Assembly: GCF_016107545.1 (NCBI RefSeq)
Contig: NZ_JABASS010000001.1
Location: 124,001 to 188,000 of the forward strand
Direction: 5' to 3'
Source: Psychrobacter namhaensis
GTDB taxonomy: Bacteria > Pseudomonadota > Gammaproteobacteria > Pseudomonadales > Moraxellaceae
DNA length: 64,000 nucleotides
This document shows positions 1 through 64,000 of this stretch, in pieces. Both the position numbers and the translations under genes were made by a program. The notes below the pieces were generated by a model. That model searched no databases, was not told the origin of the DNA, and worked only from the letters and a program-made list of their open reading frames with translations. Numbering within the stretch: position 1 is the stretch's first letter; each line of letters starts with the position of its first letter.

Positions 1-375
1 CAGTTGCTGATTTTTTTGACAGGCTCGAATTTGTGCAACAGACGTACAAATTTGAATCTGACCTTTTGAGCGCGCCTGTAATTGCTGAGCAAGCGCTAAC
101 TGGGCACGGCAAATATCAATGATTTCTTGCGGAGTGAAGTCTGAGTGCGAAGGATTGTTTAGCTTATCAGGATGGTTGTTTTGAACATAAGCGTACGGCG
201 GCAAGAAGATAGAAAATAAGCCGCCCATCCATCCTGCTTGTTGGCAACGTGCTAAATCCAAATGCCCCGGTAGCGAGCCATAAATAAAATCATGCACAGG
301 ATCTGCGGCTGAACTCAACCACAGACGGGTTAGTAGATCATTATGTCCGTCAAATATTATGGGCTGAGTATTCAT
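1..375 (-). CDS. Membrane (M19, renal-type) dipeptidase, N-terminal part
   Basis: Partial gene: it starts with ATG at 375 and is cut by the window edge after 125 codons with no stop. The N-terminus carries FDGHNDLL, the HxD zinc-binding signature of peptidase family M19 (His11, Asp13), followed by an aromatic-rich segment and GHLDLARCQQAGWMGG, also typical of the family. Only 2 bp separate it from the pqqE stop, so it is very probably the last gene of the pqq operon. M19 dipeptidases sit at this place in pqq clusters of Acinetobacter and Pseudomonas relatives; a role in clearing the processed PqqA peptide is plausible but is inference. Confidence 0.85.
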   Translation of the reverse strand, partial: MNTQPIIFDGHNDLLTRLWLSSAADPVHDFIYGSLPGHLDLARCQQAGWMGGLFSIFLPPYAYVQNNHPDKLNNPSHSDFTPQEIIDICRAQLALAQQLQARSKGQIQICTSVAQIRACQKNQQL

Positions 376-377
376 AT

Positions 378-1544
378 TTAATCCGTTACCGTACGAGTAG
401 GAATCAGTTGCTCTTGGCTCGTTTGTTTATCACTTAGCAGCTTAGAATTTTTAGGGTTCCTAAAGCGCAACTCTTCAAAAGGGACGGGCGTTTCGCTGTT
501 GGCCCGCGCTTCTTCAATCAAGTAGTGATAAGGCGATTTGCCACACACAGGATCAGCATTTTTGGCATCGCCCGTCAGCATAAAGGCTTGGCAACGACAA
601 CCGCCGTAATCGCGTTCTTTGTCTGGGCAGCTTTGGCACATGTCGGGCATCCAGTCGTCACCGCGAAACTGATTGAAGCTGGCAGAGTCATACCAAATGT
701 CTTTTAGAGGCGTTTGTCTTACATTAGGAAAGTCTATAGGCATCTGTCTGGCGGCATGGCAAGGTAGGGCAGTGCCATCGGGTGCTACGGTTAAGAAAAT
801 CTTGCCCCAACCATCCATACAAGGTTTTGGGCGCTCTTCGTAGTAATCAGGCACTACAAAAATGAGCTTGCATTTGATCCCACGTTCTTCAATCTTTTTG
901 CGATACTCATTGGTAATGAGTTCGGCTCTAACCACTTGCGCTTTGGTCGGCAATAGACCTTCGATATTTTCAAATGCCCAACCATAAAACTGACAGATAG
1001 CCAGCTCAACAGTGTCTGCTTCAAGCTCTAAACACAGATCAATTATCTGATCGATCTGATCAATGTTTTGCCGATGAATCACAAAGTTAAGCACCATTGG
1101 ATAGTCGTATTGCTTGACCAAACGCGACATCTCATACTTTTGTTCAAAAGCATGTTTTGAGCCTGCCAAGGCATTATTGACTGTAGGATCGCTGGCTTGG
1201 AAACTGATCTGAATATGCTGTAGGCCCGCTTCTTTTAGACTAGCGATTCTAGCCTCAGTCAGTCCCATACCTGAAGTGATCAAGTTGGTATAAAAACCTT
1301 GTTTATGGGCATAAGCGACCAGTTCTTCTAAGTCTTGACGAACGAGAGGCTCACCACCAGAAAACCCAAGCTGCACCGCGCCCATCTGCCGCGCCTGATC
1401 AAACACATCAAACCACTCCTCTGTCGTCAGCTCCTGCTTATACTGAGCATAATCAATGGGGTTTGAGCAATAAGGGCATTGCAATGGGCAACGATAGGTT
1501 AGCTCCGCAAGTAGCCATAATGGAAGCCCTACTGGCGCAGTCAT
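378..1544 (-). CDS. pqqE: PqqA peptide cyclase (radical SAM protein PqqE)
   Basis: PqqE is the radical SAM enzyme that cross-links the Glu and Tyr side chains of PqqA, with PqqD as peptide chaperone. The 388-residue length is normal. The SAM cluster motif CxxxCxxC is at Cys19, Cys23 and Cys26, followed by GGEP at 63-66. The C-terminal SPASM region is Cys-rich ([36 protein letters not shown]) and would hold the auxiliary Fe-S clusters. The start overlaps the pqqD stop by an ATGA, so the two are translationally coupled. Family assignment is secure from motifs and context. Confidence 0.97.
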
Positions 1545-1825
1545 TCTAACTCAATCCAATGTTCACGCTGGGCCACCAGCATATACTCGATAATGTCTTG
1601 CTCGATTTCAGGAATGTCACCAAACATGGCTTTCACCTTTTTAATAATATCAGCAATGGATGCTTCACCATCAATATGTTGACCAATGATGCTGGCACTG
1701 TCATTGAGTTTGATCATACCTTCAGGGTACAGTAAGACATAAGCGTTTTGCGCCGGCTCAAACTGAAAGCGATAACCATGCCGCCACACCGGTACGATAG
1801 ATTGGTCTAGATCAGGTAAACTCAT
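1541..1825 (-). CDS. pqqD: PqqA-binding chaperone PqqD
   Basis: A 94-residue winged-helix RiPP recognition protein that binds the PqqA precursor and presents it to PqqE. The sequence has the expected [21 protein letters not shown] segment and the later [18 protein letters not shown] region typical of PqqD. It overlaps pqqC upstream and pqqE downstream by 4 bp each (ATGA in both cases), which fits a tightly coupled operon with balanced translation of the three proteins. Confidence 0.96.
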
Positions 1826-2580
1826 TTAAACAATCCTTTATGCCAGACATTATCAGTCGTGACGCTTTGGTAAGGGGCTTGGTTATGGACATAAGCCAAG
1901 CTCAAAGCATCCAAAATCGTCCATAAAATATCAAGTTTAAATTGTAGGATCTCAAGCATGCGTTCTTGTTGTTCAACCGTTTTGAATGAGTCTAATGTGA
2001 TGGTTAGGCCGTGCTCAACATCACGGCGGGCTTGACTCAAGCGTGAGCGGAAGTAGGTGTACCCTTCTTCTTTAATCCAAGGATAATGCTTTGGCCAAGA
2101 CTCCAAGCGAGATTGATGAATCTGCGGAGCAAAAAGCTCGGTCAGTGAGCTACTGGCCGCTTCTCGCCACGACGTACGGCGAGCAAAATTCACATACGCA
2201 TCCACAGCAAAACGAACACCCGGTAGCACCAATTCTTCAGAAATCACTTGCTCACGAGTCAGACCAACCGCTTCTGCCAGACTTAACCACGCTTCACGGC
2301 CCCCGCCATCAGGATATACCCCATCTTGATCAATCATGCGCTGAATCCACTCTTGACGCACCCGCTGATCGGGGCAATTTGCCATAATAGCCGCATCTTT
2401 TAGCGGGATGTTGATTTGATAGTAAAATCGATTGGCGACCCACGCTTGGATTTGCTGCTGCGTCGCTTGACCTTCGTGCATCATGATATGAAAGGGATGG
2501 TAAATATGATAATACTGACCTTTCGCCAAAATCGCTTGTTCAAATGCTTCTGGGCTAAGTGCTGTTTTTTCTGCTTGCAT
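1822..2580 (-). CDS. pqqC: Pyrroloquinoline-quinone synthase PqqC
   Basis: PqqC catalyses the last ring closure and oxidation to PQQ without a metal cofactor. The all-helical protein is about 252 residues, the usual family length, and contains [15 protein letters not shown] near the N-terminus and the [15 protein letters not shown] segment characteristic of PqqC. I chose the ATG at 2580, preceded by AAGG eight bases upstream. A GTG at 2589 in the same frame is also possible and would add three residues. The gene lies 12-22 bp after pqqB and overlaps pqqD by ATGA. Confidence 0.96.
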
Positions 2581-2601
2581 CGTCTTCACCTTGCTGTCGC
2601 C

Positions 2602-3513
2602 TTACAATTCAATCTGCATGCCATCAAAAGCTACTTCAACCCCATGTTGTTTTAACTGGGCAGCTTGTTCAGATTTTTCATTGAGTATCGGATTGGTATT
2701 GTTGATGTGGATCAATATTTTGCGAGTATGGTCGAGTTGATCTAAATAATGGAGCGAGCCGTCTTCACCGCTGATATGTAAATGCCCCATGTCTTGACCG
2801 GTTTTGGTGCCGACACCGCATTCTTGCATTTCGTTGTCAGTCCATAGAGTGCCATCAATCATCACGCAATCAGACGTTTTCATGATTTGCATAATGTCAT
2901 CGTCAATTTTGCCCAATCCCGGCGCATAAAAGAGTTGTTTTTGTGTTTTTAAATCTTTCACAATCAGAGCAATATTATCGCCATCATGCGGATCATTGCG
3001 ATGCGGCGAGTAGGGCGGTGCTGAGCTTCTAATTACCAAAGGGGTCAATTCTAAATTGCTGAAGCCTTCAATGTTAAATGTCTGTTTTGGATCAATTTGA
3101 TTGTATTGTAGGCCGCCATTCCAATGCTTTAACATGTTAAAAATAGGGAATCCTGTCGTGAGATCTTGATAGACCATGTCGGTACACCACACAGGAATTG
3201 GACAACCTTCGCGCAGGGTCAATAGCCCTGTGGTATGGTCAAGCTGACTGTCCATCAAGACCACATTGGTGATCCCTGTGTCTCTCACTCCACGAGCTGG
3301 CTGAGCCGCCTTAAACTCAAATAATTGCTGGCGAATATCCGGTGACGCATTGAATAAAATCCAATCTGTGCCATTTTCTGATATGGCGATTGATGACTGG
3401 GTACGAGTCTGTGCTTCAATCGTCCCTTGACGAACGCCATGACAATTATAGCAATTGCAGTTCCACTGTGGAAAACCACCACCAGCCGCTGAGCCTAAAA
3501 CATGAATATACAT
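2602..3513 (-). CDS. pqqB: PQQ biosynthesis protein PqqB (metallo-beta-lactamase fold)
   Basis: PqqB belongs to the metallo-beta-lactamase superfamily and is thought to hydroxylate the tyrosine-derived part of the PQQ intermediate. The 303-residue protein starts [19 protein letters not shown], and the Cys cluster CNCYNC is the structural zinc site of the family. Later, [11 protein letters not shown] replaces the classic HxHxDH motif, as usual for PqqB. An ATG at 3513 follows a weak GGAAA site. The gene lies about 70 bp downstream of pqqA, beyond a terminator-like hairpin, so its expression probably depends on read-through. Confidence 0.96.
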
Positions 3514-3535
3514 AAATCAATATTTCCAAAAAAAT

Positions 3536-3561
3536 AAAAGCCCTAATCATCTAGGGCTTTT
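3536..3561 (-). terminator. Hairpin between pqqA and pqqB, probable attenuator
   Basis: A perfect 10-bp inverted repeat (AAAAGCCCTA at 3536-3545 and TAGGGCTTTT at 3552-3561) with a 6-base loop. On the minus strand it is followed by ATTTTTTTGG. It sits directly after the pqqA stop and ahead of pqqB. Such an element would let the cell make far more pqqA message than message for the enzymes; that role is inference. Confidence 0.75.
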
Positions 3562-3584
3562 AATGGATTGAGGTCTAGTAAGTT

Positions 3585-3659
3585 TTAACGAGCTTCGAAA
3601 TACATCGTGATTTCGAAACCGATACGAATGTCTTGAAAAGCAGGTTTAGTCCATTGCAT
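3585..3659 (-). CDS. pqqA: PQQ precursor peptide PqqA
   Basis: A 24-residue peptide gene. The translation runs [20 protein letters not shown] then FEAR. Glu16 and Tyr20 form the conserved ExxxY pair that is cross-linked by PqqE and excised to become PQQ. The length and the MxWxKPxF start are typical of PqqA. The start codon at 3659 is preceded by GGAG at a good distance. It is the first gene of the pqq operon. Confidence 0.95.
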
Positions 3660-3718
3660 GGGATTACTCCAAAAGGATATGATGGATTCATCGTTGAGAT
3701 GACTGAAAGTAATTATCA

Positions 3719-3748
3719 ATGGTAGTATAAGCTGACCCTTTATGTCAA
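3719..3748 (-). promoter_or_regulatory. Candidate pqqA promoter
   Basis: On the minus strand a perfect TTGACA (3743-3748) is followed after 18 bases by TACCAT (3719-3724, four of six consensus positions), about 60 bp upstream of pqqA. The rest of the roughly 340-bp gap between pqqA and the tRNA gene holds only the tRNA terminator. Confidence 0.35.
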
Positions 3749-3937
3749 TTTGTTAGATGTTAACTTGGTAGGTTTTAGTAATGAAGCCTGAGGGCAAAAT
3801 TCAAACTGTATCTGTCTTGGCGGTTTAGCTGTTTTCACCTGAGAATCTGTAAGAAGTTTGATAGGCATGGTCAAAATGACGGTATCCTGTTTGGTGGTAT
3901 CGGTGAATACCGTAAACTACCATGGCTTATCGGCAAA

Positions 3938-3970
3938 CAAAAAACCCTTGCAGCGCGTGGCATACAAGGG
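3938..3970 (-). terminator. Terminator downstream of tRNA-Arg
   Basis: On the minus strand CCCTTG and CAAGGG enclose about 14 bases and are followed by TTTTTT. It lies about 28 bp past the 3' end of the tRNA gene and is the right kind of signal to end its transcript. Confidence 0.7.
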
Positions 3971-3997
3971 ATTATCGGTAATTAAAATTATATTTGA

Positions 3998-4073
3998 TGG
4001 CGCGCCCACCAAGACTCGAACTCGGATCGGTCGCTTAGGAGGCAACTGCTCTATCCTGTTGAGCTATAGGCGC
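3998..4073 (-). tRNA. tRNA-Arg (anticodon CCT)
   Basis: A full cloverleaf can be folded on the minus strand. The acceptor GCGCCTA pairs with TGGGCGC, the D-stem is GCTC/GAGC, the anticodon stem is GTTGC/GCGAC around loop CTCCTAA, and the T-stem is CCGAG/CTTGG around loop TTCGAGT. The discriminator is G and the CCA end is encoded. The anticodon CCT reads the rare AGG arginine codon. The gene is 76 nt including CCA, and no disrupted copy or integrated element is seen next to it. Confidence 0.93.
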
Positions 4074-4143
4074 ATTATGGAGAGACATTGTAGGAAAAAG
4101 CTGTCATAAAAGCAATCAACAAAACCTAAATAGAGACAATTTA

Positions 4144-4905
4144 TCAGGATTTGCCGTTACTAAGCGCATCAGCGACATCTACAGATGTATCATTTGATGC
4201 TTGTTTTGCCCGTGATGTTGGATTAAATAAGTCGTCTACGCTATTTTTATAACCTTCAATATTGTGATAATCATATTTTTTTAATATGTCTTGTCCTGTG
4301 CTTGAGAGTAAAAAGTTGCGGAAGTTAACAGCGGCAGTATTGTCTGTCAAAATAACACCTTCAAGCGTTTTCTCGTCTCTCAACGCATAGTTGTAAGAGT
4401 TTAGGGTGCGTGAATTTGTATCATCTATCTTAGCCGTGTCGGTTTTACTGATCGCTTCTTCTTGATTGTTTTGAGCGGCTTGTAGCTCTGCTTGTAATGG
4501 TGCAAGTCGTTCTGTGGGCAGGCTATCATTAGCGATAATCATATCTACACCTACCACAAACTCTGAGCGCTCATCGTCACTAGAAGTGGCATTCGATAGT
4601 GTCAGAAGAGTATGAGCGGGTACGTAGCTTGCCTGCACTTGTACGTGAGGATAGCGAGACTCAAAGCTGACGACGACATCTTCTAAGGCTGCTTGTAAAT
4701 TTTCTTCCGCTTGTATGTATAAGGTGCTGTTGGAGACGGCATTTTCCTCTTCTTCAGGCACTACGATAGGTTCTTTTTTGTTGGCCATGACAGGTAGGGG
4801 GTCTATGTTCTTACGATTATGAATCCATAACCAAGTGAAGACAGCAATGAAGAGTATCAAAAGCAGTAAAATCAGCCCAGCCAGTAGCAGCTTGTAGTCT
4901 TTCAT
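4144..4905 (-). CDS. Membrane-anchored ModA-like substrate-binding protein
   Basis: A 253-residue protein with one N-terminal membrane segment (about residues 6-28, LLLAGLILLLLILFIAVF) followed by a charged linker and an extracytoplasmic domain. The domain begins LYIQAEENLQAALEDVV and ends NFRNFLLSSTGQDILKKYDY, both recalling the start and end of ModA-type molybdate-binding proteins. It is an anchor rather than a cleaved signal, and no ModB/ModC permease genes are adjacent, so the ligand and even a transport role are uncertain. The domain looks shortened compared with ModA. It lies 70 bp upstream of the tRNA gene on the same strand. Confidence 0.6.
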   Translation of the reverse strand: MKDYKLLLAGLILLLLILFIAVFTWLWIHNRKNIDPLPVMANKKEPIVVPEEEENAVSNSTLYIQAEENLQAALEDVVVSFESRYPHVQVQASYVPAHTLLTLSNATSSDDERSEFVVGVDMIIANDSLPTERLAPLQAELQAAQNNQEEAISKTDTAKIDDTNSRTLNSYNYALRDEKTLEGVILTDNTAAVNFRNFLLSSTGQDILKKYDYHNIEGYKNSVDDLFNPTSRAKQASNDTSVDVADALSNGKS

Positions 4906-4979
4906 AGGTGACCGCTCTTCTTGTTAGTTGGTTTATGTTAAACGTCAAATAAGACAGTGTACGTGACGTATGGCTTGGT

Positions 4980-5510
4980 TTAAATCTGCTGATGCAGCAC
5001 TTCGTCTGCTAAGTCGGCCAGCATTTCTGCAAAAACATCTGTATTTTCAGAGGGTTTTATTGCCTGTTCACTGCTTTTATGACCAGTACCAGTACCGTCA
5101 CCGGAGCGCGCGGGTTGATAGTTTGAAGGGGAAGTGGAGTGGTTGTCAATCGCTTTTGTAAGCGTTGTCGCTTGATGCGCTGCTAGTGGTGATTGCCCTG
5201 TGGTAAGTTTGTCTTTAAGCCACCTAAAGCCGTGTGCTTCCCACCATGCTTCAAAGCGTGGTAACGTACTGCCGCGCACTGCGTTCGGCAAATTTAGTGT
5301 CCGCAATTTTTTTGCCAACACAGGGTCGCTAATAGCCTGATGAATACTGAGATAGAGGGCACTGCTATCATCAGTAAATGGGCGCCTATTTTGCCATGAC
5401 GTGTTATCAATTTTCATACGCGGCAACTGCCATAATTCACCACGATAGTAAACCACGTATAAACGTTGTTGAGGGTGAACGAAAATGGCATCAATAGGAC
5501 GCAAGGGCAT
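4980..5510 (-). CDS. Hypothetical protein
   Basis: I do not recognise this protein. From the ATG at 5510 it has about 176 residues; a TTG at 5552 would add 14. It opens with MPLRPIDAIFVHPQQRLYVV, a compact segment rich in aromatic residues, and contains LPRFEAWWEAHGFRWLKDKL near the middle. The C-terminal third is hydrophilic and low in complexity (Ser, Thr, Gln). There is no signal peptide and no clear membrane segment. It is transcribed away from recC and precedes the ModA-like gene with a gap of about 75 bp. Confidence 0.6.
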   Translation of the reverse strand: MPLRPIDAIFVHPQQRLYVVYYRGELWQLPRMKIDNTSWQNRRPFTDDSSALYLSIHQAISDPVLAKKLRTLNLPNAVRGSTLPRFEAWWEAHGFRWLKDKLTTGQSPLAAHQATTLTKAIDNHSTSPSNYQPARSGDGTGTGHKSSEQAIKPSENTDVFAEMLADLADEVLHQQI

Positions 5511-5552
5511 AGTGTTAAATTGTCTCGTTGATAAAAAGTTAAATGTACACAA

Positions 5553-5956
5553 GGCACAGAAGTGGCACTAAAAAAATCGTCATTCTCTCTTCTGTTAAGC
5601 GTGAGCTGTTGTTAAACATGAGCAGCGTAACAAGGCGACACCAGCCGTCGCAAGGTATTATAATACTGGTATCTACACTAGTAAACGATAACCATCAATG
5701 GCACACTGACAGTCAGCGCAGTTTTAATGCTCATCGTCAATGCATAAAATCAATGAGCGTTGTCACTTTTTGTTTATAATCATCATGCTAGCAGAAATGC
5801 AATACCGTAACGACTGCCAAACATGTATTGATGAGTATCGTTTGTGGCTTGATCTTTATTTTTATCAACATCTTTAATCTTAGATTTTTTATCTTATCTA
5901 CTTTAATTCGTGTTTGTTCGTCTCATTATTCTACCATTTCATCTAGATTATCCTCT
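5553..5956. other. Intergenic region upstream of recC
   Basis: About 400 bp between the divergent hypothetical gene and the preferred recC start. It is AT-rich. The recC reading frame stays open back to 5828, but that extension (43 residues, very hydrophobic) does not resemble a RecC N-terminus. A TATAAT is present at 5775-5780 but lacks a well-spaced -35. No gene is supported here. Confidence 0.4.
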
Positions 5957-8900
5957 ATGTTTACTATTATTCAATCGCACCGTACCGAAAATCTTGTGGA
6001 TCAATTGCTCTTGCAATATCAGTCAAAGGAACAATCTGTTTTTGAGCCTTTTATTGTCATTGTGCCCTCAATGGTATTGGGCGACTGGTTGGATAAGACG
6101 ATTGCCAGTCGTGCTGGCATCAGTACGTTGGTGCGTACTAAATTTTGGGGTCAGTATCAGTGGACGCTGATGCAGGATGTGCTCACCCGTCATAACGCCT
6201 ATTTGTTAGAGAATAACCCTGAAACAGCAGTTTTGAATGTGCCTGAAGTTGCCGTATTATCGCCGACAGTGATGCAATGGCGCCTGTTTGGGTATCTGAC
6301 TTACTATCAAGAGTCGATTGTTAAAAATGAAGCGCACCCAGTACACCCGCTATTGGCGTCTTTGATTGAGGGGCCACAAGAAAATGTTAAACAAGACGCT
6401 CTACGACTAGACACGGCACAACAAGATAAGGCGCAGCAAGATGCGCGTATTTGGCAGCTGGCAAGTGATTTGACCCGAGTGTTTAACCGCTACTTAACCC
6501 ACCGTGAGGATTGGTTAGCATTATGGTCAAATAATGAGCCACTTGATGTAGATGCACTGATAGCGGATAAAGACGCGTTATCACTGCGCTTTGACAAGTA
6601 TGCACGCGGAACGCCTGAGTGGTTAATGGAGCATTATGTAGAGCTGGAAGTTGCGCAACGATTCTTATGGTCGCATCTGTTTGCCGATGTTCATCAGCAC
6701 CGTGTGACCATTGAAGACAATTTCTGGTCAGCCTTAAAGCATAATAAGGCAAATGAGCGTGATCAATTGCCCAAGGTGCTGCGCATTTTTACCATTCAGC
6801 AACTGCCTCAGACCGAGCTTGATTTTTTACAGCGCTTATCGCAATACATGGACATCACATTATTACACTACAACCCCTCAAAGCTGTTTTGGGCAGATAT
6901 TGTCGATAAGTCGTGGTTACAGCGTCAACAGATCATCAATCCTGAAAGTGTGTTTTTACGTGATTATGGGCATAGTTTGTTGTCGCGTTTGGGAAAACAG
7001 TCTCGCGATACCTTTGCCATGCTGGCGAATTTGTCAGGTAATGAGCAATATCAAGAGGCGCTTGTCGAATGGCAGGATAATTTTGATACTAGTTTTGATG
7101 AAACGGGTAATACTATTGATGGCAGCGTCTATGATGTTGATAGCGCTGATAGCTTTCAAGAGGCACAAAACACCTCAAGCTTATTGCGACGTTTGCAAAA
7201 CGATGTGTTGATGCTGGATGAGCAATCGACCCAGCAGGCGACAGCGGCAAAAGTGTCAGAGGCCGTCAGTCAGCAAATAGAGTTGGGCTTTGAGCAAGAA
7301 GCGTCAGACACGCCATGGTACGACGATGACGTGCTAGAAAATAAGCGCTTTGAAAAGGATCGTTTTTGGGCCATATCATCGCAAGATAATAGCCTAAGCA
7401 TTCATTCGTGTCACAATTTACAACGCCAGCTTGAAGTACTACGTATTATGATTGGTCGCTGGCTAAATGAACCTATCCAAACGGGTGAGAAAAAACGCCA
7501 CATATCCGATATTGTGGTGTTGCTACCGGATGTTGAGCGACATCATGCGCTCATTGGTTCTATTTTCGTCAGTGGTAAAGGTCAAGATGGTTTGACCTTG
7601 CCCGCAAAGGTAACGGGTGTTGTCGATACTGACATTCGTCAGCTATGGGAAGCGATTATTGGGTTTTACAAATTGTTGGGCAGTCATAGCGCCCGTTTTG
7701 AAGCAGCTGAGGTCTTAGACTGGCTGATGTTGCCTCCTTTGTTTGAAAGCTTTGGGCTGACTCATGAGCAAATGAGCCGTGGTTGTGATTTATTGGTAGA
7801 AGCGGGCTTTATCCGCGGCTTTGATGAGCGGCATCTTAAGCAAACCTTAGACGCTAATGACTACGATTATCGCTTTAGTTTTGCCCAAGCGTTAGACCGA
7901 TTGGCCTTGGGGCTTGTGATGCCAGAGGCCAGTTTGAGTAATTGCTTATACCCTTTGCGTGAGGGTGAGTGGGCAAGTACGGCAATGCCTGAGATGAGTT
8001 TGCCATTGCCACAAGTGAGCCTAAATGATGCGATGATTGTGGAAGCGCTTAGCCGTATCTATGTAGGTTTGGTGGAACGACGTGACGATCATACCCAAAG
8101 AATGAAAGCGGAAGATTGGCTGGATCAGATTGAGACGCAAGTGATCCATCGCTACTTTGGCGATGTCGATCAAACGCGGACGATGCGTGCCATATATAAT
8201 GCCATGAATGGCTTTAAATCAAGTTTGCGCGCCAATCGTCATTATAAACAGTACGCGAGCGGTGATAGCGCCAATAAGGAAGTGGAACAAAGGCTGGCAG
8301 GCGTTGAGCAGCTACCATTAAAGCTAAGTTTTATGCTAGATAGTATCGAAGACGAGTTAGAAAGTCAGCAAGTCAGTGCTGAGCCCACTGGCGTAATTAC
8401 ATTTGGTCGATTTGGTGCCCTTAGGAATGTGCCTTTTGAATTGGTGGTGATGCTTAATATGGATCTTTCTGAGTTTCCTGCGCGTGACCGTGATAACCGA
8501 TATGACTTGATCAAAGCCACTAACGCTCGTCGCGGTGATAGAGTCAGCGAGGATGATGACAATGGGGCATTTTTAGATGCGATGCTGTGTGCACGTAGTG
8601 CGTGCTGGATATTCTACAATGGTCAAAGCCTGACGGATACTCATGAGCACTTACCAGCCAATCCAGTCAGTGAGTTGCTACAGTTCTTACAAGGTGAAGT
8701 ACAGTGGCAAGTGAATTCACTTGACACCCTGCCTGAAAATATTGACCCAACGACCGAGAGTCTCAAACGCTATTTACCTAAGCTGATCAAACAATGGTTA
8801 GTGACTGAGCATCCCGCATTGCCTTTCCATCGCAGTTTATTTGAGACAGACATTGAAGGTACGGATGCTTCTGAGCAACAGACCAACATCAATGCCAATG

Positions 8901-10429
8901 AGCGTCAGTCCAATGATGATGCTCAGGATAGTGGCTCTATTAGTGTAGCGGATGAGCTGGGTATTTTATTAAATAAAGCCATGCGTAAAACCAAGCTGGC
9001 GCAGAAAAAACAATTTCCACCCGCGCCGCTATGGCAAGCTGTGTTTGATACCTTAAATGGTAGGATCGCGAGCGAGCACACGCAACTAGTTGGTCTGCCA
9101 ACCAAAACACAGTACGGAGCAATCGCTACGATGCTTGGTCAAGGCTTGGGTCAACTGGGACAAGTAAATAATCAAACCTTATCTGTCTTGGCTGAGATGT
9201 TAGCGCTAGATGATACTTCTGATATCAGTGAGGCGACTAAAGCGATTATCCAATTTGTATTTAACATCGGGGAGATAGATATTGAAGGCAGCCTAGTTTA
9301 TCAAGTACGTCACCCGGCCAAAGCATTTTTACGTACTCAAAAAGTGCATGTGGTGCAAGGCGAAGAAGCGTTGGCGCATCAAGAGCCACTGTTTTTAGAC
9401 AGTTTGACGACTTATCAGATTAAAGCGCATTTGCTTAAGTCACTGGCGGCTAATGCAACCGAACAAAGTGATGGCAATGCAGCGATTGAAAATGCTAACG
9501 CCACTATGATGTACCAAAAAATGATGCCAGCAGGGGTGGCGCGCCAAACCACGCTACCCAATCAGCAACGAAAACTACAGCAGCAATGTGTGGAGTTCAA
9601 AGAGCAGTTAATTGCTAATGGTTTTGATGAGGGCAAAGAAGCGGCCACAGGTTTGCAGCTACTGACTGCAACGAGCGAGCATTCTGTGCAGCTAGAGCTA
9701 AAGTCGGTGATCAATAGGGTTAAGACTATTGATACTAATGAGTCAAGCTGTCAGACGGATATTGAAGCAATGCTGACACTGTTGCCAAAGGCTATTAAGA
9801 TTAAAGGTCTGGTGCCGATAGATGCTCATAAGCAGGCAGGCGTATCTTATACTGAGCACTCACCAAAGCAGTGGTTAAATATTTTGCCAAATTCTGCGAG
9901 TCCCAGACACTTACTCAAGTTTTGGTTATCACATTTATACTGGCAAGTTGCCAGACGCACCACAGCTGAGCAAGTGGCATTAAACGATGGCACAAGTATT
10001 TGGCGCTTTAATAAAGCCAGCTCGCAAGTAGATAGCTATAAAAATACTATCGCATTCAAGCTAAGTCCTATTGCCTATGAATATGCGGTGATTGAGCTGA
10101 TTAAGTGGGCGATTTTTGGCAACCTGTCAGGTCAAGTTCCTATTACGCTACTGCCTGAGTATGCACTCAACTACCTTGGCAAGCGTTCAAACGTTAAAGA
10201 AAACGAGGGCACAAATGGCGGCTATTGGCCAAAACGTGCAGATTTTTCCGACTGGTTAAGACCCAGTTATCATTCAGACACGGTATACGATAACTGCTCA
10301 CAGCACGCCATTTGGCAATACCTATTGCGCGATCAAGACGCATTTAAAGCGCTAACAGCGGCCTTAACTACCTTGGCACAGCCGCTGTACGAGCCAATGT
10401 TTGTCGCACTAAACGGTTTAGATAATTAG
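5957..10429 (+). CDS. recC: Exodeoxyribonuclease V subunit RecC
   Basis: RecC is the scaffold and Chi-recognition subunit of the RecBCD helicase-nuclease for double-strand break repair. I place the start at the ATG at 5957 because MFTIIQSHRTENLVDQLLL matches the normal RecC N-terminus; the frame is open further upstream. The resulting 1490 residues are well above the E. coli length (1122). Extra length lies in acidic, Gln/Ser-rich stretches (for example about residues 380-480 and 960-1030) that look like low-complexity insertions. PFELVVMLNMDLSEFPARDR and the WLNILPNSASPRHLLKFWL segment are RecC-like. recB follows after 90 bp. Confidence 0.93.
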   Translation: MFTIIQSHRTENLVDQLLLQYQSKEQSVFEPFIVIVPSMVLGDWLDKTIASRAGISTLVRTKFWGQYQWTLMQDVLTRHNAYLLENNPETAVLNVPEVAVLSPTVMQWRLFGYLTYYQESIVKNEAHPVHPLLASLIEGPQENVKQDALRLDTAQQDKAQQDARIWQLASDLTRVFNRYLTHREDWLALWSNNEPLDVDALIADKDALSLRFDKYARGTPEWLMEHYVELEVAQRFLWSHLFADVHQHRVTIEDNFWSALKHNKANERDQLPKVLRIFTIQQLPQTELDFLQRLSQYMDITLLHYNPSKLFWADIVDKSWLQRQQIINPESVFLRDYGHSLLSRLGKQSRDTFAMLANLSGNEQYQEALVEWQDNFDTSFDETGNTIDGSVYDVDSADSFQEAQNTSSLLRRLQNDVLMLDEQSTQQATAAKVSEAVSQQIELGFEQEASDTPWYDDDVLENKRFEKDRFWAISSQDNSLSIHSCHNLQRQLEVLRIMIGRWLNEPIQTGEKKRHISDIVVLLPDVERHHALIGSIFVSGKGQDGLTLPAKVTGVVDTDIRQLWEAIIGFYKLLGSHSARFEAAEVLDWLMLPPLFESFGLTHEQMSRGCDLLVEAGFIRGFDERHLKQTLDANDYDYRFSFAQALDRLALGLVMPEASLSNCLYPLREGEWASTAMPEMSLPLPQVSLNDAMIVEALSRIYVGLVERRDDHTQRMKAEDWLDQIETQVIHRYFGDVDQTRTMRAIYNAMNGFKSSLRANRHYKQYASGDSANKEVEQRLAGVEQLPLKLSFMLDSIEDELESQQVSAEPTGVITFGRFGALRNVPFELVVMLNMDLSEFPARDRDNRYDLIKATNARRGDRVSEDDDNGAFLDAMLCARSACWIFYNGQSLTDTHEHLPANPVSELLQFLQGEVQWQVNSLDTLPENIDPTTESLKRYLPKLIKQWLVTEHPALPFHRSLFETDIEGTDASEQQTNINANERQSNDDAQDSGSISVADELGILLNKAMRKTKLAQKKQFPPAPLWQAVFDTLNGRIASEHTQLVGLPTKTQYGAIATMLGQGLGQLGQVNNQTLSVLAEMLALDDTSDISEATKAIIQFVFNIGEIDIEGSLVYQVRHPAKAFLRTQKVHVVQGEEALAHQEPLFLDSLTTYQIKAHLLKSLAANATEQSDGNAAIENANATMMYQKMMPAGVARQTTLPNQQRKLQQQCVEFKEQLIANGFDEGKEAATGLQLLTATSEHSVQLELKSVINRVKTIDTNESSCQTDIEAMLTLLPKAIKIKGLVPIDAHKQAGVSYTEHSPKQWLNILPNSASPRHLLKFWLSHLYWQVARRTTAEQVALNDGTSIWRFNKASSQVDSYKNTIAFKLSPIAYEYAVIELIKWAIFGNLSGQVPITLLPEYALNYLGKRSNVKENEGTNGGYWPKRADFSDWLRPSYHSDTVYDNCSQHAIWQYLLRDQDAFKALTAALTTLAQPLYEPMFVALNGLDN

Positions 10430-10519
10430 CTAGGATGGCTACCGCCCAGTTTATTTCGCTGTTTATTTTGACCTGATAGATTTTGATTTCATAGATAATC
10501 ATTAAAAGTATACGCCTAT

Positions 10520-13500
10520 ATGACAGACTTTACTGACACAACCAATACCATTGATATCTCTACACAATCGGATTTATTTGATGAGGATTCAAGTGAATTT
10601 GATGACTCGGCTGCGATGGCTGAGTCTAAGGCAGATGTGATACCAGCGGTGGACGTTGAACTAACGGGTAAGCACCTTATCGAAGCCTCAGCAGGGACTG
10701 GTAAGACTTGGACGCTAACTGGTATTGTGCTGCGCCTACTGATTGAAGCGCGGCGTGCGCCAGAACAAATCATTGCTACGACCTTTACGCGCGCCGCTGC
10801 AGCGGAGATGCGTCAGCGTATTCATGATCGTTTGGTGGATTTTTATCAACTATTGCAGTGGGTCAATAATCTGAGTGCTGATACCAATAATAAAGATATC
10901 TTGTATCCCAAAATTTTGCAGGTAACGCCTGATGGTGATGGTGTTAATGACAACGACAACAGTAACCATGACAAACCAGCAAGCACGGATTTAAATAGTG
11001 AGGCAAACGCTGAGGATCTTAATCAAGATTTTGCCCACGACAAGCAAGTGGCGATTGAAAAGCGTGCCCAAGCAAAAAAAGCGCGTGAAATTTGGTTGAT
11101 AAAGCAAGCTAAATATGTGCGCTTAGATAACATCATGCAAGATCCTATTAACCTACATTTAGTGAATTATTTACTGGATCATGTGTATAGCTATCCGATG
11201 GCGGAGGCGCTACGACGCACCGCGCTGGTATTAACGACATTGGATAAACTGTTTGTGGGCACACTGGATAGCTTGGCGCAAAAATGGTTGACCGAATATA
11301 GTAGCGAGACGGGTCACCAGCAAGGCATGGCTATTATCGAAGACAGCAGTATTGAGCAGGTGACTGACAGTATTATTCACGATGAGCTGCGCCAGTTTCA
11401 AAGCCGCTTACATTACGAGCAGCCCAAACTGTATGCGCTGATGGATCAGCAAGGTAAGCTGACAGCAGTGAGCGACCATAAAAAATTTGTTTCTCGTTCG
11501 CTCAATTTTATTTCCGCACCGATTGATGAGGTAAGACTAGAGCAAAGCTTTGACTTTAATGCGTATGAGCAGCTTATTGCTGAGTTTGCACAATTAGACT
11601 TAACTGATATTCAGCCATATTTAAATCCTGATTACAGAAAGTCGCAAGGATTTCGTGGCGGTTCTAATTTAACCAAACAGTTTGACGCCCTCATTGAGGT
11701 ACATCAAAAGATAGCAGAATATAAACTTGCATTTAACAGCTATTTAAATGAGCGCGAGCATAAGATTTTGACCTCATTGCAGGATGCCAGATATCCAGAT
11801 GAAGATGGCAAAATTAAGAACTTCAATAAAAATAAAGAAAAAGAGCATCAGACGCTTTTTGAATTAGAGACCATTAGCAAGTTAATGGCGCTTCTAGATA
11901 TGGTTGAGAGATTAAATCAGCACATTGTATTGCTATTAGCCAATCTTAACCGTCACATTGTGCTTGCCGTACGTGATAGGCTGCCAGTAATTTTAGAAGA
12001 GCGCGGTGAGACGACCTTTAGTTTGCAGATGGTGCGTTTAAACCAAGCCTTAACGGGCCGACAAGGAGATAAGCTGGCGCGTTATATTCGTCATCATTAT
12101 CCAGTGGCACTGATCGATGAGTCGCAAGATATCAATGGTGAACAAGCCATTATGATTGAAAGCATTTATTTGCCAAAAAACAAACAAACACAAGAGAAAA
12201 AAGATAAGCCGTCAACGTCCCATAAAGCCAATCGTGAGTTTTTACTGTTGGTTGGTGACCCAAAACAGGCCATTTATGGGTTTCGTGGTGGTGATGTGGC
12301 CAACTATAACTATATGAAAGCCCAGTTTGATACCAGCAGTCGTTGGACGCTCGATACCAACCGTCGCTCAAATGCCGGTGTGATTCATGCACTAAACTGC
12401 TGGTTTGGCGTCCCTACAGCAACGACTGGTAACAATAAGCTGGCACAGTTAGGTAGCGGTATCTATTACCAGTATATGAAAGATAGGGAAGAAAAAGAAG
12501 GTGAGAAAGCTAAGAGTCAACTGTCTTGGTTTAGGTGTTTAGACATACAAGGAAGTCGCTTAGTGACTGAGATCCTCTCTGCTCAGCCAGTAAGCGTATT
12601 GCACTTGCCTAGTGGTAAGGACATAGAGCTTGAGTACGATGAGCATGAAATCACCGCGCGTCATATTGCCACTTTGCTCAGTAGTGGCCATACATTAAAA
12701 AGCAAAGCCATCCAGCCTAGTGATATCGGCGTGCTGGCACGTGCCAAAAAGGACTTAAAGCGGGTTGAAGACGAGTTGGTGAAACTGGGCGTACCAACTT
12801 TGACCACCAGCGATGTCAGTATCTTTGAAACGGTCATGGCAGAAGATGTGGCAGCATTGCTTAGCGCCATGCTGTATCCGTACCGTCATGACATGATTAA
12901 TCGGGTGTTGACCAGTCATCTGTATGATCTAAGCATTAAAGACGTTAAAGCGATGATGACCGACCATGAGTCAGGTATTGTTGAGGCCGATAATACAACA
13001 CGCGCTCATTCACAAAATGCGTCGACGATTGATAATAAAAGAAGCTATCAAGACTTTATTACCTATTTAAAAGAAGGGGCGCAGCGTTGGCAACATTTTG
13101 GCATATTGTCGGCGCTACATTACCTGTTGGATAAAAGTCCCGTACAGCCACAAGGGGTCTGGCAATCTTTAGCTGCTCATCCAGAAGGGGATCGACATAT
13201 CATGGATCTGCGTCATGTGATGGATGTATTGGCGCAGTACGGCATGGGCATGGGTGAGCATGAACTATTGGCTTGGTTTAGACAACACATAGATGCCGCA
13301 CCCAACAGCGATTGGGCCAAGCAATATCCGCTACCGACAGAGTCTGGCGTACAGCTGATGACCATTCATAAGTCAAAAGGACTCGAGTTTCCCATTGTCT
13401 ACGTCTTGGGTATGGGCAGTGCCAGCCGAAAATCTGGTAATAAAGAAAACTATGGGTTATATCTATATAACGCTCAGCAAGCCCCTTCCGCGCTAGCGCA

Positions 13501-15031
13501 GCAATCCCTACAACATCAACTAACTGGCAATCAGCGCCGCTTCTCGCCACTACAAGGATCTGCCACCACCGACGATTACTATACTGCTATCGAGACGCAA
13601 GAAGGTTTTGAGGAGTTGCGCCGTCTTGGTTATGTGGCATTTACGCGCGCCAGTGAACAGCTTTATGTGGTACTGCAAGACCCGAAAAGAAATGTGGATT
13701 CTGAGTTAAAGCCCGTGTTTTATTGGTTTGATTCGGCAGAAGCAAATTTTGAATTGCCTAATAGGCTCAAAGGCACGATAGGCATGATCAGAGGTCACAA
13801 AGTCAATGAGTTCCATAATGACCACCATGCGAACCATGCCAACCCAGCAGGCTTAAACGATGCGACTCAGCTTACTACGATCAAACCCATGACAGAAGTT
13901 ATTGAGTACGATGCTTTTTCAGAGGTTATGAAGACAAACTACTTTTATGGTTGGGCGAAGACCAGTTTTACCGCGCTCGCCCGTCAGTTGGACGAATCCA
14001 CACAAGCGATGGTCATAGTGGATGAGCGTATTGATGATGCGATAGAGATCGTTACGAGAGATACGTTCGCCTCGGTTGAGCCATTATCTCATAGTAGTGA
14101 GCACCCTGAAAAAGTGGAAGGGTTAAGTCTCAAGTCTGAGGAGGATATCCGCTTTACTTTTGTTAAAGGAGCCAATGCCGGTACATTTTTACACGAGATA
14201 TTTGAAAAAATTGATTTCACCAACAAGTCGCAGTGGTCTGGGGTTGTCGATAGAGCCGTTAGTAGCTATCAGCTGCCGCTGGTCTATAGCAGTGCTGAGC
14301 TGCAAAGCCGTAGATTACAAGGATACGAGGGCGGAGCAGGTGCCCTCATTGAGCCTGATTCGATAGATACGACAAAGCATGACGCTTTACTCAACTGGAT
14401 TGATGAGGTGATACATGCGCCGCTATTGGCCTCCAATCAACCCTTAAGCTCTCTTAACGCAAGTCAGCGATTTGCTGAATTAGAGTTTAACATGGGGTTG
14501 TCAGAACGGTTTAAAGCTCAGGATATCAATCAGCTGTTTCAACAATACTTACCTGACGACACAGACAAGCACGTCAATCTGGTGCCACAAAATAAAACGC
14601 ACTTGTATCGTTATTTACGCGGCGAAATTGACTTGGTATATGAGCACGCTGGCAAGTATTATGTCGTCGATTACAAAAGTAACTTTTTAGGAAATAGCCT
14701 AAGCAATTATGATGAAAACACCCTTAAGCAAGCAATGTCCAAAGCAGGATATTGGTTACAAGCAGCAATTTATCAGGTGGCTTTGCACCGATTGCTCTCC
14801 ATGAGAATCAGTGATTACGCAGGCAATGAAGATAAATATCTAGGCCCTGTAGAGTACGTATTTTTACGTGGTGTATATGACCCTAATCCTCAAACCGCTG
14901 CTTCTGCATCACAAAACCCTAATGAGCCTAGTAGTAACACATCAGGCACTAATCCTTATGGATTGGTGACTTGGGATATCCCAATTGATTTTATTAAAGG
15001 ATTAGATACGCTATTTGGCATGCCTGACTAG
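10520..15031 (+). CDS. recB: Exodeoxyribonuclease V subunit RecB
   Basis: RecB is the 3'-5' SF1A helicase plus nuclease subunit of RecBCD. The Walker A motif ASAGTGKT is at about 57-64 and is followed by TTFTRAAAAEMRQRI. The Walker B region LIDESQDI is near residue 533, then GDPKQAIYGFRGGD and, later, LMTIHKSKGLEFPIVYV. The C-terminal nuclease domain is intact: GEIDLVY near 1367 and VVDYKSN near 1382. The protein is 1503 residues against about 1180 in E. coli. Hydrophilic insertions at about 130-180 and 820-860, and an acidic N-terminal tail of about 45 residues, account for part of this. Confidence 0.96.
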   Translation: MTDFTDTTNTIDISTQSDLFDEDSSEFDDSAAMAESKADVIPAVDVELTGKHLIEASAGTGKTWTLTGIVLRLLIEARRAPEQIIATTFTRAAAAEMRQRIHDRLVDFYQLLQWVNNLSADTNNKDILYPKILQVTPDGDGVNDNDNSNHDKPASTDLNSEANAEDLNQDFAHDKQVAIEKRAQAKKAREIWLIKQAKYVRLDNIMQDPINLHLVNYLLDHVYSYPMAEALRRTALVLTTLDKLFVGTLDSLAQKWLTEYSSETGHQQGMAIIEDSSIEQVTDSIIHDELRQFQSRLHYEQPKLYALMDQQGKLTAVSDHKKFVSRSLNFISAPIDEVRLEQSFDFNAYEQLIAEFAQLDLTDIQPYLNPDYRKSQGFRGGSNLTKQFDALIEVHQKIAEYKLAFNSYLNEREHKILTSLQDARYPDEDGKIKNFNKNKEKEHQTLFELETISKLMALLDMVERLNQHIVLLLANLNRHIVLAVRDRLPVILEERGETTFSLQMVRLNQALTGRQGDKLARYIRHHYPVALIDESQDINGEQAIMIESIYLPKNKQTQEKKDKPSTSHKANREFLLLVGDPKQAIYGFRGGDVANYNYMKAQFDTSSRWTLDTNRRSNAGVIHALNCWFGVPTATTGNNKLAQLGSGIYYQYMKDREEKEGEKAKSQLSWFRCLDIQGSRLVTEILSAQPVSVLHLPSGKDIELEYDEHEITARHIATLLSSGHTLKSKAIQPSDIGVLARAKKDLKRVEDELVKLGVPTLTTSDVSIFETVMAEDVAALLSAMLYPYRHDMINRVLTSHLYDLSIKDVKAMMTDHESGIVEADNTTRAHSQNASTIDNKRSYQDFITYLKEGAQRWQHFGILSALHYLLDKSPVQPQGVWQSLAAHPEGDRHIMDLRHVMDVLAQYGMGMGEHELLAWFRQHIDAAPNSDWAKQYPLPTESGVQLMTIHKSKGLEFPIVYVLGMGSASRKSGNKENYGLYLYNAQQAPSALAQQSLQHQLTGNQRRFSPLQGSATTDDYYTAIETQEGFEELRRLGYVAFTRASEQLYVVLQDPKRNVDSELKPVFYWFDSAEANFELPNRLKGTIGMIRGHKVNEFHNDHHANHANPAGLNDATQLTTIKPMTEVIEYDAFSEVMKTNYFYGWAKTSFTALARQLDESTQAMVIVDERIDDAIEIVTRDTFASVEPLSHSSEHPEKVEGLSLKSEEDIRFTFVKGANAGTFLHEIFEKIDFTNKSQWSGVVDRAVSSYQLPLVYSSAELQSRRLQGYEGGAGALIEPDSIDTTKHDALLNWIDEVIHAPLLASNQPLSSLNASQRFAELEFNMGLSERFKAQDINQLFQQYLPDDTDKHVNLVPQNKTHLYRYLRGEIDLVYEHAGKYYVVDYKSNFLGNSLSNYDENTLKQAMSKAGYWLQAAIYQVALHRLLSMRISDYAGNEDKYLGPVEYVFLRGVYDPNPQTAASASQNPNEPSSNTSGTNPYGLVTWDIPIDFIKGLDTLFGMPD

Positions 15032-15106
15032 TAAGGGTTAAATAACGGTTCACTATCCAAAAAATATCATCTCAATTAATCAGATCAATATAGAGACAAG
15101 CATAAG

Positions 15107-17302
15107 ATGAGTAATAATAACAACAAAAGCAAAGCGGCAATTGGTTTACAAGAAACTTGGGCCAGTAACCTTAGTGACTATATCCTATTACGTCGCCAGC
15201 AAACGCATTCAGCATATAATGCGACAGAGGCACCAACCAATACTAATAGCGATCAAGTCGATAAAGTAGAAGACAGCAATTTATTCACGGCTTTTTTTGT
15301 TATGTTAGCGACGCATTTAGAAGAAGGGCACACGGTATTAACCGTTGAGGAAGCTGAGCACGAAGTACCACTACAAGGTCAAATCAACAATGAAGTCGTT
15401 ACATTGTATGCGTGGCAGCGGCAATTATTAGAAACATTGGCAATGCCAATATTTGCGTTGATAGACGCTCAAATACACTTGCAAACAGAAGATAACGCAA
15501 CAGTTGATATAGCATTATTTGCTTTGCTAGACACTTTATTTGGCAAGGGCAATCAGCTTTGGACGCAGCTGGCGCTTAGCAATCATGAAAAAGAGAGGCT
15601 AAGCAAGCGTTTTAATACGATTGTCAGCTTATATCAACTACTGAAAAATACTGACTTAAATTTTTTGATAGATTTAGTGGAACAACACGCTTTATTTGCA
15701 AATGTTGATGCTGGTGTTATTGAAGAAAATAGCCTAAGCAAAATAAACCAACCCATCATCTATAAACTAACTAATAATAAAAATATAGAAGTAAAAACCA
15801 TATCAATAACTTTTTGGCTACATCGTTCTTGGCAAGCAGAGTTTAACTTAGCAGAGCATATCAATAGGACTCTAGCACAAGAAGTAACCCCTCTAGCATT
15901 ATCAATACCTGACAATTTAAACGAGCAACAAGTAAAAGCCATCAACGTGGCCAACAACAATGCATTTAGTATCATCACTGGCGGCCCAGGCACAGGTAAA
16001 ACTTATACGGTTGCTCAGCTGGTTATCGCACTACAAGAAGCTACAGAGAGGAGGGGCGATCAACAGGAGAACATTCGATTCAGTACAGATAGTGCGAGCC
16101 TAGCGTTAGCCGCGCCAACTGGTAAGGCGGCCCAGCGAATGCAAGAGTCTTTGCAAGCCGCTTTAGACACAGAAAATGTGGCGATGCAATTGCAAGAAGC
16201 CAAGACTATCCATCGTTTGCTAGGAATTGGACGAACGGGTAGACCGCGTTACGATGCTAGTAACCCACTAGGGGAAGATATCATTATCGTGGATGAGGCA
16301 TCGATGCTTGGAGTTGAGTTGGCCAATTATCTTGTGAGTGCAGTGAAACCTGGAGCAAGGCTTATATTGTTGGGAGATGCCAATCAGTTAGCAGCCGTGG
16401 ATGCAGGAGCGGTGCTGGCCGATCTATGCCGTATTCCGACATTACAGGCTGTTCATGCAGAGCTAATCAAGAGCCGTCGGTTTAGCTCAGATTCAGGCAT
16501 TGGTCAGCTTGCCCATCAAATTAATGCGGTAGAGGTAGACATTCAAAAAATTTGGCAGTTACTAAAACAAGATGACGCATTGAGATTTCAATATGTCAAT
16601 ATGCAACAAGAAGAGACGCTTATAGATAATAAAATGATAAATAGCCTAAGTAATAAAAAAACCATTCAAAAAGTAACCCAAAAATACAATCCATACATAA
16701 ACAAAATTAAAAATCTTCTAGAAGATAAAATAGAAAAATCTGTGCCAGAATCAGTAAAAAGTACTATAAACTCATTAATGGTAACCTTTAACCAGTTTAG
16801 AATCCTAAGTGCTGGCCACAATGGGGAGTGGGGTGACCACTATATCAATAACTATCTGACACAATGGCACCTTACTGAGCTAAAACTGCCGCTCGGTCAA
16901 AACACATGGTTCCATGGCCGTCCCATTATGATTCTGCAAAATAACTATGAATTAGGATTATTCAATGGTGACATTGGCTTTTGTTTGCAAACAGGGGACG
17001 AAAGAAATCGATTAGAAGTGTTCTTTGAGAGCAAAACCCAAGGTATTGCTGTGAATTTACTCAATGACGAGGTCATTGCCACTGCCTATGCGATGACGAT
17101 TCATAAATCACAAGGGTCTGAATTTGACCATGTGGCCATTACTTTTGATAATAGTCATGCAAGATTGTTAAGCAAGGAGCTTATTTATACGGCAGTGACA
17201 CGTGCTAAAAAACAAGTGACCATCTACAGCACAAAAACTGCTTTTGAAAAGGCGGTTCAGACGCCAACTGAGCGCCATACAGGCTTAGCACAACAGTTTT
17301 AG
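15107..17302 (+). CDS. recD: Exodeoxyribonuclease V subunit RecD
   Basis: RecD is the 5'-3' SF1B helicase subunit of RecBCD. The Walker A motif GGPGTGKT is near residue 291, followed by LAAPTGKAAQRM, then IIVDEASML (Walker B) and LILLGDANQLAAVDAGAVL. The C-terminal YAMTIHKSQGSEFDHVAI and TAVTRAKKQVTIYS are helicase motifs V and VI. At 731 residues it is longer than E. coli RecD (608). A Lys/Asn-rich stretch around 500-560 looks like an insertion. It follows recB after 75 bp, completing a recC-recB-recD order without the ptrA gene found between recC and recB in enterics. Confidence 0.95.
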   Translation: MSNNNNKSKAAIGLQETWASNLSDYILLRRQQTHSAYNATEAPTNTNSDQVDKVEDSNLFTAFFVMLATHLEEGHTVLTVEEAEHEVPLQGQINNEVVTLYAWQRQLLETLAMPIFALIDAQIHLQTEDNATVDIALFALLDTLFGKGNQLWTQLALSNHEKERLSKRFNTIVSLYQLLKNTDLNFLIDLVEQHALFANVDAGVIEENSLSKINQPIIYKLTNNKNIEVKTISITFWLHRSWQAEFNLAEHINRTLAQEVTPLALSIPDNLNEQQVKAINVANNNAFSIITGGPGTGKTYTVAQLVIALQEATERRGDQQENIRFSTDSASLALAAPTGKAAQRMQESLQAALDTENVAMQLQEAKTIHRLLGIGRTGRPRYDASNPLGEDIIIVDEASMLGVELANYLVSAVKPGARLILLGDANQLAAVDAGAVLADLCRIPTLQAVHAELIKSRRFSSDSGIGQLAHQINAVEVDIQKIWQLLKQDDALRFQYVNMQQEETLIDNKMINSLSNKKTIQKVTQKYNPYINKIKNLLEDKIEKSVPESVKSTINSLMVTFNQFRILSAGHNGEWGDHYINNYLTQWHLTELKLPLGQNTWFHGRPIMILQNNYELGLFNGDIGFCLQTGDERNRLEVFFESKTQGIAVNLLNDEVIATAYAMTIHKSQGSEFDHVAITFDNSHARLLSKELIYTAVTRAKKQVTIYSTKTAFEKAVQTPTERHTGLAQQF

Positions 17303-17337
17303 TTATTATCTTTAGTTATATTTGTTCTTCACGCAAT

Positions 17338-17366
17338 AAAAAAGCATCCGATTTGGATGCTTTTTT
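17338..17366. terminator. Bidirectional terminator between recD and hpt
   Basis: A 12-bp perfect stem (AAAAAAGCATCC and GGATGCTTTTTT) with loop GATTT lies between two convergent genes. A T-run follows the stem on both strands, so it can serve recD and hpt alike. Confidence 0.9.
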
Positions 17367-17384
17367 AAACATAACTCGATGGAG

Positions 17385-17948
17385 TTAGATTTTATCTTCT
17401 TTAATTGCGTAGATACCCGGCAGGTGACGTAAGTAACCGTGGAAATCCATACCACAGCCATAGACATAACGATCCGCGACATTAATTCCTACAAAATCCA
17501 CATCAAAGTCAGCAACTTTGCGATCATGTTCTTTGTTAAGTAACACACAACATTCCATAGACAATGGTTTTTCTTTACTCAGCTCTTCGACGACTGCTTT
17601 TAGCGTGATGCCTTCGTCAAAAATATCATCTATCAATAAAACATGCTCACCTTCAATGCTAACATCAGGCTTAAATTTCCAATCAAGCTCATTGGTGCCT
17701 TCATTATCACGATAGCGAGAAGCATGAATATAGTGCATACGATGGTAGAACGTCAAATGCGTCAACAACTGGCCAGCTGGGATAAGCCCGCCATTCATGA
17801 CGACCATAACGATCGGATTTAGACCAGCATAATGGAGGTTGAGTTGAGCGGCAAGGCGCTCATAAGCGGCAGCAACTTCAATACTGCTGATAAGGCACTC
17901 TGAGTTGCGTAATGTTTTTTCAATTTCTTGGTTACTGATTTGGGTCAT
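17385..17948 (-). CDS. Hypoxanthine-guanine phosphoribosyltransferase
   Basis: A purine-salvage PRTase that converts hypoxanthine or guanine plus PRPP to IMP or GMP in the cytoplasm. The PRPP-binding signature VLLIDDIFDEGITL (about residues 102-115) is intact. PIVMVVMNGGLIPAGQL supplies the PPi loop and the C-terminal FVGINVADRYVYGCGMD segment gives the base-contacting region. The 187-residue length is standard. It is a single gene ending at the shared terminator with recD. Confidence 0.9.
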   Translation of the reverse strand: MTQISNQEIEKTLRNSECLISSIEVAAAYERLAAQLNLHYAGLNPIVMVVMNGGLIPAGQLLTHLTFYHRMHYIHASRYRDNEGTNELDWKFKPDVSIEGEHVLLIDDIFDEGITLKAVVEELSKEKPLSMECCVLLNKEHDRKVADFDVDFVGINVADRYVYGCGMDFHGYLRHLPGIYAIKEDKI

Positions 17949-18050
17949 CGGGTGCGCCTTCGATAAAAAGTGCCGCTTATTTTAGCAAATTTTAGTGAAT
18001 TTGCCCAACCTCATGTGATGTTTGGGATAAAATTAAACCAATTTTAAGGG

Positions 18051-18719
18051 TTATTCTGATTTTTCTACAATAAATGGGCGGTAGTAATCTGCTAAACGGT
18101 TCAGCGAACTATCCGGTAAGTCAGGCAACAGCTTGTTCAGTGCCATATTCATGCCTTTATCAATCGCAGATTTGGCGACTGGAACAGACTTACGCTTGAT
18201 CATACCTAGCTTGAGTGTATCAGCATAGCGACTGATAAAATGAGTGAGTGTCTCTTCATTTACGGTTTCAAGCGCTTTTTTAAACTTGTCTCGGTTTACG
18301 TGCTCAGGTGTGATAGCAGCAAACCCTTCGTCAATCGTTTTTGCGTCTGCGGCAGACAGCTTAAAGCCCACACGTTTCACGCCGTCATTATCAATAAAAG
18401 TCGCCCGATCTCTTAGAAAATGAAAACTCGGAAGTACCTCTTCATTATTCTCTTTACCAAGCAAGATGTTGAGTAGGGTATCGGTCGCGCGTTCAATCGT
18501 CCCAACGATTTTACGCATGGACGCTTGTCGCTCAGGATTTGGGATAATGTCTACCAAACCAACCAATAAATTATCGGTAAGGTCACGAGCCGTCTGATGC
18601 GTCAGAGCATCGCGATAAGGGTAGTAGTCTACCTGCTCATTTGAAGCAACGACTTGTTCGGCCTCACTGATCAATGTTTTTAATTTATCTGAAGGTACGA
18701 ATCCAAAATAATGTGCCAT
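18051..18719 (-). CDS. Conserved hypothetical protein
   Basis: I do not recognise this 222-residue protein. It starts MAHYFGFVPSDKLKTLISEAE and is soluble and largely helical in composition, with no signal peptide, membrane segment or catalytic motif that I can see. The C-terminal part (GMNMALNKLLPDLPDSSLNRL) hints at a helical bundle. It is monocistronic: about 100 bp separate it from the preceding minus-strand hpt start, and a 300-bp gap lies on its 5' side. The 5' gap is shared with the divergent cstA-like gene. Confidence 0.7.
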   Translation of the reverse strand: MAHYFGFVPSDKLKTLISEAEQVVASNEQVDYYPYRDALTHQTARDLTDNLLVGLVDIIPNPERQASMRKIVGTIERATDTLLNILLGKENNEEVLPSFHFLRDRATFIDNDGVKRVGFKLSAADAKTIDEGFAAITPEHVNRDKFKKALETVNEETLTHFISRYADTLKLGMIKRKSVPVAKSAIDKGMNMALNKLLPDLPDSSLNRLADYYRPFIVEKSE

Positions 18720-19020
18720 TATGCTGCCTTTATTTGTTGTTTTTTATGTCTCGCCAACGTTACATCCACCGTTAAATCGGTTACTATTTCAGCAGAATAC
18801 CATTCAACGACTCACCACACTAGATGCTGATTAGCGATGCGCCCTAATTGTAAAATACAAGAATTTATTATTTGGTGATGGTCCTGCAAAATTTTACGAT
18901 TTGTCTGATGATCGATGAGTTGAGTCACTCGTTGCACACTAATTTAGCATATTTTTCACTTTTTGATTTAAAAAGCTTGAACTTATAAGGCTACCTACTA
19001 CTTGTCTAGGGAGAGATAAG
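18720..19020. other. Divergent regulatory gap
   Basis: About 300 AT-rich bases between the minus-strand hypothetical and the plus-strand CstA-family gene. It must hold both promoters. A clear ribosome binding site GGGAGAGATAAG precedes the ATG at 19021. I see no other gene or strong repeat. Confidence 0.4.
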
Positions 19021-20700
19021 ATGAATAGTGCTATTGTATTATTATTCGGCGTTGCCGCTATGCTCTGCGGCTACGTGTTTTATTCAAAATTTATCGCCAC
19101 CAAAATTTTGGCGTTGGATAACAGTCGTCCCACGCCAGCGCATACCATGAAAGATGGGGTAGATTATGTCCCTACCAATAAGTATGTATTATGGGGGCAT
19201 CATTTTACGTCGGTGGCAGGTGCTGCACCCATTATTGGTCCTGCGATTGCTGTGATTTGGGGCTGGGTGCCTGCCATCATTTGGGTGGTATTAGGCACTA
19301 TTTTTATGGCGGGCGTACATGACATGTCGGCCATTTGGGCAAGTATGCGCAATAAAGGTCAGTCGATTGGCTCTATTGCCGGTACGGTCATGGGTACACG
19401 CGTACGTAGCTTGATGATGATTGTTATCTTTTTGCTATTGCTAATGGTGAATGCGGTATTTGGCGTTGCTATTGCTAACATGATGATTAAAACGCCATCG
19501 GCTGTATTACCAGTTTGGGGCGCATTGGTGGTGGCCTTTATCATTGGGCAATGTATCTATCGCTATAAGATGAGTTTGGTTTGGGTCTCAATTATCGGCG
19601 TAAGTGCTTTATATGGACTTATCTACTTGGGTCCCATGTTCCCTATTGTCTTACCTGAGACAGTTTTGGGGTTACCTGATAATGCAGTATGGATTCTGGT
19701 TTTGTTTGCCTATGCAGCGATCGCGTCTTTATTACCTGTATGGATGCTGCTACAGCCACGCGACTATATTAACGGTTTACAGTTATTTGTCGGTTTGATT
19801 TTATTATATGCTGCTATTTTTATCGCAACACCCAACATTGTCGCGCCAGCCATCAACACGGCACTGCCAGTTGGTACGCCATCACTTATGCCGTTATTGT
19901 TTGTCACCATTGCTTGTGGTGCGATTTCGGGATTCCACGGCTTGGTGGCGACAGGAACGACGTCCAAACAGATTGATAAAGAAGAAGATGCCCGTTTCGT
20001 TGGTTACTTTGGGGCGTTGGGTGAAGGTATGCTGGCTCTCGGCGCGATACTGGCAGCCACCGCAGGTTTTGCCACCCTTGGCGATTGGCAGGCGGTTTAT
20101 CAAAAATTCGGCGACGGTTCTATCGGTGCCTTTATTGATGGGGGCGCTACCATATTAAATGCGGGTGTTGGTATCGACCTAGTGCTGTCACAAACTATGC
20201 TCACTGTGATGGCGGCATTGTTCGCGGGTACCACGATGGATACTGGTGTGCGTCTACAACGTTATATATTCCAAGAGTTTGGAGAGTTCTATAACCTGCC
20301 AGTATTGAGTAAGGGCGTCGTAGCAACTTTGCTTGCAGTCGGTAGCTGCCTATTATTGGCGTTTGGTGCAGGTGGTATTGACGGTGCAGGTGGCATGATT
20401 ATTTGGCCACTGTTTGGTACAACCAATCAGCTGATGGCTGCCTTAACCTTGATGATCGTAACCGTCATCTTACTACGTAAAGGCAAACCTGTTTGGTACA
20501 CTTTAGCACCGTTGTCATTCTTGTTAGTCATGACAGTCTTTGCGCTATTGATTCAGCTCAAAACCTTTTACACTGATGGCAATTGGTTGCTGATTATTAT
20601 GGATATCATTATTCTAATCGCCACCATTTTAGTGACGTTTGAGAGTCTATCCGTACTACGCAAAGAGTGGTCGCGGCACAAAGGAAAAACCAACACGTAA
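19021..20700 (+). CDS. CstA-family carbon-starvation / pyruvate-type transporter
   Basis: A 559-residue multi-pass inner-membrane protein of the CstA/BtsT family, whose characterised members take up peptides or pyruvate. The N-terminal part has VPTNKYVLWGHHFTSVAGAAPIIGPAIAV, the CstA signature region, then AGVHDMSAIWASMRNKGQSIGSIAG. GAISGFHGLVATGTTSKQ and TTMDTGVRLQRYIFQEFGE later in the protein are also diagnostic. It belongs to the shorter CstA class (E. coli CstA is about 700 residues). About 14 hydrophobic segments are visible. The start follows a strong Shine-Dalgarno. A terminator follows, then the small CC-ending gene and an ArsA-type ATPase. Confidence 0.88.
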   Translation: MNSAIVLLFGVAAMLCGYVFYSKFIATKILALDNSRPTPAHTMKDGVDYVPTNKYVLWGHHFTSVAGAAPIIGPAIAVIWGWVPAIIWVVLGTIFMAGVHDMSAIWASMRNKGQSIGSIAGTVMGTRVRSLMMIVIFLLLLMVNAVFGVAIANMMIKTPSAVLPVWGALVVAFIIGQCIYRYKMSLVWVSIIGVSALYGLIYLGPMFPIVLPETVLGLPDNAVWILVLFAYAAIASLLPVWMLLQPRDYINGLQLFVGLILLYAAIFIATPNIVAPAINTALPVGTPSLMPLLFVTIACGAISGFHGLVATGTTSKQIDKEEDARFVGYFGALGEGMLALGAILAATAGFATLGDWQAVYQKFGDGSIGAFIDGGATILNAGVGIDLVLSQTMLTVMAALFAGTTMDTGVRLQRYIFQEFGEFYNLPVLSKGVVATLLAVGSCLLLAFGAGGIDGAGGMIIWPLFGTTNQLMAALTLMIVTVILLRKGKPVWYTLAPLSFLLVMTVFALLIQLKTFYTDGNWLLIIMDIIILIATILVTFESLSVLRKEWSRHKGKTNT

Positions 20701-20738
20701 AACATGTTGTGTGCTATCAAATAAGTATCTATCAAAAA

Positions 20739-20762
20739 CGTCAGCAACTGCTGGCGTTTTTT
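20739..20762 (+). terminator. Terminator after the CstA-family gene
   Basis: CGTCAG and CTGGCG (one G-T pair) flank CAACTG and are followed by TTTTTT, about 40 bp past the stop codon. Confidence 0.75.
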
Positions 20763-20815
20763 GTGTCACATAGGCATGATAGACCATAAGTAATAAGGAA
20801 AACACGAGCAATTTT

Positions 20816-21109
20816 ATGGAAAATACCAACATGCCAAACGATATAAAAAACCGCCCATCTTGGTGGCAAAGGTTTGTGGCTGGGCTAAATGAGTTTTATC
20901 ATGCACCTTATCGCCAAACGATGGCACGTGCTGCGCGTGATGAAGAAGATTTTTTTATGCTACTCATGTTTGCTGAGAGTTTGGGGATTGATAATCCCGC
21001 CAGTTTTTATACCTTAGAATTGCAGCCGTTATTTTTAGAAAACTTCCATGAATGGCATACACGAATGGGTATGGACAGATGTCCTTTTGACCACGTTGGT
21101 TGCTGCTAG
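20816..21109 (+). CDS. Small cory-CC-star-type protein
   Basis: A 97-residue soluble protein whose sequence matches what I know as the cory-CC-star family: RPSWWQRFVAGLNEFYHAPYR near the N-terminus, an LLMFAESLGIDNPASFYTLEL core, and an ending RCPFDHVGCC with a terminal Cys-Cys. Cys90, Cys96 and Cys97 could bind a metal or form disulfides; the function is unknown. It lies between a CstA-family transporter and an ArsA-type ATPase (35 bp upstream of the latter), an arrangement I believe recurs for this family. A partnership among the three is inference. Confidence 0.75.
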   Translation: MENTNMPNDIKNRPSWWQRFVAGLNEFYHAPYRQTMARAARDEEDFFMLLMFAESLGIDNPASFYTLELQPLFLENFHEWHTRMGMDRCPFDHVGCC

Positions 21110-21144
21110 TAATCTATAGTTTGATGAAAAAATGAGATCCGAGT

Positions 21145-22182
21145 ATGGCCTTACACCCATTGCAAGCATTCGTAGAGCAACTGGCAACGCAACCAATTAT
21201 ATTCATCGGCGGTAAGGGGGGCGTGGGCAAAACCACGACGGCCGCTGCGCTTGCCAGCTATTATGCCAGTCAGCATCAAAAAACCTTGATTGTTTCCACC
21301 GATCCAGCACACAGTTTGGGCGATGTACTAAACGCACGTGTAAGTAATGAAAAAACGGCAATCTCTCCTTATCTCGATGCCATTGAGCTAAACCCTGACA
21401 TCATCGTCGATGAGCATTTTGCGCAAGTGGAACGCACCATTAAATCTTATGCCAATCCAGATATGATGCCCAAAATTCGTGAACACATGCAGTTATCAAA
21501 ATCAGCCCCTGGTGCCCAAGAAGCGGCGATGCTCGAATCTATGTGTCAGCATTTAGTTGCGGCAGCTGATGCCAATTATGAGCATATTATTTTTGATACC
21601 GCACCGACAGGACACACTTTAAGACTACTCGTCCTACCTGAAATGATGGGCGCATGGACAGATGGACTGCTTGCACAGCAGCGGCGACAGGCCAAACTGC
21701 GCTCGGTGGCGACCCATTTGGACACTCATAACCAAAAACAGATCCACCAAAAAAATAACCCGCAAACAGACAATGTGCCAAATCCGTTTGCCCAAAAAAA
21801 ATCTGATCGTTGGGAGCAGGCGGTATCTGTGCTAGAAAAACGCAAACAGTTGTTCCGTCAGGCAGGATTGCTGCTTCATGACCGCGCCCAAACCGCAATT
21901 GTATTGGTGATGACCGCCGATGTATTACCATTGGCTGAAACCAAGCGGGCTATCAAGCAGTTAGAAGACAGTAAGCTCACACCCGCCGCGATCGTCATCA
22001 ATCAGTTGATAGCACCGACGCAGTCTGATGCGTTTTGGCGGCGGCGTGCTGAGCGCCAGCAGCAACTCATGCAGGATATCGAGCGGAATTTTACCAATTA
22101 TCCGCTGTATCCAATTTATTTGCAGCAAACAGACGTGCGCGGCACTGACGCCTTAAGTGCCTTATTAAGCCCAGCGCCATAA
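21145..22182 (+). CDS. ArsA/Get3-family ATPase
   Basis: A 345-residue member of the ArsA/Get3 clan of deviant Walker A ATPases. The motif IFIGGKGGVGKTTTAAAL spans residues 19-36, STDPAHSLGDVLN (switch I) follows, and FDTAPTGHTLRLLVLPE (switch II region) is near 150. It has one ATPase domain, unlike the duplicated arsenite pump ATPase, and no arsB or arsR is nearby, so arsenite export is unlikely. Context with the CstA-family gene and the CC-ending protein suggests a role in assembling or handling that membrane system; this is inference. It converges with the GTPase gene, 10 bp apart. Confidence 0.85.
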   Translation: MALHPLQAFVEQLATQPIIFIGGKGGVGKTTTAAALASYYASQHQKTLIVSTDPAHSLGDVLNARVSNEKTAISPYLDAIELNPDIIVDEHFAQVERTIKSYANPDMMPKIREHMQLSKSAPGAQEAAMLESMCQHLVAAADANYEHIIFDTAPTGHTLRLLVLPEMMGAWTDGLLAQQRRQAKLRSVATHLDTHNQKQIHQKNNPQTDNVPNPFAQKKSDRWEQAVSVLEKRKQLFRQAGLLLHDRAQTAIVLVMTADVLPLAETKRAIKQLEDSKLTPAAIVINQLIAPTQSDAFWRRRAERQQQLMQDIERNFTNYPLYPIYLQQTDVRGTDALSALLSPAP

Positions 22183-22192
22183 CCGTTCACGA

Positions 22193-23857
22193 CTACTCGT
22201 GAAGCTTGTGCGACTGCAACTTACCGGCAAGTGACCACGCCATGTCTGCTCGTAGCAACTGCGCTTGTTCTGACTTACCACCACTGAGTGATGACCATTG
22301 CGGTTTTCCCCGTGCTTTTTTTAGCTCATTTGGTAGTTTATGCGTGGGCCACACGGTCATTGGATTGGCTTCTGCCTCCGCACGGTCATCTGTGGGCAAT
22401 GTTTCAAGGTGATTGTTCTCGCTGTTATACAGTAGCTGTGTGGCATCGGTGGCCGCATGACCGCGATGGCGTAGGGCAGTGAGCAAGTCTAACGCCCGAG
22501 TGGCTAATAAAGTCAAGGTCGCAGGGTCAATGTATAAGCGTTTTACCCCTGTCACTCTATCCGCGATACTACCGGTATTAGACAACAAGCCGCCTGCTAT
22601 ACCGCCTATTGCAGCGCCCAGACCTAATGTCGTACCTAGTGCGGCAGCATCAATACCCAATCCTAATAATGCACCAGCTGCCGCGCCAGACGTGGTACGA
22701 ATGCCATAGCTCTTAAGAAGTTCAGGATCAAATGGGTCTTGCTGATATGCTTGTAGTTCAAGCGGGGTTGCTGCGACTGCATTATCATAAAACTTATATA
22801 AATTGAGCAAGCTATGCTGCATCGTGCGCTCGCTTTGCCGGACCGCTTCTTGCATTTGCTGTAGTACTGGCATCGGGTCGTCATCTTGATTGATTTCCCG
22901 CACATACGCCGCGACATTTAATAAAAAATCCGCAATGATAATACTAGCCTCATCATACAACTGCGCCCAATTTTCAGTACGGCGCGCCATCAGCTGCTCA
23001 AGCATCTCCGAGTGAGTGAGCATAGTGGCAAGGTTTTGCCACAATCGCATTTCATCTGAAAACTCAAAAGCCACGGAATCAAAACGCGTGGAGATGTGTA
23101 AATTACGTCTTGCCAGCATCGTCTGCCAGTCTTCAATATTGGCATCCTGACTGTCCGTAAAATTAAACACGGGCATAACAGGTATGGCGGCCCAAGACAA
23201 AATCGCCAACTCATCTTTATATTTACCAAGTACGGGTTCACGCGCATCGACGACATAGATGGCCATGTCACTGGCTAGTAATTGGCGAATCACTTTGGCT
23301 TCTTGGCTATAATCATAATCTTGTAAGTCCTCACCTACAGAGGTATCGCTATTGTCTGCACTTTGCGCGATATCTGCTGCCAAAAACTGCTGCAAGCGTT
23401 CAATACCATCACGGCGACTAGCGGTATTGTCTTCAAGCCAGTCCATGAGTCCGGAGGCATCCTCTAAACCAGGTGTATCGTATAGTGTCACCATCACTTC
23501 GCCCGTTTGACTGTCTGTCAGTTTTGCTTGCTCAACATGGCGCGTGGTTGCTGCTTCGTTTTTTACTTCACCAAAATATACATCGCGTAATAAGGTACGA
23601 AGTAGGGAGGTTTTACCAGTATTGGTATGACCAACGACGGCCAGTTTAAGTGCCTCGCCACTGGCAATGGTTTTTTTAGATACGGTATGCCGAGGCTCGG
23701 CTTGTTTGTTTAATGATAAGGATTCATCCGTAGTAATCGCTTGATTCGATTGAGGGGCTGTCTGATTTTTTGCGTCAGGTGTTCTCTTATAAGCCTTATC
23801 CGCAAAGAGTCCGACTGACTTATTGCTCGCGTGGCTGTCTTTTTTATCATTATTCAT
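22193..23857 (-). CDS. GTPase with DUF3482 domain
   Basis: A 554-residue protein with an Era/EngA-like G domain followed by a DUF3482 region. G1 is GHTNTGKT (residues 76-83), G3 is DTPGLED (about 126-132), and MPVFNFTDSQD supplies the region of G4. After the G domain comes a helical stretch and then a Gly/Ala-rich hydrophobic segment (about 395-430) that may insert in the membrane. Its usual neighbour is a DUF2868 membrane protein; here that gene lies 4.2 kb upstream at 28043. The start ATG at 23857 has no visible Shine-Dalgarno, and an IS relic begins only 20 bp upstream, so the native promoter or operon link was probably lost. Confidence 0.85.
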   Translation of the reverse strand: MNNDKKDSHASNKSVGLFADKAYKRTPDAKNQTAPQSNQAITTDESLSLNKQAEPRHTVSKKTIASGEALKLAVVGHTNTGKTSLLRTLLRDVYFGEVKNEAATTRHVEQAKLTDSQTGEVMVTLYDTPGLEDASGLMDWLEDNTASRRDGIERLQQFLAADIAQSADNSDTSVGEDLQDYDYSQEAKVIRQLLASDMAIYVVDAREPVLGKYKDELAILSWAAIPVMPVFNFTDSQDANIEDWQTMLARRNLHISTRFDSVAFEFSDEMRLWQNLATMLTHSEMLEQLMARRTENWAQLYDEASIIIADFLLNVAAYVREINQDDDPMPVLQQMQEAVRQSERTMQHSLLNLYKFYDNAVAATPLELQAYQQDPFDPELLKSYGIRTTSGAAAGALLGLGIDAAALGTTLGLGAAIGGIAGGLLSNTGSIADRVTGVKRLYIDPATLTLLATRALDLLTALRHRGHAATDATQLLYNSENNHLETLPTDDRAEAEANPMTVWPTHKLPNELKKARGKPQWSSLSGGKSEQAQLLRADMAWSLAGKLQSHKLHE

Positions 23858-23877
23858 AATAGAATCTTATATCACTA

Positions 23878-23972
23878 ATTAGGGGCTGTATAGAAATCAA
23901 ATCAGCGGCAACCAAATAAAAACACAAGCCAGTATGATCGCAGCCCGTAACTGTTTTTAAGCTTATCATAAC
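23878..23972. mobile_element. IS5-family end relic, copy A
   Basis: About 95 bp, about 87% identical by eye to the left part of the relic at 26585-26680 and in the same orientation (shared start ATTAGGGGC-GTATAGA, shared end AAGCTTATCATAAC). It corresponds to the terminal inverted repeat plus the last transposase codons of an IS5-type element. It is truncated by the 23970-24164 inverted-repeat element. With copy B it forms direct repeats around the hexosylglycerate genes. Confidence 0.7.
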
Positions 23973-24164
23973 CTGAATTCGGGATAAGCCAGTGCTTAAG
24001 TTGTTGATACTATTTGCATAATTATTATCTGATCTTATAAAGTCATGCTGTTGACAGTAGTTTATAGAGAAGCCTGCCTTCAAAGACTTAGCTGGTCTTC
24101 AAGAGTAATAGAAAATATCAATACGATCAGCAGCTTAATGAATCACTTATCCCGAACTGGGGTT
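23970..24164. mobile_element. Small inverted-repeat element (MITE-like or IS remnant)
   Basis: Terminal inverted repeats of 19 bp, 16 identical: AACCTGAATTCGGGATAAG at 23970-23988 and the reverse complement of AACCCCAGTTCGGGATAAG at 24146-24164. The roughly 155 bp inside has no intact gene; a 36-codon open stretch on the minus strand may be transposase debris. The ends recall IS982-type termini, but I cannot confirm that. It abuts copy A on one side and lies 7 bp past the stop of the glycosyltransferase on the other. Confidence 0.55.
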
Positions 24165-24171
24165 ATAACTG

Positions 24172-25383
24172 TCATTTTGACTCCTCCTTTACCATCGCTC
24201 TAAATCTATCGGAGAATTCAGGTAAAACGGAACGCACTGTAATCCACGGAGAGAGGGATGCCACACCCATTGGATCCTCACAAAACTCAGCTGCAGCTTC
24301 TTTGATAGCCTCTTCAAAAGCTTCGACTGCCCTTATCTCATTTTGGCGGTTGTACGCAAGGGCATTTATCTTACTGAGTGCATTGTACTTTGAAATCTCA
24401 ATACGCGACTGCTGGTAGTATGAAGCAAGGAGTGTTTTATAAGAGGCTTCTGAAAAAACCACTCCCTCTTGAGCTAAAATTCTAAAAAGAGTTTTGGCTA
24501 TATCGTTTGCCATCTTGTAAATGCCACCACCTTCACTTTTTGAGCCTAAGTCTTGATGTTTATGCTCATAACTCTCCATGATTTCTGTTTGACAGATACG
24601 ACGGCTTGAGGTGTTGTTATAAACTTCTGAGAGTGTTGAAACCTCAAGCCCCCAAGTAGGAGAAATCGCAATACCACGACCAAGAGAGCGGATAAACGCG
24701 AACTCTCCAGAGAGGGCATAACGAAAACTCTGCATATACTCCAAGTAGTGGTTTGAGCCAAAAGTAATCTTGAGGGCTTTTATGAGTGGTGTATAAAAAA
24801 GACGGGTCACACGACCGTGGAGCTTGTTTGTAACGCGAGAGTAATAGCCTTTGTTAAACTCAAAATCAAGACCTGGGTGTACTATGGGGTAAAAAAGCCG
24901 TGCAACAAGCGCTTTTGAGTAGTTTACTATGTCACAATCATGCAGGGCAAAAGCATAGTTATCTTGATCTGTGAGACCATAACCTATCATCGTCCAAACA
25001 TTACGACCTTTTCCTGGAATGTCTAAACCAGGAAAACCCTCATCTGTAAGCTCTTTATATATCTTTTGTACGTTTGGACCATCATTCCAAAGTACCTCAA
25101 CACTACACTCCAAAATGCTCATACGCTTCTTTACTTCTAAAAACTGCTCCTCAGTTGCACCGTCGAGTCCAAGTATAATTTTATAGAGATACTTCACGTT
25201 TTTAAGCTCATCAATAATAGTCTGCATCGCTGGCGTTTCAAACTCTGAGTAGAGAGCGGGAAGCAAAAGCACCATATTTCTGCGTTTTGAAAACTGCAAT
25301 AATTCTTCTTCTATGCTTTCTAAGGAGCGATTTCCCACATTTTGTAGTGTTGTTATAACGCCGTTTTGAAAAAAATCTGACAT
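24172..25383 (-). CDS. Hexosyl-3-phosphoglycerate synthase, probably glucosyl (GpgS-like)
   Basis: A 403-residue GT-A fold glycosyltransferase that would join an NDP-hexose to 3-phosphoglycerate, the first step of glucosylglycerate (or mannosylglycerate) synthesis. The opening MSDFFQNGVITTLQNVG, then LLLPALYSEFETPAM and the metal-binding FALHDCDI region, match the GpgS-type (GT81) enzymes known from Persephonella and Campylobacterota. It follows a strong GGGAG ribosome site. The partner phosphatase is upstream. Codon choice (many ATA, AAA and CTC codons) looks unlike the neighbours, and IS relics flank the pair, so transfer is likely. Glucose over mannose is a family-based guess. Confidence 0.8.
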   Translation of the reverse strand: MSDFFQNGVITTLQNVGNRSLESIEEELLQFSKRRNMVLLLPALYSEFETPAMQTIIDELKNVKYLYKIILGLDGATEEQFLEVKKRMSILECSVEVLWNDGPNVQKIYKELTDEGFPGLDIPGKGRNVWTMIGYGLTDQDNYAFALHDCDIVNYSKALVARLFYPIVHPGLDFEFNKGYYSRVTNKLHGRVTRLFYTPLIKALKITFGSNHYLEYMQSFRYALSGEFAFIRSLGRGIAISPTWGLEVSTLSEVYNNTSSRRICQTEIMESYEHKHQDLGSKSEGGGIYKMANDIAKTLFRILAQEGVVFSEASYKTLLASYYQQSRIEISKYNALSKINALAYNRQNEIRAVEAFEEAIKEAAAEFCEDPMGVASLSPWITVRSVLPEFSDRFRAMVKEESK

Positions 25384-25513
25384 CTTATTCTCCCTTTAGA
25401 TGTTATCTCATACGGTTACCTTTTATTATTATCGTTACATCTATCCTATTTGTGCCCCTACAGTCTTATGTTTAGGGGATTACCATATTTCTTGCTACCT
25501 ACACTTAAAATAT

Positions 25514-25609
25514 TTACTTTAAGCTAGCAGTATTTTGAGATGAATCTTTTAACAAAGACGCCTTAAGTGCATCGGCAAATATTTCTCTTGCAAGCGCTTT
25601 AGAGTCCAT
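25514..25609 (-). pseudogene. Truncated gene start, possibly glycerate 2-kinase
   Basis: A 31-codon frame begins with an ATG that overlaps the end of the phosphatase gene (GATGGACTCTAA) and reads MDSKALAREIFADALKASL before ending in unrelated residues and TAA. The opening resembles the N-terminus of MOFRL/DUF4147-type glycerate kinases (a short start followed by an IF-x-A-A-L helix). Such a kinase makes sense beside glucosylglycerate genes. The rest of the gene is absent: the next 130 bp lead to the glycosyltransferase. I read it as a deletion remnant, with modest confidence. Confidence 0.4.
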
Positions 25610-26402
25610 CAAATATCTCCAGTATAGAGCTATTCCAACCTTTTGGACCTGGGTAGTCTGCTCTTTTTATATCTGCGTTTCCTATGGCACTAAAAGAGCC
25701 ATCATAGAGGGGAACTAAAACACCAATATCTGCTTTTTTTATCATAGTAAAGTCATTTGCACTATCACCAAGGGCTATCTTGGTGCACTTTTGGTTGTAA
25801 TACTCTTCATACATGTGAGCAAGTGTAAGCATGGCATTTGCTTTGTCTTGTAGGAGTGAGACAAGGTGAAAAAATCTTCCCCCTTTTACTATATCAAAGC
25901 CCTTTTCATTGGCCTCTTTTTTAAGAGCCTCAAGCTCTCTTTTGTCTTGCATCAAAAAAGGCTCACTAAAGTCGCGTTTCATGGCATTTAGGCTCTCTTC
26001 TCTTGGCAAACCTGTATGCTGTATTACTTCATCAACACTCATATCTCCAAAACCTTTTATAGAGTAGCTCCGTTTCATTTGTGTGAAAAAAAGTCTCAGT
26101 TCTATGTAGGAGTGCGCCTTAGAGAATTTTATCCACTCCTCTTTAAACGCCACCTCTTTTGCAAGTACACACTCTGAGGGCACAAATATCCCAGCACCAT
26201 TCTCAACGATAAAAGGCTGCCGCATGCCTAACTCTTTTTGAAGCACTACCACTTCACTAAAGGTTTTGCTCGTTGCGATAATGAGAGGAATTGAGCGATA
26301 TTTTAAAAGTGCTAAGGCCTCTTTTGCAGGAGCGAAACTATAATCCTGGTGATTGAGTAGTGTTCCATCTAAATCGGTAAATACAAGATATCTCTTCTTC
26401 AT
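25599..26402 (-). CDS. Hexosyl-3-phosphoglycerate phosphatase (HAD-IIB, MPGP-like)
   Basis: A HAD-superfamily phosphatase of about 267 residues that would remove the phosphate from glucosyl- or mannosyl-3-phosphoglycerate to give the free solute. HAD motif I is VFTDLDGTLLN near the N-terminus, motif II lies in PLIIATSKTF, and motif IV is KIALGDSANDFTMI. The C2-type cap between motifs fits the MPGP group. I prefer the ATG at 26402 (MKKRYLVFTDLDG); a GTG at 26420 is in frame. Codon choice matches the glycosyltransferase downstream rather than the flanking genes. The two lie 215 bp apart with a kinase-like remnant between them. Confidence 0.82.
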   Translation of the reverse strand: MKKRYLVFTDLDGTLLNHQDYSFAPAKEALALLKYRSIPLIIATSKTFSEVVVLQKELGMRQPFIVENGAGIFVPSECVLAKEVAFKEEWIKFSKAHSYIELRLFFTQMKRSYSIKGFGDMSVDEVIQHTGLPREESLNAMKRDFSEPFLMQDKRELEALKKEANEKGFDIVKGGRFFHLVSLLQDKANAMLTLAHMYEEYYNQKCTKIALGDSANDFTMIKKADIGVLVPLYDGSFSAIGNADIKRADYPGPKGWNSSILEIFDGL

Positions 26403-26420
26403 AGCAGTATGATACAACAC

Positions 26421-26584
26421 AATTATTTGTCATGGTCGACTTATTTCAGACCACTTCTTAGAGGTTTTTATTGAAATAAACGCAGTCAAAAATGCCATGG
26501 GATCTCTCATGACATCCAGCACTTTAGAGCAACCCTTTGAGCAATTACTTTGTGGACTAATAACTTGGGTTTATTACAACTTAG
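26421..26584. other. Region between IS relic B and the phosphatase gene
   Basis: A plus-strand frame is open from 26413 to a TAG at 26587, ending inside the IS relic. It has no start codon near its beginning and reads, in part, MGSLMTSSTLEQPFEQLLCG. It could be the stub of a gene broken by the insertions or chance; I do not recognise it. The phosphatase promoter should also lie here. Confidence 0.3.
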
Positions 26585-26801
26585 ATTAGGGGCGGTATAG
26601 AATTCAAATCAAAGGCAATCAAATAAAAACACAAGTTAGTATGATCGCAGCCCCGTAACTGTCTTTAAGCTTATCATAACGAGTGGCGATGCCTATAAGG
26701 TGTTCAACCTAGCAAAAGCATTTTCTACCAGATGGCGGCAGCGATATAAATACCAATCCAAGGTATCGTTATTGCTTAGTGAATTCTATACCGTCCCTAA
26801 T
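26585..26801 (-). mobile_element. IS5-family relic, copy B, with transposase pseudogene
   Basis: A 217-bp remnant bounded by inverted repeats: ATTAGGGGCGGTATAGAATT at 26585-26604 and the reverse complement of ATTAGGGACGGTATAGAATT at 26782-26801. Inside, the minus strand encodes the end of an IS5-type transposase: YRCRHLVENAFARL, then after an in-frame stop GIATRYDKLKDSYGAAIIL. The N-terminal two thirds of the transposase are missing, so the copy is dead. Its left 96 bp are repeated at 23878-23972. Confidence 0.75.
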
Positions 26802-26880
26802 ACCCAAAAAATAGAGTAGCCGTTTATGGTCAATAAATCTGGTTGAGCATCTTATACTCATACAAAACTATTTTTAATCG

Positions 26881-27867
26881 CTAGTTGCTCTTAGGTGATG
26901 CAGCGCTAGGCGCGTGAAACAACACTTTAAGCTTTTTCTTAACCCCTTTGGCACGAAAAAATCGTTGCCACATACGACAGAAAACGCCAAATATTAAGTT
27001 TATGACATTATCATGACTGTCTTCACCAACAGCACCGTATTTCACGGGGTTATGGATAGTATCTTCTTCGACGTAAGTGCCAAACCAACGATCAAAAATA
27101 ATGAGAACACCGCCGTAATTTTGGTCAATATATGCGTCATTGGTCCCATGGTGCGCACGGTGGTTGGAGGGTGTGTCAAAAATGTACTCCACCCATTTGG
27201 GGAATTTTTCGACGGTTTCGGTATGGATAAAGAACTGATAAATCAAATCTAACGCATAAAAGAAGAATACCCATACTGGATGAACACCCAGCATCATCAG
27301 TGGGACAAAAAATATCCACCAGCCTGTCACTGAGTACAGCAAGCTTTGGCGCATGGCGGTAGAGAGGTTCATATAGTCATCGGAATGATGCACGACGTGC
27401 GCTGACCAAAACCAGTTTACGCGGTGCGAGGCACGATGGAACCAATAGTAGCTAAACTCAACAGCAACAAAAATAGGAATGGCGGTCAGCCATGTCACCT
27501 CAATGGTAAATAAGCGATATTGATACAGCCACAAGCAAATGGGCAGCACGATAAGGGCGTGGACAACCAGCTCAAACCCTAAATAAGAACCACCCAAACT
27601 AAAGTTGGTCATGGTACGACGCCAGCTAAAGCTGTCACTCTTGCCACGTTTGGATTGATAGAACCATTCTGCTAAAAACAGTAAGAAAAATGGGCCACCA
27701 GCCAGCGGTATCAGCCACTCTTGCCAGTGCGTGGGTAAAATACTGGCCAGCGTTGACTGCCAAGATTCAGGGGATATGGCCAATATACTTTGGTTCAATG
27801 CTTCCTTGTAACCATCTAATAGCTGACCATACTGACCCAGTGTCATAAGGGTATTATCTGCTGCCAT
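26881..27867 (-). CDS. Sterol desaturase / fatty acid hydroxylase family protein
   Basis: A 328-residue integral membrane di-iron oxygenase. The histidine boxes are intact: HRASH, then HVVHHSDD, and HRAHHGTND near residue 240. About four membrane segments lie in the N-terminal half. Family members hydroxylate or desaturate lipids; the substrate cannot be told from sequence. A strong AGGAGG site five bases before the ATG at 27867 supports the start. It sits between IS relic B and the DUF2868 gene, so it may be part of the inserted block or an older neighbour; its codon use resembles the host more than the hexosylglycerate genes do. Confidence 0.85.
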   Translation of the reverse strand: MAADNTLMTLGQYGQLLDGYKEALNQSILAISPESWQSTLASILPTHWQEWLIPLAGGPFFLLFLAEWFYQSKRGKSDSFSWRRTMTNFSLGGSYLGFELVVHALIVLPICLWLYQYRLFTIEVTWLTAIPIFVAVEFSYYWFHRASHRVNWFWSAHVVHHSDDYMNLSTAMRQSLLYSVTGWWIFFVPLMMLGVHPVWVFFFYALDLIYQFFIHTETVEKFPKWVEYIFDTPSNHRAHHGTNDAYIDQNYGGVLIIFDRWFGTYVEEDTIHNPVKYGAVGEDSHDNVINLIFGVFCRMWQRFFRAKGVKKKLKVLFHAPSAASPKSN

Positions 27868-28042
27868 ACTGGCCTCCTAGCCACTATAAACCATCCTTGT
27901 CATTTTGGTATGATACTAAACTTAGCAAACAACACTGTACAAAAAATGGTGTCGTATCAGTTTTCTTGTCCTGACTAATGAATCCTGTTCAAAAAAGAAA
28001 GGGCTGGCAGCATCACCACATTATGCTAAGTATCACTATAAA

Positions 28043-29431
28043 TTAAGCGCCACTATGAACAAGACCGATTTTTCGAGCCGAGAGCGCGGTTTGCCACTGT
28101 TGATAACGAATATTTTTATGTTCTAAGAGCTGCTCAGACGTTTGATCTTCTTTTTTATCGGTTAGGGTAGTATCACCAAGCAATTGTACGATCAGCCCCT
28201 CTTTTGCGTGACTGGCGATTTGGTCAAGCTTACGCAGTGTGCCACGGTCGGGCAGTGCGTTTTCATGAATGCCTAGTAGGACCTGTACAGGATGGTGGTC
28301 TAAGTAAGCCTTTAATCGTGCCATATCATCACGATCATCAATAATCCCGAAATTCTCGATCTCACTACTGGCCTTAAGAGTCGCATTCAAACCCGCTTGC
28401 CACCAGTTATCCTGCTCTGATGGGTATTCGAGTAAAGCCACCACTTTCTTGCCAGCGCTAACCGTCGCTTTTGGGGCGATAGGGGCTCGCGCTTCCTGAT
28501 AATCATCGGCATCTACCACATGACGCTGCCAAAAATTCAAGATTTTTTGGTAATAAGGCAGTTTGATATCCAAACGCATTTTTTTACGGCGAAACATAAG
28601 CGCACAAAACGTCCATGCTATCGCTCGCGGCACCATGCCATACATCAGCAAACTTCCTACCAATAAGCTTGCCCATTGCCGTGCAACGGATAGGGGCATC
28701 GCGTCTGTCACCAATCGGCTTTGAGTGACCGCCGCATTGTCTGGCACATCAAATCCCACCATGCTTGGCAACCAGCCGAGTATTTGAGTCAACGCTATGA
28801 GTGCCTGATCGGAGAGTAGGGTTGACTCCCAGCTAAAACTGTACTGACGTACGACCAATAAAAATACAATCGCAAACAGCATACCGGTTAAGGTGGCCAG
28901 CCATAATTGATGACTAAACTTGCCTAAATACCAACGCATACCACTGTGTTGCAATTGACGTTCGTACAAATCAACGGCAGCTTTGGTGACATCATCTTTG
29001 CCGCGTATGAGATAACTGGGGCTGACAAAACTGGCAAACCAATTGGTAGACTGTTTGCCTTGATTCATCAGGGTCATCACAAGCCAGCCGACCAGCATAA
29101 TGGTATGAAACCCCAGCAGACAGACCAACACATAAAAGAAATTCACTACGTTGCTCTGTAGTAAGGTAAACAGTCCTAAAAATCCTGAGACACACCACAC
29201 GATGCTCATGACAACCATGATACCCTTGATGCGACCATCAATCTTACCCAACACTTGCGCCAGTGCACCGTTACTATCGATACGTGAAGCACGGCGATGC
29301 AATTTTTGCAGGGGTTTGCCGTCTTCACTTTGTAATTTTTCAGTGATAAGCAGCGGATCCGTGGTAAAGACGTGTTGCTGAGTTTCAAGCGTACGTACCA
29401 GCTCAGTCAATTGATCTTGGGGTGATAGCAT
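28043..29431 (-). CDS. DUF2868 membrane protein
   Basis: A 462-residue protein with four or five membrane segments (around 70-90, 95-120, 175-195 and 255-280) and a soluble C-terminal domain of about 150 residues that contains VVALLEYPSEQDNWW. The N-terminal RRASRIDSNGALAQVLGKID and the NFFYVLVCLLGFHTIMLVGW stretch match DUF2868 proteins. These are normally encoded directly before a DUF3482 GTPase; here that gene starts 4.2 kb downstream at 23857, beyond a hydroxylase, two solute-synthesis genes and IS relics. The function is unknown. Confidence 0.8.
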   Translation of the reverse strand: MLSPQDQLTELVRTLETQQHVFTTDPLLITEKLQSEDGKPLQKLHRRASRIDSNGALAQVLGKIDGRIKGIMVVMSIVWCVSGFLGLFTLLQSNVVNFFYVLVCLLGFHTIMLVGWLVMTLMNQGKQSTNWFASFVSPSYLIRGKDDVTKAAVDLYERQLQHSGMRWYLGKFSHQLWLATLTGMLFAIVFLLVVRQYSFSWESTLLSDQALIALTQILGWLPSMVGFDVPDNAAVTQSRLVTDAMPLSVARQWASLLVGSLLMYGMVPRAIAWTFCALMFRRKKMRLDIKLPYYQKILNFWQRHVVDADDYQEARAPIAPKATVSAGKKVVALLEYPSEQDNWWQAGLNATLKASSEIENFGIIDDRDDMARLKAYLDHHPVQVLLGIHENALPDRGTLRKLDQIASHAKEGLIVQLLGDTTLTDKKEDQTSEQLLEHKNIRYQQWQTALSARKIGLVHSGA

Positions 29432-29668
29432 AAGTCGGTCATATCCGTATAAAAGCGTTCATTTAGCAGACAGTACTTGATGATTGTAGCGTAAATAATA
29501 TGACGTTGACCGCTATTATTTTGTTGTGAGCGCGGCCGATCATCAATACAGGTTAACGTCTGACGCATGTTTATCATGGTAAACGTAACAAAAATCCGCC
29601 AAAATGAAGGGTAGAACAGATCCTAGTTACTCAAAAAACTGTCAAAAGACCCAAAAAAAGGAATCGTC

Positions 29669-30430
29669 ATGAATAATAAAACTTATCTCATTATCGGCGG
29701 TACAGGCGGCATCGGCAGAGCCATGGTTGAGCAATTAATAGATAACACTGCCAGCCATAGTGAAAAAGTCATCCCTCATGTTTTTGCAACTTACCATAGC
29801 AGTGTTCCTGATTTTGCCGCAGACAATCTGCATTGGATACCTATGGATATCTGTGACGAGCAAAGTATCCAACAAGCGGCTGACGTCATCAAGCAGCAAA
29901 CCGCGCACATTGATTGGGTGATAAATTGTGCAGGTTTACTACACACGGCCGCGCAGCAGCCAGAAAAAGCACTCCGGCAGATTGAGACTGATTTTTTTAT
30001 ACAGAACATGCAAGTGAATGCCTGGGCAAGCTTGCTCATTGCCAAACATATCAAACCCCTATTGGCGAATGCTGAACGTAGTCATGATAAACCAGCGGTT
30101 TTTGCGACGGTATCGGCACGTGTCGGCAGTATCAGTGACAACCAGTTGGGCGGTTGGTATAGCTATCGTATGAGTAAAGCGGCGCTTAATATGGGGATGA
30201 AAAATCTGAGTATCGAGTGGGGCCGGTCGCTCAAAGACGTGTGTGTCGTTGTCATGCAACCAGGCACGGTGAACACCCAACTGTCAGCCCCATTCCAAGG
30301 GAACGTGGCTGACGGACAGTTATTCTCGCCCGCTTATAGTGCAGAGTGCCTATTAGAGGTGCTAAGCCACATGACGGCGGCGCAATCAGGAAGCTTTGTT
30401 GATTGGGCAGGGGAACCCATACCTTGGTAA
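29669..30430 (+). CDS. Short-chain dehydrogenase/reductase
   Basis: A 253-residue classical SDR of the C-factor (CsgA-like) type. The Rossmann glycine motif GGTGGIG is at residues 9-15, VINCAGLL gives the NAG-like motif, and YSYRMSKAALNM holds the catalytic Tyr-x-x-x-Lys with a serine upstream in ATVSARVG. An AAGGA ribosome site precedes the ATG. It converges with prpD and stands alone. The substrate is unknown. Confidence 0.85.
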   Translation: MNNKTYLIIGGTGGIGRAMVEQLIDNTASHSEKVIPHVFATYHSSVPDFAADNLHWIPMDICDEQSIQQAADVIKQQTAHIDWVINCAGLLHTAAQQPEKALRQIETDFFIQNMQVNAWASLLIAKHIKPLLANAERSHDKPAVFATVSARVGSISDNQLGGWYSYRMSKAALNMGMKNLSIEWGRSLKDVCVVVMQPGTVNTQLSAPFQGNVADGQLFSPAYSAECLLEVLSHMTAAQSGSFVDWAGEPIPW

Positions 30431-30460
30431 TGACAGCAGCATTAAGAAGGTAGGTTTGAG

Positions 30461-30476
30461 CCTGTTTATAAACAGG
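30461..30476. repeat. 16-bp perfect palindrome
   Basis: CCTGTTTATAAACAGG lies between the convergent SDR and prpD genes, 30 bp past the SDR stop. There is no T-run, so it is a weak terminator candidate at best; a protein-binding site is equally possible. Confidence 0.4.
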
Positions 30477-30501
30477 TGGTTAATGCGCTGGGGCTCACAC
30501 G

Positions 30502-32019
30502 TTAGTTCGCGACAAACAAGTCCATAAACTCATGTACAGGTGTTTGCTCCAAGCGCTCTTGATCACTGCACAATGCAAAGATAGACGCGCAACGACTGTC
30601 GATAAATCGCGTCGCCAGACTGGCACGAAACTTAGCTTCTAACACAGGCAAGCCTTCTTTGCGGCGGCGTTTATGACCGATAGGATATTCCACCGCAACC
30701 TTATCGGTACTGGTGCCGTCTTTAAAAAATATTTGAATCGCATTGGCAATCGAGCGTTTGCTTGGGTCATGGTAGTCTTTTGAATAACGCAGATCTTCTT
30801 CCACCACCATCTTTTGGCGTAACCCATCAATCAAAATCTGATGCTGCTCATGATAGTCATCTTCATAGTTCTCCGCCATCAAATCACCTGTCAATAAAGG
30901 CACGGCGACCATGTATTGGAGGCAGTGATCGCGATCGGCAGGATTGGCCAGCGTTCCTTCTTTAGAGATAATTCTAATCGCGGATTCATGCGTGGTCAGG
31001 ACAATTTTTTCAATCTCATCAATTCTGCCATCAATGCGTGGATGCAAAATAACAGCGGCCTCGCAAGCCGTTTGCGCATGAAATTCGGCAGGAAAACTTA
31101 GTTTAAACAAGATATTTTCCATGACGTAACTGCCAAATTCCCGCTGAAAAGTAAACTGTCTCTCATGGTCAGGTTTGGTGGCTAAGTCTTTACTGGTGTG
31201 GCTAAACAACACGTCATAAAACCCCCATTGCGGCGCGGTGAGTGCGCCTGGAATGCCCATTTCACCGCGTCGAGTAATATCAACCAAACGCACAGCGCGG
31301 CTGGTCGCATCACCGGCCGCCCAAGACTTACGGCTACCGGCATTGGGCGCATGACGATAAGTACGCAATGCTTGACCATCGACCAGCGCTTGAGAAATCG
31401 CTGCCATGACTCGCTCACGGGGTAGCTGGTAGAGTTTAGCGACCACGGCTGTTGAGGCTAGCTTAACCAAAAACACATGGTCGAGCCCAACGCGGTTAAA
31501 GGAATTGTCTAACGCCAGTACCCCTTGAATCTCATGCGCCATAATCATGGCTTCGAGCACCTGACGCATGGTGAGGGGCGCACGACCTTGGCTGACGTTT
31601 TGCTGACTGATATAGTCCGCCACAGCCAAAATACCGCCCAAGTTGTCTGAAGGGTGCCCCCATTCAGCCGCAAGCCACGTGTCGTTGTAATCAAGCCAGC
31701 GCACGATACAGCCAATATCAAAGGCGGCTTTGATGGGGTCGAGCTTATGAGAGGTCCCAGGGACGCGCGCGCCATTGGGAGTCAATTGATCGGCGCAATC
31801 TGGACCTAGATGTTTGGTGCACTCAGGAAAGCGTAACGCCAGTAACCCGCAGCCAAGCGTATCCATCAAACAATAACGAGCGGTGCGCCATGCCTCAGTA
31901 CTGTTTGGTGACTCTTCATCTATAGAGTAATTAAGAACATAGTCGGCAATTTTTTGAATCTCAGCGTCATACTCTGGACGAACATTGCTCTCGACGGTCG
32001 CATTTTGGGACTGTGACAT
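30502..32019 (-). CDS. prpD: 2-methylcitrate dehydratase PrpD (MmgE/PrpD family)
   Basis: A 505-residue MmgE/PrpD-family protein. PrpD dehydrates 2-methylcitrate to 2-methyl-cis-aconitate in propionate catabolism. Typical segments include [20 protein letters not shown], the [20 protein letters not shown] active-site region and [19 protein letters not shown] clear GGAG precedes the ATG at 32019. Having prpD as well as acnD and prpF gives two routes for the same dehydration step. It lies at the far end of the locus, separated from prpF by the ABC, GNAT and DUF4145 genes. Confidence 0.92.
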
Positions 32020-32149
32020 GGCTGTCTCCTCTTCCTTAAGTGGGCTATTTTATTGACCAACTGTGGTTTTAGTCATCATTTAAAAGTAGCACACTCAATA
32101 TGGAACAACCAAATTGAATTATGTTAAGAATTACGACCTTAGCAGCCGT

Positions 32150-32776
32150 TTAAATCATCAGATACAGTAAGCCTAAAATAAATAAAGCTGCCATGATAAA
32201 CAACAAAGCGCTTAAAACTTTGGTCGTGGTTGTGGCAGTGTCAGTACGCTCTTTTCTCACTTTGGTTTTTTTGGCAACGTACAACACCATTTTCACATGT
32301 TCAATGTTGTCTTCGAGATAGTGATCACCTTCAGGCACAAAGCCTAAAGACTCATAAAAGCTGAGCAAATAGCTTTGGGCAGAGATAATAATGGGTCTCT
32401 TTTTACCGTATTTTTTGCGGCAGTGGGCAATAGCGTGGGTCATTATTTGCCTTGCCAGACCCTCACCTCGGTGCGCTGAGAGTACGAGCACTCTACCAAT
32501 GGCAGACATGGACGTGTGGTTGGATTTAGCAGCCGAATCGGTGACGGCCAGATTGGACTTCAGCTGGTTAAATTCAGGCGGAATGATGCGACAATAACCC
32601 ACCAGCGCTTCATTTTGATGGGCAATCAGATGCAAACAATCAAAATCCACCTCATCCATGTCTTGGTAGGCGCAATTTTGCTCGACCACAAACACTTGGG
32701 AGCGCGCCTTTAGAATGTGGTACAGATCAACTGAGGTCAACTCATCAAAGGTTTTTATAGAAAATTCACAAGTCAT
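32150..32776 (-). CDS. ElaA-type GNAT acetyltransferase with C-terminal membrane tail
   Basis: The N-terminal 150 residues form a GNAT domain of the ElaA type: ILKARSQVFVVEQNCAYQDMD at the start, then IGRVLVLSAHRGEGLARQIM (acetyl-CoA loop) and SYLLSFYESLGFVPEGD. The last 30 residues are a hydrophobic helix (VLSALLFIMAALFILGLLYL), unusual for ElaA and suggesting membrane anchoring. I use the ATG at 32776, where the ElaA-like sequence begins; an ATG at 32845 overlaps the ABC gene and adds an unconserved leader. The substrate is unknown. Confidence 0.8.
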   Translation of the reverse strand: MTCEFSIKTFDELTSVDLYHILKARSQVFVVEQNCAYQDMDEVDFDCLHLIAHQNEALVGYCRIIPPEFNQLKSNLAVTDSAAKSNHTSMSAIGRVLVLSAHRGEGLARQIMTHAIAHCRKKYGKKRPIIISAQSYLLSFYESLGFVPEGDHYLEDNIEHVKMVLYVAKKTKVRKERTDTATTTTKVLSALLFIMAALFILGLLYLMI

Positions 32777-32837
32777 AATTGATTGGCTTCTAACAATGGG
32801 CTTTAAAAGAGTGGCATTATAACGATTTAGACACGCA

Positions 32838-34688
32838 TTAACCATGCAAGGTTTGACTGATCTTGTCCAAGTTTAAGCTGTCAGACATGGCACTAAATAT
32901 ATCAAAATACTTGCCGCCTTTTTGATATAGCGCCTCGTGAGTACCTGTCTCTACCACTTGGCCGTTTTCTATCACGACAAGGTCGTCAGCGTCGATGATT
33001 TGCGCGATATTGTGCGAGACCATAATGACCGTACGGTCTTTTTTGATTAAATCCAAGCTTTTTTTGACTTGTTGGCTGGCGATGGCATCCAGACTGGCAG
33101 TCGGCTCATCCAAAAACACAATAGGCGGGTCTTTTAAGAACATTCTTGCCAGTGCGATACGCTGCTGTTGACCACCCGACAAAGATTTTGCCGTACTGTC
33201 ATAGCCATCCGCCAGCTTGGTGATTTGCTCATGAATGGAGGCTTTTTTGGCAGCCACAATGATATCCTCGATGCTGGCATTCATATTGCCATAGCGGATA
33301 TTTTCACTGATGGTCCCTGAAAAAATATGATTGCTTTGTAGCACCAAACCGATGTGCTGGCGTAATTCATGGGTGTCACAATCCGCTAAATCGTGCCCAT
33401 CTAGCAAGATCTTGCCAGCGTCTGGCTCATAGAACTTCACAAGCAGGCTAATAATCGTACTCTTGCCAGCGCCGCTTAATCCGACCAAAGCGGTAATGCG
33501 ATTGGGTTTAATGGTAAAGCTGACGTCTTTTAGCGCTTGCGTGCCATTGGGATAAGTAAAATCAACGTTTTTCAGCTCAATGTGACCTTTTAAATCTTGG
33601 TTTTTTATACCATCAACATTTTCGACTTGGCTTTCATCTTCTAAAATATCAAAAAATCCTTCGGCATAAGTGAGGGCATTATTGATCTGATCATAGATGC
33701 GATGCAGCTGACGAATTGGCGCGGCGACGTTCTGAAACAGCATGACGTGAAATAAAATCATGCCGATGGTCATTTCACCTTGCAGCACAAAATAAGCGGT
33801 AAGCAGAATAATGACCACCACACCAATCTGTTCGATAAAGGTTTTTATGGCATCATAAATAAAACCAATACTGCGAATACGCAGCTGATTGTCGGTCATC
33901 TCTTTTTGAATAGCTAAATGTTTCTCAGCCTCAATCGACTCACGGACAAAGGATTTCACCACGCTGATAGAGTTAATGAGCGAGATCACCAAACCGCTCT
34001 TGGCTTCGCGGTATCCACGCATCTGTCGCCGAAATCCTTGTAGGCGCTTTGCCTGTTTTTGACTGATAAAAAAGTAAATCGGGATGATGATCAGGCCGAC
34101 CAAACCTATCCAAACGTTGGTCGAAAACATAATAATGAGTGAGACAATCGCACTGGCAAACAGCGGTAACATATCGATAAAGAAGTTTTGTACTAGGGTG
34201 GTTAGGCTACTGACACCATAATCGATACGAGTTTGCAGTTTTCCACTGTCATTTTCGCTACTGGTATAAAACGCCATACGATATGTAAGAATCCGCTCGA
34301 TGATTTTTTGTGACAAGTCTCGAGAGAGGTTGATGCGAATCTTTTCACCAAAAAACCGCTGCCCAAACGAGATGAATATCGACAGTATCTCTTTGGTCAG
34401 GAGGACCGCGCTGATGATCGTTAACATGCGTACGCCAGCTGCCCAAGGCTCGGACAAGGTGGCGATTTCGGTCAAGGTGTCGACCGCGTAGCGCAGCACA
34501 AAGGCATTGACCTGCGCGGTAAAGGAGCCAAGCACCGTTAATATCAAGGTTGCCACAATTAAGCCTTTGTAAGGCGCGGCAAAGACGGCCAGATTTTTGA
34601 GAATATCCCATAGCAAAGCCCGCCGTTCTTTCTTTTCGATTGGAGGATTCTTGTCTAAGGGAACACGGCGTGGTGGGGTGGTTGGCAT
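32838..34688 (-). CDS. ABC exporter, fused permease and ATPase (MsbA-like)
   Basis: A 616-residue half-transporter with six membrane helices in the first 320 residues and a C-terminal nucleotide-binding domain. The Walker A motif is GLSGAGKST, the signature LSGGQQQRIALARM, the Walker B IVFLDEPTASLD, and the switch His is in VIMVSHNIAQI. It should work as a homodimer that exports a hydrophobic substrate or lipid. No accessory factors are adjacent. An AAGG site precedes the ATG. It follows the DUF4145 gene by 22 bp, so the two may be cotranscribed. Confidence 0.92.
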   Translation of the reverse strand: MPTTPPRRVPLDKNPPIEKKERRALLWDILKNLAVFAAPYKGLIVATLILTVLGSFTAQVNAFVLRYAVDTLTEIATLSEPWAAGVRMLTIISAVLLTKEILSIFISFGQRFFGEKIRINLSRDLSQKIIERILTYRMAFYTSSENDSGKLQTRIDYGVSSLTTLVQNFFIDMLPLFASAIVSLIIMFSTNVWIGLVGLIIIPIYFFISQKQAKRLQGFRRQMRGYREAKSGLVISLINSISVVKSFVRESIEAEKHLAIQKEMTDNQLRIRSIGFIYDAIKTFIEQIGVVVIILLTAYFVLQGEMTIGMILFHVMLFQNVAAPIRQLHRIYDQINNALTYAEGFFDILEDESQVENVDGIKNQDLKGHIELKNVDFTYPNGTQALKDVSFTIKPNRITALVGLSGAGKSTIISLLVKFYEPDAGKILLDGHDLADCDTHELRQHIGLVLQSNHIFSGTISENIRYGNMNASIEDIIVAAKKASIHEQITKLADGYDSTAKSLSGGQQQRIALARMFLKDPPIVFLDEPTASLDAIASQQVKKSLDLIKKDRTVIMVSHNIAQIIDADDLVVIENGQVVETGTHEALYQKGGKYFDIFSAMSDSLNLDKISQTLHG

Positions 34689-34710
34689 AAAACCTTATTA
34701 TAACATTACA

Positions 34711-35490
34711 TTAGTTACTAAGAATTCTGCTTTTTATTGGACCTCTAGATTTATTTATATTTTGTGCCAGTCTATTTAAATTGTTAGTAGGGGGCGCATA
34801 CACCTGAGAGAGAATGTATTCAATCAGTTCGTAAGCATCCATAGTATTATTTGGAGTTAATTCCTCACCTGAATGACTCCCAGCGTTACCCAACCATTTC
34901 ACAGCCTCAAGATGCTCTTTTATAGTTTGATATTTATCTGGTAGATGGTCCTCGATCCTACTATGTAAAGATATTTTTTTACTTCCATCTTTTTTAGAAT
35001 ACAGATTTACACCTTGATCTGTAAGAATACCTTCAATAGCTATTCTTACTAAATTAGCTGCTGCAGAAGGAGAAGTAAAAAACAATTCAAATGACTGGTT
35101 GAGGATTTTTTTGATATCAGTAGGCGTATCTTCTGGGATAATAATTAAATTGAGATTGGGATGAAAAAATAACGGTCGATAATAATCATCCCACTCTTGA
35201 TATTGTTGTCCATAATCATCAACATCTATATCGAAACCCACACTTCCATGTCCTGTACATAGTACCTTGCCTTCACATCTATCGTTATTACATTCAAAGA
35301 CACAGTTAAAAATATACTCAATCCACTCTGGTTCAAAATCGGGATGTTTCTGCATCTCATCTAAGTCACAGGTTGTATATTCTTTAAAACTATCTTTCTG
35401 AATACGTAGAAGTCCAATATTACACTTAGGACAATTATAATCAGGTGAGTTGTCTAAGGTAAATTTCTGCTTATATAGAGTTCTATTCAT
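34711..35490 (-). CDS. DUF4145 protein with N-terminal zinc-ribbon-like cysteines
   Basis: A 259-residue protein. The N-terminal part has CPKC at about residues 20-23 with further cysteines (TCDLDE, FNCVFECNNDRC) that may bind zinc. The C-terminal half carries SAAANLVRIAIEGILTDQG and GNAGSHSGEELTPNN, the DUF4145 signature, a helical domain also found in restriction-associated proteins. The predicted ribosome site AGGAG is unusually close to the ATG. The gene is AT-rich compared with prpF, 22 bp upstream, and with the ABC gene downstream, which suggests a later insertion. A defence role is only a guess. Confidence 0.7.
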   Translation of the reverse strand: MNRTLYKQKFTLDNSPDYNCPKCNIGLLRIQKDSFKEYTTCDLDEMQKHPDFEPEWIEYIFNCVFECNNDRCEGKVLCTGHGSVGFDIDVDDYGQQYQEWDDYYRPLFFHPNLNLIIIPEDTPTDIKKILNQSFELFFTSPSAAANLVRIAIEGILTDQGVNLYSKKDGSKKISLHSRIEDHLPDKYQTIKEHLEAVKWLGNAGSHSGEELTPNNTMDAYELIEYILSQVYAPPTNNLNRLAQNINKSRGPIKSRILSN

Positions 35491-35512
35491 CTCCTAATAC
35501 CTTATTCACTGT

Positions 35513-36775
35513 TTAGAAGGCATCCGCTGGCACAAATACCGCGCCTACCATGATACGGCGCGCAGAGCGGCTCATGGATACTTTTTTGGCCTGCCAGCGA
35601 CCGTCAACTTGTTCAGTCTTGCCACCTACTAGCAAGGTACCCGATGGATGACCAAAACGCACTTCATCAAGCTGCTTTTCAGATTGGCCACCACCAGCGG
35701 CTTCGTTGACCAATGTCCCTTGCGTGGTTGCTGCTGCGGCAATTGCCACCGCTGCCGTGCCCATCATGGCATGATGTAACTGCCCCATGCTCATTGCCCG
35801 CACGACCAAATCAATCTCGCTTGCTTCGACTGGTTTACCACTCGATGCGGTGTAGCTCTGCGACTTGCCAACCCAAGCGATTTTAGGGATATGCTGGCTA
35901 GTTTGCGCCTCACTTTCGTCTTTAAATAAGCCCATAGCGACCCCGCCACGCGCACGGATTTTTTCTAGCTTGGTTAGTAGCTCATCATTGCTATTAATAT
36001 CGCTTTGCAACTCGGTGCCTGTAAAGCCTAAATCCTCTGCGCGCATAAAGATAGTCGGAATGCCCGCGCTGATAAAGGTTGCTTTGACACGATCAGCTTT
36101 TAGACCACAGCCAGAAACATCAAAGTCATCGACCAAGTTGTTTGTTGGGAACATATCACTTGATGAGTCGACCGGATCAATAAACTCAATCTTGACCTCA
36201 GCGGCAGGGAAGGTGACACCGTCTAACTCAAAGTCGCCTGTTTCTTGAACCTGTACTTTATCATTTACATCTTTATAGACTGGCACATGCGCAATAATCG
36301 TTTTGCCGATGTTTTCTTGCCAAATACGCACTTCGCAAATACCGCTATCAGCGTTTTCATGAATGCTATTAGCAATTTTATCGGCAGCGACCAGACCCAT
36401 ATTAATAGCACACGCACCCACTGCTGCGGTCAAGTTGCCACAGTTACCCGCCCAATCTATCATCGGCTTTGCGATATTGACCTGTCCAAACAGATAATTC
36501 ACGTCATGATCTGATTTTTCAGAGGCGGACAAAATGACCGTCTTTGAAGTGCTAGAGCTGCCATTGCCCAAACCATCGATCTGCTTGCCATAAGGATCAG
36601 GGCTACCGATGACGCGCAAGAGGAAGTTATCGCGCGACGCGCCAGCCACTTGGCAACGCACAGGTAAGTCGGATAACTTAAAGAACGTGCCTTTTGAGGT
36701 GCCTCCACGCATATAAGTAGCAGGGACGGAGACTTGTGGGGCAAAAGAGGGGGTTGGTGAAGTGGTTTGGGTCAC
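35513..36775 (-). CDS. prpF: 2-methylaconitate cis-trans isomerase PrpF
   Basis: PrpF isomerises the trans-2-methylaconitate made by AcnD to the cis form. The 420-residue protein opens with VPATYMRGGTSKGTFF, the PrpF N-terminal signature, and has DWAGNCGNLTAAVGACAI with the catalytic Cys region, and GMPTIFMRAEDLG-like residues later. The start is a GTG at 36775 with AAGGA nine bases upstream. It is cut off from acnD by a terminator and a toxin-antitoxin pair. Confidence 0.94.
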   Translation of the reverse strand: MTQTTSPTPSFAPQVSVPATYMRGGTSKGTFFKLSDLPVRCQVAGASRDNFLLRVIGSPDPYGKQIDGLGNGSSSTSKTVILSASEKSDHDVNYLFGQVNIAKPMIDWAGNCGNLTAAVGACAINMGLVAADKIANSIHENADSGICEVRIWQENIGKTIIAHVPVYKDVNDKVQVQETGDFELDGVTFPAAEVKIEFIDPVDSSSDMFPTNNLVDDFDVSGCGLKADRVKATFISAGIPTIFMRAEDLGFTGTELQSDINSNDELLTKLEKIRARGGVAMGLFKDESEAQTSQHIPKIAWVGKSQSYTASSGKPVEASEIDLVVRAMSMGQLHHAMMGTAAVAIAAAATTQGTLVNEAAGGGQSEKQLDEVRFGHPSGTLLVGGKTEQVDGRWQAKKVSMSRSARRIMVGAVFVPADAF

Positions 36776-36850
36776 TGTGTTAAATCCTTTTTAAGTTGTA
36801 ATATGATTAGGTGTCATCGATAAATAAGTACGAACGACTAAGACATGACG

Positions 36851-37117
36851 TTAATAATGATAGCGACAAGAAATAACGGTCAAATAGTTATCATCGACGG
36901 TATATACCAACCGATTGGCGTCATCGATGCGTCTGGACCAAAATCCTGATAGGTTTTCTTTTAGGGGTTCAGGCTTGCCAATGCCATCAAACGGACTGCG
37001 TTTGCAGTCGGTGATAAGTTTATTGATACGTTTGAGTGTTTTTTTGTCTTGTGTCTGCCAATACAAGTAATCTTTCCACGCCGCATCTGTCCATGCTAAT
37101 TGCTCACTCACTATCAA
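36851..37117 (-). CDS. yoeB: YoeB-family toxin (ribosome-dependent mRNA interferase)
   Basis: An 88-residue RelE-fold toxin of the Txe/YoeB type. It has LAWTDAAWKDYLYWQTQDKK near the start, INKLITDCKRSPFDGIGKPEPLK in the middle and the ending NYLTVISCRYHY, where the Arg, His and Tyr match the catalytic C-terminus of YoeB. YoeB cuts mRNA at the ribosomal A site. It lies 29 bp downstream of the antitoxin gene, and prpF follows 75 bp further on. Confidence 0.92.
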   Translation of the reverse strand: MIVSEQLAWTDAAWKDYLYWQTQDKKTLKRINKLITDCKRSPFDGIGKPEPLKENLSGFWSRRIDDANRLVYTVDDNYLTVISCRYHY

Positions 37118-37146
37118 ACCCTTTGACTATATGAAAATTTTTGCGT

Positions 37147-37461
37147 TCAAGCGTTCTCAATGTCGCCATCTGCACGCTCATTGTCATCACTGCTATTACT
37201 TTCGTCTGTTATATCAATCAGCTCATGCGTGACGGTTTTGCCAGCTTGATATTGCGCAATAGATTCCGCTAAGTGCGCGGCATTGGCAGGAGATTTGAGC
37301 AGATAGACGGTTTCCATCAGGCTATTGTAATAATCAAGCGACATAACAACCGCATCATCAGCGTCACGTCGAGTGACAATAGTGGCATTGGCGTCGTCAT
37401 TGACGGTGTCTAGCACCGATTTTAGGTGCTTTCTGGCTTCTGAAAAACTAACGACCCTCAT
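37147..37461 (-). CDS. yefM: YefM-family antitoxin
   Basis: A Phd/YefM antitoxin of 104 residues. MRVVSFSEARKHLKSVLDTV is the classic N-terminal DNA-binding and dimer part, followed by VVMSLDYYNSLMETVYLLKSP. The C-terminal tail after about residue 85 is longer and more acidic than in E. coli YefM (92 residues in full). I use the ATG at 37461 because GGAG stands six bases before it; an ATG at 37473 has no such site. It neutralises YoeB and should repress its own promoter. Confidence 0.92.
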   Translation of the reverse strand: MRVVSFSEARKHLKSVLDTVNDDANATIVTRRDADDAVVMSLDYYNSLMETVYLLKSPANAAHLAESIAQYQAGKTVTHELIDITDESNSSDDNERADGDIENA

Positions 37462-37477
37462 GATATACTCCATAAAT

Positions 37478-37495
37478 TGTACATTATATTGTACA
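37478..37495. promoter_or_regulatory. YefM-YoeB operator with TGTACA pair
   Basis: Two TGTACA hexamers (37478-37483 and 37490-37495) lie 12 bp apart and flank a minus-strand TATAAT (37483-37488). In E. coli the YefM operator also has two TGTACA-centred palindromes 12 bp apart. The site lies 17 bp upstream of the antitoxin start, as expected for autorepression. Confidence 0.7.
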
Positions 37496-37585
37496 TGTTA
37501 CGCCATTGGTGAGGCAAACTCAATATTTAGCTGACCTCGATACTTAGATATTAGTAAAAAGGCTCAGTTTAGAGGTTGCAAGCAA

Positions 37586-37626
37586 ACAAAAACCGATGTC
37601 ATATAACTACGCTATACAACATCGGC
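37586..37626 (-). terminator. Terminator after acnD
   Basis: On the minus strand GCCGATGT and ACATCGGT enclose about 19 bases, themselves partly self-complementary, and are followed by TTTTTG. It lies 30 bp past the acnD stop and before the toxin-antitoxin promoter, so prpB-prpC-acnD transcripts should end here. Confidence 0.75.
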
Positions 37627-37654
37627 TCCTTATATACTCATAGAATGCTAAAAA

Positions 37655-40312
37655 TTACGCAATATCTAAGGTCCCTTCGATAAACTCTTTGGCAAAGCGC
37701 TGTAGCATACCGCCCGCGTTGTACATTTTGACTTCATCTGCTGTATCAAGGCGACAGATAATAGGCGCTTCCGTCTTGCTACCGTCAGCACGGTTGATGA
37801 CTAAGGTCATGAGCCCGCCAGCCGATACATCACCAATGACATCAAATATTTCTGTACCATCTATATTTAAAGTATCGCGGGTGGTTCCTTTTTCAAACTG
37901 TAGTGGTAGGGCGCCCATACCAACCAAGTTTTGGCGATGGATACGCTCAAAGTCTTCAGCGACAACCACTTCCACGCCTGCTAAACGTACGCCTTTGGCA
38001 GCCCAGTCACGGCTTGACCCTTGACCATAGCCATCACCTGCGATGATAATCAGTGGCTGCTCACGGTTCATGTAGGTCTCAATCGCTTCCCACATACGCA
38101 TGACTTGGCCCTCTGGTTCAACACGGGCGTATGACCCTTGAACGATCTCACCATTATCGTCGCGTACCATCTCATTGAGTAGTTTTGGGTTGGCAAAAGT
38201 AGCACGCTGCGCGGTCAAATGATCACCGCGATGGGTCGCATAAGAGTTGTAGTCCTCAGCAGGTAGGCCCATGGTATCAAGATACTCGCCAGCCGCGGAA
38301 TCACCTAAGATAGCATTAGAAGGTGACAAGTGATCGGTGGTGATGTTGTCTCCTAATACCGCTAACGGACGCAGACCGGTGAGTGCATTTTTCTTGGCCA
38401 TTTTGCCTTCCCAATACGGTGGGCGACGGATATATGTGGTCATCTCTCGCCAGTCATATAGCGGACTTAAGGCTTTACCCGTGTCTTTTTTGGCTTCATC
38501 AAACATTGGGATGTAAACGGCATTAAATTGTTCAGGCTTGACAGCGGCGGCAACGATAGCATCCACTTCATCATCATCGAACCAGATGTCTTTTAGATAC
38601 ACGTCATTACCGTCCTGATCTTGACCCAACGCGTCTTTTTCGATATCAAAACGAATGTTACCCGCGATGGCATAAGCGATGACCAATGGTGGCGATGCTA
38701 AGAATGCTTGCTTGGCATAAGGATGGATACGACCATCGAAGTTACGGTTGCCAGACAGCACCGCTGTGGTAAATAAATCGTTATCGATGATTTCTTTTTC
38801 GATATCAGGATCAAGCGCACCGCTCATGCCGTTACACGTGGTACAGGCAAAACCGACCACATCAAAGCCGATTTCTTGTAGCTCAGGCATCAGGCCTGCT
38901 TCTTCTAGGTACATTTTTACGGTTTTTGAGCCAGGGGCTAGCGAGGACTTCACCCACGGCTTGCGCAATAAGCCTTTGGCATTGGCGTTACGGGCGACGA
39001 GGCCTGCGGCAACCATGTTGCGTGGGTTTGAGGTGTTGGTACAGCTGGTAATAGCAGCAATAATAACCGCGCCATCTGGCATAAGCCCGTCTTTTGGTTC
39101 AGGCAGTTTTTCATCAGCACCATGCGCAATACCTTTGGCAACCAAATCTGTGGTAGAGACACGGGCATGCGGGCGTGAAGGCCCTGCCATGTTGCGCACG
39201 ACCGATGACAAGTCAAACTCAAGTACGCGTGCGTACTCAGCGTTTTCCATGCCATCAGCCCATAGGCCTGTCTGCTTGGCATATTGCTCAACCAATTTAA
39301 TTTGATCTTCACTACGACCCGTCAGACGTAAATAGTCGATGGTTTGCTCATCGATATAAAACATGGCCGCCGTTGCGCCATATTCAGGCGTCATATTAGA
39401 GATAGAGGCACGGTCGCCTACTGTCAGCTGGCGCGCGCCTTCACCGAAGAATTCAATATAAGTAGAGACCACGCCTGCATCGCGCAAAAACTCGGTCATG
39501 GCAAGCACCAAATCCGTGCCCGTAATGCCTTTTTGCAATTTGCCCGTTAATTTGACGCCAACGTAGTCTGGCAAGCGCATATAAGATGGGTTGCCGAGCA
39601 TCACGCTTTCGGCCTCAAGTCCGCCCACACCGATTGAAATAACGCCTAACGCATCGACCATTGGTGTGTGGCTGTCCGTACCGACCAAAGTATCAGCAAA
39701 AGCAACTTCTTCACCGGCTTTGTTCTGTACGACTTGGACGACAGGTGACATTTTCTCTAGGTTGATCTGATGCATGATGCCGTTGCCAGGTGGTACGACA
39801 TTGACGTTATCAAAGGCATACTGACACCAGTTGATAAAATGAAAGCGGTCATCGTTACGGCGCTCTTCGATGGCACGGTTTTTTTCAAAAGCGTCTTCTT
39901 CAAAACCGCCGTGCTCAACGGCCAATGAGTGATCTACGATCAGCTGGGTCGGCACAATTGGATTTACTTTAGAGGGATCACCGCCTTGCTCAGCAATGGC
40001 ATCACGTAAGCCCGCCAAATCAACAAAGGCCGTCTGACCCAAGATATCATGACAAACGACGCGCGCTGGATACCAAGGAAAATCAAGGTCTTGCTTGCGA
40101 TCGATATGCTGCTTAAGCGCTTTCGTCAAATCCTCTGGTGGACAGCGGCGAACGAGGTTTTCGCACAAGACTTTTGAGCAGAACGGGAGCTTGTCATAGG
40201 TGCCCGCTTCAATACTCTCGACAGCAGCGCGTGTGTCAAAATAATAAAGATCCGTTCCCGGAAGTGGCTTTTTGAATGAGTCATTCATGGGTTGTACGAG
40301 GGCGTTGTCCAT
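37655..40312 (-). CDS. acnD: Fe/S-dependent 2-methylisocitrate dehydratase AcnD
   Basis: AcnD is an aconitase-type enzyme that dehydrates 2-methylcitrate to trans-2-methylaconitate, needing PrpF for the next step. The 885-residue protein has the aconitase iron-sulphur ligands in ITSCTNTSNPRNM and FACTTCNGMSG. AGDGYGQGSSRDWAAKG is the C-terminal swivel-domain signature. The start at 40312 has AAGG at a suitable distance. The beginning, with KKPLPGTDLYYFDTRAAVE, is the AcnD-type N-terminus and differs from housekeeping AcnA. Confidence 0.95.
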   Translation of the reverse strand: MDNALVQPMNDSFKKPLPGTDLYYFDTRAAVESIEAGTYDKLPFCSKVLCENLVRRCPPEDLTKALKQHIDRKQDLDFPWYPARVVCHDILGQTAFVDLAGLRDAIAEQGGDPSKVNPIVPTQLIVDHSLAVEHGGFEEDAFEKNRAIEERRNDDRFHFINWCQYAFDNVNVVPPGNGIMHQINLEKMSPVVQVVQNKAGEEVAFADTLVGTDSHTPMVDALGVISIGVGGLEAESVMLGNPSYMRLPDYVGVKLTGKLQKGITGTDLVLAMTEFLRDAGVVSTYIEFFGEGARQLTVGDRASISNMTPEYGATAAMFYIDEQTIDYLRLTGRSEDQIKLVEQYAKQTGLWADGMENAEYARVLEFDLSSVVRNMAGPSRPHARVSTTDLVAKGIAHGADEKLPEPKDGLMPDGAVIIAAITSCTNTSNPRNMVAAGLVARNANAKGLLRKPWVKSSLAPGSKTVKMYLEEAGLMPELQEIGFDVVGFACTTCNGMSGALDPDIEKEIIDNDLFTTAVLSGNRNFDGRIHPYAKQAFLASPPLVIAYAIAGNIRFDIEKDALGQDQDGNDVYLKDIWFDDDEVDAIVAAAVKPEQFNAVYIPMFDEAKKDTGKALSPLYDWREMTTYIRRPPYWEGKMAKKNALTGLRPLAVLGDNITTDHLSPSNAILGDSAAGEYLDTMGLPAEDYNSYATHRGDHLTAQRATFANPKLLNEMVRDDNGEIVQGSYARVEPEGQVMRMWEAIETYMNREQPLIIIAGDGYGQGSSRDWAAKGVRLAGVEVVVAEDFERIHRQNLVGMGALPLQFEKGTTRDTLNIDGTEIFDVIGDVSAGGLMTLVINRADGSKTEAPIICRLDTADEVKMYNAGGMLQRFAKEFIEGTLDIA

Positions 40313-40601
40313 AAGTCACCTTTGGCTGTTGGCTGATTTGAATTAATACTCGAGTGTCAAACTTTACAATGACGTAAAAGCGTTATGTTTTAGCAAAACC
40401 CGCTATGTCACCATTCATACTAGTAGGCTTTGCTAAAAAATATCATGGGAAATTAGAAAGACGCGGTTGCAAAGTTATATGAATAAGGTTACCTAAAAAG
40501 GATGAGCGTGTGACGATCCAGCCTAAACCTTGATACAGGCGGCAAAGCTGGGTCGTCATACGTCTATCAGCCAGCACCATCGCTAGCCGATAGTAACAAA
40601 T

Positions 40602-41741
40602 CTAACGCGCACTCATATCTGGTACAGGACGCAACTCTTCGCCAGTATATTCGGCACTTGGGCGAATGATACGGTTATTGGCACGTTGCTCAAACACGTG
40701 TGCCGCCCAGCCAGTTAAGCGTGAACAGACAAAGATTGGGGTAAATAGCTTGGTTGGGATACCCATAAAGTGATAAGCAGACGCATGGAAAAAGTCAGCA
40801 TTACAGAACAGTTTTTTCTCGCGCCACATCACTTCTTCACAGCGTACTGATACAGGGTATAACACCTCGTCACCAACGTCAGCGGCCAGTTTTTCAGCCC
40901 ATTCTTTAATCACCACGTTACGCGGATCTGATTCGCTGTAGATGGCATGACCAAAGCCCATGATTTTATCTTTACGCGCCAGCATACCCATCATCTCGGT
41001 TTCGGCTTCATCAGGTGAACTGAAACCTTCGATCATGTCCATGGCTGCTTCATTGGCACCGCCATGCAGCGGTCCTCGTAGTGAGCCAATCGCGCCGGTA
41101 ATGCAAGAATGAATGTCAGATAGGGTAGAGGCACACACGCGCGCGGTAAAGGTCGAGGCGTTAAACTCGTGCTCTGCATACAAAATGAGTGAAACGTTCA
41201 TGACTTTTTCATGGAGCTCATTTGGTTTTTCACCTTTGAGCAGATGCAAGAAGTGCCCGCCAATGGTGTCATCATCAGTGTCAGTCTCGATACGTACGTT
41301 GTCGTGGCTAAAGCGATACCAGTAGTTAATGATCGATGGGAACGCTGCCAGCATACGGTCAGTTTGATCATTTTGCTGAGAAAAGTCAGTTTCAGTCTCA
41401 AGGTTGCCAAGCATTGAGCAGCCAGTACGCAGCACGTCCATTGGATGGGCGCTGGCAGGAATGCGCTCAAGCACGTCTTTCAGCGCTTGCGGTAGGCCGC
41501 GCAGTTTTTTTAGCTTGGCTTGATAAGCGTCTAATTCACTTTGCGTGGGTAAGTTGCCATAAAGCAGCAAATACGCCACTTCCTCAAAAATACATTTGTC
41601 CGCCAGCTCTGATACGTCATAGCCACGATAGGTCAATCCAGATCCTGATTTACCCACGGTAGATAGGGCGGTCTTGCCCGCGACTTGCCCGCGAAGACCT
41701 GCGCCTGACAATACTTTTGCTGATTGGTTTTGTGCTGCCAT
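40602..41741 (-). CDS. prpC: 2-methylcitrate synthase
   Basis: PrpC condenses propionyl-CoA with oxaloacetate to 2-methylcitrate. The 379-residue length is that of the short citrate-synthase class. GSGLTYRGYDVSELADKC, RGPLHGGANEAAMDMI and MGFGHAIYSESDPRN (active-site His) and the ending RPSAEYTGEELRPVPDMSAR are typical of PrpC. It lies about 100 bp after prpB and 290 bp before acnD; the gap before acnD shows no gene or strong hairpin. Confidence 0.95.
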   Translation of the reverse strand: MAAQNQSAKVLSGAGLRGQVAGKTALSTVGKSGSGLTYRGYDVSELADKCIFEEVAYLLLYGNLPTQSELDAYQAKLKKLRGLPQALKDVLERIPASAHPMDVLRTGCSMLGNLETETDFSQQNDQTDRMLAAFPSIINYWYRFSHDNVRIETDTDDDTIGGHFLHLLKGEKPNELHEKVMNVSLILYAEHEFNASTFTARVCASTLSDIHSCITGAIGSLRGPLHGGANEAAMDMIEGFSSPDEAETEMMGMLARKDKIMGFGHAIYSESDPRNVVIKEWAEKLAADVGDEVLYPVSVRCEEVMWREKKLFCNADFFHASAYHFMGIPTKLFTPIFVCSRLTGWAAHVFEQRANNRIIRPSAEYTGEELRPVPDMSAR

Positions 41742-41839
41742 GTTTCCATTCCTTTTGTTGGTAGCTTTTTAACGGGTTATTACAATGGATTAAAAAACAG
41801 TGTCACTTAACATTGTCACTTAAAAAACGCTGCTTATGA

Positions 41840-42733
41840 TCATTTATTATCGGCAAACAGCTTGTCTAGTGTTTGCTCAAACTCATGGTAATTTAAGAAA
41901 TCATACAGCTCCATACGGGTCTGCATGGTATCGACGACTTGTTGTTGCGTGCCATCCTTCAACAGATGCTGATAAACGTTTAAAGCCGCTTTATTCATCG
42001 CACGGAATGCTGATAGGGGGTACAACACCATATCGACCCCCACACTGTATAGCTGGTCAGTGGTATATAGGTCAGTCTGACCAAACTCTGTCATGTTTGC
42101 GAGTACTGGGATATCGAGTACGTCTGTAAACTTACGATACATCTCAATATCGGTTAGGGCTTCGGCAAAGATCATATCAGCACCGGCATCGGCAAAGGCC
42201 ACCGCACGCTCAACAGCCGCATCCAGCCCTTCGACAGACAGCGCATCAGTACGTGCCATCACCACAAAATCAGGGTCAGTTTTGGCGTCTAATGCGGCTT
42301 TTAGGCGATCCACCATCTCTGAGATGCTGACGATTTCTTTATTTGGGCGATGACCACAGCGCTTCTGCGCCACTTGGTCTTCGATATGTACAGCCGCCAC
42401 GCCCGCTTTTTCCATCTTTTTGATGGTTTGAGCGATATTGAACGCACCACCAAAACCCGTATCGATATCAACCAACAAGGGCGTATCGACGGCATCGGTG
42501 ATTCGGCGCGCATCTTCTAGGACGTTATCAAGGCTGGTCATACCAAGATCAGGCAGACCAAACGACGCATTTGCCACGCCAGCACCCGAGAGATACAACG
42601 CCTTATGACCGACTTGGGTCGCCATCATCGCAGTATAAGCATTAATGGCACCAGCGATTTGTAGGGGTTGGTTGTTGTCGTTTTTTTGGGTCAGGGCACT
42701 GCGAAAGCGGGCGCCTGCTGAAGGTAATGTCAT
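41840..42733 (-). CDS. prpB: 2-methylisocitrate lyase
   Basis: PrpB splits 2-methylisocitrate into succinate and pyruvate, the last step of the methylcitrate cycle. The 297-residue protein carries the catalytic [10 protein letters not shown] loop of the isocitrate-lyase superfamily, [16 protein letters not shown] with the metal ligand region, and [19 protein letters not shown] stands seven bases before the ATG. It is the first gene of the prpB-prpC-acnD unit. No GntR or PrpR regulator is adjacent. Confidence 0.95.
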
Positions 42734-42770
42734 GTCTTAATCCTTACATGGAGGGGTGATTATTCTCGTT

Positions 42771-42792
42771 ATTGGGATTGATTATACCCAAT
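42771..42792. promoter_or_regulatory. Inverted repeat upstream of prpB, possible operator
   Basis: ATTGGG and CCCAAT are separated by 10 AT-rich bases, 38 bp upstream of the prpB start. A regulator-binding site is possible. Confidence 0.3.
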
Positions 42793-43020
42793 TATCGATG
42801 ACGGCAAAGCGATGTTTTCTTAGTATTGATTAATCTATTTTAATAATTAATTTAATTAAAATAATACTATTTATTTATCAAATAGCATTATCCACAATAC
42901 AGTGATTCATATAAGGCACTATTCGTATTACTAAAACGCCAGAATTTTTTACTACCAAATTTTTACATTTAGTTACAAATAGGAAGACGTATTGATTGAA
43001 TGCTCAAAGTTCTCAGGCAG
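42793..43020. other. prpB upstream region
   Basis: Very AT-rich, with overlapping TTAAT/ATTAA repeats around 42826-42872 that would suit a promoter UP region. No gene is seen. The right edge is the terminator of the Nramp-like gene. Confidence 0.35.
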
Positions 43021-43021
43021 A

Positions 43022-43056
43022 AAAAAGCCCTTGTAGCGAGGCTAAAAGGGCTTTTT
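43022..43056 (-). terminator. Terminator after the Nramp-like gene
   Basis: AAAAAGCCCTT and AAGGGCTTTTT form an 11-bp stem around a 13-base loop, 31 bp past the stop. A T-run is present on either strand. Confidence 0.85.
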
Positions 43057-43086
43057 GTCTAAGGTCAAATATCTAGATTGCTTGTC

Positions 43087-44358
43087 TTAGCCAAACAAAC
43101 CGGCAAGATTGGCCAAAAACAGGAGCGCAAAACCTGCCAAGAAAATCAAACCGGCAATCGACAACGCATTCATGCCAAAGGATAGCTTTTTATGTTTGGT
43201 GACCAGTGAATAGTTTAACCAACCAAAGATAGGGGCCGAAACAAACGCTGATATCATCGCAAACTTGAGCATTGCACCTAATTGGCCAGTAAAGAAGGTG
43301 ATAATAACCAACCCGCCACCGATGGCATAAGTCGTCCAAAAGGCAATTTGTTTTTTGTTTATCTCCTTCTCGCCTTTGAGCAAACGCCAGCACTCAGCGT
43401 TGGCACGGCCATAACCATCAGCACAGGTGATCGTGGTGCCAAACATACACATAAAGGCGACGAAGGCGACCAGCAGTTTGGACCATTCACCGATGGTCGC
43501 CGTATACATGTTGATCAACTGGTTGATATAAGCGCCGCCAACCAGCTCAATCTCTTGCCCTGAGCCATATTGGACAAACACGCCTAAAGATAAGAAAAAC
43601 AACGCCAAAATCGCTGAGACAGTGTAACCCACATTAAAATCAAGCAAACCTTGGCGGTGCGTGGTGTGATCGGCTTTGACTTTGGCAGACGTCCACATAG
43701 ACGTAATCGCAGCAAATTCAAGGGGCGCTGGCATCCAGCCCATCAGAGCCACGATAAACCCTAAAGTCGCTAGGTTCCAAGGCGAAACAACGACAAAATC
43801 AGCAGCCATCACCGTCGGCTTGCCCGCAGCAATAATAACGGCGGCAACCGTCGCTGTCGTCAGAGCAATCATAATCCATTTGGTCACGCCATCAAGCAGC
43901 TTGTAATGTCCAGCAATCAAAAAGAACCACGACACGGCAACGATGATGACAGACAAAGCCATCGTTGATAGACCCAAGGAAGCTGGCAGCATAAAGCCCA
44001 ATATCACCGCAGCGATCAGCGATACCGCGCCCGTACTGATCACGGCTGAAAGTATGGATAGAATAAAATATATCCAAAGATATACCTTGGAGCGTTTGGC
44101 GTAACCAGCGATTAAGCTTTCGCCTGTATCGTAAACATAGTCGGTGGCAAATCGAAAAAATGGATACTTAAAAACGTTGGCTAAAACAATCATAATAGCC
44201 AACTGCCACCCATATATGGCACCAGCCTGTGTGGATGAAATCAAATGCGAGCCACCAATAGCTGCCGTCGCCATCAAAATACCGGGACCAAAGATGCGCC
44301 AACTAAAGCCTTCCTGGCTGGCAGCGCTATCAAGGTTGTGTGTTCGTTGTGCAGTCAT
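43087..44358 (-). CDS. Nramp-family transporter lacking canonical metal motifs
   Basis: A 423-residue protein with about 11 membrane helices and an Nramp (LeuT-fold) layout. It opens with GPGILMATAAIGGSHLISST, which aligns with helix 1 of Nramp, but the DPGN metal-binding turn is replaced by GGSH. In helix 6 the usual MPH is MPAP (VALMGWMPAPLEFAA). Proteins with a G-x-SHL turn are usually annotated as Nramp divalent metal transporters, but the substrate is unproven. A GAGG site precedes the ATG. It stands between the LysR gene and the prp genes, so a carboxylate- or propionate-linked role is worth considering. Confidence 0.75.
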   Translation of the reverse strand: MTAQRTHNLDSAASQEGFSWRIFGPGILMATAAIGGSHLISSTQAGAIYGWQLAIMIVLANVFKYPFFRFATDYVYDTGESLIAGYAKRSKVYLWIYFILSILSAVISTGAVSLIAAVILGFMLPASLGLSTMALSVIIVAVSWFFLIAGHYKLLDGVTKWIMIALTTATVAAVIIAAGKPTVMAADFVVVSPWNLATLGFIVALMGWMPAPLEFAAITSMWTSAKVKADHTTHRQGLLDFNVGYTVSAILALFFLSLGVFVQYGSGQEIELVGGAYINQLINMYTATIGEWSKLLVAFVAFMCMFGTTITCADGYGRANAECWRLLKGEKEINKKQIAFWTTYAIGGGLVIITFFTGQLGAMLKFAMISAFVSAPIFGWLNYSLVTKHKKLSFGMNALSIAGLIFLAGFALLFLANLAGLFG

Positions 44359-44383
44359 AAATACCTCAAATTATAGCAAGCGA

Positions 44384-44411
44384 CACCCTATCACTGTCCT
44401 GTGATAGGGTG
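44384..44411. promoter_or_regulatory. Hairpin/palindrome upstream of the Nramp-like gene
   Basis: An 11-bp perfect inverted repeat (CACCCTATCAC and GTGATAGGGTG) with a 6-base loop, 25 bp upstream of the start. No T-run follows on the minus strand. It may be an operator or an RNA hairpin in the leader. Confidence 0.5.
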
Positions 44412-44635
44412 CCTGCAACTAGAACAGTAATAAGAAAGAGAGAATTAAAAAACAAAAAGAAACATCTAGCAGCGACTTTAGCACACCTATAATGATACGA
44501 GATAATGATTATTTTCATTAATAAGACAAACGAAAGGTTACATATAGCGTCTATTGTTTAATTTTTCTTTACTAAATACAGTCAGTATAAGATTACATGG
44601 ACAATAACCGCGTATTTCAAGACTCTCTTTATTTA

Positions 44636-45658
44636 TTAGGTAAATTGCTGACGTCGATAGGTGATACCGCGCTGCTCATAAACATGATAAATCGCGGTCA
44701 GCAAATCGGGTATGTTGGGATGAACAAAATCTTTGAGGGTATGCAAATAGATAGGGGAGGTAACGTTTTCATGCACCAAACGTTGATAGCTAATTTGTTC
44801 GGTACGTACCGTTTGTAGGCTGGCAGGGACAAGCGTAATCCCTTCACCCGCAGCCACTAAGCCTAGGGCTACTTGTAAGTCACTCACCGTCGTGGTTATA
44901 AAGGGTGAAATACCGTATTGTGCAAACAAGTGCAGCAAAGGCTCGGTAATCGGCTGGCTAAGCACGGCCTGCTCGTTGTTGGCACGGCTGGTTTTTGTAC
45001 CAGGAGTGAGGGCTGAGAGATTACCTTTGGTTGACTTCGGTTTTGTGACGGTGGTTGATATCGGCAAGTGGGTTTGATGGTACAAAATCAGGCGGTTATT
45101 TGCCAAGTCTATCAAGCGCTGTTCACGTACGTGGGCTAACGCATGCGCTTTGGGCAGGGCCACCACATAACGCTCATGGCGCAGTAGTATTTGCTGAATC
45201 CATGGATCTTGGTGAGCGAAGCGCCCAAAACCGATGTCAATGTCGCCAGATTTGAGCGCGTCCATTTGCTGATAGGAGCTAATATCTTTGAGATTGACTT
45301 CGATGTCAGGGCTGGACTGCTTTAGCATGGCGATGACTTCAGGAAGCAACCCATAAAGCACAGAGGGGACAAAGCCGATGTTTAAGATAGGACTTGGTGC
45401 GGATAACCGCTGGGTCATGCTGGTGACAGTGTCAATCTCTGTCAAGATGGCGCTGATTTTATCGTAAAAGAATGCCCCAGCCTCGGTCAGATGCAATGGT
45501 CTGTGGTAACGGTCAATCAATTCCACACCCATATCTGTCTCGAGCTGTTTGAGCAAACGACTCAAGCTCGGTTGTGACAATCCCGTTTGGGCTGCTGCCG
45601 CGCTAAAACTGCGCAAATTTGCGATGGCAATAAATGCATTAAGTTGTTTTAAGTCCAT
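44636..45658 (-). CDS. LysR-family transcriptional regulator
   Basis: A 340-residue LysR regulator. The N-terminal winged helix is standard: MDLKQLNAFIAIANLRSFSA, AAAQTGLSQPSLSRLLKQLE. The C-terminal effector domain starts at about residue 92. A hydrophilic insertion at about 205-230 (KPKSTKGNLSALTPGTKTSR) makes it longer than the usual 300 residues. It lies upstream of the Nramp-like gene on the same strand with a 277-bp gap containing a strong palindrome, so control of that transporter is a reasonable guess. The effector is unknown. Confidence 0.88.
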   Translation of the reverse strand: MDLKQLNAFIAIANLRSFSAAAAQTGLSQPSLSRLLKQLETDMGVELIDRYHRPLHLTEAGAFFYDKISAILTEIDTVTSMTQRLSAPSPILNIGFVPSVLYGLLPEVIAMLKQSSPDIEVNLKDISSYQQMDALKSGDIDIGFGRFAHQDPWIQQILLRHERYVVALPKAHALAHVREQRLIDLANNRLILYHQTHLPISTTVTKPKSTKGNLSALTPGTKTSRANNEQAVLSQPITEPLLHLFAQYGISPFITTTVSDLQVALGLVAAGEGITLVPASLQTVRTEQISYQRLVHENVTSPIYLHTLKDFVHPNIPDLLTAIYHVYEQRGITYRRQQFT

Positions 45659-45888
45659 ATTCTTAAACCTGTTAGCTATCTACTGTCTCTATTTTTTAGG
45701 GTAACGATCGTATGTTTTTAGATATCATTTACAGATATGAGATCGATCAAATAAATTGTGCTTGAAGATAGTGAGGCGAGCAACTATATTGTTTGCCATC
45801 GATATTGTTACATTTTAGCAAAAAATATAATAACTCTATTTTAGCCGTCATCTAATACCAGCAAAATCAACTGGTTTGGTAACCTTCT

Positions 45889-46926
45889 ATGAGCGACAAA
45901 GAAAAAGATATTGCAACGGATTTTGAGGAAAAACTGGCGGAAATTGCCAGTAAAAAATCGCGTTATCGTAATCGAACCAAAAATAATATCTATGAACGCT
46001 TTATCAGTCGGGTTCACAGTGATGAGGACGGTGAAAAAGACAATAGCGACACTGACAATTTTTTTGCCGATAAGTCTTTCAGTACAAATAATCCTGAACC
46101 ATTTGCCAATCAAGATAATGATAGAAAAGGGCAGTTTGACGCCACAGGTACAACCACTACAACAACAGACGTGACCTTTGATTTTTCAGATGAGTCTCCA
46201 GATCAAGACACGTTTAAATCAGAACCGCTAATAAAAAAAGAGACAAAATATACCGACAGCTCTTTAGACAACAGCGATTTAGATGACGATCTATTTAATA
46301 TCAATTTTGATGATGATCTCAATCACACCAATCAAGCCACAGAACCAGCTTCGCCTATGTGTTCTGATACTGACGAAACCGCTCATAAACTTGATGATGA
46401 CACTCACTTAGACACTCAAGATGTGCCAATACAACCCACTATTAAAGAAGTAGCGCCAGCACATGACAATGATAAGCTGGCGAGTCACAAAAAATCGCTG
46501 ATTATGGGTATGGTAGTTGGTTCATTACTGATTGGTATTGTCGTCGCGATACTGATTTTTACAGGGGTGCTGTCACCTTCAGCGCAGAGCGACGCGCTCC
46601 ATGCAGCTGAGACAAGTACGAATAATGAGGTAGCAACTGATCCTGTAGCCGTGGTTAGTACCGCTGCCCCAACTACGGTAGATAAGCCGCTGCTTGCTGA
46701 TACCAGCCCTGATAGTCTCCCAACCGTTGAGCCACAACAGGGCAGCTTAACGAATGATGACCCTCAAGGAGCGGTCAATAATAGTACGGCTGCAACACCA
46801 GCAGCCATCGACAATGGCCTAGATAACTTAGATAGCTTAGATCAATCAGAGACTCAGCCCGCCATCACGTACGAGGACTTTAGAGAAGAGTCGCAGACCA
46901 CGTTATATCGTGAAACCAATGATTAG
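45889..46926 (+). CDS. Acidic single-pass membrane protein, unknown function
   Basis: I do not recognise this 345-residue protein. The first 60 residues are charged (KEKDIATDFEEKLAEIASKK, then a basic patch). Residues 60-200 are strongly acidic and of low complexity (many Asp, Ser, Asn). One membrane segment lies at about 202-225 (LIMGMVVGSLLIGIVVAILIF). The outer part is Ala/Thr/Asp-rich and ends in a short charged tail. The layout, a disordered cytoplasmic region, one helix and a disordered periplasmic part, resembles structural or envelope adaptor proteins, but that is only shape. It is divergent from the LysR gene. Confidence 0.65.
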   Translation: MSDKEKDIATDFEEKLAEIASKKSRYRNRTKNNIYERFISRVHSDEDGEKDNSDTDNFFADKSFSTNNPEPFANQDNDRKGQFDATGTTTTTTDVTFDFSDESPDQDTFKSEPLIKKETKYTDSSLDNSDLDDDLFNINFDDDLNHTNQATEPASPMCSDTDETAHKLDDDTHLDTQDVPIQPTIKEVAPAHDNDKLASHKKSLIMGMVVGSLLIGIVVAILIFTGVLSPSAQSDALHAAETSTNNEVATDPVAVVSTAAPTTVDKPLLADTSPDSLPTVEPQQGSLTNDDPQGAVNNSTAATPAAIDNGLDNLDSLDQSETQPAITYEDFREESQTTLYRETND

Positions 46927-47021
46927 TACGCTAATCAATTATCCTAAGTCGAATGGCTTATCAGAACCTACGATAGCCAGCTGGCAGGTCACACTTTGAG
47001 GCTGTCATTACATAAAATGCA

Positions 47022-48296
47022 CTAGACCTCTTTAGCAGAGCCTCGAAGACTATCTATATAGTCTGCCCACGCTTGCATCATTTTTACCCGACTATCGATC
47101 TCATCGAGTCTATTGTAAGCGCCGCCATGTGTGTCTTTGATTCTATGACCCAGCTGCAGCTCGGTGACGATGTCTGAATAACGCAGCTCTGGCTGCTCCA
47201 TCAATAAGGTTTTGGCAGAAGCCCGAAAGCCATGCGCGCACTGCACATCTTTGTAGCCAAGCCGATGAAACACCTGCACCAGCGCCGCTTTGCTAATATA
47301 AGCATTGTTTGAGGCGCGCGCCGATGCAAAGACGTATTCCTGATGACCGCTGATGGATTGAAGGTGTCGTAAGCGCTCAATCACTTGCGTGGCTAAAGGC
47401 ACCACTAAGTGCGAAACCATATCATCACGACCTTCGCCTTTGGTAGGGGAGAACGCCCATAGGCTGCTGTCCCAATCAATATCCTGCCAGCGCATCGAGC
47501 GCAAATCGATACTACGAACAAACACATAAGGCAGTAAATTCATGGCCTCTAGTGTCATCTTGCTTGCGCCTTTGAAGTCAGACATGTCCTTTAACAGAGT
47601 CGCGAATTGATCTGGCTTGGTAATGGCTGGCAAGTGATTGCCGGAATTGGCAGGTGCCAGCTCACCGCGCGTATCAATCGCCACATTTCTATCACACAAT
47701 CCTCGCGCGACAGCAAATGAGAATACTTTCTCGGTATATAGCCGAGTACTGGCGCCAACAAAGGCTGCTTGGTTTTTATTGTTTTGAATTGCCTCGCAGA
47801 CGCTTAATATCATCTCGCTGGTGATATCGTTCATTCTCAGGTCGCCAATCTCTTGGCACATGTATCCTAGACACAAATCCCAAAATTTGAGGGTCGACTC
47901 ACTAAACGCAGATTTTTTAGATTTTCTGTGATGACCTGCGGTCTTATGATCCCGCCACGCTTGTGCAATTTCAGAAAACGTGGCGTTTTTTAGGTGCGCA
48001 TATTTATTCACTTGCTCTTTTTGCTGAATCGCTTTGGGGTCAGATCCTTTAGCAACCGTAGCAAGTATGGTCTCTGCTTGATACTTAACCTCAGACAAAC
48101 TGATGTCATCCACCTTACCAAGCATCATTCGCGGTCGTTTGCCGCCAATATGCGGATGCGCATACCGTAGGTAGTATTCTTTTTTGCCATTTGGAGAGAT
48201 ACGAATGCTTAATCCAGACACGCCTGAAACACTGACCGAATAGTCTTTATCTCGGCATTCAAGCTTACTAATGTCATATGCAGTATCGACAGCCAT
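47022..48296 (-). CDS. Tyrosine recombinase / integrase (P4-like)
   Basis: A 424-residue phage-type integrase with an N-terminal DUF4102 arm-binding domain (VSGLSIRISPNGKKEYYLRY), a SAM-like core domain and a C-terminal catalytic domain. Active-site boxes visible are VRSIDLRSMRWQDID (Arg I), HGFRASAKTLL (His-x-x-Arg) and LGHRIKDTHGGAYNR (second His and Tyr). It looks full-length and may be active. No phage structural, excisionase or replication genes accompany it, and no tRNA gene is adjacent. The 640 bp upstream hold direct repeats that may be its binding sites. Confidence 0.9.
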   Translation of the reverse strand: MAVDTAYDISKLECRDKDYSVSVSGVSGLSIRISPNGKKEYYLRYAHPHIGGKRPRMMLGKVDDISLSEVKYQAETILATVAKGSDPKAIQQKEQVNKYAHLKNATFSEIAQAWRDHKTAGHHRKSKKSAFSESTLKFWDLCLGYMCQEIGDLRMNDITSEMILSVCEAIQNNKNQAAFVGASTRLYTEKVFSFAVARGLCDRNVAIDTRGELAPANSGNHLPAITKPDQFATLLKDMSDFKGASKMTLEAMNLLPYVFVRSIDLRSMRWQDIDWDSSLWAFSPTKGEGRDDMVSHLVVPLATQVIERLRHLQSISGHQEYVFASARASNNAYISKAALVQVFHRLGYKDVQCAHGFRASAKTLLMEQPELRYSDIVTELQLGHRIKDTHGGAYNRLDEIDSRVKMMQAWADYIDSLRGSAKEV

Positions 48297-48445
48297 GATA
48301 TGTACCCGTAACCATCATAAATGGTGATAAATAAGGAGAGCGAAGATTATTGTCTCTTTGCTAATTATGCGTAAATTGAGAAGATGCTTTGCACAGATCT
48401 TATTACTTATTAAAAAGTGTCTTTTAAAAAATACATAGAATTTTT

Positions 48446-48465
48446 TGGACACCAAGGTGGACACC
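48446..48465. promoter_or_regulatory. TGGACACC direct repeats, possible integrase arm sites
   Basis: Two copies of TGGACACC at 48446-48453 and 48458-48465, 12 bp apart, 150 bp upstream of the integrase start. Short direct repeats at this position are typical arm-type sites of P4-like integrases; this is inference. Confidence 0.45.
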
Positions 48466-48705
48466 TAAATTATAGATTATTTGATTGAAAGCTTTTAATC
48501 GTAGGTTTTATAAGAAATATTATCCCCAAAGTGAACCTTGGGGATAATTGTACCACAATGAATGAATAGGGAGTAGATTGCGTGTTCAATAGGCTATATC
48601 TTGGATTAAACAGGATTTTAACGGCTTTTGTATGCAGATAATTTGGGTTCTTGTCATCTGCATGCTTTATAGGGCAATAGATTGAAGGTATATTTTATAA
48701 TATTT

Positions 48706-48763
48706 ATGCTCGCGTACGTGCATATAATTTATGAATCAGGGTGATAGTAGGGTTCTGTGCAAA
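48706..48763 (+). repeat. 58-bp direct repeat, copy 1
   Basis: Aligns without gaps to 50254-50311 at about 80% identity. Shared blocks are GCTCGCGTACG, GGGTGAT and GTAGGGTTCTGTG. The two copies flank the small membrane-protein gene, the TnpB-like hairpin and truC. The right end GGGTTCTGTG-AAA looks like an IS terminus. Confidence 0.7.
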
Positions 48764-48936
48764 TTTGGAAGGCATTACTTTAGGGTCTAATTTTGATATA
48801 GCCGCCTAGAATAACTCAGTAAGAGTAGAGGTATTAGAAAATAAAGAAAAAGTGTTCGCCAAATGTGGCAATGGTTACTTCTGTCAGCTCAGTTCCTTCT
48901 GTATGTAAATTTTACACAAAAAACTAGGTAGATAGA

Positions 48937-49158
48937 ATGCTTATATGGATTACGCTTTATATTCTTCTTTGCTTGTTCTTTAGGTGGCTTATATTCTCTA
49001 ATTCTAGTATGGCAGAGAGGCTTGGCTCTCGGGGTTGGACTCCAGACCAAAACAAACTCTACTTTTCAATTATGTGGTTATTTTCAACCTTTGTATTTCT
49101 GTTTGGGATATTCAACAGTAATTTTCGTAACTCCTTTTTATTAGAGTATTTATTTTAA
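48937..49158 (+). CDS. Small two-helix membrane protein, hypothetical
   Basis: A 73-residue frame with two hydrophobic segments: WITLYILLCLFFRWLIF (about 4-20) and YFSIMWLFSTFVFLFGIF (about 42-59), joined by a polar loop SSMAERLGSRGWTPDQNK. AGG stands eight bases before the ATG. It is not recognised. It lies in the accessory stretch after the integrase and could be a real small cargo gene or a chance frame in AT-rich DNA. Confidence 0.4.
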   Translation: MLIWITLYILLCLFFRWLIFSNSSMAERLGSRGWTPDQNKLYFSIMWLFSTFVFLFGIFNSNFRNSFLLEYLF

Positions 49159-49233
49159 AGCTAGATTTCTATATAGCGCACCGCTCACGCGTAAAACATG
49201 TGTGTGGTAAGTACACCATAAAGTACATCGTGA

Positions 49234-49350
49234 CTATTTCAGCGTGTCAAAACGTTGTTACCAGTAGCCTACAATCAAAGCTTCAAGTCCTCCTAGGGGC
49301 GTGAAGCTCTGATTGTAACGCCAAACCTTCAACTCCTTTGAAGGGAGTTT
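49234..49350 (+). mobile_element. Probable IS200/IS605 (TnpB-type) right-end relic
   Basis: A 15-bp stem with one mismatch (ACAATCAAAGCTTCA at 49271-49285, TGAAGCTCTGATTGT at 49302-49316) encloses CCTCCTAGGGG, and a second hairpin AACTCC/GGAGTT follows at 49330-49349. One plus-strand frame ends across the first stem as LLPVAYNQSFKSS then stop, resembling the end of a TnpB protein. No other part of tnpB remains. In such elements this region is the right end and guide-RNA scaffold. The assignment rests on pattern only. Confidence 0.4.
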
Positions 49351-49378
49351 CTAAGATAAACCCTAAATTTTACACGGC

Positions 49379-50152
49379 TTATTTTTTAGTGCTCTCTACC
49401 CAAGAAAACTCTTCCATAATGCGTATCCATTGATCGTCTAATTCCGCTGTTAGCAACAACGGCTCACCAGTGACTGGATGGCTGAGCGCTAAAGTCTGAG
49501 CATGTAGCAGCATACGCGCGCAGTCATATTGCGTACGAAAAAATCGATTGTGCCGTCCATCGCCGTGGCTGGTATCACCCACGATGTGATGGAATAAATG
49601 TCTCATGTGCCGACGCAGCTGATGCTTGCGCCCGGTCTCGGGGGTTAAGCGCATTAGACTATAGCGGGTAGTATCATGCTTTTTTGACACTGCAAATGGC
49701 AGCTCAATCTGTGCCAAACGTCGCCAATGGGTCACTGCCTCTTGAGCGGGTTTGTCCAAATTGGCGAATTTATCAGCAATGGCATCGGGCTTAAAACTCA
49801 ACGCATAATCAACGGTACCTTGCTCTGGCATAAAGCCGCGCACCACAGCTAAATACTGCTTGGTTACCTTGTGTTCAGTAAAAGCCTCGGTAAGGCTGCG
49901 CGCCACAGCGGAGCTCTTAGCAAACAACAATACGCCTGATGTAGGTTTGTCTAACCGATGTACCGGAAATATATGGCAACCTACCGCATCACGGGTGAGT
50001 TGCATGGCAAAGCGCGTCTCGCCTTTGTCCAGCCAACTACGATGCACCAAGAGACCAGCCTCTTTATTAATCGCTACCAAAAATTCATCCTCATAGATGA
50101 TTTCTACTTGGTTAGCGGTGCCGCTTTCGATATCCATATTTTCAGTACCCAT
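49379..50152 (-). CDS. truC: tRNA pseudouridine(65) synthase TruC-like
   Basis: An RluA-family pseudouridine synthase of 257 residues. The catalytic motif HRLDKPTSGVLLF (Asp in RLD) is at about 67-79. INKEAGLLVHRSWLDKGETRF and ETGRKHQLRRHMRHLFHHIVGD are characteristic of TruC, which modifies U65 of tRNA-Ile and tRNA-Asp. The ATG at 50152 gives a six-residue lead before the conserved domain. It is a chromosomal housekeeping gene bracketed by 58-bp repeats in an otherwise accessory stretch. Confidence 0.88.
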   Translation of the reverse strand: MGTENMDIESGTANQVEIIYEDEFLVAINKEAGLLVHRSWLDKGETRFAMQLTRDAVGCHIFPVHRLDKPTSGVLLFAKSSAVARSLTEAFTEHKVTKQYLAVVRGFMPEQGTVDYALSFKPDAIADKFANLDKPAQEAVTHWRRLAQIELPFAVSKKHDTTRYSLMRLTPETGRKHQLRRHMRHLFHHIVGDTSHGDGRHNRFFRTQYDCARMLLHAQTLALSHPVTGEPLLLTAELDDQWIRIMEEFSWVESTKK

Positions 50153-50253
50153 ACTTTAAATATGGATATTATATATTTGCTGGCTTTTATATGTGTTCTT
50201 TTTATTGCGCCTGTCGTGGCATAATAAATTTGCACTGTGTTTTTAGAAAAAAT

Positions 50254-50311
50254 ACGCTCGCGTACGCGCATAGAATTAACTTATAAGGGTGATGGTAGGG
50301 TTCTGTGTAAA
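50254..50311 (+). repeat. 58-bp direct repeat, copy 2
   Basis: Partner of 48706-48763 in the same orientation. It contains the perfect palindrome CGCGTACGCG and ends in GGGTTCTGTGTAAA. An inverted TTTTACACA follows at about 50393, so a small IS-like remnant of about 105 bp is possible. Confidence 0.65.
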
Positions 50312-50428
50312 AAATAATATGCTCAATTTACAATCAATTGTTTACAATGATATTGTTTGGTGGGATTATTTGAAAATGGAATCAAATAAGATTTTACACA
50401 CTATTACTAATACTCTGATGAACCAAAA

Positions 50429-51400
50429 ATGAAACCAATAATCATTGATGCTGCAACAATATATGATCCTGCTAGACTCTTGGCTGTATTAGCTTCCGTT
50501 GATATACGATATTCAGAGATTTGGGTTTCGCAGCGTTATGATCATTTTAAAGAGAAGGATTTTTTAACTGGATGGGGAACTGAAGATCGAATTGGAATTC
50601 TTCCGGCTCGTGACGGTAGCTATAAGGCGAAACCTTTATCTATTCCATCGATTGATGAAAAATTAAACCCTACTCATTGTGATACTGGACCCAAAATACT
50701 GCGATGGGCACTAGACAAAGGAATGGTTGTCCCAAAAGACCTGTTTAAGTTCGAAGAACTAGCTATCGAATTAGAAAAAGAGAATCGTATAAATCATTTA
50801 TCAGAAGCCATCATGTTAGGTGCCCCATATGCTTATGACACAAGAGCTGGTAAAGAGTGGACAAAAAGTTATCTAGAAAAAACAGGTCAAAAAGTTTTAG
50901 GTCCTGAATTTGCTTGGCGATTAGAGCCTTACGGTATTGGTCATGGTCTTGGCCTAATTTTGGCTGCATCCAAAGAGTATTCCGCAGAACCATTTTTCAG
51001 CCACCCATTTTTTCAAGATGGTAATTCAACGCATAACTACACATATTACAAACGTGACCAAATAATTGGTACGTTTTCAGATTCACATTTAAGCCAGGAT
51101 AAGCAAGATATTGATTTAGGTAGTTCGATAATTGAAGCTAAGAATCTTTTAAAAAGCCCTGAAACAATCTCACTTGCTGAGGTAGCATTTTATTTGAATC
51201 AAAAAGAGCGTATTGATTCTATCACTGGAATTATTACCGCATCAAAAATTATTGAAAGCCGAGGAAAAGATATTGGTATTATTGCAAGCAAGTATGCTGG
51301 TACTGTAGCTGCTGATACAATACTATTCGGAGGTGTTCCTGTAACAACTTCTATGGTATCGCTATATGATATCGGCACTAGGTTCTTTAAATCCAAATAA
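50429..51400 (+). CDS. Hypothetical protein in accessory region
   Basis: I do not recognise this 323-residue soluble protein. It begins MKPIIIDAATIYDPARLLAV and has no signal peptide or membrane helix. Features are an aromatic/charged block SEIWVSQRYDHFKEKDFLTGW, a central EFAWRLEPYGIGHGLGLILA and a C-terminal part rich in Ile and Gly (ITGIITASKIIESRGKDIGI). Its AT-rich codon use differs from that of the dehydrogenase downstream. No clear ribosome site precedes the ATG. It is the last gene of the integrase-associated stretch and ends before a strong terminator, so it is a candidate cargo gene. Confidence 0.6.
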   Translation: MKPIIIDAATIYDPARLLAVLASVDIRYSEIWVSQRYDHFKEKDFLTGWGTEDRIGILPARDGSYKAKPLSIPSIDEKLNPTHCDTGPKILRWALDKGMVVPKDLFKFEELAIELEKENRINHLSEAIMLGAPYAYDTRAGKEWTKSYLEKTGQKVLGPEFAWRLEPYGIGHGLGLILAASKEYSAEPFFSHPFFQDGNSTHNYTYYKRDQIIGTFSDSHLSQDKQDIDLGSSIIEAKNLLKSPETISLAEVAFYLNQKERIDSITGIITASKIIESRGKDIGIIASKYAGTVAADTILFGGVPVTTSMVSLYDIGTRFFKSK

Positions 51401-51495
51401 AAAAGATAGATTCAATATTAACGACCAACAAATGTTGTATAATGACGACAAAGCCTTCGTATTCTTTATTATTCTCCTTTTACAATAAGCACAAA

Positions 51496-51526
51496 AAAAA
51501 GCAGATATCTTAGATGTCTGCTTTTT
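51496..51526. terminator. Bidirectional terminator
   Basis: AAAAAGCAGATATCT and AGATGTCTGCTTTTT form a long stem with one mismatch, with A/T runs on both flanks, between the convergent hypothetical and dehydrogenase genes. Confidence 0.85.
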
Positions 51527-51555
51527 ATATTTAAATATAGCTTTTTAACTCATTA

Positions 51556-52683
51556 TTAGCCCTGAGGCGTGATCAAGTACTTCTCACCAGTCGCTTGCTT
51601 GCCATAAGCTTTGATGGACTCTAAGTGCAGCGCTTCTTCTAGCGTCACTTCATGCGTGTAGCTGCTTGCAAAGGTGGTAGTGATTTCTTCTGCAACCCGC
51701 TTACGCATTGACTTAACCGTTTCAGCACCCAGTTTGCCAAGGGCATTGAACAATAAGAAGCCATTGACGCCCCAAGCAAAACCGAAGTTACGATTGATCG
51801 TAATAGGGCCACGGTCTAATGCGCCATAAATATATGCTTGTTTGAACGTGTTTGAGCCATAAACGTTGTATTCTTCCACATCACGGGTAATGGCCGCTTC
51901 CATGCAGTTTAGGATGTCACTGGTTAACTTCCCGCCACCAACGGGATCAAATGATATGGTAGCACCTGTCTCGACAATCGCTGCGGTTAAGTCCGCTGTG
52001 AACGACTCGCTGCTTGAGTTGACCACATATTTTGCGCCCATATAACGCAACAGTTTTTCTTGTTCTTCTTTACGTACGATGTTGATTAGATCAATCCCAT
52101 CCGCCATACAAATGCGATTGAGCATTTGCCCAAGGCTGGACGCCGCTGCCGCATGAATGATGGCTTTATGGCCTTCAGCGCGCATGGTTTCGACCATCGC
52201 CAGTGAGGTAAGGGGGTTCACAAAAGACGAGGCCGCCTCTTTTGCCGTGGTGCCTTCTGTCATTTCTAGACAGCTTTTGACATGGACACAGTGATACTTA
52301 CGATACGTACCGCCGCCAATCACAGCCACCACTTTACCCATCAAAGCTTGCGCTGCTGGCGAAGAACCTGCTGCGACAACCGTACCTGCGCCTTCGTTGC
52401 CCACAGGCGTGTCTTTATTCACCCGTGTTTTTAGGGCTGGCATGAATTTCGCGGGTACATCAGCGGTAATGACAGGGCTGTCATCGGTGCCCGACTGTAC
52501 GGCAGTTGACATGTCAGCAGCGCTAAACATGACCCCAAAGTCAGAGGGGTTCAATGGTGCCGCTTCGATGCGCACAACCACTTCATCGGCACCGGGCTGC
52601 GGCATGTCGATATCTTTTAAAGACAAGGTGAGTTTGTTGTCGTCACTGATGGTTGAAACCAGTTGCTTATTTTTATCGGTCAT
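51556..52683 (-). CDS. Zinc-type alcohol dehydrogenase-like (MDR) oxidoreductase
   Basis: A 375-residue medium-chain dehydrogenase/reductase. IEAAPLNPSDFGVMF and TPVGNEGAGTVVAAGSS are the N-terminal MDR signatures, and AIIHAAAASSLGQMLNRI takes the nucleotide-binding position. The typical structural-zinc cysteines are absent, which suggests a quinone-oxidoreductase-like, zinc-free member. It lies 40 bp downstream of a glutathione S-transferase gene on the same strand, and a divergent LysR gene is beyond that. Together they look like a small stress or detoxification operon under that LysR. Confidence 0.85.
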   Translation of the reverse strand: MTDKNKQLVSTISDDNKLTLSLKDIDMPQPGADEVVVRIEAAPLNPSDFGVMFSAADMSTAVQSGTDDSPVITADVPAKFMPALKTRVNKDTPVGNEGAGTVVAAGSSPAAQALMGKVVAVIGGGTYRKYHCVHVKSCLEMTEGTTAKEAASSFVNPLTSLAMVETMRAEGHKAIIHAAAASSLGQMLNRICMADGIDLINIVRKEEQEKLLRYMGAKYVVNSSSESFTADLTAAIVETGATISFDPVGGGKLTSDILNCMEAAITRDVEEYNVYGSNTFKQAYIYGALDRGPITINRNFGFAWGVNGFLLFNALGKLGAETVKSMRKRVAEEITTTFASSYTHEVTLEEALHLESIKAYGKQATGEKYLITPQG

Positions 52684-52723
52684 AATTTTGCTCCTGCATT
52701 ATTAATATTTATTTTAAATAATC

Positions 52724-53401
52724 TTATTTAGGCTGCGCCGCCTGTATCTGGGCTTTCACGTGTGTCATAAATTCAGGCATATTGGCCAAGCGGTCTGCTT
52801 CTATTTTTTGAGCAATATCAGATTGGCTCATGGTGTCACTCCATTCTTTCATGCCAGGTATTTCTGCCAACACGTCCCAGTCAAACTGGGTTGAGGCACA
52901 GGCTTTGACCACGACATTCACATAGTGCATATAGATGTCGGCCATTGTGAGCTCTTTACCGGCAATCCACGGCGAAAACTGGCATAAGCGATTGAGAGCA
53001 GGGATGCCGCGTGTGAGTACTTGACGCACTTCTTCTTTGACGGCGTCAGGGGCGTTGGTGCCTGAAAACACATAAGGAATGAGGCGGCGGCTTGGCAATT
53101 CAAAATACAGCTCTGCTATCTTCATGATTTGCCGCACAATTGCACGCTCTGTCGCCAATTTTGGATATAGCGGTATGGTAGGGTAGGACTCTTCTATGAA
53201 GTCGCAAATGACGCTCGACTCTGAGAGGGTCATACCTTCATCCGTTGTAATAGCAGGCACTTTACCGACTGGGTTGATGGACAGCAGCGCATCGCTACCA
53301 GCGTAAATAAGGTTTTCTTGAAATGGCAACGCTTTGTACAACAGAGCGTGTTTCACTATATTGTAGTAGTTGCTTGCAGGGAAACCGTGCAAAGTAATCA
53401 T
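52724..53401 (-). CDS. Glutathione S-transferase family protein
   Basis: A 225-residue GST. The N-terminal thioredoxin-like domain opens MITLHGFPASNYYNIVKHAL and contains NPVGKVPAITTDEGMTLSES, the glutathione-binding region. The helical C-terminal domain has FSPWIAGKELTMADIYMHY. The class is uncertain. It is the first gene of the two-gene unit with the MDR dehydrogenase and is divergent from the LysR gene, 197 bp away. Confidence 0.9.
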   Translation of the reverse strand: MITLHGFPASNYYNIVKHALLYKALPFQENLIYAGSDALLSINPVGKVPAITTDEGMTLSESSVICDFIEESYPTIPLYPKLATERAIVRQIMKIAELYFELPSRRLIPYVFSGTNAPDAVKEEVRQVLTRGIPALNRLCQFSPWIAGKELTMADIYMHYVNVVVKACASTQFDWDVLAEIPGMKEWSDTMSQSDIAQKIEADRLANMPEFMTHVKAQIQAAQPK

Positions 53402-53598
53402 AAATTATTTTTCTATTATTGATGGATGGGTTTTTTAGGATTAACGTTAAATCTGACTATATTATTACTGTTTTTAGTACCGTTATATATAGCACAAATT
53501 GTGAATCACTCTTGCTTTTAAGACAATAATAAAGCCAAAATGCTTAATGATTGATACTGACATGTTAGTCATCGAATATTATTGAATGGAGACAGGAC

Positions 53599-54519
53599 TT
53601 GGATCAACTGCGTGCAATACGATATTTTAGTAAAGTGGTCGAAACAGGCAGCTTTACCAAAGCGGCGAAGGTATATGGTGTGCCGCCATCTTCACTATCT
53701 AGGCGAGTGTCTGACTTAGAAAAGAGCTTGGGCGCGACACTATTAACGCGTTCGACTCGGATCGTTAAGCTGACGGAAGTAGGGCAGGTTTACTATGACG
53801 ATATGCAGCACGTATTAAATCAGCTAGAGCAAAGCAAAGAAACGGTGCGTAGCTACCAAACAACGCCAATGGGACGTCTACGCATCAGCTCGATGGTGGG
53901 TTTTGGGGAAAAGATACTGCTGCCTTTATTAGACGAATTTAGCGAATTGTATCCAAAAATAGTGCTGGATGTCAGTTTGAGTGACGAGCTGTCAACACTT
54001 GGGCGCGATGATGTTGATATCGCTATTCGTGGTGGCTACGCGCCAAATGAGCGAGTATTTGCGATACGGCTGATGGACAATAGTTTTATTCCTGTCGCGT
54101 CACCGCGCTACTTGAAAACCCATGGCGTGCCAAGTAACGCACTAGAACTAAGGAATCATAATGGGCTGTATTTTAAGACACCAACAGGGCCAACGCCTTG
54201 GTTATGCCATATGGATGGTCAATGGCATGATGTCTCAGGACCCGCGGTAGCGATATCAAATAATGGGTCGTGGCTGGCGAAAAAAGCGAGCGCTGGTGAA
54301 GGTATTTTAATGTCTACTCGGTGGGCGTTGGCTGAGTATCTTGAATCAGGCGCCTTACAAGAGATTAAGTTTGAGCACACGTTGGCCATCACGCAGTACG
54401 CTGACATGGCCATATATTTGTTATATCAAAAACAGCGCTACTCAGTACCCAAAGTAAAGGCGGCGGTAGATTTTTTAGTTGAAAGAATAAAAGTGGCTAA
54501 CGTCACGAATGCGCGGTAA
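53599..54519 (+). CDS. LysR-family regulator (TTG start)
   Basis: A 306-residue LysR regulator. The helix-turn-helix region is FTKAAKVYGVPPSSLSRRVS and the protein is close in style to single-gene regulators of divergent oxidoreductase operons. The start is an unusual TTG at 53599: GGAG lies seven bases upstream and MDQLRAIRYFSKVVETGSF begins there as expected. It is divergent from the GST-MDR unit, the usual LysR layout, so it probably controls it. Confidence 0.9.
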   Translation: MDQLRAIRYFSKVVETGSFTKAAKVYGVPPSSLSRRVSDLEKSLGATLLTRSTRIVKLTEVGQVYYDDMQHVLNQLEQSKETVRSYQTTPMGRLRISSMVGFGEKILLPLLDEFSELYPKIVLDVSLSDELSTLGRDDVDIAIRGGYAPNERVFAIRLMDNSFIPVASPRYLKTHGVPSNALELRNHNGLYFKTPTGPTPWLCHMDGQWHDVSGPAVAISNNGSWLAKKASAGEGILMSTRWALAEYLESGALQEIKFEHTLAITQYADMAIYLLYQKQRYSVPKVKAAVDFLVERIKVANVTNAR

Positions 54520-54657
54520 AAAAAGTCACCAAATAGAGTCTATTTAACATAATATACATTATGCGAAAACAAACCAACGGCTTTAGGGATTGCTGCATAA
54601 CAATTTATACCGTGTTTTTTATCAATGTTTTATACCATTAGCACCGCTAGTATTTGT

Positions 54658-55131
54658 CTAACGACAGCTTTCAAGAAAATGTTGACGCAGCGATTTGCCA
54701 TTCTCATCTAAGATCACATCAGCCACTTGGCATCCATCATCGTCACATGATAAATCATAATAAATATTACTGCCTTGCGCCAAGCTAACTTGCACGAGCC
54801 CTTGATTGGTCATCGAAAACTTTTTGTCTTGCGTATAATCAGGATCTTGAGAATCCCACAGCACATCGTAATCAATATTGCAGGACAATTGATTTTTATC
54901 AAAATAATCTTGTTCAAGCTGCATGGCTGACTGTAGATCTTGATTGGCATATTGCTGTAACACTACTGGATTATCCATTCCTTCAGTGCTGATATCTTGC
55001 TCATACATCTTAGTAACGGTTGCAATTTTCATCGCAGCATTCGTTTGCAATGGCTCTATTGCAAGCGCTATAGAAGATTTTATCGCTATCAATCCTATGG
55101 TTAGCAGCGTTAGTATTTTGTATGTTGGCAT
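54658..55131 (-). CDS. Exported hypothetical protein
   Basis: A 157-residue protein with a clear signal peptide (ILTLLTIGLIAIKSSIALA, cleavage near residue 24). The mature part is polar, with four cysteines (NQLSCNID, YDLSCDDDGCQ, LESCR) that could form two disulfides in the periplasm. No family is recognised. It is divergent from the lipoprotein gene, 190 bp away. Confidence 0.7.
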   Translation of the reverse strand: MPTYKILTLLTIGLIAIKSSIALAIEPLQTNAAMKIATVTKMYEQDISTEGMDNPVVLQQYANQDLQSAMQLEQDYFDKNQLSCNIDYDVLWDSQDPDYTQDKKFSMTNQGLVQVSLAQGSNIYYDLSCDDDGCQVADVILDENGKSLRQHFLESCR

Positions 55132-55323
55132 GGCGTTCTCTACGAGCTTTGACAGTGTAAATGTTATATCTATTACATCATACCCATATAATGACTCTGC
55201 TGTATTATCGTATCATTCAGGTTTAATAGCTAAAAACACCCCATTATCTAATGATTTTGTGAAATATCTCATTGACGTTTATAGCTTCGTTTATTTCACT
55301 AACAACCGTGATAAGGACACTGT

Positions 55324-55989
55324 ATGAGCACGCTATTTACTTTTAACGCCCATCCTTCTCAATTAGCGATTGTTGGCCTCTTAGCGTTTTTAATGACAGC
55401 AACTGGCTGCCAGTCGTCTGCTGAAACCAGCACAGCCATTCCTAAACAGTCAAATGATCACTCATCAACGCCCGTTTTCTCGGACACAAGTCAGCAAACG
55501 CTTAGGCAGCAAGCGTTACGTATCCAGCGCGCCCTTGCTAATAAGGATTTTGCTAGAATTACAAATGATATTCATCCCACTCGTGGTGTTCGTTTTTCAA
55601 TGTATGCTTATGTTCGTCCTAAAACGGACAAAGTCTTTAGCCGTGAGCAGTACGCACGATACCTAGAACAGTCCAACGTCCGCTTCACTTGGGGCGAGCG
55701 TGACGGTACAGGCAATCCACTGGTGATACCACTGCCCGAATATTTAGATACTTGGGTGAACGCCAAGCAGTTTAATGACACCACCATTAGTATCAACAAC
55801 TTCCAAAAAAGCAGCAATAGTATCAATAACTTAAGAAAGGTATATCCAAATTCGGATTTTGTTGAGTTTTATTATAGTGGTAGTGAGAAGTACGATGGTA
55901 TCGACTGGCGCGTGCTGCGTTTGGTGTTTGATGAGTATCAAGGCAAGCGCTATCTGGTAGCGATTATTAATGACCAATGGACCGTCTAA
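55324..55989 (+). CDS. Putative lipoprotein
   Basis: A 221-residue protein with a lipoprotein signal: hydrophobic LAIVGLLAFLMTATGC with the lipobox cysteine at about residue 29. After a Ser/Thr-rich linker, the domain has IQRALANKDFARITNDIHPTR, then YVRPKTDKVFSREQYARYLE and a Trp-containing C-terminus (LVAIINDQWTV). The shape recalls small NTF2-like or SnoaL-like domains, but I cannot assign a family. The frame is open from an ATG at 55324. Confidence 0.7.
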   Translation: MSTLFTFNAHPSQLAIVGLLAFLMTATGCQSSAETSTAIPKQSNDHSSTPVFSDTSQQTLRQQALRIQRALANKDFARITNDIHPTRGVRFSMYAYVRPKTDKVFSREQYARYLEQSNVRFTWGERDGTGNPLVIPLPEYLDTWVNAKQFNDTTISINNFQKSSNSINNLRKVYPNSDFVEFYYSGSEKYDGIDWRVLRLVFDEYQGKRYLVAIINDQWTV

Positions 55990-56112
55990 TAATGACTATA
56001 AACGTATGATTTACCACATAAATTGGCCAGTGCATGGTTTATGATGCACTGCCCTTTTTGATTGAATTTATTCAAATACATTCAATATTTAACATATAAA
56101 ATGTTTTAATAT

Positions 56113-56868
56113 TCAAGTCTTTGGCTTAAGTGGCGACTGCCGGAAAAACTTCACCATGATGTCATAAATATCAGGATAAGCATCTACCAGCTTTTGCGGT
56201 GTCTCAAAAAATACTTCGCTTAAGACCGCAAAAAACTCAGCGGGATTGGTCGCGCCATAACGATCCAGTCCTGATTTGCGGTGTTTTTGAAAGTCCTCAA
56301 AATCTCGCGTCATAATCTTTGTCCAGCGCTCAGGATCCATGTCGGGTTGCAGCGGCGGAAAGCCGTTGGCGCGGCCATTCATCATATCGACCTTATGCAC
56401 AAACTCGTGAATGACGACATTGTGACCATCGCGCTCACCTGAGTGTTTCGCATCCTTCCATGAGAGAATCACAGGACCGCGTTGCCATGCCTCGCCGCTA
56501 CGATGTTGGCTGCCCTCATGAACGATACCGAACTCGTCTACAGTGGTGCTATCGCTTTTATATGAGCCATGATAGATAATAACTGACGACCAGCCAGCGT
56601 ACCACTCAAGGCTTAGATTCAAGATGGGCAGACAAGCTTGCAGGGCGATAGATTGCCTGACCGCATCGGTAATCTCAAACCCCTGCGCGCCCGTCATTGA
56701 TTTATCGTCCAAAAATAATGTCGCCAGCTCAAACAGGCGGCTTAGCTCATCTTCGCTTAACCTATCCAGTATCACAATACGATCAGCCGCACGCCTCCAG
56801 TCTGCCTCCGTAAATTCGCTGTTGTCCAATATACGCTGCTCGCGCCACTCTTTAATTATGCCAAACAT
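56113..56868 (-). CDS. mtfA: MtfA-family zinc peptidase (M90)
   Basis: A homologue of MtfA (Mlc titration factor), a cytoplasmic zinc peptidase. The catalytic motif HEFVHKVDMMNG gives HExxH, and a downstream Glu is in NPAEFFAVLSEVFFE, as in E. coli MtfA. QGFEITDAVRQSIALQACLPIL and RGPVILSWKDAKHSG also match. I use the ATG at 56868 (MFGIIKEWREQRIL, AGG nine to ten bases upstream) rather than the TTG at 56904. The length, about 251 residues, is slightly shorter than E. coli MtfA. Mlc itself is not in the window. Confidence 0.9.
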   Translation of the reverse strand: MFGIIKEWREQRILDNSEFTEADWRRAADRIVILDRLSEDELSRLFELATLFLDDKSMTGAQGFEITDAVRQSIALQACLPILNLSLEWYAGWSSVIIYHGSYKSDSTTVDEFGIVHEGSQHRSGEAWQRGPVILSWKDAKHSGERDGHNVVIHEFVHKVDMMNGRANGFPPLQPDMDPERWTKIMTRDFEDFQKHRKSGLDRYGATNPAEFFAVLSEVFFETPQKLVDAYPDIYDIMVKFFRQSPLKPKT

Positions 56869-56972
56869 AGTACCTGCCTTATAACCCTCTAATCTGTCAC
56901 TCAATTACACCATATCTATCATGTCGATCTGCTGCATAATTGTATCCGTCAAGCTGGGGCCGGCGATATTAT

Positions 56973-57000
56973 TCATAGCAAACTAGTCATAGCAAACTAG
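56973..57000. repeat. 14-bp tandem duplication at the RhuM-Fic stop
   Basis: TCATAGCAAACTAG occurs twice in tandem (56973-56986 and 56987-57000). The stop codon of the RhuM-Fic gene lies in the second copy. Confidence 0.8.
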
Positions 57001-57989
57001 CCCTCTAATGACAGCATATTCATAATCAACTTGATCAAGGTTTCTTTTTGGTTGGGATCAGACTCAGCGACCAGTAATGTTAAGGCTGCAAGGCCGGTAT
57101 TATTGATGACCATCTCACCTTGCTCATTGAGCAGTCGCTTGTTACGGTGTAAAAAATCTACGAACAAAAAAGCACCACTGCGTTTATTGCCGTCGGTGAA
57201 AGGATGATTTTTCACCATAAAATACAATAAATGCGCCGCTTTACTCTCAACTGTCGGGTAGGCAGGCTCACCAAACACCGTTTGCTCTAAATTACCAAGC
57301 ACACTGTCCAAACCATCACCACGAGGCTTGGCAAATAGCTCAGTCGCCTCACCCCTATCTATCAGCTGCGCTTTTAAATTGTTAAGCGCTGCCATCGCCT
57401 CAGTCGGACTGGGTAAAACACCGCCATCCTGTCCTGTTGGATCGTCTAACAACCCTTCATCATAGCGTTGTAGCCATAGAAATGTTTGTGTATAGCGGCT
57501 GATAATCTCAACCAAACCGCGCCCTTCATCGGTATTGAGCTCAGGACTTTGCGCGGTTTTTTTGATCAAATTTAACGCCTGCTGCAACTCAGCAGAATTC
57601 TTATCAAAGCGTTGCTGGTCAAGCGTATACCCTTGTACCAGATATTCACGTAAGCGCTGCGTTGCCCAGCGTCTAAACTGCACACCTTGAGGCGATTTGA
57701 TGCGATAACCCACCGAAATGACCACATCTAAATCATAAAAGGTCACGGGTCGATCAGAATTTGCAATATGCATTTTTTGCATATTGCTTTTTTCGGACAC
57801 TTCTTCATCATTCATAGCATTGGCAATATGCCGTGAAATCACTGACTGGTCGCGCCCAAATAGCTCGGTCATTTGTGCTTGCGACAGCCAAACCGTCTCT
57901 TGCTCAAAACGTACATCTACCTGCGCATTCCCATCCATGCTTTCATATATCTCAATGATTGAGTGGTTATTATTTTCAGTAGCTTTCAT
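56997..57989 (-). CDS. RhuM-family protein fused to a Doc/Fic domain
   Basis: A 330-residue two-domain protein. The N-terminal 110 residues are a RhuM domain (VWLSQAQMTELFGRDQSVIS, then FYDLDVVISVGYRIKSPQG). The C-terminal half is a Fic/Doc fold with the motif HPFTDGNKRSG at 262-272. The Lys in GNKR is the Doc-type variant; Doc phosphorylates EF-Tu rather than AMPylating. No separate antitoxin gene is visible next to it, so the RhuM part may control it or the partner may lie elsewhere. It has GAGG eight bases before the ATG. Confidence 0.88.
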   Translation of the reverse strand: MKATENNNHSIIEIYESMDGNAQVDVRFEQETVWLSQAQMTELFGRDQSVISRHIANAMNDEEVSEKSNMQKMHIANSDRPVTFYDLDVVISVGYRIKSPQGVQFRRWATQRLREYLVQGYTLDQQRFDKNSAELQQALNLIKKTAQSPELNTDEGRGLVEIISRYTQTFLWLQRYDEGLLDDPTGQDGGVLPSPTEAMAALNNLKAQLIDRGEATELFAKPRGDGLDSVLGNLEQTVFGEPAYPTVESKAAHLLYFMVKNHPFTDGNKRSGAFLFVDFLHRNKRLLNEQGEMVINNTGLAALTLLVAESDPNQKETLIKLIMNMLSLEG

Positions 57990-58072
57990 TTACGTGGCCT
58001 CTACTCATAGATAGATTATATTGAATTTGGGCTAACATTGTTCAATACCTATTATTTAACGCTTCTTATATA

Positions 58073-58100
58073 TTGTTTAGTATACGTTGTGTTGTATAGT
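58073..58100 (+). promoter_or_regulatory. Candidate promoter of the ATP-grasp/Anbu operon
   Basis: TTGTTT (58073-58078) and TATAGT (58095-58100) are 16 bp apart, 110 bp upstream of the first start codon. Confidence 0.35.
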
Positions 58101-58210
58101 TTATATAAGACATGGACTACCTGTTGATCGTAATACCAGTGCTCGCCTGCTGAGCATAGACAGTGTATTTGTCATAAAGTGTAACTTTAACAAGGATACG
58201 TGAGGTATTT

Positions 58211-60368
58211 ATGAATCAAAAGTCATCTCAGCGCCAGAGTCAACATACAGGCCAAAGCCAACAACAAACAACTACATCCCCAAAAAAAACCGCAAAGCTT
58301 TGATGAACTACAAAACGGTAAAGGGAGTTACCGACCGGCTGCTAGATCTGTCGGCGACTGGCTCGACCATACCAGTATCGACGCACTAAATCATCTCAAT
58401 GAGCAAGCCGCTGATATATTCTATCGAAAAGGCGTTACTTTTACGGTCTACAGCGATGCCAAGAACATTGAGCGGATGATCCCTTTTGATATTATCCCCC
58501 GTATTATCGCGGCCAGTGAGTGGCGGCAGATAGAAGCTGGCTGTAGACAGCGCATCACGGCCCTCAATGCCTTTTTACATGATATTTACCATGACCAAGC
58601 CATTATGAAAGCAGGCATTGTCCCTGCCAGCTACGTTTATGCCAGCGGCTGCTATGAGCCATGGATGATGGGTATTGAGCTTGATAAACCTATCTACTCC
58701 CACATTAGTGGTATTGATCTCATACGAGATGAGTCTGGTCGGTTTTGTGTATTAGAGGACAACCTACGCACCCCATCTGGGGTTTCCTACATGCTTGAAA
58801 GCCGAAACATATCAGAGATTCTTTTGTCTGATCAGTTTTCCCACACGTCTATATTGGGTGTCAGTGACTATCCAAAACGCCTCAAATCCTGTCTTGCCAG
58901 CTCAACCAGCAAATATGATCCGCAAATTGCTATCTTAACGCCAGGACGTTTTAACAGCGCTTACTATGAGCATGCTTTTTTGGCACATGAGATGAATGTC
59001 CCATTGGTGCATGGCTACGACTTGATCGTCGAAGACAGCAAGGTCTATATGCAAGGTATCCGTGGCAAAGTACAGGTCGATATCATTTATCGCCGTATTG
59101 ACGACCCTTACATTGACCCGTTGGCATTTCGCTCCGACTCCATCTTGGGCGTCTCGGGCCTCATGAGCGCCTACCGTGCTGGCAATGTCGTCATTGTTAA
59201 TGCGCCAGGGACTGGGGTAGCGGATGACAAGAGCTTGTATCCTTTCGTGCCGGACATGATTGAGTTTTATTTGGGTGAAAAACCCCTGTTGCCCAACATC
59301 GAAACCTATCAGTGCCGTAAGCCTGATGAGCTTCAATATGTACTGGACAACCTAGATAAATTGGTCGTAAAAGAAACGCAAGGCTCTGGTGGCTATGGCA
59401 TGCTCATCGGACCTACCTCTACTAAGCAAGAAATCAGTGACTATCGCAAACGCCTTTTGGCCAATCCAGCAGGTTTTATTGTCCCCGGTGGTCTAACACG
59501 AGTGGCCATGGTTGAGGGTTCATTGGTCGTCAATTCCTCACAAGGTGGCGGCATCAAAGACACGTGGGTCATCGATGACAGTGATTTGGCGGCATCAACC
59601 AAACCGTCAGTGGCCAAAAAGCAAGACAATCAAATTGATAAGCAATCGTCAGAGGCAATCACCGCCAACCACTCGCATTATCATGATCCCGTGCAGCCAC
59701 TAGAAGCGGGCTACGAAAATCCTGACAACGCGCCCATGATACTACTGTTATCGACCGCCAATTATTTGGTTTGGCTCGGTCGCTACAGCGAGCGACTGTA
59801 TTATTATGACAACATCATCAAACAGCTGGTAAAAGGCAATATCAAAAAAGCACAGTTGCATCACCTGATTAATCATTTAGGTTTTAATGTTGATCCAAAC
59901 CAGCCGCTAAAAACCATGAAAGCTCAGATGCTACGTGACTTGGAGCAAGAAAAAATACCCAATATTGTTCAGTCCATTGAAACCAATGTACAAGAAGCCA
60001 AGGGCGTCATCGGTAAAGACACCGCTGAGTTATATAACCTAATCAAACGGCTGTCTAGCGCGGGTACGTATCGGGCCGCGACGTTGCAGCTACATGCTTG
60101 TAATGCTGCGATGGCACAAGAGCACCCTATCGTGACTTGCTTTTGGCAACTGGGACGACACTTTGAACAACTAGAGCGTGCCGTATTCCTAAATGAGGAC
60201 ACCGTCGCCATTAGTCTTGAGTTTAAACACTGGATCAACAAGCTGCCAGAGAACACGCGTTGGCGTGAGCTGATTCGCCTGACCAATCAGATGATTAAAT
60301 CTCAACAACTCAGCGATTTTCAGTTATTGAGCAAAGAGTGCAGCACGATATTGCAACAAGGGGTCTAG
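58211..60368 (+). CDS. Circularly permuted ATP-grasp / Alpha-E fusion protein, frameshifted at A8
   Basis: The coding sequence starts at an ATG at 58211 (GAGG five bases upstream) but runs into TGA at 58301. Removing one A from the run of eight at 58282-58289 joins this frame to the long downstream frame: PQSFDELQNGKGSYRPAARS, then FYRKGVTFTVYSD and MIPFDIIPRII, the normal N-terminus of circularly permuted ATP-grasp (DUF404/407) proteins. No ATG, GTG or TTG lies in that frame before 58476. The middle has KETQGSGGYGM and VPGGLTRVAMVEGSLVVNSS, the ATP-grasp core. After about residue 430 of the downstream frame a shortened Alpha-E (DUF403) domain begins (LLSTANYLVWLGRYSERLY). These two parts are usually separate genes. 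Confidence 0.85.
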
Positions 60369-60436
60369 CGCAGCAGCATTTAAGGATTAAAACACTGAGT
60401 GCTAAACAATCAGAACAGTAGGAATAGGAAGATGCT

Positions 60437-61222
60437 ATGAAACTTCAAATTAGTCACCAAACTAACTATTATTACGATGAGCTGGCGCACCGAAGTGTGC
60501 AATATATCCGCATGACGCCCATGCAGCTACCACATCAGATCATTCATCAGTGGGATGTCATGTTGCCCAAAGTGGCCACCAGTCAAAAAGATGGCTTTGG
60601 TAACGATTGGCTCACACTAAGTCGTAATGAGGCGCATAACAACCTGCAAATGCAGGCATCCGGTATTGTCGAAATCAACACAAACACAGAGCGTCTAGAG
60701 GATATGGACAATGTCCCTTATTTGCTGTTTACCGTACAAAGCCCATTGACTGCGTGCTCAGAGGCCATGCGTACATTTGCAGAGCCTTATCTGACAACGC
60801 CTACTCATGACAGTATAAAGGCGCTGGCAGCTGAGCTACTTGCAAAAATACCCTATGTCAAAAACACCACCCATGTCGGCACAACGGCGGCCGAAGCTTT
60901 TGAGCTTGGGGCTGGCGTGTGCCAAGACCACACCCATGTCTTTTTAGGCTGCCTACGTGATCGGCAGATTCCGGCGCGCTACGTGTCTGGCTACTTATAT
61001 GACGATACAGCAAACCACATGGCAAGTCATGCGTGGGCAGAAGCTTGGCTCGATGGCTACTGGTACACGTTTGATATCTCAAACCAGCTGTTTCAGCCAA
61101 GCTCTCATGTATATGTCGCCATTGGTCGAGATTATCTAGATGCAGCGCCCGTACGCGGCGTGCGGATGGGCGGTGGCTACGAAAATCTTTACAGTCAAGT
61201 GCTGGTTTCGAGACTATCATAA
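60437..61222 (+). CDS. Transglutaminase-like cysteine protease-fold protein
   Basis: A 261-residue protein with the bacterial transglutaminase-like N-terminal domain (LQISHQTNYYYDELAHRSVQ) and a C-terminal papain-like transglutaminase core. The catalytic triad is visible: Cys in LGAGVCQDHTHVFL, His in MASHAWAEAW and Asp in WYTFDISNQ. It lies 68 bp after the ATP-grasp gene and 36 bp before the Anbu gene. Proteins of this kind recur in ATP-grasp/Alpha-E/proteasome-like operons and are thought to cut or transfer peptide amide bonds. Confidence 0.9.
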   Translation: MKLQISHQTNYYYDELAHRSVQYIRMTPMQLPHQIIHQWDVMLPKVATSQKDGFGNDWLTLSRNEAHNNLQMQASGIVEINTNTERLEDMDNVPYLLFTVQSPLTACSEAMRTFAEPYLTTPTHDSIKALAAELLAKIPYVKNTTHVGTTAAEAFELGAGVCQDHTHVFLGCLRDRQIPARYVSGYLYDDTANHMASHAWAEAWLDGYWYTFDISNQLFQPSSHVYVAIGRDYLDAAPVRGVRMGGGYENLYSQVLVSRLS

Positions 61223-61258
61223 GGTACTTTTCAAGCGTGGGTTCACCAAGGATCTGTT

Positions 61259-61999
61259 ATGACTTATTGTGCCGCTATTCGTCTCAAAGAAGGGATGGTT
61301 TTTGCCAGTGATACTCGTACCAATGCAGGGGTTGACCATATCTCAACCTTTAGAAAACTGTACCAGTACGGCGTTGAGGGTGAGCGCTTTATGGTGCTAC
61401 AAACTGCTGGTAGCCTAGCCACGTCACAAGCTGTTTTTAATAAATTACAAAGCGATATCAACTTACGCTCCGAGCTCAGTCTAAATACCGTGTCCTCATT
61501 GTTTGACGGCGCACAAATGGTGGGCGAATGCATGCGTAATGTCATGGCAAACGCTCAAAGGGTCGCTAATGATACCAATAGTGGCACCTTTACCAGCTCA
61601 TTTTTATTGGGCGGTCAAATCAAAGGACAGCCACCCGAGCTATACATGATCTACCCTGAGGGCAATTGTATTAGAGCCACAAGGGACACGCCATTTTTTC
61701 AGCTGGGTGAAAGCAAATACGGCAAACCAATACTCGATCGCTCAGTCAGATACGACACCAATGTCAATCATGCTGCCCAAGCCTTGATGTTGTCCTTTGA
61801 CTCAACCATACACTCCAACTTATCCGTCGGTATGCCCATTGATTTTGTCATTTATGAAAACGACAGTCTCACGCTACCAAAAGGCCGCCGTATCGAAGAA
61901 GACGATGAGTATTTTAAGACCATCAGTCGCCATTGGTCAGCAGCTCTGCGCAATACGTTGATTGAGCTGCCAGAATGTCCCAATGACTATTGGGAATGA
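61259..61999 (+). CDS. Anbu-type proteasome homologue
   Basis: A 246-residue Ntn-hydrolase of the ancestral beta-subunit (Anbu) family. The N-terminus MTYCAAIRLKEGMVFASDTR gives Thr2 as the likely nucleophile after Met removal, with Asp18 and the downstream Lys in TFRKLYQYG as partners. LLGGQIKGQPPELYMIYPEGNCI and ESKYGKPILDR are Anbu-like. Anbu forms open-ring or helical assemblies and no ATPase partner is required. It ends the three-gene operon; the UvrA-like gene converges with it, 37 bp away. Confidence 0.92.
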   Translation: MTYCAAIRLKEGMVFASDTRTNAGVDHISTFRKLYQYGVEGERFMVLQTAGSLATSQAVFNKLQSDINLRSELSLNTVSSLFDGAQMVGECMRNVMANAQRVANDTNSGTFTSSFLLGGQIKGQPPELYMIYPEGNCIRATRDTPFFQLGESKYGKPILDRSVRYDTNVNHAAQALMLSFDSTIHSNLSVGMPIDFVIYENDSLTLPKGRRIEEDDEYFKTISRHWSAALRNTLIELPECPNDYWE

Positions 62000-62036
62000 T
62001 CTTTTTGACTATCAAACCCACCCTAAAGACCTGTTT

Positions 62037-64000
62037 TTATACCAATAAAAATGGCGCGGTTCGGCTTGTTTTTGATTGCGCGACGTCTTCTGGCGTGCCT
62101 TGAGCGACAATGGACCCGCCCGCATCCCCTGCCCCTGGCCCCATATCCATAACCCAATCGCTGTTGCTGGCCACTTGCATGTCATGCTCAACCATAATAA
62201 CGGTGTTGCCAGCATCGACCAGACCGTTTAACTGCGCCATCAGCATAGATACGTCGGCAGGGTGTAGACCCGTGGTGGGCTCGTCTAATATATAAAGCGT
62301 GTCGCCGCGTTGTGTGCGTTGCAGCTCAGTAGCAAGCTTGATACGCTGCGCCTCGCCGCCTGATAGCTCGGTTGCGGGTTGACCCAAACGTAAGTAACCA
62401 AGCCCAACTTGTAGCAAAGCCTCTAACGCACGCAAAATAGGTGCTTCGTCACTAAAGAACTCATGAGCCGCCTCCACCGTTAAGTTCAATACTTGAGCAA
62501 TGTTTTTTCCTCGATAAGTGATGGCCAATGTTTCATCATCATAACGCTTTCCGTGACAAACCTGACAAAGCGCGTAGACACTTGGCAAAAATAACAGCTC
62601 GACACTCACAAACCCCAAGCCTTCACAATTTGGACAACGTCCCTTTGGTGTATTGAAAGAAAAGCGACCAGCATCAAAACCATGGGCTTTTGCTTGTTTG
62701 GTTGTTGCAAACAATTTACGTACATCATCAAATAACCCAGTATACGTTGCCAGATTGGAGCGCGGCGTCCGTCCGATTGCTTTTTGATTGATATTGATCA
62801 GACGGCGTACATATTCCATGCCAGCGATGATTTCGCCGCTTGTTACAGAGTCAAGCTCCTGCTCAAGCAGGTCTGACTCGTCTACGGGTGCATCCTCCGT
62901 CGTTTTTTGTCCCAACGCCTCATTGATGAGCTCCACCAACGCTTGGCTAACCAGACTTGATTTACCAGAGCCTGAGACACCCGTGACACTCGTCATAACA
63001 CCTAACGGAAACTCAGCGTCTAATCCTGTTATATTATTGCGTTTAATGTTTGCAAGTTTGAACCATGCGGCAGGCTGCCTCGTACGAGATCTTGGCTGTC
63101 CGTTAGCCGTATCGGCAAAGAGATACTGGCCCGTATGCGACTGAGCAACATTACGAAGACCCTCGACAGGCCCGCTATAGACAATTTGGCCACCATGCGT
63201 GCCAGCCTTTGGCCCGACATCGACCACCCAATCTGCATGCCTGATGACGCTAACGTCATGCTCAACCACAAACACAGAGTTACCAGCCGCGATGAGCTCA
63301 TCCAGTGCCCCTAACAAAGCTTGGGTGTCTGCAGGGTGCAGGCCTGCAGATGGCTCATCAAGGACATAAACCACGCCAAAAAGCTGCGAGCGTATTTGCG
63401 TTGCCAGCCGCAAACGCTGCAACTCCCCTGGCGACAACGTCGGTGTCGTCCGCTCAAGCGATAGATAGCCAAGGCCGAGCTTTGTCAGTGCTTCCACACG
63501 GGAGAGAATATCACTGGCAATACGCTGAGCCACGATGGCTTTTTCGCGGTTTGGCGTCTCATTGTCCAGCTTGGTATGAGCTGTTTTTTCTAATTTTAAT
63601 GCCAGTTCTGTGAGTGTCAGCTGTGACAGCTCACCAATATCCAGTCCTGCAAATTTGACGGACAGTGATTCTCTTTTTAGCTTTTTGCCGTGGCACTCTG
63701 GACACTCAGAGATCTGCATAAACTGCGAGACACGTTTTTTGGTGCGCGGACTTTGGGTGGTGGCAAAAGAATGTAAAATAAAACGCTTAGCACTGGTAAA
63801 GGTCCCCATGTAGTTTGGCTTTTCACCATTCTCAATTGCCTCGCGCGTTTGTTCTATGTTGTATTCAGGATAGACAGGCACTGTTGGGGTCTCGTCAGTA
63901 AACAAGATCCAGTCTCGCGTTTTTTTCGGAAGGGTGTGCCAAGGCGTGTCAATGTCGTAGCCCAATGTGGTTAATATACGGCTAAGGTTTTGACCTTGCC
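62037..64000 (-). CDS. UvrA-like ABC ATPase, partial at the window edge
   Basis: Minus-strand gene entering from the right edge; the frame is open to position 64000, so the true start is outside. A TTG at 63965 is not a credible start because coding sequence continues upstream. The part seen, about 655 residues, holds zinc cysteines ECPEC, the signature LSPGELQRLRLATQI, Walker B VYVLDEPSAGLHP, a second Walker A TGVSGSGKSSLV, zinc module CPNC/CQVC, signature LSGGEAQRIKLATEL and Walker B LYILDEPTTGLHP. That is the UvrA duplicated ATPase layout. The UvrA-like (class II) type that may act in drug resistance or DNA repair is more likely than the housekeeping UvrA, but this is uncertain without the N-terminus. 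Confidence 0.9.
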   Translation of the reverse strand, partial: QGQNLSRILTTLGYDIDTPWHTLPKKTRDWILFTDETPTVPVYPEYNIEQTREAIENGEKPNYMGTFTSAKRFILHSFATTQSPRTKKRVSQFMQISECPECHGKKLKRESLSVKFAGLDIGELSQLTLTELALKLEKTAHTKLDNETPNREKAIVAQRIASDILSRVEALTKLGLGYLSLERTTPTLSPGELQRLRLATQIRSQLFGVVYVLDEPSAGLHPADTQALLGALDELIAAGNSVFVVEHDVSVIRHADWVVDVGPKAGTHGGQIVYSGPVEGLRNVAQSHTGQYLFADTANGQPRSRTRQPAAWFKLANIKRNNITGLDAEFPLGVMTSVTGVSGSGKSSLVSQALVELINEALGQKTTEDAPVDESDLLEQELDSVTSGEIIAGMEYVRRLININQKAIGRTPRSNLATYTGLFDDVRKLFATTKQAKAHGFDAGRFSFNTPKGRCPNCEGLGFVSVELLFLPSVYALCQVCHGKRYDDETLAITYRGKNIAQVLNLTVEAAHEFFSDEAPILRALEALLQVGLGYLRLGQPATELSGGEAQRIKLATELQRTQRGDTLYILDEPTTGLHPADVSMLMAQLNGLVDAGNTVIMVEHDMQVASNSDWVMDMGPGAGDAGGSIVAQGTPEDVAQSKTSRTAPFLLV

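Follow-up and report, generated by a model that had tools for sequence, protein, structure and literature searches.

The window, a 64,000-nucleotide stretch of the Psychrobacter namhaensis genome (G000), contains an inserted unit with a GTPase gene and a fatty-acid-hydroxylase gene as its neighbors. The unit carries two genes, gpgS and gpgP, together with the scar of a glycerate-kinase gene (gk), a MITE-like repeat, and two relics of one insertion sequence (Table 1).

Table 1. Features of the inserted unit and its target site, in window coordinates.
Feature	Position	Strand	Remarks
Whole inserted unit	23882..26797	.	2916 bp; length match with the empty site of relative G122
Left target-site TA	23880..23881	.	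TA on both sides in 7/10 full-length IS copies
Right target-site TA	26798..26799	.	As for left TA
Left relic	23882..23972	+	Solo end: outer terminal repeat plus ~91 bp of IS5-type element; 23878-23972 matches IS 1-96, 90.6%
MITE-like palindromic repeat	23968..24171	.	~200 bp; pair I1; joins left relic, abuts gpgS stop
gpgS, glucosyl-3-phosphoglycerate synthase-type glycosyltransferase	24172..25383	-	403 aa; profile, sequence, tree
Glycerate-kinase scar	25384..25609	-	Donor gk start (overlaps gpgP stop) and last ~14 codons; interior deleted
gpgP, HAD-IIB phosphatase	25599..26402	-	267 aa from ATG; in-frame GTG at 26420
Right relic	26589..26797	+	Internally deleted IS copy, 209 bp, both terminal repeats; pair I2; IS match

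The genes had been predicted to form a glycosyltransferase-phosphatase pair, and the profile searches agreed, giving a GpgS-type glycosyltransferase and an HAD-IIB phosphatase of the MPGP subfamily. GpgS matched NF040724 over its full length with 323.8 bits (1.4e-96) and PRK13915 with 50.5 bits (1.6e-13), far below the equivalog cut-offs of 700 and 262, respectively. A search for a solved structure with the single GpgS sequence gave no match. In a profile alignment with positions counted by hand, K125, D149-C150-D151, and E247 corresponded to K114, D134-S135-D136, and E232 of Mycobacterium tuberculosis GpgS (a weak match, 29 bits to 3e25), and the three sites were invariant in 16 GpgS sequences. 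For the M. tuberculosis enzyme, a network of Lys, Asp-X-Asp, and Glu residues (K114, D134-S-D136, and E232) is described in the available part of PMC2581804. GpgP scored 216.7 bits against TIGR01486 (cut-off, 164.75), which places it in the MPGP subfamily; it reached no equivalog cut-off and aligned with 3ztw across residues 12-242, the DLDGTLL and GDSxND motifs included.

The expectation that the pair would differ in composition from its neighbors held for codon usage, in which gpgS and gpgP were the two most deviant of the 43 window ORFs with 150 aa or more, but GC3 alone was unremarkable (0.36-0.38, compared with a mean of 0.46 and an SD of 0.07 for the other 41 ORFs). Among five copies, pN/pS ranged from 0.13 to 0.46, with Fisher p < 0.05 in 18 of the 20 pairs, which are not independent of each other; by this measure, both genes have been under purifying selection in the past. 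Promoter-like matches showed no excess (6 versus 7.1 in shuffles), and the five terminator-like matches (2.3 in shuffles; SD, 1.4) all lay inside genes or the gk scar.

Same-orientation ends of an IS5-family element were correctly recognized on either side of the pair by the original prediction, as both relics match ends of one IS that is full-length elsewhere in Psychrobacter. That they are two lone ends is true of the left copy; the right one retains both terminal repeats around an internal deletion, and in it 26585-26777 matches IS 1-194 and 26776-26801 matches IS 841-866. The direct repeat (23878-23946 and 26585-26653) is 90% identical over 69 nt and then 97% over 29 nt, or 91% over 96 as an inexact repeat. 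The longest exact repeat in the 20-30 kb part of the window was 17 nt; 100 first-order Markov shuffles gave a mean of 12.9 and a maximum of 16, a control that is weak by itself, the case resting on the inexact ~96-nt repeat. The full-length relatives, 858-862 bp in the 10 printed copies (element length, ~860 bp), have the IS4/5-type DDE transposase, the size of ~0.86 kb, and the inverted terminal repeats of the IS5 family; in the Psychrobacter faecalis copy, transposase pieces match PF13340 (IS4/5 family) and PF01609. TA lies on both sides of 7 of the 10 printed copies and on one side only of the other three, and the copies of P. faecalis and Psychrobacter cryohalolentis K5 have it on the outer side only. 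Neither window relic retains a transposase gene. The two relics were the sole matches when other copies of the 217-bp relic were sought in G000 (all 21 candidates scored), and no further copy of the full IS was found there among 4 of 25 candidates scored, G000 being a 45-contig draft, and such drafts may omit repeated IS copies. Given that both IS copies are decayed and that the searches gave no other, the cassette is probably now immobile unless transposase is supplied. The MITE-like repeat, a single match in G000, has a free-standing copy in P. faecalis (L033) with 95.6% identity and 21-bp perfect ends. The name IS982 derivative was dropped for this repeat, because the IS982 region of K5 does not match it.

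The corresponding site in relative G122 is empty and exactly of the predicted length: once the unit and one TA are taken out, the conserved flank matches of the window stand 15 bases apart, as they do in G122. All seven relatives read at the insertion site, which were selected for a match to both flanks, lack the cassette there. The left boundary coincides with the IS terminus in the window, in Psychrobacter vallis, and on the K5 plasmid; the sequence outside differs among all three, and the IS/MITE junction is common to them. In K5, the two-ended unit likewise has TA on each side, this repeat being only 2 bp, palindromic, and frequent in AT-rich DNA. Two copies of a single IS bound the unit by their outer ends at more than one site, the window locus and the differently surrounded K5 plasmid, as in a composite transposon. 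These results strengthen the proposal of a transposon-borne or IS-recombined layout: the empty site has the exact length, TA lies on both sides, and two other species share the left boundary elsewhere.

The pair had also been likened to enzymes of Campylobacterota and Aquificae. Campylobacterota proved adjacent in both trees, but Aquificae were more distant (Hydrogenothermaceae GpgS, 60-61% identity). The five Psychrobacter rows form one clade in each tree (100/99), and its sister in both is L050, a member of the Campylobacterales, with support of 100/98 for gpgS and 93/67 for gpgP, the latter SH-aLRT value being only 67. The L050 operon (gpgP, glycerate kinase, gpgS, and a GH13-type gene) resembles the cassette in gene order and sister sequences, with 88% identity for GpgS and 56% for GpgP (L051 GpgP is slightly closer by plain identity, 59%). 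That operon is complete, whereas the Psychrobacter cassette retains only the scar of gk and has no GH13-type gene. A tblastn search of the window with the L050 kinase matched only its last 14 residues (E 0.06); the gk start was read from the DNA and matched in four other cassette copies. Because the scar keeps both ends of donor gk, gpgP, gk, and gpgS arrived as one piece from which gk was then deleted. No glycerate kinase (MOFRL, PF05161) was found in G000, 4 of 14 controls being positive, and an ectoine synthase search of G000 gave no match, nor did its controls. Descent from an ordinary gammaproteobacterial gpgS was rejected, as same-order genomes outside the genus reach 41-47% among the matches listed, compared with 88% for L050. 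Separate donors for the two genes, an idea raised by the 56% versus 88% identities, were also rejected; a single donor is favored because the sister is the same in both trees, GpgP is less conserved set-wide, and the gk scars indicate a contiguous source. We conclude from trees and scars that the cargo gpgP and gpgS derives from a Campylobacterota operon, with gk deleted and its scars left behind.

A near-identical cassette (95-97% DNA identity) occurs in 6 of 105 Psychrobacter genomes; 98 lack any GpgS match, and one (G068) has a single distant pair (44% and 36%). Conservation of the pair at this locus across the genus had been named as the observation that would count against acquisition; the pair is not genus-wide, and the other five carriers hold it in surroundings different from those of the window. 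In K5, the cassette lies on plasmid 1 (NC_007968; 96.0% identity over 96% of the query) with the same left boundary as in the window but with a full-length right IS, adjoins CsbD and PAP2 genes, and is annotated merely as a glycosyl transferase and an HAD-IIB hydrolase. That plasmid is listed as a composite replicon in the available part of PMC4224046, which has no mention of "glycosyl" or "osmoprotect." Among 72,556 plasmid records, 11 carry GpgS-like genes, and only two, both of P. cryohalolentis, are near-identical. The complete two-ended unit is found only in the window and K5; of the six carriers, three are without one or other end. P. vallis, G146, and G142 have a truncated right IS. The gpgS of G146 stops four codons early, and that of G142 lies on two contigs with one TAG.

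Taken together, we consider it highly probable that a composite-transposon-like insertion brought in Campylobacterota-derived gpgP and gpgS, with gk deleted, and that the cassette spread among Psychrobacter. The outer ends of the two same-orientation IS5-type copies would have served as left and right terminal pair, and transposase acting on them would have inserted all 2.9 kb at a TA site, a movement suggested by where the boundaries fall, by the TA repeats, and by the empty site. The donor was an operon of gpgP, gk, gpgS, and a GH13-type enzyme, of which gk and the GH13 enzyme were lost and the synthesis genes alone kept. Spread among species, in one case on a plasmid, is shown by the contrast in identity between cassette and GTPase gene, although its routes are conjectural, and the later decay of both IS copies in the window would have stranded the unit.

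Arrival by homologous or site-specific recombination of a plasmid or island, with the IS ends hitch-hiking or giving homology, would suit the plasmid-borne K5 cassette, the large tyrosine-recombinase gene that the G146 cassette adjoins, the AlpA and DUF932 genes near that of P. vallis, and the left relic missing in P. faecalis and G146. P. faecalis and K5 moreover share the CsbD and PAP2 neighbors and the right-hand flank, so recombination outside the unit was also involved. At the window locus this route is nevertheless unlikely, because the inserted DNA starts and stops precisely at the IS termini and is flanked by TA left and right, the host bases equal in number those of G122, no plasmid or island gene was carried in, and G000 yielded no other IS copy as a source of homology. 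Vertical descent from an ancestor within the genus, most species having lost the pair and the IS copies having inserted later by chance on either side, might explain why several species carry the pair, but we regard it as hardly credible: in three carriers the cassette DNA is 95-97% identical compared with 82%, 79%, and 77% for the neighboring GTPase gene, the orthologous GTPase site leaves no space for the cassette in four of the other five carriers (G142 is the fifth) as well as being empty in the seven relatives, and both trees nest the pair among Campylobacterota. The IS/MITE junction shared by three species also speaks against it and, with no other IS-end copy in G000, disfavors two unrelated IS insertions.

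Turning to function, the composite-transposon-like cassette probably lets Psychrobacter make glucosylglycerate, a stress-protective sugar acid; both the synthesis and the stress role are suggested by the enzyme families. GpgS would couple NDP-glucose to 3-phosphoglycerate, and GpgP would remove the phosphate, so that glucosylglycerate would accumulate as a compatible solute. The enzymes might instead make another hexosylglycerate, such as mannosylglycerate, or take another acceptor, as the GpgP models that scored best bear the name mannosyl-3-phosphoglycerate phosphatase and the related solved structure 3f1y is named mannosyl-3-phosphoglycerate synthase. This appears quite improbable, since both synthase models matched are for glucosyl-3-phosphoglycerate synthase and, of the seven distinct solved sequences matched by GpgS, six are GpgS or uncharacterised relatives, by name or in the available part of PMC2581804. 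The glucosylglycerate assignment predicts that carriers contain this solute and lose it on removal of the genes or plasmid. The open-licence literature yielded no paper on glucosylglycerate or glucosyl-3-phosphoglycerate synthase in Psychrobacter and none joining glucosylglycerate with Campylobacterota; reports elsewhere are possible.

Mobile cassettes are mostly known for resistance. Here a cassette has taken a pathway of compatible-solute type across phyla. It accounts for the presence of the pair in 6 of the 105 Psychrobacter genomes, among them the permafrost strain K5 via its plasmid, and its history can be followed through the remaining traces of the donor operon, the gk deletion, the MITE junction, and the IS decay. 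The chances seem evenly balanced that it is a synthesis-only osmolyte module that has roamed from Campylobacterota and been gained repeatedly, stress tolerance being acquired via IS and plasmid and not by descent. Its two-step scheme of synthase and phosphatase is that of the GpgS/GpgP pathway of Persephonella marina, reportedly described by Costa et al. in 2007; GpgS of two Hydrogenothermaceae MAGs is 60-61% identical to that of the window. In contrast, the window's genes for the predicted enzymes lie in a gammaproteobacterium on an IS-bounded unit, with a deleted glycerate kinase between them. Composite transposons of IS5-type elements are a known class, and the unit shares with them a cargo between two copies of one IS, outer ends that bound the insertion, and a TA repeat, but differs in its cargo, which is of osmolyte type, and in its IS copies, which are both decayed, with a MITE-like repeat joined to the left one. 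As an IS-bounded metabolic cassette, the window unit is a new instance of a type already known.

The gpgS and gpgP genes, which encode a putative glucosyl-3-phosphoglycerate synthase and a HAD-IIB phosphatase, both lie on the minus strand between two direct copies of one sequence, which are decayed IS relics that are 90% identical over 69 nt and then 97% identical over 29 nt. The right relic corresponds to bases 1-194 and 841-866 of an 868-bp segment containing the full IS on plasmid 1 of P. cryohalolentis K5 (K5). Full-length relatives of this IS measured 858-862 bp from GGG to CCC (n = 10), with TA at both sides in seven copies and at one side only in three, the latter including those of the P. 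faecalis and K5 cassettes. Transposase fragments from the P. faecalis element matched PF13340 and PF01609. A search of the P. namhaensis draft genome (2,900,373 bases, 45 contigs) with a 217-bp relic gave no match beyond the two relics, and the full IS led to these two sites again, in three pieces (4 of 25 candidates were scored, and drafts can hide repeated copies). Some match to the IS, in many cases weak, was obtained in 56 of 105 genus genomes.

Features of the cassette, its other copies, and related loci
Feature	Location	Description
Left relic	window 23882-23972	solo end
MITE-like repeat	window 23968-24171	fused to IS relic
gpgS	window 24172-25383, minus
gpgP	window 25599-26402, minus
Right relic	window 26589-26797, 209 bp	both terminal repeats present; internally deleted element
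MITE-like repeat, P. faecalis	L033 1505-1705	free-standing
Surroundings, P. vallis		AlpA and DUF932 genes
Surroundings, G146		tyrosine-recombinase gene
Surroundings, G142		LysR-type gene and transporter genes (by eye)
Surroundings, P. faecalis and K5		CsbD and PAP2 genes
Three genes adjoining cassette, G146	L159 8118-14396
Lipoprotein-like and DUF305 genes, P. vallis	L039 15043-16736
Lipoprotein-like and DUF305 genes, G146	L159 1603-4602
Low-GC3 ORF	window 34711-35490	DUF4145; GC3 0.24
Low-GC3 ORF	window 50429-51400	no Pfam match; GC3 0.24
Distant gpgS-gpgP pair	G068:C46:1913-3984	44% and 36% identical; 4-kb contig

A MITE-like palindromic repeat of ~200 bp directly abuts the gpgS end; its own ends are perfect over 21 bp, with a TATAAT-type duplication by eye. 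The left relic, with its MITE junction, is carried by the window, P. vallis, and K5 copies but not by those of P. faecalis and G146. At the right end, a full-length IS survives in P. faecalis and K5; the window has an internally deleted one, and the copies in P. vallis, G146, and G142 are truncated. The complete two-ended unit therefore occurs only in the window and K5, and in both of them TA is found outside each end.

The original prediction of an IS-recombined or transposon-borne cassette was right in outline, given the direct IS copies, the TA adjoining each end of the unit (23882-26797), and an empty site of exact length in the relative G122. When the unit and one TA were taken out, 15 bases remained between the conserved flank matches, and the G122 interval is also 15 bases, although these bases have diverged between the two. 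The comparison of presence and absence proposed with that prediction was also run. The cassette was absent at the site in all seven relatives read (G122, G116, G143, G015, G010, G063, and G028), where a GTPase gene adjoins a fatty-acid-hydroxylase gene with 15 to 482 bases between flank matches; these genomes are not a random sample because they were picked for matches at both flanks, and an exact base count was possible in G122 only. In four carriers of the cassette (G013, G016, G057, and G146) the GTPase-gene match lies 244-288 bases from the match to the next conserved gene, so that the cassette is missing from the orthologous site.

GpgS was matched in 7 of the 105 genus genomes and GpgP (E < 1e-30) in the same seven. 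The pair is near-identical in six (G000, the genome under study, with G013, G016, G057, G146, and G142), the five other carriers being P. vallis, P. faecalis, K5 plasmid 1, an uncultured Psychrobacter, and a Psychrobacter MAG. Identity to the window is 95-97% across the cassette DNA and 82% (G013), 79% (G016), and 77% (G057) in the GTPase gene. The distant pair in G068 reads as another import or contamination.

Of the three consecutive genes adjoining the G146 cassette, one has a 1143-aa product containing a phage-integrase domain (PF00589), and no Pfam match was obtained for the remaining two; the stretch looks like an island integration module. The neighbors of the cassette on K5 plasmid 1 (L127, NC_007968) include genes for CsbD, PAP2, and a potassium/proton antiporter, and the annotation of the pair goes no further than a glycosyl transferase and a HAD-IIB hydrolase. 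P. vallis and G146 each have a DUF305 gene (family searched in L039) and a small lipoprotein-like gene near the cassette, on opposite sides in the two genomes.

The predicted resemblance to Campylobacterota enzymes was borne out by phylogeny. The closest GpgS outside the genus (88% identical) belongs to a Campylobacterales MAG (L050), which was sister to the single clade of five Psychrobacter rows (100/99) in the 80-row GpgS tree (100/98), within a nine-row group containing Candidatus Sulfurimonas ponti. L050 was again sister in the 71-row GpgP tree (93/67), where the nine-row group was also recovered (99/94). In L050, gpgP is followed by a glycerate kinase gene (PF13660, PF05161), gpgS, a gene for a GH13-type enzyme (PF00128), and, as judged by eye, a GalU-like nucleotidyl transferase gene. 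In four copies (P. vallis, P. faecalis, G146, and K5) the space separating gpgP from gpgS retains both ends of this kinase gene, with 24 to 42 codons from its start (E 3e-7 to 6e-4) and 14 to 17 from its end (E 0.002 to 0.03). The search of the window matched 14 residues of the kinase end (E 0.06) but not the start, which is plain in the DNA; no remnant was found between the two genes in G142. Beside this scar lie an additional 223-226 bp (P. faecalis, G146) or 80-81 bp (K5, P. vallis) that are absent from the window.

The pN/pS ratios among five Psychrobacter copies were 0.13-0.46, with Fisher p < 0.05 in 18 of 20 nonindependent pairs. The G146 gpgS has a stop four codons early, and that of G142 is split on two contigs with one TAG. 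Codon choice unlike that of the neighbors, also noted originally, was confirmed: among 43 window ORFs of at least 150 aa, none of the others deviates as far as gpgP and gpgS. The two low-GC3 ORFs, far below the mean of 0.46, are possible further imports.

GpgP scored above the MPGP subfamily cut-off and could be aligned with a solved MPGP. GpgS is related to two curated glucosyl-3-phosphoglycerate synthase models, with a score below both cut-offs, and its K125, D149-C150-D151, and E247 align with the K114, D134-S-D136, and E232 network of M. tuberculosis GpgS described in PMC2581804. Our best reading from these sequences is that the pair would convert NDP-glucose and 3-phosphoglycerate to glucosyl-3-phosphoglycerate and then to glucosylglycerate, a compatible solute according to PMC10873239. 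Reference titles in that paper tie nitrogen-poor conditions to glucosylglycerate in cyanobacteria and mycobacteria, and one such title prompts the guess that the donor GH13-type gene might encode a glucosylglycerate phosphorylase; the donor kinase may have served in glycerate recycling. We conclude that the cassette is real, IS-bounded, and laterally spread, and that it is a well-resolved fresh instance of a kind that is itself already known.
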